A DNA stretch of 64,000 nucleotides, taken from Morinoia aosen (taxonomy: Eukaryota > Arthropoda > Malacostraca > Amphipoda > Talitridae). The stretch is taken from assembly GCA_030386875.1 (NCBI GenBank), contig CM059579.1, forward strand, positions 89,904,253-89,968,252. Direction: 5' to 3'. The notes under the pieces were generated by a model. It ran no database searches, had not been told where the DNA came from, and saw only the letters and a program-made list of their open reading frames with translations. Positions 1 through 64,000 of this stretch are shown in pieces. The position numbers and the translations under genes were made by a program. Numbering within the stretch: the stretch's first letter is position 1; every line of letters starts with the position of its first letter.

Positions 1-620
1 ACACTCGTAAAGTGACGTGGCCGTGAAAACGTTTTCAATGCTCGCAATTGTCTTATTTTCATTAACGAAAGCAAAATAAATCTAGAATGAGATCCAAGAA
101 TGATTTAGTAATTTTGATAAGTTTTTGTTCCTGCATTTCGTTTTTCTAACGTAACTTGAAATGCTGAGACTAACCAGAGTCGCTAAAATGCACACGGCAC
201 TACGAAAGTTTGAAAGACTTAACTTAACAAAAACCTTTTATATTTTATTCAAAAGCTAAACTTTTCCGCAGCACTGCATTCTCCAATAAATTATCTTCAA
301 AAAACACGCAAAAAAAGTCTATTTGCACAAAAACTGCCTCACGGTCGTACCCTCGGGAAATTTCTACCCTCGGCTGAGAAGCTCGAGCCCTCACCGCCCG
401 AGTGGAGGCACATGAGAACTCAAATCAAAGCGTGTCATAGCGGCAGCGGTGAACCAGCAGCCTTAACAAATACCAAAAGCAAACGACTCAATAGCTCAGC
501 AAACCAATATTCTAATTAAGCAACCCTAGCCCCCGGCCAGCGCACGGTCCTCTTTGTTTCGCGCGGTCCTTAGGGAGTTTGGTGGCCGCCGGGGTGGTGG
601 TTCTGAGGGCCATGTGGTGT
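1..620. other. Non-coding stretch, no gene seen
   Basis: AT-rich single-copy-looking DNA with no recognisable coding exon, RNA gene or element on either strand. It runs directly into the 20-bp minisatellite. Confidence 0.5.
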
Positions 621-1460
621 GGTGTTACCCACACTCCCTCTGTGTTATCCACACACCCTCTGTGTTACCCACACACCCTCTGTGTTACCCACACACCCTC
701 TGTGTTACCCTCACTCTCTCTGTGTTACCCACACGCCCTCTGTGTTACTCTCACACCTTCTGTGTTACCCTCACACCTTCTGTGTTATCCACACACCCTC
801 TGTGTTACCCACACACCCTCTGTGTTACCCTCACACCTTCTGTGTTACCCTCACACCTTCTGTGTTATCCACACACCCTCTGTGTTACCCACACGCCCTC
901 TGTGTTACCCTCACACCTTCTGTGTTACCCACACACCCTCTGTGTTACCATCACTCCCTCTGTGTTACCCACACGCCCTCTGTGTTACACACACCTTCTG
1001 TGTTACCCTCACACCCTCTGTGTTACCCTCACACCCTCTGTGTTACCCTCACACCCTCTGTGTTACCCACACACCCTCTGTGTTACCCACACACCTTCTG
1101 TGTTACCCTCACACCTTCTGTGTTACCCTAACACCCTCTGTGTTACCCACACACCCTCTGTGTTACCCACACACCTTATGTGTTACCCTCACACCTTCTG
1201 TGTTATCCACGCACCCTCTGTGTTACCCACACACCTTCTGTGTTACCCTCACACCCTCTGTGTTACCCTCACACCCTCTGTGTTACCCACACACCCTCTG
1301 TGTTAACCTCACACCCTCTGTGTTACCCACACACCTTCTGTGTTACCCTCACACCCTCTGTGTTACCCTCACTCCCTCTGTGTTACCCACACGCCCTCTG
1401 TGTTACCCACACACCCTCTGTGTTACCCACACACCCTCTATGTTACCCACACGCCCTCTG
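621..1460. repeat. 20-bp minisatellite, about 42 copies
   Basis: The unit reads TGTGTTACCCACACACCCTC and is repeated head to tail across about 840 bp. Variants are ACCC/ATCC, CACAC/CTCAC and CCCTC/CCTTC. One unit near 987 is two bases short, which shifts the phase. The unit lacks stops, so three overlapping forward frames stay open for 170-305 codons. Those frames encode only HTLCVTHTPSVLP-like periodic peptide, and I reject them as genes. Confidence 0.95.
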
Positions 1461-2461
1461 GGGAGTATAGGTCTATTGCATGTAGCCGCGGCATAATTGT
1501 GGTCCACCGAATAGGTGGAAAAATTGAAAAGAATAAAAAGTAATTAATAATTCAATAAAGCAAACCTAACTTAACCTGACCTTAACATCAAAAGGAAGCC
1601 ATAAATTAAAAGTGGTGACAGATGACCCACAAGTGCCGGTGGATTTATTCATATCTTTAGGAAAGAATAGACTAAAATCAGCCGCTTCAGGTTTATTCTA
1701 TTTTGGAAAGTTTTTTTCTTCTCAAAGCCTTGTAATGATTCAAAGTTCAGTGATCGATTTTTTGTTTCCAAGTTGATTCCACTTGAATTAGAAATTAGGA
1801 TCAAAGCACAGAATGGTGTTAGGAAGCCACAAAAGTTCAAACCTTGGGATGGGATTAAAATTACACTGCAGTTGTAAAAGAAGCGTGCCTTTAAAATCAA
1901 GACTTTGATGGTTGCGTTCTTGATATAGCATTCAAATGTTGTCCTCAGACTACATGTCAACTTCAAATCATCAAATTCAACCAGTTTAACTCATGAAACC
2001 ATTGGCTGATTTCAACACATGAAATCATTGGCTGATGCAATCGTTCAATGGGTAACGACATGCTCTATTCAAACTGTCTAAATGGATATACCTGGTGGAA
2101 AAGGAAATTGAATTTGAGAGTTCTCTCAGAGGTAGACAACATTTTTTAAATTATTTGAAATGATGGTTCTGATATAGTCAATATGCAACTAATGGAGTGC
2201 TGCTGGGTATGTAAACACGCAGAAAAAGAGGTTTTAATTTGAAGGGATGTGGGTGTCTATTACAGAAGAAGAGGCTTCATGGTTCTCTCCACCCAATTTT
2301 GAGCTTATGGAAAATAAACAGTGAACGATTTCAATGATGTAACATTATGGTGTCTTGGTACAACTTTAGATTGATTACTGGGCCATGTGAACTGGAAAAC
2401 AAATAACAAAAATTATTCCCGCTCGGTCATCTCCGTCGAGGGCAACTGCTGAAGTGCCTGC
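1461..2461. other. Non-coding stretch with a short duplication
   Basis: No recognisable gene. A minus-strand frame of 105 codons (1649-1966) has no motif I recognise. A 19-bp sequence, CATGAAACCATTGGCTGAT, occurs at 1992 and again with one change at 2018. Confidence 0.45.
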
Positions 2462-2592
2462 GAGGGCAAAGCAGCGCAGTGCGGCGCATTACAGCGCAGT
2501 ACGGCGCAAAGTAGCGCAGTACAGCGCATTACGGCGCAAAACAGCGCATTACGACGCAAAGCAGCGCAGTGCAGCGCAAAGCAGCGCCGCGG
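2462..2592. repeat. 10-bp GCGCA-type minisatellite
   Basis: About 13 units of 10 bp alternate among GCGCAGTACA, GCGCATTACG and GCGCAAAGCA. The array is GC-rich inside an AT-rich surround and ends in GCGCCGCGGGCG. Confidence 0.85.
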
Positions 2593-3064
2593 GCGTTCAA
2601 ATGATCCTCTTCAAGAGCGCACACTCGTTAAGTGCTGGTGGATTCAAGCGCCCTCTAGCGGTTGCTCCTATAGTAAACTCTAAGTGAGGGGTTAGCAGTA
2701 GAGGAGTGTGAGGAGTGAGGAGTATGTCGGTGTGATTACGATACCCAATTTGTGTATCCAATATCGTTCATTAACTTAAACTGAACACCTTAGAGAGTTC
2801 ATTGAGCCGTTAGGTGATACGTATTTTTTCCATTATATAATAATATGAAAGGATGATTGAAATTCCCCGTCACAAATTGGCTACAAACAGGGTGGCGAAG
2901 TTGAATGTCCGTATAAATGATACCTTGTGGTTGAACATCCAATAATTTTCGAAGCTGGCAAAGGAATTTAGGCCGGCAGCGTGCCGAGCGTCGTGTATTG
3001 GTGTGTCTGGAGGTCGCTCTGCATCGCAAGAAAGATGTTGATTTACTATTTTCGTTTTCTTCCA
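2593..3064. other. Non-coding stretch, no gene seen
   Basis: No recognisable coding or RNA feature. A 117-codon minus frame (2799-3152) ends in translated TA-repeat and has no recognisable domain. Confidence 0.45.
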
Positions 3065-3072
3065 GTTCCGAC

Positions 3073-3158
3073 ATCATATGTATAATATATGTATAATGTA
3101 AATATATTATATATATAATATACATGGTATATATAATATATATTATATGCATATTGAT
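3073..3158. repeat. TATA-type low-complexity tract
   Basis: Self-complementary runs of ATATAT, TATAATATA and ATGTATAATATATG over about 85 bp, able to fold back on themselves. Confidence 0.8.
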
Positions 3159-3400
3159 GGCATCTTTTAGTGTTGAAGGCCGATTTTCACATTGGATTGC
3201 ACGATAGTTTCGGACATATAACTAGGCTTTCGACGCCTGGATTGCTGGGCTCCTGCACTTCTCACTGACTGGTGTGAGTCGCTCGTGAATTTTACTCAGA
3301 TTTTGCTGCGCAGCCACACTGCCGCCCCTGCAGTTGGTGAGAAAATTAGGTTAATATGGCCAGGCTGGAGCGTCGTCTGAGTGGTATGTCCTCTGGAGCT

Positions 3401-3596
3401 GGGGGGGGGGGGGGGGGGGGGGAGTGTCATGCTGTTGGTGGCGGTGATGTGTTGGTGAGGTGATGGGAAGGTCTCACCATCATGCACACACAGACACGCA
3501 CACACATATTTACAGAGATGTGCCGAGGCCGCAGCACCAACCCACACCACCACACCACACCACACCAACACACCACCACCCCACACCACCACTAGG
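3401..3596. repeat. Poly-G run followed by CA/CCACA-rich tract
   Basis: Positions 3401-3422 are 22 consecutive G. They are followed by a CACACA stretch (about 3482-3506) and a CCACAC/ACCACC tract (about 3538-3596). This is simple sequence. The G-run length is the sort of base call most prone to sequencing error. Confidence 0.9.
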
Positions 3597-3680
3597 CACT
3601 CTCACTCACGCCCGACAGCCGACATCAAAAATCTATGCCAAGAGAGCGGAATTTTGGTGTCGCTCCCCAGTGTACAGGTC

Positions 3681-3730
3681 GACATGACGTGAGGGCTGAC
3701 ATGAGGGCTAACGTGAGGGCTGACGTGGGC
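3681..3730. repeat. Short 15-16-bp direct repeat
   Basis: Variants of the phrase TGACGTGAGGGC are repeated three to four times, alternating TGACATG, TAACGTG and TGACGTG. Confidence 0.75.
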
Positions 3731-3975
3731 GAGGCAGGCCCGCCATGTGCTGCCATTCACGCCCACGGCTGGTCATGCATTGCTCATGAGCACAACAGGG
3801 GCTCATGAGCGCACCCCACACTGGCGCTGTCTCGCTCATGTGCACGGTGTGAATATCTGGAGAGCGCTGCTGTGACATCTGCTATTTTGGGTGCGTTGTT
3901 CTTGCGCGTCTTGCGCCCTCAATATTTTCAATGGCAAGAATTAAAGGGAAACAGTCTAAATCTAGGACATAGAGG

Positions 3976-4341
3976 TGCTTGTAACGGTATCATTTGTGCA
4001 TGTAACGGTATCATTTGTGCTTGTAACGGTATCATTTGTGCTTGTAACGGTATCATTTTTGCTCGGAACGGTATCATTTATGCAGCTTGAAACGGTATAA
4101 TTTGTGATTAAAACGGTATAATTTATGCTGCTTGAAACGGTATCGTTTTTGCTTGAAACGGTATCATTTGTGCTTGAAACGGTATAATTTTTGCTCGGAA
4201 CGGTATCATTTATGCTGCTTGAAACGGTATCATTTTTGCTTGAAACGGTATCATTTGTGCTTGAAACGGTATAATTTTTGCTCGGAACGGTATCATTTAT
4301 GCTGCTTGAAACGGTATAATTTGTGATTGAAACGGTATCAT
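3976..4341. repeat. About 21-bp minisatellite (AACGGTATCATTTGTGC)
   Basis: Around 18 copies of a unit built on AACGGTATCATTTGTGCTTG. There is higher-order order: a block of type GCTCGGAACGGTATCATTTA followed by TGCTGCTTGAAACGG recurs three to four times. This shows that groups of units were amplified together. Confidence 0.9.
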
Positions 4342-4687
4342 GGTTACGCCTGACTGGCGGCTGGCAACTTGTGCTACCAACTCAACTGTCGTTAGGTGAA
4401 AAAGAAAATTCCTGATTGGGTGAGGTTACGTTCGATTACGTTGAAATCGATAAGGCCAATGGTATCATAAGATAGGTTAAAATTAAGAGGAAACATTCCC
4501 ACAATTGAATTAAAAACAAGGGAAAATCATTTCGAGCCGTGCTTTGCAGTTGCGATTAAAAGATATATTTTCAAAGTTTTTGTTTGGAGAACAAAACTTT
4601 GGAGAACTTGGCAGTGTTTGATTGTGTTTCTAATCTTGAGTTATAGGGCTGAGATTTGTACACGCCTCACTGCCCCTTCTGATGCAT

Positions 4688-4794
4688 CCCAGTCTAACTT
4701 TTTCGCCGGAGCATGCATGTTTTTCACCGCCTAAGCGATTTAATTACTTGGGCGGCGAAAAACAGGCATGCAGGCGGCGGAAAAGTTAGACTGG
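4688..4794. mobile_element. Palindromic (fold-back) element, copy 1
   Basis: About 107 bp beginning CCCAGTCTAAC and ending GTTAGACTGG. The two arms of about 45 bp are near reverse complements, each carrying GCATGCATG-like and ACCGCC/GGCGGC blocks. They flank a short AT-rich centre (GATTTAATTACTT). It is one of four related copies in the window. No open frame is present, so I read it as a non-autonomous MITE or fold-back repeat. I could not define a target-site duplication confidently. Confidence 0.75.
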
Positions 4795-5092
4795 ACTCAA
4801 GTTTAAATTCAGAAAATTCACCCACCGTAGCGTACTGGAGAGACCTCAAATTGTTTCAAACTAAGTAGAACCTAAGCAGTTTTCGTCCTAATTCGAAATT
4901 TCAAGCATTTCTGATAGCTTATCGATACTCCCGAAAAGCTTGAAAATAATCAGTAAATAATTACTCCCGTTTTTCAAATGATAACTATCTATTTCATCTA
5001 TATTACTTATAAGCGCGGAAAGATAGCTAATTTACTTTCATATTCCATGCTAATGTCTAATATCATATTTATGAAATCGTACATGAACCCTC

Positions 5093-5200
5093 CCCAGTCT
5101 ATCTTTTTTGCCACCTGCATGCATGTTTTTAGCCGCCCAAATAACTAAATCGCTTAGGCGGCGAAAAACATGCATGCTCCGGTGAAAAAGTTTTACTGGG
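5093..5200. mobile_element. Palindromic (fold-back) element, copy 2, inverted
   Basis: Same family as the copy at 4688 but in the opposite orientation: its left arm matches the right arm of copy 1 and the centre reads as the complement (AACTAAATCGC). Ends are CCCAGTCTATC and TTTTACTGGG. It lies only about 300 bp from copy 1. Confidence 0.75.
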
Positions 5201-5524
5201 ATCTTTCTCACGCGACATGCCCACAGGAAGACATGGGATACCATCAACAAGTCGTGTAGCCACAGAGCTAATGATTTAAAACAATTCTTTGTGATAAATA
5301 CTTTGTCAGGCAAGTTGTACATTCCGACACACAAACGCTAGAGCAGAGGGACCAAGACCGGCAGACTCGCTAAGTGGGCAACAAGAAAAAAACGCGGATT
5401 TTACTTTTCTGAAGCTCAAATGTGCGCTTCTCGTGTGTGAGCATCGAACTTACAGCTGCGTGCTGCACATGTTTAGTTCTGCCAGGCGTTCTGCAACAGC
5501 TGTACTGCACGTGGCAGCTGTACT
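5201..5524. other. Non-coding flank of the 15-bp satellite
   Basis: No recognisable gene. The last 30 bp contain TGTACTGCAC twice, next to the first satellite unit. This may be the seed from which the satellite grew. Confidence 0.4.
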
Positions 5525-8500
5525 GCACCAGTACACACAGCACCAGTACACATAGCACCAGTACACACAGCACCAGTACACACAGCACCAGTACACACAG
5601 CACCAGTACACACAGCACCAGTACACACAGCACCAGTACACACAGCACCAGTACACACAGCACCAGTACACACACCACCAGTACACACACCACCAGTACA
5701 CACAGCACCAGTACACACAGCACCAGTACACACACCACCAGTACACACACCACCAGTACACACAGCACCAGTACACACACCACCAGTACACACACCACCA
5801 GTACACACAGCACCAGTACACACAGCACCAGTACACACACCACCAGTACACACAGCACCAGTACACACAGCACCAGTACACACACCACCAGTACACACAC
5901 CACCAGTACACACAGCACCAGTACACACAGCACCAGTACACACAGCACCAGTACACACACCACCAGTACACACACCACCAGTACACACACCACCAGTACA
6001 CACAGCACCAGTACACACAGCACCAGTACACACAGCACCAGTACACACACCACCAGTACACACACCACCAGTACACACACCACCAGTACACACAGCACCA
6101 GTACACACAGCACCAGTACACACAGCACCAGTACACACACCACCAGTACACACACCACCAGTACACACAGCACCAGTACACACAGCACCAGTACACACAG
6201 CACCAGTACACACACCACCAGTACACACAGCACCAGTACACACACCACCAGTACACACAGCACCAGTACACACAGCACCAGTACACACACCACCAGTACA
6301 CACACCACCAGTACACACACCACCAGTACACACACCACCAGTACACACACCACCAGTACACACAGCACCAGTACACACAGCACCAGTACACACAGCACCA
6401 GTACACACACCACCAGTACACACAGCACCAGTACACACAGCACCAGTACACACACCACCAGTACACACACCACCAGTACACACAGCACCAGTACACACAC
6501 CACCAGTACACACAGCACCAGTACACACACCACCAGTACACACAGCACCAGTACACACAGCACCAGTACACACAGCACCAGTACACACAGCACCAGTACA
6601 CACACCACCAGTACACACAGCACCAGTACACACAGCACCAGTACACACAGCACCAGTACACACAGCACCAGTACACACAGCACCAGTACACACAGCACCA
6701 GTACACACAGCACCAGTACACACAGCACCAGTACACACAGCACCAGTACACACACCACCAGTACACACAGCACCAGTACACACACCACCAGTACACACAG
6801 CACCAGTACACACAGCACCAGTACACACAGCACCAGTACACACACCACCAGTACACACACCACCAGTACACACACCACCAGTACACACAGCACCAGTACA
6901 CACAGCACCAGTACACACAGCACCAGTACACACACCACCAGTACACACACCACCAGTACACACAGCACCAGTACACACACCACCAGTACACACAGCACCA
7001 GTACACACAGCACCAGTACACACAGCACCAGTACACACAGCACCAGTACACACAGCACCAGTACACACAGCACCAGTACACACAGCACCAGTACACACAG
7101 CACCAGTACACACAGCACCAGTACACACAGCACCAGTACACACAGCACCAGTACACACAGCACCAGTACACACAGCACCGGTACACACAGCACCAGTACA
7201 CACAGTACCAGAACACACAGCACCAGTACACACAGCACCGGTACACACAGCACCAGTACACACAGCACCAGTACACACAGCACCAGTACACACAGCACCA
7301 GTACACACAGCACCAGTACACACAGCACCAGTACACACAGCACCAGTACACACAGCACCGGTACACACAGCACCAGTACACACAGCACCAGTACACACAG
7401 CACCAGTACACACAGCACCAGTACACACAGCACCAGTACACACAGCACCAGTACACACAGCACCAGTACACACAGCACCGGTACACACAGCACCAGTACA
7501 CACAGCACCAGTACACACACCACCAGTACACACAGCACCAGTACACACAGCACCGGTACACACAGCACCAGTACACACAGCACCAGTACACACAGCACCA
7601 GTACACACAGCACCAGTACACACAGCACCAGTACACACAGCACCAGTACACACAGCACCAGTACACACACCACCAGTACACACACCACCAGTACACACAG
7701 CACCAGTACACACAGCACCAGTACACACACCACCAGTACACACAGCACCAGTACACACAGCACCAGTACACACACCACCAGTACACACACCACCAGTACA
7801 CACACCACCAGTACACACAGCACCAGTACACACACCACCAGTACACACACCACCAGTACACACAGCACCAGTACACACAGCACCAGTACACACACCACCA
7901 GAACACACAGCACCAGTACACACAGCACCGGTACACACAGCACCAGTACACACAGCACCAGTACACACAGCACCAGTACACACAGCACCAGTACACACAG
8001 CACCAGTACACACAGCACCAGTACACACACCACCAGTACACACAGCACCAGTACACACACCACCAGTACACACACCACCAGTACACACAGCACCAGTACA
8101 CACACCACCAGTACACACAGCACCAGTACACACAGCACCAGTACACACACCACCAGTACACACAGCACCAGTACACACACCACCAGTACACACAGCACCA
8201 GTACACACAGCACCAGTACACACACCACCAGTACACACACCACCAGTACACACAGCACCAGTACACACACCACCAGTACACACACCACCAGTACACACAG
8301 CACCAGTACACACACCACCAGTACACACAGCACCAGTACACACAGCACCAGTACACACAGCACCAGTACACACAGCACCAGTACACACAGCACCAGTACA
8401 CACAGCACCAGTACACACAGCACCAGTACACACAGCACCAGTACACACAGCACCAGTACACACAGCACCAGTACACACACCACCAGTACACACACCACCA

Positions 8501-11500
8501 GTACACACACCACCAGTACACACAGCACCAGTACACACAGCACCGGTACACACAGCACCAGTACACACAGCACCAGTACACACAGCACCAGTACACACAC
8601 CACCAGTACACACAGCACCAGTACACACACCACCAGTACACACAGCACCAGTACACACAGCACCAGTACACACAGCACCAGTACACACAGCACCAGTACA
8701 CACAGCACCAGTACACACACCACCAGTACACACAGCACCAGTACACACACCACCAGTACACACACCACCAGTACACACAGCACCAGTACACACAGCACCA
8801 GTACACACAGCACCAGTACACACAGCACCAGTACACACAGCACCAGTACACACAGCACCAGTACACACAGCACCAGTACACACAGCACCAGTACACACAC
8901 CACCAGTACACACACCACCAGTACACACAGCACCAGTACACACACCACCAGTACACACAGCACCAGTACACACAGCACCAGTACACACAGCACCAGTACA
9001 CACACCACCAGTACACACACCACCAGTACACACAGCACCAGTACACACACCACCAGTACACACACCACCAGTACACACACCACCAGTACACACACCACCA
9101 GTACACACAGCACCAGTACACACACCACCAGTACACACAGCACCAGTACACACAGCACCAGTACACACACCACCAGTACACACACCACCAGTACACACAC
9201 CACCAGTACACACAGCACCAGTACACACAGCACCAGTACACACACCACCAGTACACACAGCACCAGTACACACACCACCAGTACACACAGCACCAGTACA
9301 CACAGCACCAGTACACACAGCACCAGTACACACACCACCAGTACACACACCACCAGTACACACAGCACCAGTACACACAGCACCAGTACACAAACCACCA
9401 GTACACACACCACCAGTACACACAGCACCAGTACACACAGCACCAGTACACACAGCACCAGTACACACACCACCAGTACACACAGCACCAGTACACACAC
9501 CACCAGTACACACACCACCAGTACACACAGCACCAGTACACACAGCACCAGTACACACAGCACCAGTACACACAGCACCAGTACACACAGCACCAGTACA
9601 CACAGCACCAGTACACACAGCACCAGTACACACAGCACCAGTACACACAGCACCAGTACACACACCACCAGTACACACAGCACCAGTACACACACCACCA
9701 GTACACACAGCACCAGTACACACAGCACCAGTACACACAGCACCAGTACACACACCACCAGTACACACACCACCAGTACACACAGCACCAGTACACACAG
9801 CACCAGTACACACAGCACCAGTACACACACCACCAGTACACACAGCACCAGTACACACAGCACCAGTACACACAGCACCAGTACACACAGCACCAGTACA
9901 CACAGCACCAGTACACACAGCACCAGTACACACAGCACCAGTACACACAGCACCAGTACACACACCACCAGTACACACACCACCAGTACACACACCACCA
10001 GTACACACACCACCAGTACACACAGCACCAGTACACACAGCACCAGTACACACACCACCAGTACACACACCACCAGTACACACACCACCAGTACACACAG
10101 CACCAGTACACACACCACCAGTACACACACCACCAGTACACACAGCACCAGTACACACAGCACCAGTACACACAGCACCAGTACACACACCACCAGTACA
10201 CACACCACCAGTACACACAGCACCAGTACACACACCACCAGTACACACACCACCAGTACACACAGCACCAGTACACACAGCACCAGTACACACAGCACCA
10301 GTACACACAGCACCAGTACACACACCACCAGTACACACACCACCAGTACACACAGCACCAGTACACACACCACCAGTACACACACCACCAGTACACACAG
10401 CACCAGTACACACACCACCAGTACACACAGCACCAGTACACACACCACCAGTACACACAGCACCAGTACACACAGCACCAGTACACACAGCACCAGTACA
10501 CACAGCACCAGTACACACAGCACCAGTACACACAGCACCAGTACACACAGCACCAGTACACACAGCACCAGTACACACAGCACCATTACACACAGCACCA
10601 GTACACACAGCACCAGTACACACAGCACCAGTACACACAGCACCAGTACACACAGCACCAGTACACACACCACCAGTACACACAGCACCAGTACACACAG
10701 CACCAGTACACACAGCACCAGTACACACAGCACCAGTACACACAGCACCAGTACACACAGCACCAGTACACACAGCACCAGTACACACAGCACCAGTACA
10801 CACAGCACCAGTACACACAGCACCAGTACACACAGCACCAGTACACACAGCACCAGTACACACAGCACCAGTACACACAGCCACCAGTACACACAGCACC
10901 AGTACACACAGCACCAGTACACACAGCACCAGTACACACAGCACCAGTACACACAGCACCAGTACACACAGCACCAGTACACACAGCACCAGTACACACA
11001 GCACCAGTACACACAGCACCAGTACACACAGCACCAGTACACACAGCACCAGTACACACAGCACCAGTACACACAGCACCAGTACACACAGCACCAGTAC
11101 ACACAGCACCAGTACACACAGCACCAGTACACACAGCACCAGTACACACAGCACCAGTACACACAGCACCAGTACACACAGCACCAGTACACACAGCACC
11201 AGTACACACAGCACCAGTACACACAGCACCAGTACACACAGCACCAGTACACACAGCACCAGTACACACAGCACCAGTACACACAGCACCAGTACACACA
11301 GCACCAGTACACACAGCACCAGTACACACAGCACCAGTACACACAGCACCAGTACACACAGCACCAGTACACACAGCACCAGTACACACAGCACCAGTAC
11401 ACACAGCACCAGTACACACACCACCAGTACACACAGCACCAGTACACACAGCACCAGTACACACACCACCAGTACACACAGCACCAGTACACACAGCACC

Positions 11501-13278
11501 AGTACACACAGCACCAGTACACACAGCACCAGTACACACAGCACCAGTACACACAGCACCAGTACACACACCACCAGTACACACACCACCAGTACACACA
11601 GCACCAGTACACACACCACCAGTACACACACCACCAGTACACACAGCACCAGTACACACACCACCAGTACACCAAGCACCAGTACACACAGCACCAGTAC
11701 ACACAGCACCAGTACACACAGCACCAGTACACACAGCACCAGTACACACAGCACCAGTACACACACCACCAGTACACACACCACCAGTACACACAGCACC
11801 AGTACACACACCACCAGTACACACACCACCAGTACACACAGCACCAGTACACACAGCACCAGTACACACAGCACCAGTACACACAGCACCAGTACACACA
11901 GCACCAGTACACAGAGCACCAGTACACACAGCACCAGTACACACAGCACCAGTACACACAGCACCAGTACACACAGCACCAGTACACACAGCACCAGTAC
12001 ACACAGCACCAGTACACACAGCACCAGTACACACACCACCAGTACACACAGCACCAGTACACACAGCACCAGTACACACAGCACCAGTACACACAGCACC
12101 AGTACACACAGCACCAGTACACACACCACCAGTACACACACCACCAGTACACACACCACCAGTACACACACCACCAGTACACACACCACCAGTACACACA
12201 GCACCAGTACACACAGCACCAGTACACACAGCACCAGTACACACAGCACCAGTACACACAGCACCAGTACACACAGCACCAGTACACACAGCACCATTAC
12301 ACACAGCACCAGTACACACAGCACCAGTACACACACCACCAGTACACACACCACCAGTACACACACCACCAGTACACACACCACCAGTACACACAGCACC
12401 AGTACACACACCACCAGTACACACACCACCAGTACACACACCACCAGTACACACAGCACCAGTACACACAGCACCAGTACACACATCACCAGTACACACA
12501 GCACCAGTACACACAGCACCAGTACACACACCACCAGTACACACACCACCAGTACACACACCACCAGTACACACACCACCAGTACACACAGCACCAGTAC
12601 ACACACCACCAGTACACACACCACCAGTACACACACCACCAGTACACACAGCACCAGCACACACAGCACCAGTACACACACCACCAGTACACACAGCACC
12701 AGTACACACAGCACCAGTACACACACCACCAGTACACACACCACCAGTACACACACCACCAGTACACACACCACCAGTACACACAGCACCAGTACACACA
12801 CCACCAGTACACACACCACCAGTACACACACCACCAGTACACACACCACCAGTACACACAGCACCAGTACACACACCACCAGTACACACACCACCAGTAC
12901 ACACACCACCAGTACACACAGCACCAGCACACACAGCACCAGTACACACACCACCAGTACACACAGCACCAGCACACACAGCACCAGTACACACAGCATC
13001 AGTACACACAGCACCAGTACACACACCACCAGTACACACACCACCAGTACACACAGCACCAGTACACACACCACCAGTACACACACCACCAGTACACACA
13101 GCACCAGTACACACAGCACCAGTACACACAGCACCAGTACACACAGCACAAGTACACACAGCACCAGTACACACAGCACAAGTACACACAGCACCAGTAC
13201 ACACAGCACCAGTACACACAGCACCAGTACACACAGCACCAGTACACATAGCACCAGTACACACAGCACCAGTACACC
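5525..13278. repeat. Giant 15-bp satellite, about 517 units
   Basis: The unit ACACAGCACCAGTAC is repeated almost without error for 7.75 kb. The main variation is one G/C site (ACACAGCACC versus ACACACCACC), mixed along the array. Rarer variants are CACCGGTAC (7180, 7240, 7360, 7480, 7555 and others), an extra C near 10881, and a group of private changes beyond 12.4 kb. The unit has no stop codon in any of the six frames and its length divides by three, so frames of 890-2600 codons run through it on both strands. They encode only THSTS, QYTQH, VYWCC, CVLVL or VCTGA periods. The extra C moves the forward frame from THSTS to QYTQH without ending it, and the G/C variation changes the residue in each frame examined. 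Both facts argue against selection for protein. Composition is strongly strand-asymmetric (A and C on the plus strand). Confidence 0.97.
12331..12990. repeat. Higher-order repeat inside the 15-bp satellite
   Basis: Write C-type units as H and G-type units as Q. The order from 12331 is HHHHQHHHQQxQQ, then HHHHQHHHQQHQQ, then HHHHQ, then HHHHQHHHQQHQQ. A 13-unit (195-bp) block is therefore present three times, with a 5-unit block inserted before the third. The rare CAGCAC variant falls at the same place in the second and third blocks (near 12658 and 12928), which confirms block duplication. Confidence 0.85.
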
Positions 13279-15528
13279 ACAGAAAGCAAGGGCCTAAAAG
13301 CCTAAGGTCGTCTGGCGCAGTTTAGAGCCGCGCTAACGGCCTTACCCTCTCACGGCCACACTAACGCTACTTTCTCGCAAGTAACATTTAACTGCCGCGG
13401 CTTATCTCGAGACATTCGGGCTGCTTGCTACCTTCCCAGAGTAGTTCTTTGCGGTCATGAGTAGGTGAGTGTGTGTGTGTGGAGTGTGTATTTATATTTT
13501 GCGGTCATGAAAATGTGCGTTCGTTGAGAGTATTTATTTATATTTTCTTCTTCCCGTAAGGCTGCAGTCGCACGCAAGCTTTTAATGCCGGTGTTATCAA
13601 AAGAGTTTAATTTCTGTCTGTGATGGGCTTCTGAATTTCTGAGAGCATGTTTGAGCGTAAACGAATACTTCGAGAGGCTGGCTTCATGATTCCACTCTGG
13701 CCTCAGAGAGACGCTAAAATAGTGACGCCATCTTGTGAACGAGGGCATGGCTTGTTCTACACAGCAAATAAACGTCATAGTAATGAGCTCTTCAAGTTAC
13801 ATTAAACATTCACCAAAAGCTGAAGAGAACGCCGAGGTCTGAAAAGCAGCAATATTTCTTGCTCAGAAAAGTTGGAACATGAGAAATACATATATAACAC
13901 ATATATATACACATTGACCGCAACGTGCGCCACCGGTGGCCACGGAGGGGATTTTCATAATGCTTGCTTCTGACACACCAGTAGTCACAAACTAAATTTT
14001 CATAAATACTTAACGTAAGTTAAATGAACGCATGATCCAGTTAATATTTGCTATTTTTTAAATCGATTTTTACAATCGATTTTGAATTCGAGTTGAACAT
14101 TGAGCTTCAGTTTAACCAATTGCAGCGAAAGTGTTGTTATATATAGCTATACATTTATCATGTTTATCAACATATACTATTCTATGTTAATAAACATGGT
14201 ATATATATGGCTATATATCATATTTATTATTAATTGCTCGTCTATATTAATAAATATTATACATATATAATGCTATATACATATCATATTCATTAAAATA
14301 TTATCGCATGTACGTATATTGACGATGACTTCCGAAACAAAAGGCCTGTAACGGCACAGCGTGGGCCTGTCCAGGACCTGACTAGAGCGGCAGTTGCGTG
14401 TTCTCTGAGCGATGTTTTAATTACTCAGCCATCTGTGACCTTATCGACCTGACTCCTGAACTGCCTTCTTGCCTCACTCCTCATCTGACGTCATCAAAGT
14501 CTTTTTTTCCATCCCAGCCACATGACAAGGTGCCTAAAATTCCATCTTCGGTTGTTCGTAGATCTACATTTTACGGTCATGCAGCAAGCATCTCCAGTAC
14601 GCGACTGGATTTTTACGCTTTTTTAGTCTTTCAGGAAAACGGTGAGCGAATATCAGATTTTAGTTGTTTATTCCAGATCTCTAAGGATGAAATATGCAAC
14701 CAAAAGAATATGCAATCACAGAACATTGAATAACGGGGATACGCAATAACAAGGCGTCCATTTCGTCCTTATCTCTCCTGGAATGTTATTACCTATAGTC
14801 TTGCAAGTGCATGTTCTTGTGGTGCAAATTTTCTCTCTCTAGCCCTTTTTTCACTGATTTTCAATATTTTTATTGTGACTGATGTAGCTAAAGTTCGAGT
14901 ACTGAATTCGCATTTTTATCGATGTGACTTTAAAATTTTTCCTTTATTTTTCCAGTCGGAGGGTGATGGTTGTTACATCGAAACGTAGCGTGTACTGACT
15001 GACAGAGATTGGGAATTTCCCAGAATGACAGTGTTTCAGTAAAAAATGTTGAATAGTTCGTATTTTAACACGTGAAGAATTCGAATGATTTTGCTCACTT
15101 AATAAGTTGGAAAATTTATGTATTCCTTAACATTCAAAGAATTTTTTCTTAAAAAATATATTAGACTGCAAAAATTTGCCAGACCAAAAGAAATGATATT
15201 TTTTCGACACTTTTTCTAACTAAAATTTAGAAATTAGACTGAAGGGGAACTTCGCACACCAGAATAGGTTCCAATTTTGTTATGCGTTTTTGCTGCAAAA
15301 AAAATGCCCTGCCTCTTGCAGTTTCTCTAACAAGAACAAAAATTCGCGCAAAATGCGAACTGTTTTTTCCCTATCACGCACACACACACATGGACTCACA
15401 CACCTGCTCCAACTCCGTCAATGAAATCACCGTTCAAATTTCATTAAATTTCTATCACGCTCTACGTTCACAGGTCATCATGACTTAGCAAAATCATAAC
15501 TTTGTTAGTCTCTGAGGAATGACTTTCT
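13279..15528. other. Intergenic stretch, no gene seen
   Basis: No recognisable coding sequence; the longest frames (107 codons minus at 13455, 111 plus at 14398) match nothing I know. A phrase around TTGCGGTCATGA occurs twice (about 13449 and 13498). From about 13885 to 14310 the DNA is AT-rich, with repeated TATATATGGCTATATATCAT-like segments containing AATAAACATGG or AATAAATATT, consistent with a decayed AT minisatellite. Confidence 0.5.
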
Positions 15529-15633
15529 CTGTCTAACCTTTCACCGGAGCATGCATGGTTTTTCACCGCCCATGCGATTTAATTACTTGGGCGACGAAAA
15601 ACATGCATGAGGCGGCCAAAAACTTAGACTGGG
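15529..15633. mobile_element. Palindromic (fold-back) element, copy 3
   Basis: Same orientation as the copy at 4688: GTCTAACC at the left, CTTAGACTGGG at the right, with the same GCGATTTAATTACTTGGGCG centre. TTTCTCT lies just outside or overlapping each end and is a possible target-site duplication. Confidence 0.75.
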
Positions 15634-15810
15634 TTTCTCTATCCTTTAAATATTATACAGGTTACATTAACAGTTCATTGGGCTCACATTTGTCTACGTG
15701 GCGAATTTACTCGTTCCCCTGATACTTTTAAAACTAATGATATATCTAAACAGGATCTAATTTCAAATATCTAACGATATCTAAAAAGTGAGGTGATATA
15801 CGCAATCATC

Positions 15811-16146
15811 TCCCCATTCACTCCACAACCACCTCACCATTCACTCCACAACCACCTCACCATTTACTCCACAACCACCTCACCATTCACTCCACAACCA
15901 CCTCACCATTCACTCGACAACCACCTCACCATTCACTCCACAACCACCTCACCATTTACTCCACAACCACCTCACCATTCACTCGACAACCACCTCACCA
16001 TTCACTCCACAACCACCTCACCATTCACTCCACAACCACCTCACCATTCACTCCACAACCACCTCACCATTCATTCCACAACCACCTCACCATTCACTCC
16101 ACAACCACCTCACCATTCACTCGACAACCACCTCACCATTCAATCC
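15811..16146. repeat. 23-bp minisatellite, about 14 copies
   Basis: The unit is made of CCACCTCACC followed by ATTCACTCCACAA. Variants are CTCGAC for CTCCAC and TTTACT for TTCACT, and the same variant order repeats, suggesting multi-unit duplication. A 119-codon frame through it is only periodic PPHHSLHNHLTIHSTTTS peptide. Confidence 0.93.
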
Positions 16147-17204
16147 CGATGATGACCCCGCACATCCCATGAGATGACTGGCCACTTCACCCCTTGCCTT
16201 TAAGTCAATTCCGCCATCACGGCACATTCTACCCTCGTGACGCTGCCCTCATTACCCTCATCAGGTCAGCGCTGAGATGATTACTTTCAATTATTGTTGT
16301 GCGTCATGCCCCCCCCCCCTCAATATATATATATATATATTGAACATTTAGTAATTTTATTTCGAGAATTTAATATTTAATTTAGTTAAAACATATATGT
16401 ATTTCACTTGAAAAATTATTGAAAAATTCTGTACAGTGTATATATTATGTTGATATAGATAACTTACTTACGCTATCTGAAACATTGACTTACACGTGGC
16501 TTCAGGCAAGACAAGAATGTATTTAGTGAACTACTCTCCCATCTTCGAATATATTCTAAGTTTTCTCAGATCTGCAGATCTGCTAATGTTTTGCAAAAGG
16601 ATTTTCAGCATGACCACACACTCTCAACAATTCATGCTGGTCTCTGCTTTACCTTCAACATTGTTCTTAGCTTCCTCAAGTGTTCAAGCGCAGATTGTAA
16701 AATTATAAGGTTTTAAATAATAAGGCTTGGAGAACACCCAGCAATCCTTAATCAACGTTACATAATTTTAATCAAATGATAGATATCAAACAAGATCACC
16801 CTGCGATGGCTCCTCTGATAAATTGACGGAGAAGCACAAACGAGGACAGTGCGACCTGGCGCTAATATTTTCCCTAATGAACTTGGACCGCACACAAAAC
16901 TAAACACAAAAAGAAATATTCAAATGAATATTTTTTGATAACCCAATGTACTGTACGTACGAATTGCTTTGCTATACTGGCTCTGCCTCTCGGAAAATAC
17001 CGTTACGGTTAGGATCTTCCAGTTGCTCTCGTTGTAGTACCGACGTTACAGTTACTTTGAAGGGTTCCTTTTTGAGTGCACGTAATTGGGGAGCGGTTTC
17101 TTTTGGCAGCGCACAGAGACTGCGGGCAACGCGACGGTGTCAAAACAAAACTTCCGAATGCTCGACCTGCTCAAGTTGTTGGAGGGCACTCGTGCTGCGG
17201 ACAA
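16147..17204. other. Intergenic stretch with small simple repeats
   Basis: There is a C-run followed by an (AT)n tract at about 16311-16341. No recognisable gene, RNA or element otherwise. Confidence 0.5.
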
Positions 17205-17848
17205 TGCTGAGGTGCTGATGTGCTGAGGTGCTGAGGTGCTGAGGAGCTGATGTGCTGAGGTGCTGAGGGGCTTAGGTGCTGAGGTGCTGAGGGGCTGAGG
17301 TGCTGAGGTGCTTATGTATTGAGATGCTGAGGTGCTGAGGTGCTGAGGGGCTGAGGTGCTGAGGTGCTGATGTGTTGAGATGCTGAGGTGCTGAGGTGCT
17401 GATGTACTGAGGTGCTGAGGGGCTTAGGTGCTGAGGTGCAGAGGGGCTGAGGTGCTGAGGTGCTGATGTGTTGAGATGCTGAGGTGCTGAGGTGCTGATG
17501 TACTGAGGTGCTGAGGGGCTTAGGTGCTGAGGTGCTGAGGGGCTGAGGTGCTGAGGTGCTGATGGGTTGAGGTGCTGATATGTTGAGGTGCTGAGGTGCT
17601 GAGGTGCTGAGGTGCTGATGTTTTGAGGTGCTGAGGTGCTGAGGTGCTGAGGTGCTGAGGTGCTGAGGTGCTGAAGGGCTGAGGTGCTGAGGGGCTGAGG
17701 TGCTGAGGAGCTGAGGAGCCATTGCGATAGGGTGCTGAGGTGCTGAGGTGCTGAGGTGCTGAAGGGCTGAGGTGCTGAGGGGCTGAGGTGCTGAGGAGCT
17801 GAGGAGCCATTGCGATAGGGTGCTGAGGTGCTGAAGTGATGATGAGGG
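17205..17848. repeat. 9-bp minisatellite (TGCTGAGG-type)
   Basis: About 70 units of GAGGTGCTG with GGGGCTG, GATGTGTTG and GAGGAGCTG variants. Two larger duplications are visible. A block with GAGGAGCCATTGCGATAGGG occurs at about 17707 and 17800. A block of about 120 bp carrying GATGTACTGAGG recurs at about 17400 and 17495. Minus-strand open frames of 130-230 codons give only SAPQHLST periods. Confidence 0.93.
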
Positions 17849-18697
17849 GAACCAACACGCAAACAAGTTGCAGGCAACACTTCAGGTCTGTACACTCCAA
17901 CACAGCAACACGCCACAAATTGCGCCAGTAAGCGACACTTGGAGGCTGCGGCTGCTCTTCTGGAGCACAATGGCTCTTGAGTGGCGGTGTAAAGTTTTAA
18001 TTTTATTCAATTCTTAGCAATTTAGATTCTTTCTGATATTTCTTAACCGTCGTACGAACAATTAGGGAATGTTGAGGTTCAAGAACACCAAAGCGTGAGG
18101 CCTTTTGTGCACCTCAGGAGTTTAGGAATGTATATTTGAACCACATCATTAATGGAATCTATTGCTGCGTCACTTGTGGTAAATAAATTGTTTGAATTGT
18201 TTAAAACTGTTTAACATGTAAAAAATGTGCGGACGGTATTTGGTCGTCATGGCGCTCGGTAATGCGCCCCAGAAATTTTCATTTTTAAATGAGTTCAACA
18301 ATTCTTAGTAATAATTGACACGCTAAGAACGCTAAGTTAGACTCGTGAACAACCCCATTTGTTTCTGTCGGTTTAGTCGTGTGGTTTTTTTCACTTCATG
18401 CGCTTGATTTAGGAGTATTGAGAGAGTTGATTTACGGGCCCATCTAAGCGAGTTATTTTTTTCGTGATTTTAATGGCCACTTAACATTTTCTAAATTCAC
18501 GTAGTAAATCTTACTCTGTGCCGGAAAATACATACATAGTAAAAAACAAATCAGTGAAGCTGAACTTTGCGCATCTTGAGCATCTGCCAAACTATCATTT
18601 CTATAAAGGTAGACACAAGCTGTCTCATCACAAAAACATGCACTGCCTTTTCTGTTCATTGCTTCTCAGGTGCATAGAGTGCACCAAAGGGACCTGT
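17849..18697. other. Intergenic stretch, no gene seen
   Basis: AT-rich, with no recognisable coding or structural feature. Confidence 0.45.
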
Positions 18698-18760
18698 GAG
18701 GGAAATGATTTCCCTCTCGTTGAGAAGGAAAATCCTTTCCCTCTCTTTGAGAGGGAAAGG
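18698..18760. repeat. Cluster of three nested palindromes
   Basis: GAGGGAAA and its complement TTTCCCTC alternate. 18698-18716 is GAGGGAAA-tga-TTTCCCTC. 18734-18760 is a perfect 12-bp stem (CCTTTCCCTCTC / GAGAGGGAAAGG) with a TTT loop. An imperfect copy of the same hairpin lies between them. It could extrude a cruciform or arise by slippage. Confidence 0.85.
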
Positions 18761-20152
18761 ATGGGGATTGAGTGTCGCTACAGAACAGCCTACATTTCCC
18801 AGAAGCGTCTCCGATTTTCCATTTCTGCAGTCACACCCGCAGGCACACCCACCGCCTGCACCCGTAGCGCCGTGCCGGCGCTGGTTTGTTTTGTCATCAA
18901 AGCTGTATCGTGTGTCCCCGCACGAGACTGTGATAGAATCATCAGTGAATCCCGGTGCCGAAGATACTTGACCATGATAGCCGCAAATGCTACCCCAGCT
19001 TAGTTATAAACCTCTTGTGTGATTATTTGTTTTGCTTGAGATCTTGTGTGTCTAATACACCGATTTTTGTATTCAAATTGTCATGAGAATGTTTTTTAGC
19101 CACGTTTATCATTGCTCGTTCTAACTCACCACTCACCTGCTACTGTCACCACCACAATCCCTCACCGCCAATACCGCACCCACCACTATAACCACCGTCA
19201 CCACCACACCCAAAATTTCACCACCCCCCAAGTTAACACCTCGCCCCTTCACCGACAGTACCGCACCCACCACCGTCACTACCACCACACCCATTATTGT
19301 CACCACCACCCCCACCACCACCACCACCCGGCGACCCAGAGGGAGTCTCGCTCCGCTGGTCGCATTACAGCGGTATTGTGGCGCACTCCAGCCCAGATGG
19401 CTCTATTAGACCGGCTTTCTCTGCATGTCTTCGACTTCCCTCACTTTCATCCATACTTCAAATCCTCTTTTGTGTCATTTTTATCATATTTTCAAATGTT
19501 CACTTTTGAGTTTTAATTTCTGTTTTTCAAACATGATCTAGTATTGATGATAGTTAAGGCTTAACTTTTTTCCCTTCATCAGTTGTCTACCACACTCACG
19601 TTTTCAACTTGCTTTCACAAATTCATTTTTCTAATTTTTGTTTCTATTTTTGTTGTTATTTTTGTTCATGATAATCTCAAGCTTTTGTATTTTTCCCATT
19701 GGAAGTTCATATTTTTCCCCTCGTGAGCTGTCTACCACACCCACTCAGCTGCGTTCCCTCACCAGCTCCCCTTACCTGTCGCGCCAATCTCGTGACCGCC
19801 TGTCAGCCGCGTCGTGAGGGCAAGCCCGTCTCCCTGCACCGACACTGAGGGAAGCTGGTGAAAAATATCATTTCATTTTTTTTATGATGGAATATCAAAT
19901 GCATACTCGTGTGTGCAGAATGAAAAACTGTTGAAATACATCACTTTATGCTTGAAATGAAATACATCACAAATACATCACTCTTTATGCTTCATGATGG
20001 CAAAGAGATACTCGTGTTCACGGAGTGTCTCTTCATGATCAACTAAGTTAGTTGCCACTTGGATGATGAAAGTTTTTTCATACGATGTTCCTTTAAATTT
20101 GAACGTTGAACTGATAGTAGATTAAGTAATTACTTTAAATTAATCAATGAAG
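18761..20152. other. Intergenic stretch, CACC-rich in part
   Basis: No recognisable gene. 19113-19330 is a low-complexity CACC/CACCAC region that gives His/Thr/Pro-rich frames. The segment with CATCACTTTATGCTTGAAATG at 19940-20000 is locally duplicated. Confidence 0.5.
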
Positions 20153-20154
20153 GA

Positions 20155-20484
20155 TTTATATATATATATATATATATACATATAAAGAAATAGAGAAGAA
20201 GTACTTTAAAAACATTTACTCTGAACGTTTCGAGCCTAAGCTCATTCTCAACAAAAAGTCTGCAAATAATATAATAAACAAGTTAGTACAACCAAAAATT
20301 ACAGAAGCGCAGAATATAAGCACAATAAAAACAAACAAACAAAAATAATAATAATTTATCGGTTGACTATTTTCAGAGGGTATGCACTCTGCATTTCGTT
20401 GAGGGAAGTACTTTAAAATGTTTTTAAAGTACTTCTTCTCTATTTCTTTCATTGTGAATTTGCTTCGCAAAATCGATTTTCCTT

Positions 20485-20521
<37 letters not shown>
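20155..20521. mobile_element. Inverted-repeat module flanked by TA microsatellites
   Basis: Perfect 33-bp inverted repeats lie at 20184-20216 and 20417-20449 (left arm begins AAAGAAATAGAGAAG), enclosing 200 bp. Outside each arm is a (TA)n tract, at about 20158-20178 and 20487-20521. The arrangement resembles a small fold-back element inserted at TA-rich sequence. There is no coding capacity, and a replication-born inverted duplication is the alternative. Confidence 0.6.
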
Positions 20522-20524
<3 letters not shown>

Positions 20525-21265
20525 GAGCATACATGAACTTTATTTCTTCCACTGACTACTCACAGATTGTTTACACTCAAATTAAACGCAAAAATTCTAG
20601 TAGAATTCACCAACTTGCAGATTTCCTCGAATAATAAATAATTCACTAAAGAGACGTGTCTACTCCACACTGGGGATTGAGATTCCTATTTCCGTTACGT
20701 GAAGTTTACTGCAGTGTCAATCTTACTGAATGTGACCACTCGAAAACTTGCAGAATTTTCCTCAACGAATTTAAATTTGTTTTCACATCAGCGACTGACA
20801 CAAGTGTAGTGAACTCAAGCTATTAGTCCATATAACTTCGTTGAATAATTGGTAAAATGTCATGGTGTGCGTGAGCGCATAACTAGTAAGAGTGATTAAA
20901 TGCATGCATATGTCAAAATTGTATGTTACTTTATTCAATTTTATGGTATTCGCTCATCCAGTAATTTTCCAGTTATAAAATTCCAACCGATATTAACATT
21001 GATGTAATTACTATTAACATAACCTTTGTTGCAACTATGCTCAATTTCCCTTCCTCTAAATAAGATTGACTTGAATATAAAACAACCATAAAGGCATAAT
21101 TGTGTATACATTGTGCGGTGGGCATAAGTTTATCTTCATCACTGTCATCGTGACAAGAGTATTTGCCCTCTAATTCCCCTCTGCCATGATATCAGTGAGG
21201 GCTCCATACAGAGCCTTGTGGCGCACCTACACGGCCATCTGTCGCCCTCAGCAGGGTCGCCGCGC
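20522..21265. other. Intergenic stretch, no gene seen
   Basis: AT-rich, with no recognisable feature. Confidence 0.45.
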
Positions 21266-22350
21266 ACGCCCTTTAGTGATGCCTCTCTGTAAAGCACGCC
21301 CTTTAGTGATGCCTCTCTGTCCAGCGCACACGCCCTTTAGTGATGCCTCTCTGTCCAGCGCACACGCCCTTTAGAGATGCCTCTCTGTCCAGCGCACACG
21401 CCCTTTAGTGATGCCTCTCTGTCCAGCGCACACGCCCTTTAGTGATGCCTCTCTGTTCAGCGCACACGCCCTTTAGTGATGCCTCTCTGTCCAGCGCACA
21501 CGCCCTTTAGTGATGCCTCTCTGTCCAGCGCACACGCCCTTTAGAGATGCCTCTCTGTCCAGCGCACACGCTCTTTAGTGATGCCTCTCTGTCCAGCGCA
21601 CACGCCCTTTAGTGATGCCTCTCTGTTCAGCGCACACGCCCTTTAGTGATGCCTCTCTGTCCAGCGCACACGCCCTTTAGTGATGCCTCTCTGTCCAGCG
21701 CACACGCCCTTTAGTGATGCCTCTCTGTCCAGCGCACACGCCCTTTAGTGATGTCTCTCTGTCCAGCGCACACGCTCTTTAGTGATACTTCTATGTCCGG
21801 CACACACGCCCTTTAGTGATTCCTCTCTGTCCAGCGCACACGCCCTTTAGTGATGCTTCTCTGTCCAGCGCACACGCCCTTAAGTGATGCCTCTCTGTCC
21901 AGCGCACACGCCCTTTAGTGATGCTTCTCTGTCCAGCGCACACGCCCTTTAGTGATGCTTCTCTGTCCAGCACACACGCCCTTTAGTGATTCCTCTCTGT
22001 CCATCGCACACGCCCTTTAGTGATGCCTCTCTGTCCAGCGCACACGCCCTTAAGTGATGCTTCTCTGTCCAGCACACACGCCCTGACTTCAGTGGATGAT
22101 GGTCTCGAGTTCTCTGTCCAGCGCACACGCCCTTTAGTGATTCCTCTCTGTCCATCGCACACGCCCTTTAGTGATGCTTCTCTGTCCAGCACACACGCCC
22201 TGACTTCAGTGGATGATGGTCTCGAGTTCTCTGTCCAGCGCACACGCCATTTAGTGATGCCTCTCTGTCCAGCGCACACGCCCTTTAATGATGCTTCTCT
22301 GTCCAGCACACACGCCCTTTAGTGATTCCTCTCTGTCCAGCAAGCTTTTT
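21266..22350. repeat. 34-bp minisatellite, about 30 copies, with embedded foreign 31-mers
   Basis: The unit joins CACGCCCTTTAGTGATGCC to TCTCTGTCCAGCGCA. Variants (TTCAGCG, AGAGATG, GCACACA, ATTCCTC) recur in the same order, indicating multi-unit duplications. At 22084-22114 and 22201-22231 the array is interrupted by an identical 31-bp sequence starting TGACTTCAGTGGATGATGG. That sequence also occurs outside the array at 26316-26346. The short minus frames that arise are periodic DREASLKGVCAGQR peptide, not a gene. Confidence 0.93.
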
Positions 22351-22949
22351 AGTGATGCCACTTTACGCAGCTCGGTATCCAGGCTACTGCCTACAAATAT
22401 AGGCCTCTGTAGACCTACCCTCCGATGCCGCCACGCTTATTTTTACGACCACAGCCATGTGATGTGCCGCAGATTGTTTTTTGAGTGATGACCTCCACTC
22501 AGGATTGTTTGTGGAGAGTGCGGTTAGTCAGCTGTTTTGTGATACGAGGGAAAGACTATCCGTAGGAAAAATAAGCAAATTTGTTTTAACGGATATCTAT
22601 TTCATGCTAACGGGCTAAGCGAACGCATACACTGATTTCTTCCAAATGATTACACAATCATTGCATTGTGTGCTTCACGTGTTCTTGTTAACGGTAGAAT
22701 ATTTTGATAAACATTACCGTTAATATAATTTCTTCGAAATAAATATTAATACAAAAGGAACAAATCAGTAATACTTTTGAATCACACAAAAGCTGTTGTT
22801 CAGTTTGTCACTAAATGGACCTATATGGTAGCAGCGTTGCTGCTCTCTGTTTAAACATGCGTCTCTGCTCGGGACACATTAAGAATAGGTCTTTTTTTAA
22901 CGGGTAAACAGCTCCAGCTGCTCTGAACCAGAGAAGAGGTAAATAACGC
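22351..22949. other. Intergenic stretch, no gene seen
   Basis: AT-rich, with no recognisable feature. Confidence 0.45.
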
Positions 22950-23150
22950 AACTACAGGAGACGTTAGCACTCTGAAATGCTGCATGGCGGTCTGTAGGAA
23001 CTAGCAATTAATGCAACTCCTGGTGCCGAATTAAACAATGCTACATGGCGGTGACTAAGAACTACCTTCTCAAGACTACGGCAGCACGCCGAAATGCTAC
23101 ATGGCTGGCCGATGAGTACGAACTATCCTCTCCAGATTACTTTAAGCTAG
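22950..23150. repeat. Imperfect threefold repeat with GCTACATGGCGG core
   Basis: Three diverged units of 60-70 bp share GAAATGCTRCATGGCGG, then GGAACTA or GAACTAYC, then a CTCxxGA-TAC stretch. They are old tandem copies. Confidence 0.65.
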
Positions 23151-23299
23151 AAGACTGGAGTGCAGCTGTCGTCAGTAGGCCGCTAATTCGCTAATGAGGT
23201 TAGCATCGCCGGCCTCCGCTAATGCGCCGCCAGTTCTCCCTCATGGCCGCTCGTGTGTCTCTATTACGTTCCTTGGTATAGCCCGGGCCTCATGGAGGG

Positions 23300-23577
23300 A
23301 TGGTCAGGATGCTTTAGGAGGCTTTATTCCAGTCAAGCCTGATACACATCATCTTGTACATTGGTTATTCAAATGCCTTATAACTAACACCAGGACGCAC
23401 TGAGGGTTACCCCTGGTCAAGCCGGTACCCATTTCCGACACCTGGGTAGAGTGGGCAATTGTGGCTGAGTTCTCCCTTTTCCCAACGGGGAGAAACACTA
23501 GGCTGTACTGCCGGGATTCGAACTACCAACACCTTCCCGCGAAGGGCGCGTTCTTAACCACTCGGCTACGGTGACCA
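23300..23577 (-). mobile_element. tRNA-derived SINE, copy 1
   Basis: On the minus strand the element starts with a tRNA-like head: A box TAGCCGAGTGG near 23570 and B box GTTCGAATCCC near 23520. This resembles a type-II tRNA that has lost its cloverleaf. A body follows containing ACCTGGGTGTC-like and TTATAAGGCATTTGAA-like sequence, shared with the copies at 25.9 and 56.2 kb. The body comes first on the plus strand because the element is inverted. The AEWLRTRPSREGVGSSNPGS frame over it is the usual accidental translation of a tRNA head. Confidence 0.85.
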
Positions 23578-23764
23578 ACCGGGAATGAGCTATCAGAGCT
23601 GAAGCAGTGTCTGGAAATTGCCCTAAGCAAAGAAATGGTACTTGTACACCTACACTGTAGTCGTGACCACGCTGTGCACTCACCTGCAGCTCAGGTAAGT
23701 GGTCTTCGACGTCAGTAACTGAGTTGTAGCGGCCGTCAGAGATGTCATGACTTACTCTTCAATT

Positions 23765-23799
23765 AAATCATCCGAAACGTAATCTGTTTCGGATGATTT
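23765..23799. other. Perfect 14-bp stem-loop
   Basis: AAATCATCCGAAAC and its exact complement GTTTCGGATGATTT are separated by seven bases (GTAATCT). No T-run follows, so this is not a Pol III terminator. Function unknown. Confidence 0.7.
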
Positions 23800-24529
23800 A
23801 CTGATAGCATTAGCCGTGGTTTAATTTTTCATTTCAGCTTCATCTGCAGAGTTCGTAAAAAAATGGAATTCTCCTGAGTTCATTTTTTATTTGAAAAAAT
23901 CCTTTTTCACGCTAATTTGGAAGTGAATTTCATCCTTCCCATTTAAAGTGACACAAATTGTCTGGCAGCAAATGCCCGCTCTCTCAAGTGCAGTTTTGAT
24001 TGATGAATCCAATGAGGCCTACATCTAGTGATCTATCATGAACGTAAGTATTTTACAGATTTTCTTTGCTATTACCTTCATGATTTCTTTTCTAACTTTT
24101 CAGCCTTACGAAATAGCATAGCACAGCATTTAGACAGGAATATAAATTTTAATGAATTGCTGTGTTTTGGTACAAAAATGCTGGGAGTATTCCTGAACCA
24201 ACTTACACGTGAAGAAATTGAACTATTACCTTCATGGGTAAACTGCTGAGCAGCAAATATATTCCTAATATGGTACTTATGTACGTAATATAATTGACCG
24301 TTGAGCAAAGCACGAACTCATTTTTGATTGTAACTTACAGTAAATGCATGAACTTGGAAACGTCTGTCATTAAAACAACTTCCTTGATTCCCCTAGAAGA
24401 GGTATTACACATGAATGAACTTGTAGCAAAAAACAAGACCCTGCATTATATTTTACAAGTTGGAATGCTAGTTTTACTCCCTTCATGACCTTAATTTTGC
24501 GTCTCGATGTGTGAAGTAGCCTTGTGTTG
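23800..24529. other. Intergenic stretch, no gene seen
   Basis: Short unrelated frames only. CTTTGGG/TTACCTTCATGG-like phrases recur loosely; nothing is recognisable. Confidence 0.4.
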
Positions 24530-24705
24530 AGTGACTTACCAGTACAAGGAATAAGTTCAAGTTAAGAAACATCTCAGCACGAGGGGCGGTTGCAAGTTGA
24601 GTGACATACCAGTAGAAGTAATTAATCAAGTTGAGTTGTCACTCATGCTGAGTTCAAGTTGAGTGACTGCTCAGCATGAGGATCGGGTTCAAGTTGAGTT
24701 GTGTA
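24530..24705. repeat. Decayed repeat of TTCAAGTTGAGTGAC
   Basis: Four to five diverged copies of CAAGTTGAGTGAC alternate with ACCAGTA and CTCAGCATGAGG-like segments. Confidence 0.7.
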
Positions 24706-24868
24706 CCCTTACTCACTCCCCTCAGGCTGGCGAGGTGCGCATCTGCAGGAGGCGTCCGTGTTTGTTTTTTGTGAACAAAGCGACCCGACCGGCGCAGGCA
24801 GTCATTTTTGAAAGCATGGCACCCTCCAGCCATCAGTATTCATTTGGCAGCCCTTCAGACACCCTCAA

Positions 24869-25125
24869 TTGCCCTCACTCTCGCGCTCGCTCCACTGCCC
24901 TCACTTGCTCCCTCACTTCCCTCCACCTTTCTCTCTCTCTCCCTCATTCCACTGCCCTCACATGCTCCCTCACTTCCCTCCACCTCTCTTTCTCTCCCTC
25001 GCTCCCCTGCCCTCACGTACTCTCTCACTCCCCTCCACCTCTCTCCCTCGCTCCCCTGCCCTCACTTGTTCCGTCCCTTCCCTCCACCTCTCTTCCTCTC
25101 TCTCTCTTTCACTCTACTGCGAATT
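24869..25125. repeat. Pyrimidine-rich minisatellite-like tract
   Basis: CCCTCACTTCCCTCCACCTC-type sequence with CTCTCTCTC and CTCGCTCCCCTGCC segments. Units of about 50 bp are discernible. Frames across it are Leu/Ser/Pro low complexity and not a gene. Confidence 0.75.
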
Positions 25126-25898
25126 TTTCAAATATTTTATCTGATCTCTCATTTCTTTTCTGTTTTCTTTTACATCGTCTACTTCCTAGCACGATATTCT
25201 GATAACTTCAATTTTCATTCACTGACTGGAACAGTATTTTGAACCGTATTTTGATGGGGACAGCCCCTTGAGCTGTTCCCCTGCACTTCATGTTTGTTCC
25301 CCCGCTTTATTTACCAAAGATTGTCTATGCTGCTTCGCTACCAAAATAAAACTTAAAAAAACATAAACCAAAGTTTTTATAAACCCTATCAGTAACAATT
25401 TAGCGCCGGTCAGTTCGGGCTGAAATTTAGTTCTTTCGCTAAAAAATACAGGAGAAAGTGGCACCAGCTGTTCCTTCCCCAAAAGTGTTTCTCTTTATTT
25501 TGTAGGAGTGAAGGGTTTTACAATCCTCTCTTCCGTTTCATTCCTGCCTTTTTCGATATTTGAGTTATTACTATTATTAAGTTTAGCGTACTGTCAGCAT
25601 TCCAAGACTTTCATTATTCTTACCCTCCTTCGTTTCTCTTGAGCTCTTCCCCTCACTCCCCTATTGCTCCCCCACGTCATACACGTGACACCCTTCATAC
25701 TTCCCTCACTTCCCGCAAGACTTCGCTAGCTCCCCTCAACCGGCCCTCTCTTCACTTTCACTCAGTCCCTAAAGTAACCTTGACTTCCTTCCCTCCACTC
25801 TCTTCCCAAACTTTCCTCACTCTCAAACAATATTCCCTCACTCCAGTCATACTGCCCTCATTTCCTACGTTCCCTCACGCTTTTCCATTATACCGGTC
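25126..25898. other. Intergenic stretch, no gene seen
   Basis: No recognisable gene. From 25640 the DNA is again rich in CCCTCACTTCCC-like pyrimidine motifs, continuing past the SINE fragment to about 26150. Confidence 0.45.
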
Positions 25899-26037
25899 TT
25901 GACCGGGGGAAAGCGTAATGGCGTCCTGGCGTTAGTTATAAGGCATTTGAAAATCCAATGTATAAGGTGATATGTATCAGGCTTGAAATTGGAAATAAAG
26001 CATCCGTAGATGCCTTCATTATTATTATTATTTCTTA
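25899..26037 (+). mobile_element. 5'-truncated SINE, copy 2
   Basis: This lacks the tRNA head but shares the body and tail with the copies at 23.3 and 56.2 kb: GACCGGGGGAAAGCG, TTAGTTATAAGGCATTTGA and AAAGCATCCGTAGATGCC in that order. It ends in an (ATT)n tail at about 26017-26032. 5' truncation with an intact tail is typical of retroposition. Confidence 0.85.
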
Positions 26038-26315
26038 CCTCCAGCACATTACCCTCGCTGTCTCACCTCTCCCTTTGAAGCACCCTCACATCCCTCACAA
26101 CTACCCCTGGTTCCCTCACGCTGCCCCGCGCTCCCCTCACTCCCTGTAATCAAATTAGAGGCGTCACAGAACCATTTGGCGCTCCGTCCAAAAGCATCGA
26201 TCGTTCCTCAGGTCCACCTGTGGGGAAACACGGAACGCGCGACGGCAACACCGCGCAACTTGGCTTTCTTCATGGGCTCACGCGAGCCTCAGGAGCGCCG
26301 TGGTGGCTTGAGTGA

Positions 26316-26346
26316 TGACTTCAGTGGATGATGGTCTCGAGTTCTC
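26316..26346. repeat. 31-bp sequence shared with the 34-bp array
   Basis: Identical to the two interruptions of the minisatellite at 22084 and 22201 (starts TGACTTCAGTGG, ends CTCGAGTTCTC). Confidence 0.9.
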
Positions 26347-26357
26347 AAGTGCGTGTA

Positions 26358-26645
26358 TAGTGGGAATAAGAGTCATTTGTTCTGTTAAAGGAGGTAATTA
26401 TTTGTCGTACTTTTCTTAATCATCATTTCATAGATGAAGTTGGAATATTCAGGAACGACCTTGTTTAGAAAAGCAGAGGCCGTAAAGAATCGCAACACGC
26501 GAACGTGATAGTAAGAATGGGAGTCATTTGTTATTTTAAAAGGGTAAGCATTCGTTATAATTTTCTCAATCGTTTCAAACATGAATGTAAAACACTCGTG
26601 GAAGACTTTGATTTGAATAGGAGTGGCCGTAGAGATTCAAACCAC
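26358..26645. repeat. Old tandem duplication, unit about 155 bp
   Basis: Two diverged copies. Each contains GGAATAAGAGTCATTTGTT or GAATGGGAGTCATTTGTT, then TTAAAxGGxxAxxATTCGT, TTTTCTYAATC, CATxxATG, and GGCCGTAxAGATTC near the end. Confidence 0.7.
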
Positions 26646-27634
26646 TTTGAAATCACTGGAAGAATTAACACTTGACGCTTGCGACACTCAGTAATTGTTT
26701 TGGTTTCATCATCCTGGGAGAAATATACGAGTAGAAGGCATGTTTTTGCCTTTGCAAAACGTATTCCGAATAGATTATTGTATATTCGGTCGTACGGGAC
26801 AGATCAGAAGAAATTGTTACTTTCTCTTTCGAATTCTTATGATTTTTCGGTTAAAATCCAAAATACAAATACATATTAAAAACTAAAATTCCTTGCTCTT
26901 GTGGTTTTTGAATGATGGTAAATATACGTAGTTATCTTAATGGGGCAAAAAATACCACTTAGAATAAATAGGTAAAATAAATAAATAAAATAGTTAAAAT
27001 AAATAAATGGATAAAAAGGTAAAATTTCACAATCCATCATTTTTTACAGCATTATGAGGCGATATGAAGCGATTCAAGTTCTTTTGCCTTCACGTACGTT
27101 TTTTAGGAAGCTGACGTGAATGTCTCGATCAGTCACTGGGTCCCAAGTCAGACCCTCGAATTTACTCTCTATCTCATGCAGGTCAGAACCTGCAGAGCAC
27201 AAAATAAAATTCATATTTCCTGCTGCCAGAAAGTTTTCGTTTACAACAAAGCTACATTTTAGCTCCGATGAATATTATTTTCACCGCAACACATCTAACT
27301 AACGGAGTGATCCATCCAGCGTACGATTCAAATTGCATTGTGGAGTGCAACCCCATGTTTTTTCACTTAAACAATGAGCACACCAGAATTAAGAAAAACT
27401 GGGAAAGAAAAGCCAGAGCAGCACCGCTGTGTCAGCGATCTCTTTGTGAGTAAAATATCTAAGAGATGATATTTTGAATGTCTCTCTCAATCATATAATT
27501 AGCCCCCGACTCTGCTATAGTAGGCCTCCCATGGTTCGTCTATCAATTAAGGACATTAATTTTTAGAAATTTTTAAAATCCAAAGTGATATACATCTCAT
27601 ATTTCAATTTTTTTGAAAATGAACGGTTTTTATT
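26646..27634. other. Intergenic stretch, AT simple repeat in part
   Basis: 26955-27023 is an AAATAAATA/GGTAAAAT simple tract. Nothing else is recognisable. Confidence 0.45.
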
Positions 27635-27795
27635 TCTTTCTTCTTTCTCTCTTCTTTCTATCTTCTTTCTATCTTCTTTCTTTCTGTCTTTCTTTCCTTC
27701 CTTCCTTCCTTCTTTCTCCTTTCTCTCATCTTTCTATCTTCTTTCTTTATTTCTTTCTTTCTCTCTCCTTTCTTTATTTCTTTCTTTCTATTTTC
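27635..27795. repeat. Pyrimidine microsatellite (CTTT)n/(CTTC)n
   Basis: Near-continuous plus-strand pyrimidines with TTTCTTTC and CTTCCTTCC runs. It is a homopurine/homopyrimidine tract able to form triplex DNA. Confidence 0.9.
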
Positions 27796-28339
27796 GCTCC
27801 GGCAGGAAGAGACCTCAAGGCAGCAGAGCGGCCGAGGGAACATGCGGCGGAACAGCGGCGGCCTGTCTCACGCAGGCGCTAAACAGGCTTCTGTGCAAAT
27901 AGCCTTATCTTAAAACAAGCATTATCTTATCAGGGGGCTGCTGGCGAAGATAAGGGGAGGCACGAGGGCCTCTGAAGTGAGGGCTGCCGCATTGTGTCAT
28001 AAGTTCTGCACAGGAAATTATACGAACATAAAACTTAACGTGTCTTCAAAGTTAAACACTTATGCGCGTTGAAGTAAAAATGGTGAGTTTTGTTTAGATA
28101 AAAAGTAATTAACTTACCCATAGTGTTGAAATGTAGAGTTTTATGATATATTTTGAACTGTGTTATTATATTGACGTATCTTACAACATATGCTAAAGTT
28201 TTATTCGACACTATCCTTGTACTCTAAAACTAATGCGTGCGTAAATAGAGTTTATATATAAATGGAACCACTCAATTGCACCTAATCATTTCCATTTTCA
28301 GGAAATTAATTGCGGGCTCTTGAATTAGTTTAAACCTAG
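27796..28339. other. Intergenic stretch, no gene seen
   Basis: Begins with a short GC-rich patch (27796-27880), then AT-rich DNA. No recognisable gene. Confidence 0.4.
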
Positions 28340-28421
28340 TAACAGTAAGGCGTCTGTATTGCACAGCTCCTCAAAAGGTCAAGAGAAACCTCTTGTGCCT
28401 TTGAATTTCCAAGGTTTTTGC
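28340..28421 (+). repeat. Dispersed repeat, partner of 34845-34926 (inverted)
   Basis: The reverse complement of this 82-bp stretch is clearly homologous to 34845-34926. Shared blocks are TAACAGTAAGGYGTCTGTATT, GCACAGCTCCTC, GGTCAAGAGAAACCT and CTTTGAATTTCCAAG. It is a small unclassified interspersed repeat. Confidence 0.8.
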
Positions 28422-30645
28422 TCTTTATATTCAAGCCAATTTTAAGACTTATATCCTTTAGATTGTTTACTAATCCAGTTCTGTTTTATCCACGATACAG
28501 AGCGTAATTTTAAGCAGAATATTGGCGGAACTTTTCTCTGAAGATATTAAGAGAATTAAATCTCACTTTGTTCAATTCTGCATGAGAGCTTCCCTCAGTA
28601 CTGCACTGAGGACCAAACACGGCCATATTTCTGGTCATTTTTGTTATGGAGTTTCATCCTAATTTTTTGCGTTCACTCTTAACTTTTTCATCAGAAAACC
28701 AAAGTTTTCTGGAAATTTTCCAGCGTTATCCTGCACTGGGGTTCCTGAACACTATGAACACTATGGTAGGAGCTGCTGTGCTGTCATGGCGTTATATGAC
28801 ACAAGAGATGGCGAATCACACGCAACAGAATCACGCTGATTAAAACGTGCTGTGCACCATATTCATCACAACTGTCAGGTTCATGAACTGTTCATAAAGC
28901 TACAGTATTTTGCTGGCACCGCACGCTGCACGTTCGTGCATCACACAGGCAGCAGAGATGGGATAGAATTGAGGCTTCTTTCTCGAAATCTCCTCTGGCC
29001 AGCGATCTCTGCAGCAAAATGCAATACATAAGTTACACCAAAAAAATGGACATCAAATTACATCATACACGGCTAAGGTAAATTTATATATAATAATTCA
29101 AAAGGTTCATACTAGGCGGCTAAGGAAAATTCCAAAGCAGGCATTTTTAGAGTGTAATTGAGCGATCAGAGCTGTATTGTGGCTTCGCTAGAGGTGACGA
29201 GGCCTTTTGTTCTTTTGTTCGAACTCCACCAACTTAACGGCCTGTGTTTTGCGTTTTGAAGTGCTGGCCAATTCCACCACTTAAAGCTGATCTATGAATG
29301 AAAATTATTATTACTTCTTCGAGTTTTAATTTTACATACAAAATTAGTATTATTTCTTGGAGCTCTAATTTTACATGCTGTAGTTACTCTTCGATTGTGT
29401 TTTTGTTGGGTCGTACAATATTCCTCGATCGTCGTAAAGTTCGGTTGCATTTCTTTGTCCAGGTAGCTCGCAATTACGGTACCTGCCATTTATTATTGTG
29501 CAGAGAAATGCACTGAATTACGTTCTTTTTTATTCTTGCTATAGAATTGAACATTGTAAAGTTTTTTGCCCATGTAGCAAACAATAAATGATGCTTCTCG
29601 GCATGCACTGTGGAGCTGGTGCATGACACAGTTGCTCAATTGGGAAGTGTAAGTCACCTCACTACGCTGTAAATCTGAGCATCTATTCTCGACAATATTT
29701 GGACATCAGTCCGGAATGATCAAGAAACAGACAGATGATGGTGTATTTAACTCTTTATCTTCAGCATTTTTCTACTCACATTACCGTCATCACAACCACC
29801 ATCATTCAACTTACTCTGGCATCAGGTGGAGACCGACATCAGAATGAGGAAGGAGCTGCCACTCAGCAGTGAACCAGAAAAAACACACAAGGGAAAAATT
29901 TAACAAGAAATACAATATATTGAGGTTATTTTAAAAGTAGACCGAAAAGACCTCTGTGATAAGGGTTGATGTCAAACATTAAAAGTTTGAAACTTGCCAA
30001 AACAAAACCCTTACGGTGTGCGTTAGAGGTGTACGTGTGCTCCAGAAGCTGTTCGGTGAGGTCTGTTCAAGGCTTGAAAGGACATGTTGTCGAGTGGCGG
30101 TGTGGGCGATAGCGCTATCCTGGTACACAACACACCGCACAACACACAACACTCGTCCCTACAACACACATGCTGGTCAACACTCAACACACAGGAAGCG
30201 GATATTGGGCTCTACCGGGCGGAAATTTGATGGTTAATGAGTTTAGAATTTTATTTTTTGCTCTTTTGCAGAGGACATTTGTTGAAAAAGAGAGGATAAG
30301 TCTGCGATATTCTTGTCGTATTTTTTGAACAACTTTTCAAAAAATAATTCAGTTGAATATTCCGTCCATTATTTGTTTCCATTAAGTGATTATGCATTTT
30401 ATCAGAAAAAATGTTTCAGGAGATCGACGTCACGCTAGTGTACTTGTGAATTCATTGAATTGAAGATATGCTCTGACTGTATCCAGCTGGGCTGTTTTCT
30501 ACAAATAAGTGCATTTTTAAATAAATTTTCACAAACGATTAAACCATAACTAAAAAACATTGCATTCGACACTTAATCCTGACTGAAATGTATAAAAGGG
30601 CTACGGCGTTGTATTTGCAGAGGTTGAAACTCTGTTGCTCCTAAA
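28422..30645. other. Intergenic stretch, no gene seen
   Basis: No recognisable gene. A phrase of about 35 bp with TTTTAATTTTACAT is duplicated at about 29300-29340 and 29343-29378. ACAACACAC-type simple sequence lies at 30125-30192. Confidence 0.45.
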
Positions 30646-30845
30646 TACAGTATGTCCCACAAAAACCCGAACCGAGTATTTATTTTCCCGTATCAGTAAT
30701 ACCATCATAAGAATACCATAAACATTCAATTTATACCAAAATTATGCTTCAAAATTAACATATAGAAAAGGTATTACTGATTATGATGGTATTACTGATA
30801 CGGAAGAATAAATACTCGGTTCGGGTTTTTGTGGGACATACTGTA
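30646..30845. mobile_element. Tc1/mariner-type MITE, copy 1
   Basis: A 196-bp element flanked by TA target duplications (30646-30647 and 30844-30845). Terminal inverted repeats of about 60 bp start CAGTATGTCCCAC and continue AAAAACCCGAACCGAG; the right end is nearly exact. The interior is about 70 bp, AT-rich and non-coding. The TA duplication and CAGTATGTCCCAC-type terminus fit a non-autonomous relative of the Tc1/mariner superfamily. A second copy lies at 63319-63504. Confidence 0.88.
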
Positions 30846-31069
30846 TATGCCATGGAAGTGCCATGTTTTACAACCCCCTCCCACCCCTCCCCACTCTCCT
30901 CTTCAGAGAAACACTCGTTGTGAGCCGCACTTGTAGCGCTGTGTGTTGCTGTGTGTTGTATACACGCCAGACTCAGAGCTGCTCACCACTAGAAGCTTTC
31001 TTCCGGCCTCTTCAAACTCATGCCCACGCCAGGAAGTGTGTCAAGATCCGTTTCTCTTTGTATTGCAGC

Positions 31070-31282
31070 CACCAATGATTTCCTCATTGTGATTCAACGA
31101 GTCAAATGTTATAATGTATTGACGTTCTTTAGTAAAAAGTGTAAGAGATATTCAATAAATTATAATTGGAGTGTAATGATTTCCTTACTGTGATTGAATG
31201 GCATTGGTTTAAGTGTTAGAATAGCATTGACGTTCTCTGATCTAAATTTTTAGAGACATATTCGATGTATTATAAGCAAACA
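31070..31282. repeat. Old tandem duplication, unit about 105 bp
   Basis: Two copies share AATGATTTCCTYAYTGTGATT, TGTTAKAATxxxATTGACGTTCT, AGAGAYATTC and ATxxATTATAA in the same order. Confidence 0.75.
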
Positions 31283-32005
31283 TCTACTATATAGTTTATC
31301 TTCTAAGAACTGACGGGACGTCAAAATCTCTATTCTATCAAAAAAAATTTCTTCATAGTTAGTTATGCGTAGTGCTTGAATATACTTTGAATATCAGTCC
31401 TGCTGACGACTGCCTTAAAATGTATTTCATTTACCGCACCAGTTGCGCTATGTTTCATTTCTGAGTAATCGCTCATAAATCACATAATTAATTTTTTGCT
31501 CATAAATAAACTTCTTCGCTCACACTCAGAGTGTATCACTTTTGTGAGCAGGTGAGAGCTGAGAGCATCTCCGGTGAAGCGCAGAGGTGGACCTCGAGAC
31601 TTGAACCTTCATGTCACGTGTGCCTTGTGAACGTGGGCTTGATAGTCTGGTCTCAAGGACAACCACTTAGACTGCATGTGGTTGTGATAACACTCGTGCA
31701 TGTGAGTGCAATTACATGAGCTGCATGCATCCAGTTTATTCTGTACTCGACATGTGATCGTGTCGTTGCCAGGAACCGCGCTGGGCCTGCCAAAGTCCCA
31801 ACTTGCCCTGTGCCCACTTTGTTCCCTAAGCTGGAGTAGCGTTAAGGCCATTAGGATGGCTGCCGGCCACTCACAGCGCCCGCCACTCATCACCGAGAAT
31901 GCCTCTGCCACTCACCAGCATTGCTGCGCAGCTATATATATATATACAGCGCGTACGTTCGTACGCCTGGCTGAGTGTGGACGGCGGTAGAAGAAACAAG
32001 GTAGG
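31283..32005. other. Intergenic stretch, no gene seen
   Basis: Short frames only, none recognisable. A small TATATATATA tract at 31931-31945 is followed by CGCGTACGTTCGTACG. Confidence 0.4.
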
Positions 32006-32779
32006 GTCAAACCAGTCAAACTAGTCAAACCAGTCAAACCAGTCAAACCAGTCAAGACAGTCAGCCAAACCAGTCAAACCAGTCAGTCAAGCCAGTCAAA
32101 CCAGTCAAACCAGTCAGTCAAACCAGTCAAACCAGTCAAACCAGTCAAATTAGTCAAACCAGTAAAACCAGTCAGTCAAACCAGTCAAACCAGTCAAACC
32201 AGTCAAACCAGCCAAACCAGTCAAACCAGTCAAACCAGTCAAACTAGTCAAACCAGTCAAACCAGTCAGTCAAACCATTCAAACCAGTCAAACTAGTCAA
32301 ACCTGTCAAACCAGCCAAACCAGTCAAACCAGTCAAACCAGTCAGTCAAACCAGCCAAACCAGTCAAACCAGTCAAACCAGTCAAACTAGTCAAACCAGT
32401 CAAACCAGTCAGTCAAACCAGCCAAACCAGTCAAGCCAGTCAAACCAGTCAAACCAGTCAAACCAGTCAAACCAGTCAAACCAGCAAAACCAGTCAAACC
32501 AGTTAAACCAGTCAAACCAGTCAAACCAGTCAAACCAGTCAAACTAGTCAATTAGTCAGTCAAACCAGCCAAACCAGTCAAACCAGCCAAACCAGTCAAA
32601 CTAGTCAAACCAGTCAAACCAGTCAGTCAAACCAGCCAAACCAGTCAAACCAGTCAAATCAGTCAAACCAGTCAAACCACTCAAACCACTCAAACTAGTC
32701 AAACCAGTCAAACCAGTCAGTCAAACTAGTCAAACCAGTCAAACCAGTCAGTCAAACCAGTCAAACCAGTCAAACCAGT
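32006..32779. repeat. 9-bp minisatellite (AAACCAGTC), about 86 units
   Basis: Units of TCAAACCAG are punctuated by 4-bp insertions that give CAGTCAGTC, and by AAACTAGTC and CAGCCAAAC variants. A block containing CAGTCAGTCAAACCAGCC recurs at roughly regular spacing, so groups of units were copied together. Confidence 0.95.
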
Positions 32780-34844
32780 TTATGCCTCAGCATTAGGGAT
32801 CTACGAGTATATTACTTTATGGCCCTAATCTCCCTCGAACATTTATCCATGAGAAAATATTTATCCTATCTAGTTGAGTATACAGAATGTGTTGCTAGAA
32901 ATGGATTTGGAAACTACGTATGAATTTCGGAGAAATTGCTCAATGGAAAAATATTGTGCACAAATAAGAGAATCCAAAGTATTCATACATTTCTTAGAGC
33001 CCTAAGTAGTATATTCCAGTTCTAAACAATTTTAATTAATCCATATTAGTTAGATTTGATTAAGTTAAGATAGATGAGGCTTCGTTATAAGTTAACTTAG
33101 GTGAGGTTAAAAGCGGTCAATATGCAACAACTAAAACTCTGTTTATGTATAGGTCCTGTCATAACGCCACCACGGTTCGAGAAGTTTAAATATATTCCTG
33201 CCACACACTGTGTTAGTGTGTGTGTACATATGAGCCTCACCCCTGCATGCTGCCTCAACACACAACACACAACACACAACACAGCAACACACAACACAGC
33301 AACACACAACACACGACTAGAAAATGAAGCCAGGAGAGTACATATGTTCGGATGCCCTTGAGCTTCCCTCTTGACATAATTGTACTTCCCATTATCACCA
33401 ATATATGGTGGTCGTGTTATAGATTTCAAAACATTCTATGGAACAAAGGATGTACAAAGGATAGAAGAATGTATAAAGGGAAGGAAAATATTTTGACGAC
33501 ATTACTTAAATGCTCGGAGCAAATTCCCGGGATTTATATTACGAACGTTCATACATATGTCGGTGCTATGTTAACTTGAATGATCTATTTTTTCATACAG
33601 CATGTGCAGCTGTTGCAGGCGTGCGAGGGGCCCTGTGGTGTTAACTTCTAGCATTGTTTTGACCGCGATTAAACGAACGTGAGGCCAGAAAGTCCTAAGA
33701 CTCGTACATCGACTTCTGAGTAAAAAAAATTGGCTGAATAAATTGATGCGTGAAGACGTAAACAAATTTGAGTGTCTATGTTACAAGCAGGGGCTACAGG
33801 GGATATGACATCCTCATCCACTCCCTATAATGCGGGCTATATCCATTATCAATCATGAGTTTTATGAAAAATTAATTAGGGGTTTTTCTTGTGGTGGTGT
33901 GAAGAGAGCGTTTCCGAAAATTTGTGCAGTTAAATGGATAAATAATAATTGAAACTGATGTTAGACTTAATCAAGGCCAGTGTAGACAGGATACAAGAGT
34001 ATAGATTTAGAAAGAACTAAGCGCAGGTCTTGACTGACGCAAGTTGAGTTCGAGGGATTACCCTGTATTTATTTTTTAGCAAATGACAGGATTCTTATTA
34101 ACTCATTTCGAGGACGATATGTTCCCGCTTCTAAGCAAGCAAATTTACCGTACAACTAGCCTAAATAAAGAGTAAAAATAGGAATTCGACGCAAACGCAA
34201 GCTCAAATACATATTGTAAGGGTAAACCATAAAAATGTGCTCAAAAAAGCGATCTTAAAAGAAAAAGTTCAGGCCCCATCCGGCATAAAAATAAAGTGCA
34301 CTTAAGACTCGCGTGTGCAACTTAGGTGTTATTAGCTCGGCCTGAGGTGCCGTCAGAGCGGCGCGCAGGTTTGCGCAGTGACTGTAAATCTTGCAGGATC
34401 GATTGTATCGAAATTAGGGAATTGCAGCGCACGCTGGGGACTGTATATTGTTTCTTGCCTCCACAGCCCTCAACTGTAAATATTTCTGATAATATATGGG
34501 GCCCAGCTATTGATGAGGGCGAGAATGACGGATTGAGAAAGCTAGATTTGTGTTAATATTCAGTCCATAGAGTTTCAGGAAATATTCCTTAACTTTATTT
34601 TGTAAGTTGCATTATTCATACATGCATATCATCTTTCATTAAGGAAGAAGAAATTTGTATAAAACTTCGTTTTAAATGAAGTTGTGTCAGTAACGTAATT
34701 GCTGTCAAGGGACTTGAGACTGCCATTAGTCTCACTAGCCTAAACCACTCTGATAAATTAAAAATTTAATTGAATTAGCTTGAATGAAAATTAAACATTC
34801 AAATTAAAATAAGCTTGAATTTAAAAATGGCTTGAAAACAATTT
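32780..34844. other. Intergenic stretch, no gene seen
   Basis: No recognisable gene. 33249-33315 is an ACACAACACA simple repeat. Confidence 0.45.
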
Positions 34845-34926
34845 GCAAAAAACTTGGAAATTCAAAGGCCCGAAAGGTTTCTCTTGACCCTCGGAGGAGC
34901 TGTGCAATACAGACACCTTACTGTTA
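34845..34926 (-). repeat. Dispersed repeat, partner of 28340-28421 (inverted)
   Basis: Homologous to 28340-28421 on the opposite strand. It begins GCAAAAAACTTGGAAATTC and ends CACCTTACTGTTA. Confidence 0.8.
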
Positions 34927-36036
34927 CTCGATTTTGAGTGCTCCAAAGCGTAGAGTTCATTTCTTGAAAATAAAAGTGCCACTAGCCTCCAATATGGAGT
35001 GTGTTGTAGGCAACCTCGTGAGCGCATCGCCTGGACTCTGTGTGCGTGATGCGCTCACATGTGAGACCTCGTGAGCGTTGCCAACGTACGGTTTTGAAAT
35101 ATTATTTCAAAATCAAAATATTGCTCAGCTTACGTATGTCGCACGTACCGTGATGTGTTAACTATTTTCTGTCCTCTTTTAGAATAGCAATGTTTCAAAT
35201 GTGTGTGCATTTCAATATGCACTTGAAGGTTGTTTCCGCGAGTAGAAAAGTTGTGCTCTTTGTAGTGTACGCTGTTTGTGTGTGTGGGATTGAGATTAAC
35301 CAATAGTAAATCGTGTTTACTACACAATACAATAGAGGATGCTTAGTATATGTATATCAAGCATAAAAGTATGCAACTGTTTGGTGCGTCGAAGCTCCGT
35401 CTCTATTGTGTGACGCCCAGCAGCGGTTTCCTCAACTGATAATTTTAGAGTAATGTCTCGAGTAAGTCTAACAGTTTTGCCTGAAAATTTTCCTTGAAAT
35501 GACTTCTAGCTTTGGCTTCAAGTGGCAACTCTAGAGCAGATTGCAAATTAACAGGGAGTTGTGTTTGTGACATTATTATATTTCCAGCAAATTTAGCCCT
35601 CTACTTCCACTCATGTTTTTGTGTTATTTCATCTTCTTCATTTTTTCATACATTAGCCCATGATTTCGATGAAAATACTTGCATGAGTGTAATTATTGGA
35701 AAACGATGAGAAACTATTGTGAACAGACCAGCAAAAACTTCAATGATTTCACATTTTGATTTTGATGAACTCGGATAAGGACGACACACGTTTCCTTATT
35801 AATTCTCAAAAGGAATTTTTTTACACGAAAGGGGATGGATAGTATTTATAGAGAACATTTTTATGGCTTGTGTAGGTGCAGCATTGTGGTCACGTCAGCC
35901 AGTGTGTTGTGACAGAGAGCGTTTTGTTGTGGCGACCCTCGTTTGTACCTCAGGCCCTCAACGCCTTCCCTCGGCTCGTGCTTCTTTAAACAGGAAATGC
36001 AAGAAATGAGCATTTGTTCTTGTCTGGTTCTCGGCT
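34927..36036. other. Intergenic stretch, no gene seen
   Basis: No recognisable feature. CTCGTGAGCG occurs at 35020 and again at 35069. Confidence 0.4.
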
Positions 36037-36237
36037 TCATATCTTATTGAGGGAAGAATTTCAGTCTTCTAATTCATATTTATCGCTGCCAAAGCCTGCA
36101 AATATAATAGGAAAAGAAATATGTCCTGTCGATAATATTGAAAAGGAAATATGCGAATTTTCAGTTTCATATCTTGTTGAGGGAAGAGTTTTAGTCTTAT
36201 ATAACATATTTGTCGCTGCCAAAACCAGCAAATGAGG
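36037..36237. repeat. Old tandem duplication, unit about 125 bp
   Basis: Two copies share TTCATATCTTRTTGAGGGAAG, then TTxYAGTCTT, then CATATTTRTCGCTGCCAAA, then GCAAAT. An open frame on the plus strand spans both (36014-36235), but it has no recognisable domain. Confidence 0.8.
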
Positions 36238-37220
36238 AAGGGGAGGAAAGTTGCGATGATAAGCAAAGAACTGAGTGGGAGTGATATTGCCTCTTAGACT
36301 GTGACACGCTTCTGTCTGTAGCATGAACTCATATGAGTTAACGCAAAACTTTTTCAATAGATTTTGTTTTGTGAAGTTTCCAGTTTGACGTTGTTTATAG
36401 AATTATTTAGATGAATAAATTTAAAATATTTTTTATTTATGAACCTTTCACAAGAACAAAGCTCATTCTAATGAAAAGTAAGCTACGAAAGCCAAACTTA
36501 GTATGAAATGCAACTGAGAATTTGACCAACCTCGTAGCATGATTAATAATTTATGATTTTTTTATTTTTTTTCTCACTGCATTGGCGGGTCACAAATAAA
36601 TTTAGAGTTTGCATTCACTGAAATAACGGAGAAGGGCAGTTATAGGCCGTCACTCTCTGATGCAGAGCTAGATAAACGGCAGTAAGACATTCCAAACCAT
36701 TTATTATTCTGGAAATGTCAATAAAATTGAATCAAATACGCTATAAGCAATAAAAATGTGCCATTGCCCTATCTCAAATACGCTCAAGAATTTGATAATT
36801 TCGCCTGTATTCTAATTAAACATTGTGTAATGCATTTGATGCAACAACAGTCATTTTTTATGCTTTTCTTTCTGGAGTCTTGCTGAATATCTCCTGAAAG
36901 CTTATTAAAATACCAAAACATTTTTATCGTATTTTTGAGAATGGCTTACAAGCTCGTTAGGGAAATAATTAAATTCCTTGCATGCAGGTAAGAATAATTT
37001 CAAATCAAACCTCAAACGAGCACGAATCCTGCAACAGAAATTTGGCCTCATAAAATTGCACGCAAAGTAAGACATTCTTTTTAACAATGCCTTTGTGTTC
37101 TCAATTGCGTGATTACGGGAAAATAACGGGTGAGTAAAATAAAATAATAAGAAGAATCCCTTACGAATACTGCTCACACATCCAACGTGGTTTCAACATC
37201 AGCTCCTTCTGAAGCTTGCA
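36238..37220. other. Intergenic stretch, no gene seen
   Basis: AT-rich, with no recognisable feature. Confidence 0.45.
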
Positions 37221-37425
37221 TCGCGCACGCGCTCAGGCTCATAGTCCCCGGCGCGTGTGATAGAATTTTAAGACGTGTTCCCATGGCGCCGATTAGCGCC
37301 GTGACCAACGGCCCTATAGCGGCGGCGGGCGGCGATGATCTGCGGTCGCGCGACGGTGATCTGCGCCGGCCGGCGGTGGATGACCGTGCGCCGACCCTGG
37401 TCGAGCAGACGTCCTTATTTGATTT
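37221..37425. other. GC- and CpG-rich island
   Basis: About 200 bp, much richer in GC and CpG than the surrounding AT-rich DNA, with GATCTGCGGTCGCGCGACGG-type sequence. The motif CGGTGATCTGCG/GCGATGATCTGCGG is repeated twice. No conserved protein is recognisable in any frame. It could be a CpG-island fragment, a fragment of acquired DNA or a GC minisatellite remnant. Confidence 0.5.
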
Positions 37426-37565
37426 ATGAAACCTTCATTATAACCAGCATTCACGCCATTGTACGTAGCTCCGGCATTTAAAGCAATAATCGCTGCTACC
37501 CTGATGTGGAGGTCTTCGCGAGTGCGCGTTAATGCACGCAACACTGACACGCGCTCGCATGTTGC

Positions 37566-37705
37566 CAGGATCTGAAATGTGATCACTAACACCAGCAATA
37601 AAAGCTGCAAACACATCACCAACACCTACAATAACATTTGCAAGGGGATCACTAACACCTAAAATAATAGCTGCAAACAGATCACCAACACCTGCAATAA
37701 ATTGA
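37566..37705 (-). repeat. 33-bp tandem repeat, about 4 copies, open as an 11-residue peptide repeat
   Basis: Four units of 33-34 bp share GATCACYAACACC followed by AATAA and GCTGCAAAC. On the minus strand they lie in a 93-codon frame (37438-37719) beginning MLIKDQF. It gives GVGDLFAAIIL, GVSDPLANVIV, GVGDVFAAFIA and GVSDHI. An 11-residue amphipathic period is notable, but I see no promoter, splice context or family match. Most likely this is an accidental frame in a short minisatellite. Confidence 0.6.
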
Positions 37706-39798
37706 TCCTTTATTAACAAACCTTTACTTGGTTTGCCAAAACGGAATCTTTTTGGAATAAAAAAAGAATAAGATGGAATATCATGCGTTTACCCAGCACT
37801 GCACTTGAAGACGAAAACGCTGCACATTTCCTACGGGAAACTTTGTAATATTTTATTGAAATGTCACGACTGGGTTCTATGTTTGTTCCAGTACTAAATG
37901 TTAACAAATGAATGTTCAAGGGGATTTGATGAAAATGGTGAATATCAATATCACACCAGTACATTCAGTAACGCGACGCATAATACTGTCATAAGTACGG
38001 TTGGATTTCCTGTTGTGTTAGTTAGAACTAGTAGTAGTCCTTGACGTTAACGTTATTTAATGACAGATTATTTAGAAAACCTCCCTATTTGATTTTGATT
38101 TAATCGTATGAAAATTTTACAGGTCATTCAGAAAATAAAAAGGGATCAAGAGGTGTTTATAAGTATTTACAATCATATTACAACTGAATGATATCTATTT
38201 ACTAAACTTCATAATTAAAGTTTTAGTCATTACTATCTTCAAAACATGCATACAAAAGAAGCCTTCAAGACGATTTTTATGAGCTTACAGAAAGGAAATA
38301 TGGAGGTGAAGCGACACAAAGCGGTCACTCAGCGTATGGAAGCGAGTGCCTCCATACAGGAACTTGCATCAGATGATTTGTATATTACAGTAGTGTAAAT
38401 TTTAGCGTCGATCAAGATGGAGGCTAGTTGAGTTTAGAAGTCTAGTTAGTTTATTCATATTTCCAGCACTTTAAGATGATCAGGCAAGATTTCATCCAAG
38501 TGGATACCTAACTCAGCTCCTTATTCATGACCGCCGCTGCTCCGTTTGCTCCAATATGAATTAACTAAATTTCAAAACTCACGGAAATATGAGGAAGAAG
38601 CTGGCGATGGCTATTTCATAATTTTTGCCTTTGAAATCAATCCATTTTTTAGAAATGAAATTAATAAGCCTATTCATTCAGTCGATAGAAAGAAGTTATT
38701 GATAAGAATTATTGCGCGCAGTCGAATAGATTGAATAAATTTTAAGATTTTAGTAATAATTTTCTCATTAATAATTTGTCTATTACTCAGTATATGATTT
38801 ACTCATACGTAGCAAGTGCACAGAATGATCCAAATGTGTAGAAATAAGAGCGATGCTCCACATACAAAATATGTTTAACGCATCCTTTTGGCATGTCATG
38901 AATGTACCCTGCCTAATGTGCACCCTTGTTTCAAACGACAATTTCCACAAGACCAGAAGGAGAGAAAATTATAGAAAAATTCATTCAGGAGGTGCCCCTT
39001 ACCGTACCTGTATAATCTCCTCAGCCAACGTACGCTGCGTGCCGCAGAGCTCGGACAACGATGTGCGTGCGTCAGCGTATGAAAGTGTTTTCTACATGAT
39101 TGAATTTGACGTGGAACATGTCTACCACATGTCTAAACCTCAAACATACTCCTGTAAAGATCAATAAAGCTTCAAAATCATAGCAATGCAGTTAAACATA
39201 AGGAAAATTCCGCAAAGCATCCTGAATGAGTAATGGAACTCAACGTTAGGAGCCTTGATACTTTCGCCGTCTATTGAGTCATATTTGTCACAATCGGTGT
39301 ATTTCTAATTCACCTTCTGATATAAATGAATGGCATTTCATCTGTTTCATGACATTTTTAATGAATAACTGTTATCATACGAGGTGAAATGTGATCGTGC
39401 AATTGCATTTTCATATTCCTTGACGTGGATAAAAATGTATTCGAGCAGTACAGTCGATTTTCCGATTCTGCTACCTACGACCTGACCAAACCAACCGCTA
39501 ACGGCCGTGGAAACGCAGTGAATGAGTTACATAATCTTTCAGTTCTTAAGCATACCTAGGACCATAGCAAAATTTTGGCTGCTCGAGAAGTACAGGCCTA
39601 TGTTCGATCAGCAAAAATAATTTAGTAATTGGAAAACACAAAATGTCGGGAAAAACTTTTATTTGCTTAGAGAATAAGAAGTACAAACCGATGTTTTGCG
39701 TGCATTTGCTCAATTCGTGCTTCCATATGTGAGGTGCACGGAATTTACAGATACAAATTTTCATTTTTTCTTGCATTCGCATTAAAATTTCTCATTAA
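37706..39798. other. Intergenic stretch, no gene seen
   Basis: AT-rich, with no recognisable feature. Confidence 0.45.
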
Positions 39799-39938
39799 TT
39801 TTTGAAATTGCCTTAGCCATTTACGCAATTCTACCATTGTTGGCATCCAGAACTCTCGCCCTCGTTAGGCACAGCAGTCGACAGGCTCCCAACAGATGTG
39901 TGGCCATCAAACGATTTTTACTTTCACGGAAATTGAGA
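39799..39938 (+). repeat. Dispersed repeat, partner of 41693-41833
   Basis: Shares TTACGCAATTCTACYATTGT, GGCATCCAGAA, GCCTCGTT/GCCCTCGTT, AGCAGTC, ACAGATRTG and CGATTTTTACTTT in order with 41693-41833, in direct orientation. It is an unclassified interspersed repeat of about 140 bp. Confidence 0.82.
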
Positions 39939-41437
39939 GGCCATCGCAGATAAATATTCCTTCAGAAACTGGCAGCGCCCTTTGATGTCTGTGCAGAGAA
40001 TGGATCAAAAGCGCCAAGCACAATGTGGGGCGAGATTGCGCTTCTTGCTGCGATGTACGAGCGTATTCAGTACGTATACGCTTCCGTGCATGCGTGCGAG
40101 TGTCGTAAATGTATGTACGTTTCTACTAATTCTATGGCATGAGAATGGTAGAATTATCCCAAAAAACCTACTTCACACAGAGTGGGAGTCTATAAACGTA
40201 TAATCCAAGAACTCAATTTGATGCATATTACTTTTTAGTCGATGAGATTTCTTCAGAAATGTACTTGCATAAGCCTTGATGTTCCTCAACTCAAGACACT
40301 AGTGACGAAAATTGTAAAGATATTTTTTCAAAGTTTTTTACACATGTCTCAATAATATTATTTTCGCATTATGGAGCTGTGCCATGCGTGGAATATCTAT
40401 ATGCAGTATATAGTTATTAGTCCCAGGCATCTCTGTCCCGCTGTCGCTGTGATGCCATCTCTGACGATGCATCCATCCTCTGCAATACTTCACTCAAACT
40501 TTAGCTCTTGTTCCAATCTCGAATTAGGATATTAGGAAAATTTCATATCCAGGTTTGAATCACTGCTTCATATAATGTTAAATCCGATCCTGTGGCATAA
40601 AATTATGTAACCTTCTGTGAGAATGTAACAATGTTAGATACGTCTAGAGGCAAACACGGATATTTTTTCAATAATATATTAATGGCACAATCGAATTTCG
40701 GTCTAACTGTAAATGATCTTAAATGAGTGTTAGTGCTCTGAACTGATTTCTTGTTCTGTGTATGACTTGCATGATTAAATTTTACTACAAACTTGAAAAA
40801 TATTTTATTGTATGTCTTTGAAATTATTCGCCGTCACAGCGGACTACCCACAATTCACGTTGATTTTCAATGTCGGTATCATCATTATGAGTTCCTTAAT
40901 TATTATTCTCATATGCATGCAATTATTCTCATATGCATGATGAAAGTACCGATTATTATCGTTTCGTGATATTGCCTTTGAATGATAGGAAACAAGAATG
41001 TTCCCTTAATAATGAAAATCTTGCATTTCTATCACCAGTGAAGCACCACGACAACCTTTCTCTCAAAGACGTACAAGCTTTCATTTAATATGTGATGCTG
41101 GATTTATAAGGAGACAATAGAGCCCTTGAAGTGGAAGCCTACGCGCGTCTCAGGAGCACAACAGCATTGTACCAGGCTCCGCTAATGCCGTGTTATCTGC
41201 TTAAGTCCTCAGTGCTGCTGTGGGGCGCTGCCCGGCCTGCCCAGGCCGGTCTACCTGCCAGCTGATCGCTGCTTAGATTGCTGGCCATTTGAATGTGCCT
41301 ACCTGTGTGTGCGGCCACTGACAGGTATTCCAATACACGCTTCTCTGCCTGACGCCCGTGTGTGTGATTTAATTAGCGAGTGTTTAAATTAGTGCACCTG
41401 TGTGTGTGTCGGTGTATATGAGGCAATTAGCAAAAGT
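39939..41437. other. Intergenic stretch, no gene seen
   Basis: No recognisable gene. The phrase ATTATTCTCATATGCATG is duplicated at about 40903 and 40922. Confidence 0.45.
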
Positions 41438-41612
41438 AAACTAATGCGTCAGTTAGCACGAGTTAGTTAACATAAGTCAGTTAATAAGAGTCAGTTAACA
41501 AGAGTCAATTAACACTAGTCAGTTAACAAGAGTCAATTAACAATAGTCAGTTAACAAGAGTCAATTAACAATAGTCAGTTAACAAGAGTCAGTTAACAAG
41601 AGCCAATTAATT
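41438..41612. repeat. About 18-bp minisatellite (GTCAGTTAACAAGA)
   Basis: Nine to ten units alternate AGTCAGTTAACAAG and AGTCAATTAACAAT. Confidence 0.9.
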
Positions 41613-41692
41613 AGCGAGAACTTAAGTTAATGCACCTGTGTGTGTGGGTGTGTGTGGCATTGGTGTATGTATCTACATACGAATTTTTTATT

Positions 41693-41833
41693 TATCTTTG
41701 AAACTACGATTGCAAGTTACGCAATTCTACTATTGTAGGCATCCAGAAGTTTTGGCCTCGTTCTGGATAGCAGTCAGCTGGCTTCCGACAGATATGTTTT
41801 CTTTTAAGCGATTTTTACTTTTACGACAACTGA
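41693..41833 (+). repeat. Dispersed repeat, partner of 39799-39938
   Basis: Second copy of the repeat of about 140 bp at 39799, with about the same boundaries. It begins in ATCTTTGAAACTACGATTGC. Confidence 0.82.
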
Positions 41834-43377
41834 GTGTAATTTAGAGTCCCATACATGCTTCACAATTAATGGTCTACATTCCTTTTTGTGCACAACTTTG
41901 TATGCTTAAATGGGATCATTCATAAACTCATGTAAAGATTGCTGACAACATTGCTTCCTAATTGAACGCTTTAATGATAAAAGTTATGTTTCAAATTACT
42001 TATTTTGGCGCGCCAGTGATGGGGAATGAATTTAGACTTGAGGTACCGATAAATTACTCTTTACAATAGCTGATATTAAGCTTCATTCTTCCCATAAAGA
42101 CGATCTTCCAGTGACTCCATGCTTTCTCTCTGTTCAGTTGTCCGTACGGCGCTTTACCGTTCATTTTTCGTAATTATTTTTGTATCTCAGAACTAAGCGA
42201 TGATATTTTTATTTGATAAAAGTCAACATTAAACTACTTATATTAAGTTTTTTTCTTTAAGCTGCACGATGCATTAAAATCAGCGCACAAGACGCAGCTA
42301 TAATAATATTACGATTTTGCGTATTTAATTATTATCACAATTATTAAGCGTATTCAATTGTGCATTTCTTCCAGCGCAATAATTTTCAAGCCTTTCATTT
42401 CTTTTTCGATGTGACAAAGAGGGAATTGAATTCGTGCACGAGTGCTGTAATTTGTATTGTAGAGAAATGAACTGAAAGCGTTGAACGAAACACACAGGTG
42501 TGGCGCACCACTGCCACAGGTGTGGTGTACCACCAGGAAAAAAAAGGAGTTATTCAATAAAATTCAGCATTAATGTAACCAGAATTTGCCTGTGTGTGTG
42601 TGTGAGCATTATTTCATTGAATGCAGTAGTAGCTTTACAGTAGGTAGATCAAATGCTGGAACGAAATTTTCCGTACGAAATTACTCGTACTTGCTAAGAG
42701 GTATTTTGGAGTGTGCTGCAGGTGTGGCATTGCCTGGATCTGCTACATTAGTGCCGAGTCGGACTCCGCTTTAAGAAAATAGATGTCGTGAAATATTCAC
42801 TTTGAGAACACATATTTACTGACTTTGTAATGGCGTAAAAGTATCTCATAAAGCGAGAAGTAGAGTTACCTGTTTTGAAGTGTTCTTCGATAATAGCAAA
42901 AATGCTGGAAACGCCGTCACAAGGAAAAAGAACCGACTCTAAAGTACAAAACACAAACTGTACGAGCATGTTTATATTTTTGCAAGCAAAACGAACAACA
43001 TAAGCGAAAATACATAAATACCAGCAATTCAGAGGTTTTTGAGTAATCAGTACAAAGAAGTACATGACACACTTTTTTATTCTGTTAACTTTTTAACTCA
43101 AAAAAACTGCTCGTTATGGCAATGTCCGTAACTTCAAGACATATAACACCTACATAAGAAGTACCTCGCAGACAAAATAACCTAAAGGACAGCGCAGAAA
43201 TGGTCAACAAAAATTAGTTTAGATAAGCACGTAACATTTTCTGCACACACAGGACGAATAAAGTACATTTACAAACTATTTACACTTGCATCATTAATTT
43301 ACATGTACATCATTATCACGCTTTTTAAGTAATTAGTATCATGTCGCTCTCACGTCTTGTCGCTCTCAAGTATGCAG
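41834..43377. other. Intergenic stretch, no gene seen
   Basis: No recognisable gene. The 14-bp phrase CACAGGTGTGGYGY is duplicated at about 42491 and 42515. Confidence 0.45.
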
Positions 43378-43580
43378 GCCATTGCAGCATTGCTGCATTA
43401 CAGCATTGCAGCATTGTAGAACTGCGGCATTGCAGCAGTGCAGCATTACGGCATTGGAGTAAGTACAGCATTGCAGCAGTACAGCATTACAGCATTGAAG
43501 TATTGCGGCATTGCAGTGGGGCAGCTCTGTAGTATTGCTGTAATGCAGCACTGAAGTATTTCAGCATTGCAGCATCAGAG
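43378..43580. repeat. 9-bp minisatellite (GCATTGCAG)
   Basis: About 22 diverged units of GCATTRCAG with GTATTGCGG and GCAGTGCAG variants. Overlapping short frames are periodic HCSIAAL-type peptide only. Confidence 0.88.
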
Positions 43581-44481
43581 TGCGCCAGCCTGTACACCCT
43601 CATAAATTTCATGAATTCATAAATTCATCATCAAATGAAGCCCCGTCACGAAGAACCGTACATCCTCCTTCGAATGATAAAATGCGCTACAGGGAGGAAA
43701 AGCTGTTGCTGTGAAAGGCAAATCCATGCTATGGCACAACCAAACACCGAATCTTAAAAGCGCTTCATTGCAACTATGAATTTAAATGGTCAATTTTCTG
43801 AAAACGAAGCTTGCTCTAACTAAATACAGAAGGCTGCACCGTCCTAAAGCATGTATGTTTACCCCCTAAGTGTATTGATGTTCATTTCATCTTTTGAATT
43901 GCACTACTGGGAATAAAATTTGATAAATTCAATTTATAAAAGTTTTGTTTTGCTGTTCGAAGGATTGTCTTCTGGCGTTTCCAACGAGTGAACTCGCCAC
44001 CATATTTGCTCTACACGTAATTCTTCTTACTCTTCACTTCCTCTCGCTCTTTACTTTTCTTTGATCTCCATGCACCTCTCCTAGCTCACCACACCTTCAT
44101 TTCATCACTAACTGCTCACCACAGAGACATGCCAGAGCATCACAGAAAAGTTTGTTTGAAAACTTTGAGAGTCATTACCGCCAAACTTGAGACAAAAAAT
44201 GGAGTCAGAAAAACAGACGGGAGACATTATGATTGGATAAATTATTATTTCAAGAGAAGGTGAAACTAAAAAATTAACATGGCTAGAGCGGAATAAAAAT
44301 TATGATGGAGTCTGTATACAAACAAACTAACGTTTAGCATTTTATTAGAAACAAGTTCACTTAACTTATTACGATAATATTTTACGATGAAATTAAGCAA
44401 ACAATGGCACTTAAATAAGCAAAAATACACATAATGAACAAATAAGGGCTTAGTGGTGTTTGAGATGCTAGCTTTACGCTC
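43581..44481. other. Intergenic stretch, no gene seen
   Basis: AT-rich. A 138-codon minus frame from 44266 has no recognisable domain and runs into the palindromic repeat at 44.6 kb. Confidence 0.45.
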
Positions 44482-44518
44482 AATCCTGAGCGTAATCTTG
44501 AGCTTTACGCTCAGGATT
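44482..44518. other. Perfect 14-bp stem-loop
   Basis: AATCCTGAGCGTAA pairs exactly with TTACGCTCAGGATT across a 9-base loop. A further TTTACGCTCA just upstream (44473) can pair with the first arm instead, so two alternative hairpins are possible. Confidence 0.7.
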
Positions 44519-44627
44519 TGAAGGCAGTTCCTATGAAAAAAATTAATTGGAATATCAAAATCGAAGTCACAACTCGTGGTGCTTCGAGCAGGCAGCTGGC
44601 GGGAGAGTCGGCTCCTCGTAGTCGCTT

Positions 44628-44675
44628 CCCAGTCTAACTTTTTCGCCGCTTGCATGCATGTTTTACGCCGCCTAA
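44628..44675. mobile_element. Palindromic (fold-back) element, half copy
   Basis: One arm only of the family at 4.7, 5.1 and 15.5 kb: CCCAGTCTAAC, then TTTTTCGCCGC, TTGCATGCATG and GCCGCCTAA. The sequence stops at the palindrome centre, as if the other arm were deleted. Confidence 0.7.
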
Positions 44676-45732
44676 CAAACATAATGCATCAATATAAAGA
44701 TATATCAAAAAACAAAGTGGAAAAACAATCAACAAAATAAGTACCGCCACCAAGTGTTACAGCAAAATAAGCACCGCTGAGAGTCACTTCATATCTCGAG
44801 GTTATTCACTTTTCTCTTCTACATATTGTTACATATATGATCTTGCTTCTGATTTTGAATGGTAAAAACGACGTCGTACTCCAAAAGCTTCTGGCTTATT
44901 TGCTGATTTGCTTCTTGGGAGTTTCATGAAAATGGAAGGAAATTTTATAAAATATATTTTGTTCCTTCTTACAAGTCTCATGTACGATGTTTTTGATGAA
45001 AATGTTTGAGGTAAGCTCTGCCTAAAGTTGGTCGGGACAATGCTATGCAAAATTTTGGCAGTCATTTTCAGTAATTTGATTTTTTTTATAGTCAAGACGA
45101 CGCTAAAAATAAAACGCAGCTTGTCTAATGCACTTGGACTGTGTCTATAGTCCTGAGAAAATTTTCTACGTAATATGCGTTGAAAATTGCTAATGTTTTT
45201 GGGAGATTTTTCAAAGTCGAGGTTTAAGCTGGAATATTACCAGCAGCAGCTTGTGTTGGGTCAACACTAGGGTCTAAATTTATTTAATGTCTTCAATAAA
45301 AACTAGTTCTGTTCAAAAGTTCAAATATCGAAGCTGTGCACTTCAGTCACGCGGATTTGTTTTAATGCGCGTGAAGGGAGAAGTTTTGGCCGCTCAATAG
45401 AACGTACGGCACGCAGCAGTTTTGGTGGTTATGTAGATTTGTATTCATTCTCTTAGCAACTTTACCAAAGTCACTTAGTGTGGAGTGGCAATAAAAGAGT
45501 AGAATAGAAAATGAGACGTTTCACAGTTCCATTTTGATACACTGAATCAAAAATTGAGCTTGTTTGTCTTGTCGAGATTCGGTAGAGGCGTGGAGCTTGT
45601 GTCCAATTCGCCGCACGGTGACCCTTTCATTTATTCGTTATTCGATTTTAGTTATTTCTATAACTCGCCAAATTGCAACGTAAACAGCGCAAGTCCGGGC
45701 GTGCACACACCACTCTCATTATTTGGGGCTAT
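44676..45732. other. Intergenic stretch, no gene seen
   Basis: No recognisable gene. Confidence 0.4.
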
Positions 45733-45841
45733 AATATAACTTTTGAATGCACTAATGGATTAAAAAGTTAGGTAAAATGTTATCCATATAAGTTTCGAAT
45801 GAACTAATGGATTGAAAAGTCCGGCCAGATGTAATCCATTT
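45733..45841. repeat. Tandem duplication, unit about 55 bp
   Basis: Two copies share TTTxGAATGxACTAATGGATT, AAAAGT and ATGTxATCCAT. Confidence 0.75.
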
Positions 45842-47256
45842 TGCTAAGAGTGGCAATAATGTTCAATAAAATAATCGAAAGGAGTTTCTCAACATTAGGA
45901 AACAATATTCTAAATTGTATTTGGAAGGTAATGCAGTATTCAACCCAAATACATAGAACTTTACGAGCAGAATTCCTCCAAAATTGCGACAGTATATAAG
46001 AAACGGTAAAATACAAATATGTTAATGCTGTTGTAGTTCAAAGTCCTGGTGTATGGTGCGTTCCCACATTTACTTGTACATGAGCGCATCGTGTATAAAC
46101 AGTTCAAAGCAAATTAAGCGATAACAAGTGTTCAAATTAATCGTTCGTACGCGCCACGCACCAGATTATGTGGCAGTAATCATCATTTTGTGAAGTTGTA
46201 ACAATGCAACAATAATAGGTGCGTAATTTAATCAATCGTCTCGGCGCTGTGTTCACTGAACGTGCCCACGAAGCATGCTCCCCTACATAAAGTACACAAG
46301 TTCAGTACATTACCGCAGTTCATTATGAACTGAACATGAGAAAGACGGTGGTTGTAATTTTTTTTCTGTGTGCCGATTATATAGAGCCTCTCATGTGTGG
46401 GTGTGTAGGTACGTATTATTTGTGTGGGTGTGGGATAGTCGGCCTGTACTTTAGCAAGTAGGCAAGTATACACAAGTACTCTAATATAGTTCATGCTCCA
46501 GAGACTGGAGGAGCTGTTCGTTTTGAATTTATTCAGTACTATTGAAGGAGCGCGAGGGAGAGCATGTAAGGCTTACAAAAGTTGCGAGCTGCAGTTGAGG
46601 CAGAGAGACCAAGTCACCTTCTTAGTAAATACATACAATCGTGCGGGTTCACCTCACAGCACAATGTCGATCTTCATTATAAAATTTCTATCTCAAAATA
46701 AATCACATGCGTAGATCTAGTAACAAATGACAATGTTTTGATTGCAACATATTTACATTTCTATGCAGCCAGCACAGCGTGCACGATCGTGTCCGCGATC
46801 ACCTAAAAATAAGAGTTTCACACGTGATAACTTCACTGCACACTTTGCTGCTCCGAGTGTTCCAATCTAACTGATGCAGTGTGAGAACTTATGCAAAGTT
46901 ACGCCTCTAATAAAAACGAATATACAAACAATTGAACATTTTAATTTGTTCTTTGATTCAACGGAGCTCCTGCAATAGAAAAATATTCTCCACAGCGGAG
47001 TGAAGCTGTTTCTATGGAAGGAGGCATATGAACACTCTCATAATGCTCATAATGACCTCCGTCTCGGCGCCTACATATCATGTTGCACTCCTTGTTTCGA
47101 CCATACGAGCAGCACGGGTCAGGTAGCTACACACACAACATATATTTTACATGTTGATACAAACCAGTGATATTCTTGTTGTTTCTCAAAGTAAAAATTA
47201 CTTGTGTAAAAATTCACTCTCATTCATTTTTTCTGACCACTTATAGAAACCTATTT
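45842..47256. other. Intergenic stretch downstream of islet
   Basis: No recognisable gene. Lies 3' of the Islet stop codon, so part may be 3' UTR if the transcript is long. Confidence 0.4.
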
Positions 47257-47721
47257 TCAGTAACAGATCGATGCTGCAGGTATTGATACAAAACTCCTTA
47301 TGATATTAAATAAAAATGAGTATGCATCATCACCTTCATCAAGAGCAGATTCTATTCGGACAGAAGCACAGAGTGGCAAAGGGTTTCCCAACGGTGTTTT
47401 GCTGTTCAACATAACATAAAGCTGCAAGACTGTTTTTTTAAAAAAACAGAGTCCATAACATAATGCTGCAAGACCGCTCTCTCTAAAAAAAGCAAGGTAC
47501 ATCGAGTTATCCCCACCGCAAAACAAAAAAAATTCCCCGACGACACTTTCAACGACAAAAGTCGTCTCAGCAGACCAGTCATCGTTCAGAGCTGATGCCA
47601 CGAACTTCTCTCCCGGTCGCAACAAGCGGACCGTTCAAGAACAAGATTAGAATTTAACGTAGTATAATATATCATACTATATTATAATTTAATATAAGTT
47701 GATACTGCACGGCTGCACGGA
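47257..47721 (-). other. Probable islet 3' UTR or flank, with an unrecognised 122-codon frame
   Basis: Directly 3' of the Islet stop. A minus-strand frame at 47257-47625 begins MLRPGEKFVASALNDDWS. It contains an internal near-duplication of about 46 bp (47408-47500, CATAACATAAAGCTGCAAGAC and CATAACATAATGCTGCAAGAC). I recognise no family. I also found no clear AATAAA close to the stop on the minus strand, so the 3' end cannot be fixed. Confidence 0.35.
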
Positions 47722-48090
47722 TCAGGGGCTGGTGCTGGCACTTAAGGGGGCCGTCATGCTGTCGTCGCTCTCCAAGTAGGAGACGTAGCTGTCGCTGTGG
47801 GCCGACTCGTCGTAGGCCACGAAATCAAACTTCCCACCGTCGGGCACACCGTGAGTGGACGGGGGAGTTTGGTGTTGTTGGGGTGGCGGGTGTAACTGCT
47901 GGTGTTGTAAGGGTGGGGGTTGTTGCTGCTGTGGTGTTGGGGGTTGTTGTGGTGGGGTTGGCTGGGATTGGGATGGGGGTGGGGGAGCGGGTTGGGTTGA
48001 CTGTTGGGGGTGCAAGTGAGGTGCCAGAGGGTGCCCGGGTTGACATAAGATCTCGGATGCCGGTATCATCTCTGTTCCGAAGCCGTGCAT
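47722..48090 (-). CDS. tup: Islet/tailup LIM-homeodomain factor, terminal coding exon
   Basis: Last coding exon, 122 codons plus a TGA stop at 47722-47724. The acceptor is a pyrimidine-rich TTTTGGTCAACTTTCAG followed by ATGCACGGC, phase 0, joining to the SQ of the preceding exon to give LMSQ-MHGFGTEM. The peptide begins MHGFGTEMIPASEILCQPGH, continues through a region of about 60 residues rich in Pro, Gln and His, and ends with FDFVAYDESAHSDSYVSYLESDDS before the stop. Arthropod Islet (tailup) proteins have the same order: an MHG start, a low-complexity middle and an acidic SYLESD-type tail. Islet is a nuclear transcription factor that specifies motor neurons, heart and other fates. The acidic tail could serve activation, but that is inference. 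Confidence 0.93.
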   Translation of the reverse strand: MHGFGTEMIPASEILCQPGHPLAPHLHPQQSTQPAPPPPSQSQPTPPQQPPTPQQQQPPPLQHQQLHPPPQQHQTPPSTHGVPDGGKFDFVAYDESAHSDSYVSYLESDDSMTAPLSASTSP

Positions 48091-48694
48091 CTGAAAGTTG
48101 ACCAAAAAAAGTTCCTATTAATAATTTGCATCAGAATAAGCTATACACAAGAAGCATTTTATGACATAATTGTTCTACTTACGTCGATTTGAATCAAGAA
48201 TATTTTGCTCAAAAAGTGTTTTCTGTGGTTTATCGCGTAAGCCGGGATTTTTTTTTTCATTTTGTAATTTCTTTATTCACAACGACTCACAAATTTTCCT
48301 ACTGTGATAAGCCATTTCGTATTTATTATCAACCCTTTACTTCTGATTTCTTTTGCTTGCATTTTCATTTAAGAATTTTAACTAATGAGCATGTATTACT
48401 ATACTGCAATTATTACTATTCTTTTCTTTCTTTTACTATTACTATTCTTTTATTCTTTTTTTCTTTCCATGTCTCTACACATCATCCGATTTCATCTCTC
48501 TACCTTTCACCCCCTTCCGCCTTATATATGTATATATATATATATATATATCCTGTACCCATCATTCCTCTTCAACCTATTCACCCATCATTCGTATTCT
48601 ATCCCTTCATCCCTCTCCCTCCACTCCCCCTCGTATTCTATCCCTTCGTCCCTCTCCCTCCACTCCCAGGGTCGGCAAGTTGTACACATACACA

Positions 48695-48741
<47 letters not shown>

Positions 48742-50036
48742 GGCGGGCGGGCGCGGCTATTTGCCGGCAGTAACACAAAACTGCGCAGGCCGCGGCGCTG
48801 TGTGCTCAGTAAAGATATTCTTGAAACATTATCTCCTGCTGCTGTGTGCGGCCGGCACGACCGCACACAGCAAATACAGCCCTCACACGACCTCGTCTGC
48901 ACACACACCGTCTCTATTTCTCTGTCTGTCTGTCTCTCTGTTTGTCTATCTGTGTGTGCACTTGCATTTCTTCTCAGTCACGTTCGCATCGTACAAACTC
49001 ATTGCAAATGTTTCCTTCTGAGTTTTGATGAAATCGGCGTTTTTTTATTAGTCTCCCTAAGTCGAGTTTTGCGCGCCAAATAAATTGTTTGCTGGAATTT
49101 CTGTGAGTGCTGAATAAATTAGCTCTTTTTTATCAGTTTCCTGAGGTTAATTTTGGCTCATTTTAACGTTCTTTATCAAATAAGTAGAGAAGTTATGGCT
49201 TAAAATATCTTTCAAATAGAAATATCAAATTTTATTTTAACTTTTCCCCGAAATATTTTTAAAACCGAAAGCATAGTGTCTTCACTTCACTAATCAGCCC
49301 TTAATTAGTTCTATTAACTGTAAGTGAGAGGACGCGTGCGCTAATTAATTTTTCATTAGAAGCGCTAATTAGCCGTAAATTAATATTCCGTAAAATAAGA
49401 GATTTGCTAATATCAGGTAATGACTCAGTGTGAGAATGGTGCCGTGAAGGGCCTCATCTAATGAAATGAAGTGTTCCTATTTCGAACCTGTATCATGTTC
49501 TAGCGAGCTAATTATATTTTAAAACGTATTTTGAATCCTGATTTTCTTCGAAACAATAATCGCTCATGACGCAAAATTACAATTTACTGTAAAGCTGCAA
49601 AGCAAAATGGCAATTCTGATATTTTGTCGTGTGGTAAACTTTCGTTTGAAAACTGGCACCCGTTTACTAAAATTGAACGTATTCCTTGAAAACCTGAGGA
49701 AGCTTTTCTGCATAAAATACAGAAAAAGTACAGTTTATCACCCCCAAATTTATAGGGTAAAACCAAACTTTGGGTAAAACCGAAAATATGGGGTCAATAA
49801 ATTTAAGTTATTCCGCATGATAGGGAAATGGGAGGATAATGTTACATTTCCAGACCCTCGGTCCGTGCCATTTCTCAGCGTGACACCACACCACATCTCT
49901 TGGTTGTGAAGGACACACTTTTGTTCACTAAAATTGAGGGCAATTCAGAAAATTTTACGTTGAACATTAGAAGAAAGAAAAGCTGAGTGGAGGGGAGCTG
50001 CACAAGGATTTACACGTTCACCTGAATCTCATGCGG
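48091..50036 (-). other. Islet last intron, 3' part
   Basis: The intron between the last two Islet exons is 48091-52427. This portion has no other gene. It contains a TA microsatellite (about 48523-48551), a (CA)n tract (about 48683-48740), and on the transcript strand a purine-rich GAGGGAGAGGGACGAAGGG-like stretch (about 48595-48668, duplicated). Confidence 0.7.
48683..48740. repeat. (CA)n microsatellite in the islet intron
   Basis: About 29 dinucleotides with one interruption (ACACACCACAC). On the transcribed minus strand it reads (TG)n. Confidence 0.95.
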
Positions 50037-50510
50037 AAGTGATGCGTAAATTTGTGAGGCTAGTTTTATACATATGTCAAGTGATGCGTAAATTTGTGAG
50101 GCTAGTTTTATACATAAGCCAAGTGATGCGTAAATTTGTGAGGCTAGTTTTATACATATGTCAAGTGATGCGTAAATTTGTGAGGCTAGTTTTATACATA
50201 TGTCAAGTGATGCGTAAATTTGTGAGGCTAGTTTTATACATATGTCAAGTGATGCGTAAATTTGTGAGGCTAGTTTTATACATATGTCAAGTGATGCGTA
50301 AATTTGTGAGGCTAGTTTTATACATATGTCAAGTGATGCGTAAATTTGTGAGGCTAGTTTTATACATAAGCCAAGTGATGCGTAAATTTGTGAGGCTAGT
50401 TTTATACATAAGCCAAGTGATGCGTAAATTTTCGAGGCTAGTTTTATACAGAGGCGAAGTGATGCCTAAATTTGCGAGGCTAGTTTTATGCACAGGCTAA
50501 GTGTCGCATG
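50037..50510. repeat. 42-bp minisatellite in the islet intron, about 11 copies
   Basis: Unit: GTGATGCGTAAATTTGTGAG plus GCTAGTTTTATACATATGTCAA. Copies differ mainly at ATGTCAA versus AAGCCAA, and the last three diverge. Because 42 divides by three, a plus-strand frame of 153 codons (VMRKFVRLVLYICQ period) stays open. It lies antisense in an intron and I do not call it a gene. Confidence 0.93.
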
Positions 50511-50884
50511 AATTTGGCAGGCTAGTTAAATATGCTATTTTTCCCCAGGGACGAAGAAAACAAAAGAAAACAATTTGGGTGCGTCAGTTGAGTTTGGACA
50601 GCAGGACCGCAAACTTTCATGTTATGGGGGGCTTCCTGAAGAGTGGGGGTAAGCTCAATCCTTAACGATTTCTACACATTACAAATCTTCCATTTTATTT
50701 GCAATCGGTAATGTAGAAAAAGTACGAGTAACTTGTTTTAGCCTTATACATATGTTGGATACCAATGAAATGAAATGCTAGTCAACTTTTAAGGTTTTAA
50801 CCCTGTCTCATATGAAATAATTTTTACACCACAAGCAAACACACCACTTTTTGAGCAAGAAATACTTAAAAGAATACTGTCATA

Positions 50885-52427
50885 AGCTGCTGGTACTGCC
50901 CAATACATAAAGTACCTGCTACAGGAAATACAGTACCTGCTACAGGAAATACAGTACCTGAGACATGAGCTGCTGGTACTGCCCAATACATACAGTACCT
51001 GCTACAGGAAATACAGTACCTGAGACATTAGCTGCTGGTACTGCCCAATACATACAGTACCTGCTACAGGAAATACAGTACGTGAGACATGAGCTGCTGG
51101 TACTTCCCAATACATACATATAGTACCTGCTACAGGAAATACAGTACCTGAGACATGAGCTGCTGGTACTGCTTAATAAATACAGTCCTGCTACAATAAA
51201 TTCAGTACCTGGGATATAAGCTGCTGGTACTGCCCAATAAATACAGTATCTGCTACAATAAATTCAGTACCTGGGATATAAGCTGCTGGTACTGCCCAAT
51301 AAATACAGTACCTGCTACAATAAATTCAGTACCTGGGATATAAGCTGCTGGTACTGCTTAATAAATACAGTACCTGCTACAATAAATTCAGTACCTGGGA
51401 TATAAGCTGCTGGTACTGCCCAATAAATACAGTACCTGCTACAATAAATTCAGTACCTGGGATATAAGCTGCTGGTACTGCCCAATAAATACAGTACCGG
51501 CTACAATAAATTCAGTACCTGGGATATAAGCTGCTGGTACTGCCCAATAAATACAGTACCTGCTACAATAAATTCAGTACCTGGGATATAAGCTGCTGGT
51601 ACTGCCCAATAAATACAGTACCTGCTACAATAAATTCAGTACCTGGGATATAAGCTGCTGGTACTGCCCAATAAATACAGTACCTGCTACAATAAATTCA
51701 GTACCTGGGATATAAGCTGCTGGTACTGCCCAATAAATACAGTACCTGCTACAATAAATTCAGTACCTGGGATATAAGCTGCTGGTACTGCCCAATAAAT
51801 ACAGTACCTGCTACAATAAATTCAGTACCTGGGATATAAGCTGCTGGTACTGCCCAATAAATACAGTACCGGCTACAATAAATTCAGTACCTGGGATATA
51901 AGCTGCTGGGACTGCCCAATAAATACAGTACCTGCTACAATAAATTCAGTACCTGGGATATAAGCTGCTGGTACTGCCCAATAAATACAGTACCTGCTAC
52001 AATAAATTCAGTACCTGGGATATAAGCTGCTGGTACTGCCCAATAAATACAGTACCTGCTACAATAAATTCAGTACCTGGGATATAAGCTGCTGGTACTG
52101 CCCAATAAATACAGTACCGGCTACAATAAATTCAGTACCTGGGATATAAGCTGCTGGGACTGCCCAATAAATACAGTACCTGCTACAATAAATTCAGTAC
52201 CTGGGATATAAGCTGCTGGTACTGCCCAATAAATACAGTACCTGCCAAAATAAATACAGTACCTGCCACAACAAATACAGTACCTGGGACATAAGCTGCT
52301 GGTACAGCCAATATGTACAGTAACTGCCACAACAAATACAGTACCTGAGACATAAGCTGCTGGTACTGCCCAATACATGCAGTACCTGCTATTATACATA
52401 CAGTACCTGCTACAACAAATACAGTAC
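50885..52427 (-). repeat. 62-bp minisatellite made of the islet exon end plus its splice donor, about 24 copies
   Basis: Read on the transcript strand, each unit holds TACCAGCAGCTTATATCCCAG directly followed by GTACTGAATTTATTGTAGCAG, then GTACTGTATTTATTGGGCAG. The first segment matches the last seven codons of the adjoining Islet exon (YQQLMSQ) with one or two changes, and the following GTACTG matches the real donor. The array begins at the donor itself, so the minisatellite grew from the exon/intron boundary. Variant units (GGGACTGCCC at about 51908 and 52156; ACCGGCTAC at about 51497, 51868 and 52118) are spaced by multiples of 62 bp, showing multi-unit copying. Units near 50.9-51.2 kb are a related longer form with CTACAGGAAATACAG. 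Confidence 0.95.
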
Positions 52428-52643
52428 CTGGGACATAAGCTGCTGGTACTGCTGGTGGACGAGGGGATCAATTCTGTCCGGGTCATGGGCCTGGGCGAAC
52501 TCCGTGAGCGCCTTCCAGGGGGGGTGGTACCCAGTCACGTCCACGGGGCCCGACACTCCCGCCAGGGGCCCGCCGTCGTGCCGCTGGGGGGACGAGGCCA
52601 CCATGGGCACGCCTGACAGCCCCTGCAGCACCATCTGTTTCTC
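52428..52643 (-). CDS. tup: Islet/tailup exon encoding the Lhx3-binding-like region
   Basis: 216 bp, 72 codons, phase 0 at both ends. The acceptor is CATCTGCTGCAG before GAGAAACAG and the donor is TCCCAG before GTACTG. The peptide runs EKQMVLQGLSGVPMVASSPQ, then RHDGG, then DVTGYHPPWKALTEFAQ, and ends HQQYQQLMSQ. Vertebrate Isl1 has PMVAASPERHDGG and YQPPWKVLSDFA at the same place. That segment binds the LIM domains of Lhx3/4 in the motor-neuron complex, so the same role is likely here. A second in-frame acceptor (GTGCTGCAG before GGGCTG) lies 21 bp inside and would drop EKQMVLQ. Read-through past the donor gives VLYLL and a stop. The exon's 3' end abuts, and is the source of, the 62-bp minisatellite. 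Confidence 0.95.
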
Positions 52644-53137
52644 CTGCAGCAGATGTGCAGCGGAGGTGGCGTCCGGCGTCGTCATGGGTCGTGACGAGAC
52701 GGTGGTGTTGTGGTGGTTGTGGTCGGGTGCAAATTGCGGGTTGGAATTCAAGTTTTGTAGTTCTCAAAGGGTGTTAATTTGGTTATGTTACCAAGAGTTT
52801 GCGAAAAAAGTAGTGAATTATGGGAATTTTAAAAAATTAATGGTTAATTTGTAGAAAATGTTTCAGGTAAAGTATTAAGAAAAATTTGCTTATATGCATG
52901 TGCATGTTTATAGTAAAAAATGCGTTGGAAAGTGAGGTGCGGGTGATGAGCGGAAGAGGATGAAAAGTGGCAAGCGTGTTGGAGTGTGGTGGTGTGTGAA
53001 AGACATATAAGGCGTGTTTTCGTTGGAAGAGTAACACGTGTGGTGTGTTAGTGGAGTGTTTTCGGGGAGAGAACAGAAGCAGCAAAATATTATTCAGGAA
53101 ATTACAACATCTCTCAATTAAAGTCTGCGAGCTTGGA

Positions 53138-53290
53138 GACTTTTCTGTGGGTGCTAAATGAGTTGCCACTTCTGCGGAGCTCACTCATTACAACTATCAT
53201 TCAAAAATTAATCTAACCCCAGCAAATAACAAAACCAAATATTAAAATAAATTGATGGTGTTAGTGATGATTAAGATGATACATTTAGAT
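53138..53290 (+). repeat. Duplicated segment, SINE-free copy
   Basis: Homologous to 56163-56218 plus 56518-56620: GGTGCTAAATGAGTT, TCTGCxGAGC, TACAACWAT, ATCTAMCCMCAGCAAAT and AATTGATGGYxTTAG occur in the same order. Here nothing lies between TCATTAC and AACTATC, so this is the unoccupied counterpart of the SINE insertion at 56.2 kb. Confidence 0.75.
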
Positions 53291-54799
53291 GTAATAAATA
53301 ATTTTGAATAATTTGAACAACAACATCGTCCACACATCAGGGCGCAGACCTTCACCGGTGCGGGCTTGTGAGACAGATAGACGCTAGCCTGCGTCACCCA
53401 GCCTCCAACTTCGGTTTAAGTTTTAAACCAATAAAGGGCTTAAATTGGTTTTAATGGGTTTGAATTTTAGACCCATGCATGAAAGTTCTAGACAAATGCG
53501 TACGGAAATGTTTCAGATAAATACTAACTTCGCAAGGGAAAGTTTGATGTTCATTTGTGATGCTAGAATTTACTTTCAGAATTTCTGTAAGCATTTTTCT
53601 AGAACTTTTATCGTGCGAAAATTTAAACCGGTTATTGCTTTAAAATTTAAATCAATAAAATGGGCTTAAAAATTATTATTTCTTGTTCACGATATTATCA
53701 AACAATGAAATTTATATTAGCGATATTACTAGCATGTTTAAATCATTTACAACTGAACACTGCAACCATCATCTGCATACTACCAGAACTGAAGTAACCA
53801 GGAAAGGATATTTTTGCTTAGTTAGCAAGTCCACTTAAAAGTTCATGGTAAAATCCGCAAAACACTTAAATTCTCTGTGACACTCTTGTCATCAGTCCTA
53901 AAAAAATAAAATTTTGAGTTTTGGCTCAAACTCAGTAAGGAAAATTCTAAAATGTACGTTCATGTATGCAAGCATCTGACGACAGCATACATTACACGTA
54001 TATACATGTATATATAGTATATATACATGCCCGTGCTCACACTGCATACCATCGAAACTTGGTTTTAAGTCACGAATAGCAAGAAATTTCAAAACTCCAA
54101 GTTGCGTTGTTTTGATATTTTGTATCTCTCGCCATACAAATGATCGGGCAAAGACTGTTAAAACAAAAGATCGGGCATTGATTGAAGCTTTGCAGGAGGT
54201 TTGTCATTATTCACTTGAGTTCCACATTCTACACTTTTATTTTGCTAAGCCTTCAGACTGTAAAAGTAATATAATTGCTGTAGTACAATCTTATGTTTTC
54301 AAAAATAGTTATCACACAAAGTATATGAAACTCATCTACTTACTTATCTTTGTGTATAAGCGTCTCCATACTGTGTCAAGGTCCAAAACTTCCTTTGTTA
54401 CCATTGATCACGAACAACATTCAGCCGAATTTAATGCTGTGGTTTTTACCCCAAAATTTTTATTAGAGTAAACAGGATTGATAATTTCCCACAATAGTTC
54501 TGATATTTTTGCCTGCAAAGATGTCTCTTCCTAAAAATATATCGTAATGCTGCTCTGTTAGTACTAAAAATTAAATACAAATATTTTGTCGAACGAGAAC
54601 TGCGGGGGAAACGAGACACAAGGTGAAATTTATAGTGTTCATGTCGCCGAATTTATTTGACAGGAGAAAATAATTGGTTTTCTTTGAAAGAAAAGTGCGA
54701 GCTCGCTGGAGCAAAATGCTGTTCGTCTTCAGAGCCAGACCCTACTATAATGTGCCACCATAACCATCGCTGTTTATCTATACACTCTTCATTTTTCAT

Positions 54800-55490
54800 C
54801 ATCTTCAATCCATCACCTTCAATCAATCGCCTTCAATCCATCGCCTTCAATCCTGCTGTCTTCAATCCAAGCATCAATTTCCTGGAGAAAATCGCCGTTT
54901 ATCAGAATTTGCGAGTTGAAGTGTGTTGGAGTTGAGTGAGAGGAGCGCAGAGGCGGGGTGTGTTGAAACGCGGGTGTGTTTACACTCCTTACACAGGCGA
55001 TGGTGTGTTAGATCGAGACGGTACACACCCTGAGTGCTCGGTCAACACGCCTGTCTACACTCCACCCCGCGATCGGTATCTCTTTCTTGTCTGCCTTCAG
55101 TCCTTCCCCTTCTGCTGCCTTCAGTCCTTCCCCATCTGCTGCATTCAATCCTTCCCCATCTGCTGCCTTCAACCCTTCTCCTTCTGCTGCCTTCAACCCT
55201 TTCCCTTCTGCTGCCTTCAATCCTTCCCCTTCTGCTGCCTTCAATCCTTCCCCATCTGCTGCCTTCAACCCTTCCCCTTCTGCTGCCTTCAACCCTTCCC
55301 CTTCTGCTGCCTTCAACCCTTTCCCTTCTGCTGCCTTCAATCCTTCCCCTTCTGCTGCCTTCAATCCTTCCCCTTCTGCTGCCTTCAATCCTTCCCCATC
55401 TGCTGCCTTCAACCCTTCCCCTTCTGCTGCCTTCAACCCTTCCCCTTCTGCTGCCTTCAATCCTTCCCCATCTGCTACCTTCAACCCTCC
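54800..55490. repeat. 24-bp minisatellite in the islet intron, about 17 copies plus outliers
   Basis: The main array is at 55093-55490, with unit CCTTCAATCCTTCCCC followed by TTCTGCTG. Variants (CCCATCTG, AACCCTT, CTTTCCC) recur in blocks. A looser forerunner, CTTCAATCCATCGC, is at about 54800-54875. A length of 24 divides by three and all frames lack stops, so FNPSPSAA-type peptides run open on both strands. I do not treat these as genes. Confidence 0.92.
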
Positions 55491-56162
55491 CCACTTCTGC
55501 ACACCGCTTCTTTATTCATCTCTGCAGCCCCGGCCTCAACCAACCCAGTTCTGAACACTTCGTAGGGCATCTAATATTCTCTCTGCTCTCTTCGCTCATC
55601 TCGGGCAGCATGTCTGGCTTCATGCAGTCTCTTGTCACACTTCTCCGTGCTCTTTACTTTTCGTTATTGTGACGTCCTTCTGTCCCCGTTTACTTCTTTA
55701 CGTCTCTGTTATCCTTGTTCTTCTTACTCTTCTGATTTTCGAGTATTTTTTTGTGCTTTTGATGAGCAAAAAAATTATAATTACAAGACCTTTCCTAATC
55801 ATGACTAAAATTTTTCGAAAATTTAAGGAGACTCAGGTTTGTGCTATTTATGCTCATTTCTCACGTTAATCGGTTTCTCCAAAACCGAAACGTAACAGTT
55901 CATTCAAAAATTTTTATCAGCCAGTATTTAGACTGGAAAGACTGGCACCCGTTTCAGAATTCATACAAGAGACTCACTAACCTAGCCTGCGAACAAATTT
56001 TGCAGTTTCCTCTCAAGCATTTCTGTCAACCGTTGCCCCACCGAGTTAAATTCCTTAATTAGATAACTGATTCTCCACGCTTTAATAGGAATAAATTTAG
56101 AGGGTCAACCCGTCCTCCATTGCACGCAACATTCCCTGCACCAGGGAGATGCTGCAGAGCTA

Positions 56163-56620
56163 GATCACTTTCTGTAGGTGCTAAATGAGTTATCACATCT
56201 GCAGAGCATAAGTTACTCGTTTTTTTTTTTTATAATGAAGGCATCTACGGATGCTTTATTTCCAATCAAGCCTGTACACATCACCTTGTACATTGGATTT
56301 TCAAATGCCTTATAACTAACGCCAGGACGCCATGACGCTTTCCCCCGGTCGAGACCGGTACCCATTTCAGACACCTGGGTGGAGTGGGGTATTGTGCTTG
56401 GAATTTTTCTCCTATACCCAACAGAGAAAATCGCCACTGCCTGCGCCGAGATTCGATCCCGGGTCCTTGCCGCACGGCGGCAGAACCTATACCACATGGC
56501 TATGGCGGCACTTGTTTCCTACAACAATTATTTAAAAGAAATCTACCCACAGCAAATTTAGAAAACTAAATTCTAAATGAATTGATGGCTTTAGCAACGA
56601 CTAAGATCACCCAAATTCTC
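56163..56620 (+). repeat. Duplicated segment interrupted by a SINE
   Basis: Counterpart of 53138-53290, split by the SINE at 56220-56517. Its left part has GTAGGTGCTAAATGAGTTAT and the right part TACAACAATTAT through GAATTGATGGCTTTAG. Confidence 0.75.
56220..56517 (-). mobile_element. tRNA-derived SINE, copy 3 (near full length)
   Basis: Minus strand, same orientation as the islet transcript. The head has an A box TAGCCATGTGG near 56502 and B box GATCGAATC near 56452. The body shares CACCCAGGTGTCTGAAATGG, GTACCGG and GGCGTCCTGGCGTTAG with the other two copies. The tail reads AAAGCATCCGTAGATGCC and ends in a 12-A run (T-run at 56220-56231). Length is about 298 bp. The head differs at many sites from the 23.5-kb copy while the body is well conserved, so the two may be subfamilies. 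Confidence 0.88.
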
Positions 56621-57644
56621 TTGTATTTGTGGGGCGAGAGCAAAAAACAGCGTTTCCCTGAGAGAGAAAGACTCCTCCCGCCGCACGAGTCCAACCTCCG
56701 CCACACCGGAGATCCTCGCTAATTATCCGCCAAACAAACAAAAGGAAGCAGGCAAAGTCAGGCCCGAGTGGGGCGGGCCATCAAAAACTCTACGGAGATA
56801 TTGCACCTCGATCTGGCAGGGTTGCCAAACTGGCCCTTTTCACTCAATTCCAGCCTCGGTAACAATCTCTTTTAACACACTCAACATTTTTTTTAATGGA
56901 AGTATATATTTTAAATCATTGATTATTTGTACTGTCAAAATATTTCGTACGACTTCATCACCTGCCAACGAATGAGAAAACGTTCTGGTTGGTGGTCATT
57001 GCTAGGTTACACTTGAAGGAACGGTCTTTTCACGGTTTGAGACGTCGAGGCTTCAGTTGAAGGCTTTGAAGAAATCTGCTCTTGTGGCACACAATTTTTG
57101 AGCTTTACGGCAGATTTAAAACTTCTATGAAGCAATATTCTTTTAGAAACAAATATTAGTGGTAAAGGAAAAGGAAAATAATGAGCACTTCGTGCCAGAA
57201 TTTTGATCTTGAAAGGAAACACCAGTTCAGATTTGGTGAGTTTTGGCCTAGTTTATTACTAAACTCTCCCTGAAGTCACTGAATCAACATATGACCGAAC
57301 ACATTTGCTATTTTAAAGCATGCATACTTTCCATCATCATTCAAATGACCAGTGTCGTTTGATTAAGAGTAATGAACGTGTACGGAATGTATTTTAAAGT
57401 CCGATGTACATATTGATACCTGACTGTTATATACGCAATTTTTTCTGCAGAATGAATGTCCATAGTGAAAGCAATCAATCCTAGAGCAGTCCCTTCAGAG
57501 TCATATTTAGTTTGGTTTAAAAAGTGCAGACCCTGCAATCATTATTGCACTAGATTATTGCGCTGGAATTTACTCAGTTGAAAACGTCCAGTGAGCTAAA
57601 TGTGCGAGTGTATCGTGCGTGATGCGGAATATGGTTGTGCGATA

Positions 57645-57735
57645 TGAGCCGTCACCTACACCAGCCGTCCGCTGCACCAACCGTCCCCTACACCAACCGT
57701 CCCTACACCAGCCGTCCCCTAAAACAGCCGTACGA
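57645..57735. repeat. About 16-bp repeat (CACCAGCCGTCCCCTA)
   Basis: Five to six imperfect units of ACACCARCCGTCCxCT in the intron. Consecutive units differ by small deletions. Confidence 0.8.
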
Positions 57736-58656
57736 ACAGCCCACCCAGGGACCGTAACTCAATAGGCGCTCCAGAGACGGACGTCCCATGCGATACCTTG
57801 TCTCCAAGTTTGAAAGGGTAAACAAAATGGAGGGTTTGGTGACCATTCCAAGTGTACTTTATGGAGCCTGACGGATCCTGTTTGCTTTGTAGCTTGGAGG
57901 CAACTCGTCGAGCCTCAACGAGAGTAAGTCAAGAGAAAGAGCTAGCAAAAAAGGCTCCAAGCGAGCTTCAGTATGTGAGTCGGCAGAATGTGATGTCGAC
58001 CTGTTGCTGGAATGTGCACCTGTGGGTTAGAATGTGTCCGTACGTTGTACACGTTCACCCTTTGGCAGGCATGGGTGTGTTTCTGGCACGCACATGTAGT
58101 GTGTCGCACGCACATACTGTCCGTAGCAGTACCTATGTACTGTTTGCTGTTGTATGAATAACTTGTGGAAAAATAAGGAATAGCACAATTGATACCATAA
58201 TCATTCACCATGTACGTACGTCTAGACAATTCTGAAAGAAATGCTGCCATTACGTCAAGGGTTATGAAGAATGTTGGCTTAGTATAAATGCAGTTCAAGT
58301 CTTTCTGAAGCTCAAACTGTTAACTGAAAAAATCGAACTGCAAATCAATACAGAGAAAAAAAACAGAAACTTAGGTTTATAAGCATAATGAATAAATGAA
58401 CGCAACAGGAACCGCCAAGAATAATAAAAATTATTGACTGGGGATTATATCTTCCACATTCCAATGATAGAGAACGCAGATATAAGCAGCCTTTAAATGA
58501 GCATGAAATTTTTTTAACACACGCTTAACCGTGGCAAATTGGGCACGACTGAGACAGACAAGCTTTAGCATTCTTGGCAGCGTCCTTGCTGTTTCCTTAA
58601 AGACTAACTAGAACTAAAACAAACGAACGAGTTGCATTTACCTCAGGGTTCCATAC

Positions 58657-58816
58657 CTTCTCATGCTGCATTTGCTTCATGAGTATCGCTCTCTTCTTGT
58701 CCTTGCATCGCTTGTTTTGGAACCAGACTCGTATGACCCGAGGTGACAAGCCTGTCATTTCTACCATCTGCTCCTTCATGAGCGCGTCCGGCCGGCAGTT
58801 GGCGGCGTAACAGGTC
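58657..58816 (-). CDS. tup: Islet/tailup homeodomain exon B (canonical)
   Basis: 160 bp: one base finishing codon 17 of the homeodomain, then 53 codons. The acceptor is CATCGTAG before GACCTG. The chosen donor is GAGAAG before GTATGG, phase 0. The peptide begins [16 protein letters not shown], continues [14 protein letters not shown], then [12 protein letters not shown] in the recognition helix, and ends MKQMQHEK. With standard homeodomain numbering it keeps Y20, W48, F49, Q50, N51, R53 and C54. This is Islet class: vertebrate Isl1 is nearly identical, except that the usual NPRPD is NCRPD here. A second possible donor (CCTGAG before GTAAAT) 15 bp downstream would add VWNPE in frame. Homeodomain residues 1-16 and the two LIM domains are encoded upstream and were not found in the window. 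Confidence 0.95.
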
Positions 58817-61800
58817 CTACGATGCACGAGAAGCAAGCCACACTTCAGCATCTTCCTTGTTAAGAGTCACACTAAGTCTAAACAACATCACAACATCGTT
58901 GCCTAGTTACAGAGCACACAGTGGCGCAAGTAATAGGAGGCCTAATAAAGGAACGGATCACGAGGCAGAAATTTGAGTCCTGCTTGTCTTTTTTTTCCCC
59001 ACAACTTAGAAATCACAAGTATTCTTAACGGCCCTTTTTTTGAGTACTCCCAATATTTAAAAGCTTTTTCTGGCACATAATTGTACAATATTTCTAAATT
59101 TAAGGTAATATAATATTTGCACTATTACACGTATAGTTTGTATAAATTGTAATCTGTAATGCAAACGAAAAGTTATGAATTTGAAACTACTTACGATGAT
59201 TGCGTGCTCTAACATATATTTTAGACAACTCCACCCAAAAATAGATAACTCAAATAATTGAATTTTATCATTTTTATAAGCATATAACATCCATTTCAGT
59301 CACCACAAAAAACCCTCGTATAGAACATCATTCTACCAGGAACAAATATTTTTTAACTACCTTTTCAATTATTCACAATCTTACGCGACGACTTCACATT
59401 TGTTGTTATCTACCCTAGTATAGTAGATAAGATTGCATCCACTCGTGTTTTGTGTTATCTAGTCGTGTTCTAACATTTTTTTGTGAAATGCTGATGCGAA
59501 ATTTAGTTGTCTATATTCTGCCAAAAAAAAATGATTTCGTAATTGAGATGTAATTACACATTACACCTTCGTTGAAAATTGTAAGTTCTTCTTCAGTATC
59601 GAATAAAAGGAGAGGGTGAGAAGGCGCAACGCAAAGGGCGTGAGAAGAAACAGTCTGACGGCATCTCAGTTTTTCAAGAAGATGGAAAAAGTGAGACAAC
59701 TTCGAGTCACGGGGGGGAGTGTGGCAAATTTACGCCCAATTGAGACAACGAAGAATAATTCGTTTTTTATTCGATTGAAACTCCCACTAGAGCATAATCT
59801 CCTCAAGTTCTAATTCAACAAATAAATCCAAAATATTCATTTTTGAGGCGAAACTGTGGCTGTGTGTTGTGTGGGCCTGTATGTGTGCAAAGTGATATAC
59901 GCTAGATACTTCTAAATCATTCACAAACTTAGAACGCAAATCATTCAAATGAAAACGCTGGCATAGCAAATGAAGATGTAAATCAATATAAAAACATTCG
60001 TTGCCGGATTTTCAGTGTTTTTGCTAAAAGAACTCGAGAGTTTTGCTTTGTTTCAATTCCAAGTTAGTACGCTGTCCCCTGGCAGTGAAATTGGCTTATG
60101 TCGTCGGTTAGACGTGGGAAAATGGCATAATTATTACTTATATCGCAATATTAAAATGCTTCATTAGTTAATTAGGAGACTTGTGATTTATTCGACTTCA
60201 AAAATTAATGAAGAAACGATGAAACATAAACTTTCCAAAATAAGAAATTAGAATTTCGTGGTAAAGTTTTATTTTCACAGAAACTGAGGCCCCTCTACAG
60301 TGTGCGCTTCAGTTGTTTTTGGCCAAGTAGTTACATACTGTTCATAATATCAGGTCATTATTGCCTTTAATTTTATTTTACGAAAACCTGAATGGATCAG
60401 TCTTCGCACAGTTGATCTTTGCGGTCGCTTAAGTTAGCTAAACATCGGATTTCCCCGTAAGATTTTGTGCGGTAGCAATTTAGTGGCCACAAAACATGCG
60501 TTACGCAAGTTCCCTATAATTCGGTGAGAAAGTTTGAATAAATCTAACTTATACTCCATGCAACTGGTTAAGGCTACATTTGAAGTAATGGACAAAAGTT
60601 CGTCTAATCAGGCTCTAGGAGGCCTTCTCATTGGGCCTAAAGAAAGGTTTCTATACGCAAGCTAACCAAGCTCGCGGAGATAAGAACTCGACTGGGGCGT
60701 AAAAAGCTGGTTTACGAGCTCACAGAACTCCTTCCTTGAGGACCTGTCGCGTCACAACCCGATGTCTCATATACTGTTACCGCACTTGAGATATTGCCTG
60801 CACGTTTTCATGTCAGTGATACGCTCGACTACGGTCATTTTTTTAGGAGCTATTAGAGATAGATAATAAAGCTATTGTCTGTGGTGCAGGACAAACCAAG
60901 TCTAAAACAAAACAAATACGGGATCGATTCGTTCCTGCTTTTTCTACGCTACAGGTTAGAATTTCAACCGCAATGATTTCCCTAAGGGACCTATATTTCT
61001 GTTGCATTTTTTCAGAGATCACGAACTAGTTTTTCATTTGCGTACATAGAATTTTGCGCAGAAGAGGCTGAAATGAAATTTGTAGAGTGTATTTCATTTT
61101 CTTGTTCGTACATGTAACTTATGATATGCTTAAAAAATGTTTGAAATGACATGCATTATAAAATTTGTCACTATTTCTCAACGAAAAAAGAGTTAAATAA
61201 ACTTTGCTCTTGATTTTTTGCATTACTAAACTTCAGAATTTCTCATTATTTGTTAGTCAAAAAATGATTAAAATAGACTTGGCTCTTGATTTTTTATAAA
61301 CAACTAAACTTCAGAATTTAAGTACAGCTACATCGTAATAATCCCACATTGACTATGAGTAATGCATTCCATATGCATGATCACGCTTTCAAAGCGAGAT
61401 CGGAGATAACATATTTATGAGCCTCGTCTGACCAGATCTACATGGAACGTTCCCAAACGCAGGCCCACAATCAGGATATTACAGGTAGGATATACCTTCT
61501 CTCAGTGGGTCCAAAACATACCTAGTGACATTGAGCTCTATGCTTGAAAGTCTGCTCATTTTCGTTTTGTGCATTGATTGTTTACTTTTTCCATCAAGAA
61601 GCTATGAACAATTCGAAAACTTTCAACTTGTGTGACGTGCTGAACTTCTAAAAGATGTTGGAAATATTCTGCATGTATGGAACATTAGTGTAAAATTTAT
61701 TTTTTTCATAGATGCGAAATGGTGGACCTAGTGGACGCTTTTACGCTTCGAATTGTTTCTAAAAGTAACAAATGACAAATGAGCTGCACTGTACGATTTC

Positions 61801-62694
61801 TAAGTCAGTTTAGAAATGTATTTTTTTTGCCATACGACTTGCGGAATAACTTTATTGAGAAAAAGAAACCATTTGACAAGAAATAATTAATGCGCATGAC
61901 TAGGTTGATTCGTATTTCTCGAATTTTCTAATCTTAAGATGAACTTTCTAATCTTTGCTGCTATATAGTGTGATCTTTTTATAAGAAAAATCTACCCTCA
62001 AGGACATTGTGGTGCCATAGCCAAAGAAGATCTTCTAAAAACTTCAATCCCCCTCAAGTTAAATACCTGCAGTACCAAAGAACACAGTGCACCAATACAG
62101 ACATTCATATAATTGCTCTGTTACACAGTTAGATAAATAGTCTCTATGTTGGACAGTTGACGGAGAGGAAGAGAAAGCTTCTGTTCCAGAACAAGCGATG
62201 CTTCAGGGATGAGGAGGAGCAATAAACAATGGCTTTTGGTTTGTAACACAGAAATAAATTTCACTGGCATCGCCGAGCATCATTCGAGCTGTGACCACAG
62301 GATATGGAACCAAGAGTCTAAATGCACTTTTTACATAGGCAATACAATTCGCTAGAGAAATATATAAATGAAACTGAGGCTCCAGGCCTGATCTAACAAG
62401 CAAGATTTTGCTCGTAGGTCAGGTTTCTGGAGCACGCCAAGGTGTCTTCATGCGTTGGCTTACATATTTTAAATTCACACTAAGCTTTGAAGACTTTCTA
62501 TAGTTTACCATAATAAATTACTTTTTACCATATCCAAAAATCTTTAGCTTTAACATTTCCTTTCTTGGGGAAACAATTACAGTTGGTGAATTTAGATAGA
62601 GTCAACGACTTTCATTTCAAGTTGAAATATCGAGAGAAAAGTTTGCCGCATGAAGTAAAGTGGATCACGAATTTGAGTGCAGTTGGTTCCATAC
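58817..62694 (-). other. Interval between the two homeodomain exons
   Basis: 3.9 kb searched for an islet N-terminal homeodomain exon, LIM-domain exons or a second C-terminal exon; none was recognised on either strand. A duplication of about 88 bp lies at 61170-61335. Otherwise the DNA is AT-rich without recognisable genes. Confidence 0.65.
61170..61335. repeat. Tandem duplication, unit about 88 bp
   Basis: Two copies share TRGCTCTTGATTTTTT, ACTAAACTTCAGAATTT and, before them, AAAAxxGATTAAAxTARACTT. Confidence 0.78.
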
Positions 62695-62857
62695 CTGTGG
62701 CAGCAGAGCTCTTTGTTGCTCTATCCTAGCTCGCCTCTTGTCCTTGAAGCGCTTGTTCTGGTACCAGACTCTGACCACCCTCAGGGGCAGCCCCGTCTGC
62801 CTCGTGATCTCCTCCTTGAGCAGCGAGTCGGGCCGCGGGTTGGAGGCGTAGCAAGAT
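62695..62857 (-). CDS. Divergent Islet-like homeodomain exon A (alternative exon or paralogue)
   Basis: 163 bp: one base finishing codon 17, then 54 codons. The acceptor is GTGCGCTGCAG before ATCTTGC; the donor is CCACAG before GTATGG. Entry and exit phases equal those of exon B. The peptide begins [16 protein letters not shown], continues [14 protein letters not shown], then [12 protein letters not shown], and ends [10 protein letters not shown]. It keeps W48, Q50, N51, R53 and the Islet-type NPRPD and QNKRxKDK, but has Y49 instead of F49 and F54 instead of C54. It agrees with exon B at 26 of 42 aligned residues and resembles Islet more than other LIM-homeodomain classes. The first ten intronic bases (GTATGGAACC) are the same as in exon B. 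The frame is intact with no stop. It is either a mutually exclusive exon of the same gene or part of a tandem paralogue whose other exons I cannot find. Confidence 0.85.
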
Positions 62858-63318
62858 CTGCAGCGCACAGAGTCTCGCCCAGTTAGTCTCAAGCATTTCG
62901 GGTTCCCTCGCCTTTCGCTCTTACGATCTTACGAAAATTTGGAGAGTTATCGTTACTTCTAGATTTTACGAAAATTTGCGAAATCTTCGTTACTTTTCGT
63001 TCGTACGAAAATTTGAGAAATGTTGTCGTGATCAAGATGCGCTTCTCATTATTTAACGCAGCTCTGCAGGGATCTTTTGGCGCTGAGGTGTGCAGTGCAC
63101 AGCGTGTGCAATATTCTCTATAATATTATACATTTCTGTTGTCTTAAATTTGAATTTGACTCTCATATTTATTGTAATGAATTCAGGAGCAGCTCTCTTG
63201 AAATGATCTTAGTGGTGATAAAGAAACAACATATCTTGGTTAGCTAATGAGTGCGTTCCTTAGCGCATACGCTGCTATACAGTTGCTCATTTCTCCGTGC
63301 GGCTACACAGACGCTATA
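62858..63318 (-). other. Upstream intron or flank of exon A
   Basis: No LIM or N-terminal homeodomain exon recognised. 62928-63030 carries three loose copies of TACGAAAATTTG followed by CGTTACTT-type sequence. Confidence 0.5.
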
Positions 63319-63504
63319 TACTCTATGTCCCACGAAAACCGGAACCGAGTATTTACTTTCCCTTATCAGTAATACCATTATAATCAGTAATATCTTTTCT
63401 ATAGACTAATTTGGATGGATAACTTTGCTAGATATTAAATGCTCATGGTATTACCGAAACGGGAAAGTAAATATTCGGTTCGGGTTTTGGTGGGACATAC
63501 TCTA
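63319..63504. mobile_element. Tc1/mariner-type MITE, copy 2
   Basis: 182-bp element between TA duplications (63319-63320 and 63503-63504), about 0.5 kb upstream of exon A. The arms read CTCTATGTCCCACGAAAACC and, at the right, its near complement ending GTGGGACATACTC. The following CGGAACCGAGTATTTACTTT matches copy 1 at 30.6 kb, while the interior differs. It is an older and more diverged member. Confidence 0.85.
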
Positions 63505-63507
63505 TAA

Positions 63508-63605
63508 TACCGTCTATGCTCTACATATAATACCGTCGATCCTTTATAATACCGTCTATACTCTATAATACTGTCTATGCTCTATTATACTATTTATATT
63601 CTTTA
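63508..63605. repeat. Short repeat (TAATACCGTCTATGCTCTA)
   Basis: Five imperfect units of ATACCGTCTATxCTCTATA directly follow the MITE. Their CTCTATAATAC phrase matches the MITE's own right flank, so the repeat may have grown from it. Confidence 0.78.
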
Positions 63606-64000
63606 ACACCGGCCGTCACTGCATGAAAAACAGCACGTAGACCACAACACGCGAGGCTGCGGCTCAATGACTCCTCTGATGTACCTAAAAAGTAAGGCTT
63701 TTTCTGGAGCATTCCAATGCTGTTCTTATGCCTCATCTGCGGAGCTGGCAAGTGTAAATTTGTCTCGCTGTCAGTGCTAAAGTTTTATTGTTAAGCCTGA
63801 GATTTGCAAGTCTGAATACTTTCGATGCATTAAAATATTCTGTCGTGAGTAATTCAGTGGTGAATTCGTCATTGAATTACATAAGACAGAATATTAAACG
63901 AACTACTGGTAGAACGTTACAAGCCCATGCATCAGTATGTTTTGGTCATCATTGAGGAGTTGTATGGATTCTGGAATAAATTCTGCTTTCAAATTTACAT
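63606..64000. other. Window end, no feature seen
   Basis: AT-rich with no recognisable exon. The upstream part of islet (LIM domains, start codon, promoter) would lie beyond here. Confidence 0.45.

Follow-up and report, generated by a model that had tools for sequence, protein, structure and literature searches.

An Islet-type LIM-homeodomain gene of Morinoia aosen with two candidate mutually exclusive homeodomain exons

Structure of the locus

The stretch of DNA analysed here, hereafter the window, comprises 64 kb (C24:89904253-89968252) of the Morinoia aosen assembly (1.99 Gb, 29 contigs), which was also searched genome-wide. Using a human ISL1 sequence as tblastn query, the clear matches in the window were two homeodomain exons, A and B, and a C-terminal exon (52643-52428), and no LIM exon was found in the window with this query. 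The locus was placed in an arthropod by the character of its Hox, eve and Islet sequences as well. Partner exons were sought in 264 kb, made up of the window and 200 kb upstream of it; of the sequence downstream of the window, pieces were covered. A single ordered set of Islet partner exons (LIM1, LIM2a, LIM2b and HDn) was identified in the 264 kb, 3-9 kb upstream of A (Table 1). These exons form a single open frame from LIM1 to HDn if HDn starts at 66146, and an acceptor at 66138 would break that frame. HDn ends in KTTRVRTVLNEKQLQTL followed by AG, the first two bases of an arginine codon, at the donor CAG/GTGAGG. Two Islet-type LIM domains, an Islet homeodomain and a conserved C-terminal region are thus all present, in the same LIM1-LIM2-homeodomain-C-terminal order as in human ISL1 and Drosophila tailup. 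The introns HDn-A, A-B and B-Ct1 are 3195, 3878 and 6013 nt long, respectively, with a GC content of 36-45%.

Table 1. Exons and splice sites of the Islet locus, numbered from the first base of the window and extended past its end where needed
Feature	Position	Strand	Remarks
LIM1	71831-71636	-	past window end; found in the 264-kb search
LIM2a	69005-68907	-	window-extended coordinates; found in the 264-kb search
LIM2b	67371-67220	-	window-extended coordinates; found in the 264-kb search
HDn (N-terminal homeodomain half)	66146-66053	-	beyond window end; found in the 264-kb search
3' splice site region, A	62858..62917	-	CTAAC branch-point-like motif about 26 nt from junction; pyrimidines 9/20, weak
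Exon A, alternative Islet homeodomain exon	62695..62857	-	163 nt; entry phase 2, exit phase 0
5' splice site of exon A	62685..62694	-	GTATGGAACC; 10 intronic bases identical to those of B
3' splice site region, B	58817..58876	-	TTAAC branch-point-like motif about 44 nt from junction; pyrimidines 13/20, better
Exon B, conventional Islet homeodomain exon	58657..58816	-	160 nt; entry phase 2, exit phase 0
5' splice site of exon B	58647..58656	-	GTATGGAACC
Ct1, shared C-terminal coding exon 1	52428..52643	-	216 nt, phase 0, PMVASSPQRHDGG...PPWKALTEF
Ct2, shared last coding exon with stop codon	47722..48090	-	stop common to the A and B forms

Two homologous homeodomain exons

Exons A (ctgcag/A TCT TGC ... 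CTG CCA CAG/gtatgg) and B (atcgtag/G ACC TGT ... CAT GAG AAG/gtatgg) each encode the homeodomain from the third base of codon 17 (Arg) to residue 60, plus a tail; residue and helix positions follow the usual homeodomain numbering. The coordinates, phases and frames proposed for both exons in an earlier note on this DNA, with a start inside codon 17 and a phase 0 end, proved correct. In Pfam each exon matched the homeodomain profile, the alignment beginning at position 17 or 18 and running to the end of the profile. The best PDB match was ISL-1 in each case (E=1.4e-26 for B; E=8.1e-17 for A), followed for A by DUX4 (5.8e-12), with Lhx4 as the next LIM factor (2.9e-9). In the 264 kb, A and B align with 29 of 49 residues identical (59%, tblastn E=1.9e-17), and over residues 18-60 B shares 40/43 residues with human ISL1 and A 27/43. 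No relatives were detected in viral contigs or, for exon A, in plasmids, as expected of an animal gene.

Between A and B, tblastn with human ISL1 detected no Islet exon for a LIM domain, the N-terminal homeodomain or the C-terminus, bearing out the earlier observation that no partner exon intervenes. The pair has the similar length, phase, GT-AG splice sites, homology and single set of flanking exons of mutually exclusive exons, and agrees with the published criteria for such exons, which concern length, the compatibility of splice sites and frame, and homology (PMC3228551). On the D. melanogaster X chromosome just 90 of 16,180 non-exclusive exons are reported to satisfy such criteria (PMC3228551).

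The two exons also share their donor. Across both strands of the window, the ten-base sequence GTATGGAACC occurs solely at the A and B donors, and past these ten bases the flanks look unrelated. Judged by a donor-site matrix, the donor of A ranks top among 677 GT sites. Of the 495,510 pairs formed by the 996 GT sites that lie outside repeat arrays (47000-72000), 27 share ten bases, with A/B and simple repeats included in the count; of the 8,256 pairs formed by 129 donor-like GTRNG sites, 12 do, again including A/B. This places the chance of such sharing between about 5e-5 and 1.5e-3. Because synonymous sites inside the exons have diverged, the identity of these intronic bases is probably better explained by a splicing signal common to both exons than by coding sequence. 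Greater average similarity between successive introns around mutually exclusive exons than between control introns has been described (PMC6071210). Exon B has a second in-frame donor, GAG/GTAAAT, 15 nt downstream (last exon base 58642), and its extension to this site, adding VWNPE in frame, is possible; the site scored weaker by the same kind of matrix.

Reading frames of the predicted messages

In-silico splicing leaves both HDn-A-Ct1-Ct2 and HDn-B-Ct1-Ct2 with an open frame down to a common stop at 47722. The frame shifts previously predicted for the remaining combinations were reproduced in silico: HDn-A-B meets a premature TGA close to the 3' end of B, so that joint inclusion is predicted to be non-functional, and HDn-Ct1, with A and B both skipped, meets a premature stop within Ct1. 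The LIM domains and the C-terminus would accordingly be common to the A and B forms, which would be distinguished by homeodomain residues 18-60 and by the tail. Early stops would cause the loss or truncation of any message that carries both exons or lacks both. Such early stops would impose exclusivity at the level of functional messages, even without a splicing lock. In humans, 377 mutually exclusive clusters (60%) are reported to include exons not divisible by three, and some clusters with incompatible frames show reads joining both exons (PMC5740500), so a frame clash alone is no proof of strict exclusion.

The signature of mutual exclusion put forward earlier thus stands in part: the anatomy, the frames and the single partner set speak for it, but matched phases and frames are also expected of simple descent. 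Since the phase match and the double-inclusion frame shift would follow from descent as well, the single partner set is the decisive point. The related claim, that the two homeodomain exons belong to one Islet locus and are of no use when joined, has become much stronger, given the one LIM/HDn set upstream of A. We consider it likely, from the sequence evidence, that the minus strand carries one LIM-homeodomain gene of the Islet (tailup) type, that its exon for residues 18-60, which span the end of helix 1 and helices 2 and 3, and for the adjoining tail has been tandemly duplicated, and that HDn is spliced to A or to B and from there to Ct1 and Ct2. Exon A would then be transcribed and spliced as a one-or-other alternative to B.

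Selection on exon A

Amino-acid conservation between A and B is beyond that expected by chance, and purifying selection has acted between them. Over 44 codons, 27 residues are kept and the NG86 estimates are dN 0.26 and dS 1.8, giving a dN/dS of about 0.14, which is an average over the A and B branches and is compatible with a recent loss of A function. Over 53 codons the NG86 estimates rise to dN 0.37 and dS 2.3, and a maximum likelihood estimate of dS was saturated. Neutral decay from B was simulated with 4000 runs at each divergence d, counting runs that kept at least 27 of 44 residues. Such runs made up 51% at d=0.3, 1.65% at d=0.5 and 1 run in 4000 at d=0.7, and were absent (0/4000) at each of d=1.0, 1.5 and 2.0. 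Mean simulated third-position identity at d=0.3, 0.5, 0.7, 1.0, 1.5 and 2.0 was 35.6, 31.2, 27.8, 23.7, 19.0 and 16.1 of 44, respectively, and the observed value is 25/44. An open frame by itself is weak evidence, since the probability of having no stop is about 0.2.

The GC content at third codon positions of A (44/54 codons) and B (39/53) resembles that of the partner exons (LIM1 59/64, LIM2a 24/32, LIM2b 35/50, Ct1 63/72 and Ct2 79/123 codons), unlike the 36-45% GC of the introns, and was counted in favour of a single gene.

Genome-wide search and a near-identical copy

Queried against the whole assembly, exon A matched itself, an identical copy at C24:88850809-88850973, and then B and the copy of B at 59%; no other match was better than E=3e-4 (15 matches with E not above 0.1; 33/33 candidates scored). 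A LIM1-HDn protein query gave eight close matches, the four exons of this locus and four in the copy, and the best match outside both loci was 48% identical with E=1.7e-14 (33 matches; 59/59 candidates scored). In a homeodomain scan of the assembly, 150 of 312 candidates were scored. A second Islet gene was rejected on the exon A and LIM1-HDn queries and the 264-kb search, the close LIM, HDn and A matches genome-wide being confined to the locus and its near-identical copy.

The copy likewise contains one A and one B, offset by 1,116,138 bases for A and B and by 1,116,094 for LIM1, LIM2a, LIM2b and HDn. Over the 5701 nt compared, the two loci are 99.965% identical and differ at two positions (61350 and 63379), both intronic. 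The copy may be a haplotypic duplicate, an assembly duplicate or the product of a very recent duplication event, and at this identity it is uninformative on selection.

Alternative explanations for exon A

Exon A might serve as an alternative last exon, HDn being spliced to A and the message ending within the A-B intron, by read-through or in an unrecognised small exon, without the normal C-terminus. Unspliced A does meet a stop nine residues on (VWNQLHSNS, then stop), and truncated LIM-homeodomain isoforms such as Lhx9 alpha and beta have been described (PMC2447832). The A-B intron contains seven AATAAA/ATTAAA signals, but 7.7 are expected from shuffling, and the top-ranked donor of A, identical over ten bases to that of B, together with a phase 0 exit that exactly suits Ct1, makes this reading unlikely. 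That A is instead a dead duplicate, left out of any useful message, appears quite improbable. Its greater divergence from human ISL1 (27/43 identical, vs 40/43 for B) and its weak 3' splice site would fit such a fate, but its frame is open, both splice sites are intact and dN/dS is about 0.14; neutral decay fails to reproduce the conservation of A, and what remains compatible is a recent death.

A case for placing A in a second, tandem Islet-like gene that has LIM exons of its own can be drawn from the neighbourhood: farther downstream, the same strand carries what appears to be another LIM-homeodomain gene, a divergent one. There, too, the homeodomain exon (C24:89761740-89761886) begins at codon 17, and a LIM exon at a distance of 35 kb (89797374-89797565) presumably belongs to the same divergent gene, so LIM-homeodomain genes do adjoin one another in this region. 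A complete second gene upstream, which the earlier note had named as the observation that would count against its proposal, is however absent within 200 kb upstream, where the search turned up neither an additional Islet LIM exon nor another N-terminal homeodomain exon; no close LIM1-HDn match exists elsewhere in the assembly apart from the near-identical copy, and the A-B interval yielded no Islet C-terminal exon. A separate gene is on this evidence very improbable. Least plausible, and scarcely to be expected, is that A acts as a poison or decoy exon, Islet levels being tuned by the decay of messages that contain it together with B. The early stop produced by A and B together would serve that purpose, but a poison exon has no need of a conserved homeodomain sequence, a phase 0 exit or purifying selection.

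Predicted differences between the two forms and relation to known systems

If A and B are alternative exons of one Islet gene, the resulting proteins would differ at 16 of the 43 homeodomain positions 18-60 and in their tails (11 residues in A vs 10 in B). Residues kept between A and B amount to 4/11 in helix 2 and 12/17 in helix 3, where the changes include F49Y and C54F. Residues 47, 50, 51, 53 and 55 are identical, so the A form probably keeps core TAAT-type binding. The suggestion made earlier that the swap gives one factor two DNA-binding surfaces is probably too strong for the same reason, the changes falling mostly in helix 2. Exon A probably alters fine DNA specificity or protein contacts, and through helix 2 and residues 49 and 54 the A form would be changed in partner contacts and fine DNA preference more than in core recognition.

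Alternative DNA-binding exons are known from other transcription factors. In C. elegans, UNC-62 is described with two homeodomain isoforms (A1, A2) made by splicing (PMC4448998), and unc-62 with two mutually exclusive seventh exons (PMC3685541). This Meis/hth homologue resembles the Islet pair in having alternative homeodomains by splicing, but it is a TALE-class nematode gene, whereas the gene here is a LIM-class Islet with a predicted swap from residue 18 onward. FOXP1 exons 18 and 18b are likewise mutually exclusive, the two forkhead domains reportedly preferring distinct DNA motifs (PMC11701043), although that case is forkhead, mammalian and experimentally shown. Among LIM-homeodomain factors, splicing changes the homeodomain in Lhx9 alpha/beta (PMC2447832); there it is truncated, whereas here a homologous one would take its place.

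In the LIM code, which determines the identity of motor neurons, heart and endocrine cells, Islet holds a central place, and each Islet gene is generally regarded as having a single homeodomain. The known Islet genes have, to our knowledge, one homeodomain each, and the residues missing from ISL1-beta lie outside it. The ISL1 alpha and beta cDNAs measure 1050 and 981 bp, respectively (PMC2447832). Judged by titles and abstract openings, none of the openly licensed PMC papers listed in literature searches reports alternative Islet homeodomain exons, and passages of a thrips genome paper (PMC7570057) and a homothorax micro-exon paper (PMC7392893) had no bearing on Islet. Since the synonymous sites of A and B are close to saturation, an old origin of the pair is expected, as is its presence in related genomes and in existing RNA-seq. 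It seems somewhat favoured by the present data that an arthropod lineage has long kept a two-homeodomain Islet with mutually exclusive splicing, providing two modes of cell specification with the same LIM partners via helix 2 and residues 49 and 54. If so, a splice switch within the Islet homeodomain would separate the choice of LIM partner from that of DNA or cofactor in one gene, and one neuron-identity factor could act in two ways.

Choice between the exons

As to how the exons might be chosen, we would guess that B is the default and A a regulated form needing help, because the 3' splice site of A has fewer pyrimidines than that of B (9/20 vs 13/20). Steric exclusion was rejected, the three introns being too long for it, as was U12/U2 incompatibility, both exons being GT-AG with GTATGG donors, which do not follow the U12 consensus. 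Each pair of the HDn-A, A-B and B-Ct1 introns was searched for complementary stretches with opposite-strand short blastn, with 30 shuffles for each comparison. The best inter-intron pairings scored 25.3, 28.4 and 25.3 bits vs shuffle maxima of 30.0, 28.4 and 30.0, in a single genome and hence with low power; none lay above the maximum of 30 shuffles and one equalled it (28.4 bits), so a docking/selector mechanism is without support. Self-complementary stretches above control were observed within the HDn-A intron, at 63306-63518, 63834-63895 and 64313-64331, the last of 19 bp.

Tandem arrays at donor sites and other intronic repeats

Seven internal exons were identified in the Islet gene, and four of them, LIM1, LIM2a, HDn (the N-terminal homeodomain half) and Ct1 (the first shared C-terminal coding exon), each carry a long tandem repeat array at or close to the 5' splice site. 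These arrays either overlap the 5' splice site or begin ~20 bases past it, and in three of the four the repeat unit itself includes a copy of the exon end and donor, as exemplified by the array after LIM2a, an 18-mer containing TTTCAGGTAACT and present in ~54 copies. No tandem array was found at the donors of the other three internal exons, LIM2b and the candidate mutually exclusive homeodomain exons A and B. The repeat listing also took in 20 other exon loci. The Islet arrays resemble the tandemly duplicated exon-intron boundaries of amphioxus, which are termed 'mirages' (PMC3087553).

Two further long arrays lie within introns, and their repetition leaves several of their reading frames open. 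A MITE-like self-complementary stretch of ~213 bp, with TGTCCCAC-type ends inside, is located ~450 bases upstream of exon A.

Repeats of the Islet gene and related loci (window numbering, continued past the end of the window for the L011 set, or contig G000:C24)
Feature	Position	Location or strand	Unit
Donor-side tandem arrays	51175-52449; L011:443-2032, 3947-4911, 7079-7670 (L011 set, 64443-71670)	Islet 5' splice sites
Long tandem array	55091-55500	B-Ct1 intron	24 bp, 17 copies
Long tandem array	50037-50489	Ct1-Ct2 intron	42 bp, 10.8 copies
Self-complementary stretch	63306-63518	HDn-A intron
Putative LIM-homeodomain gene, two exons (L009, L044)	G000:C24:89761740-89761886, 89797374-89797565	same as Islet
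Islet locus copy (L031)	G000:C24:88846500-88852200

Putative neighbouring gene and second copy of the locus

An apparent divergent LIM-homeodomain gene lies downstream of Islet, its two exons being assumed to be parts of a single gene. Its homeodomain exon likewise starts at codon 17 base 3, and the top PDB matches of this exon are, in order, DUX4, Lhx4 and ISL-1.

A copy of the Islet locus is found on the same contig 1,116,138 bases away, with 99.965% identity to the window across 5701 nt. The neighbouring LIM-homeodomain exons are also present twice, at offsets of ~1,103,100. This doubling may reflect either a large recent duplication or an assembly error that duplicated the region falsely.
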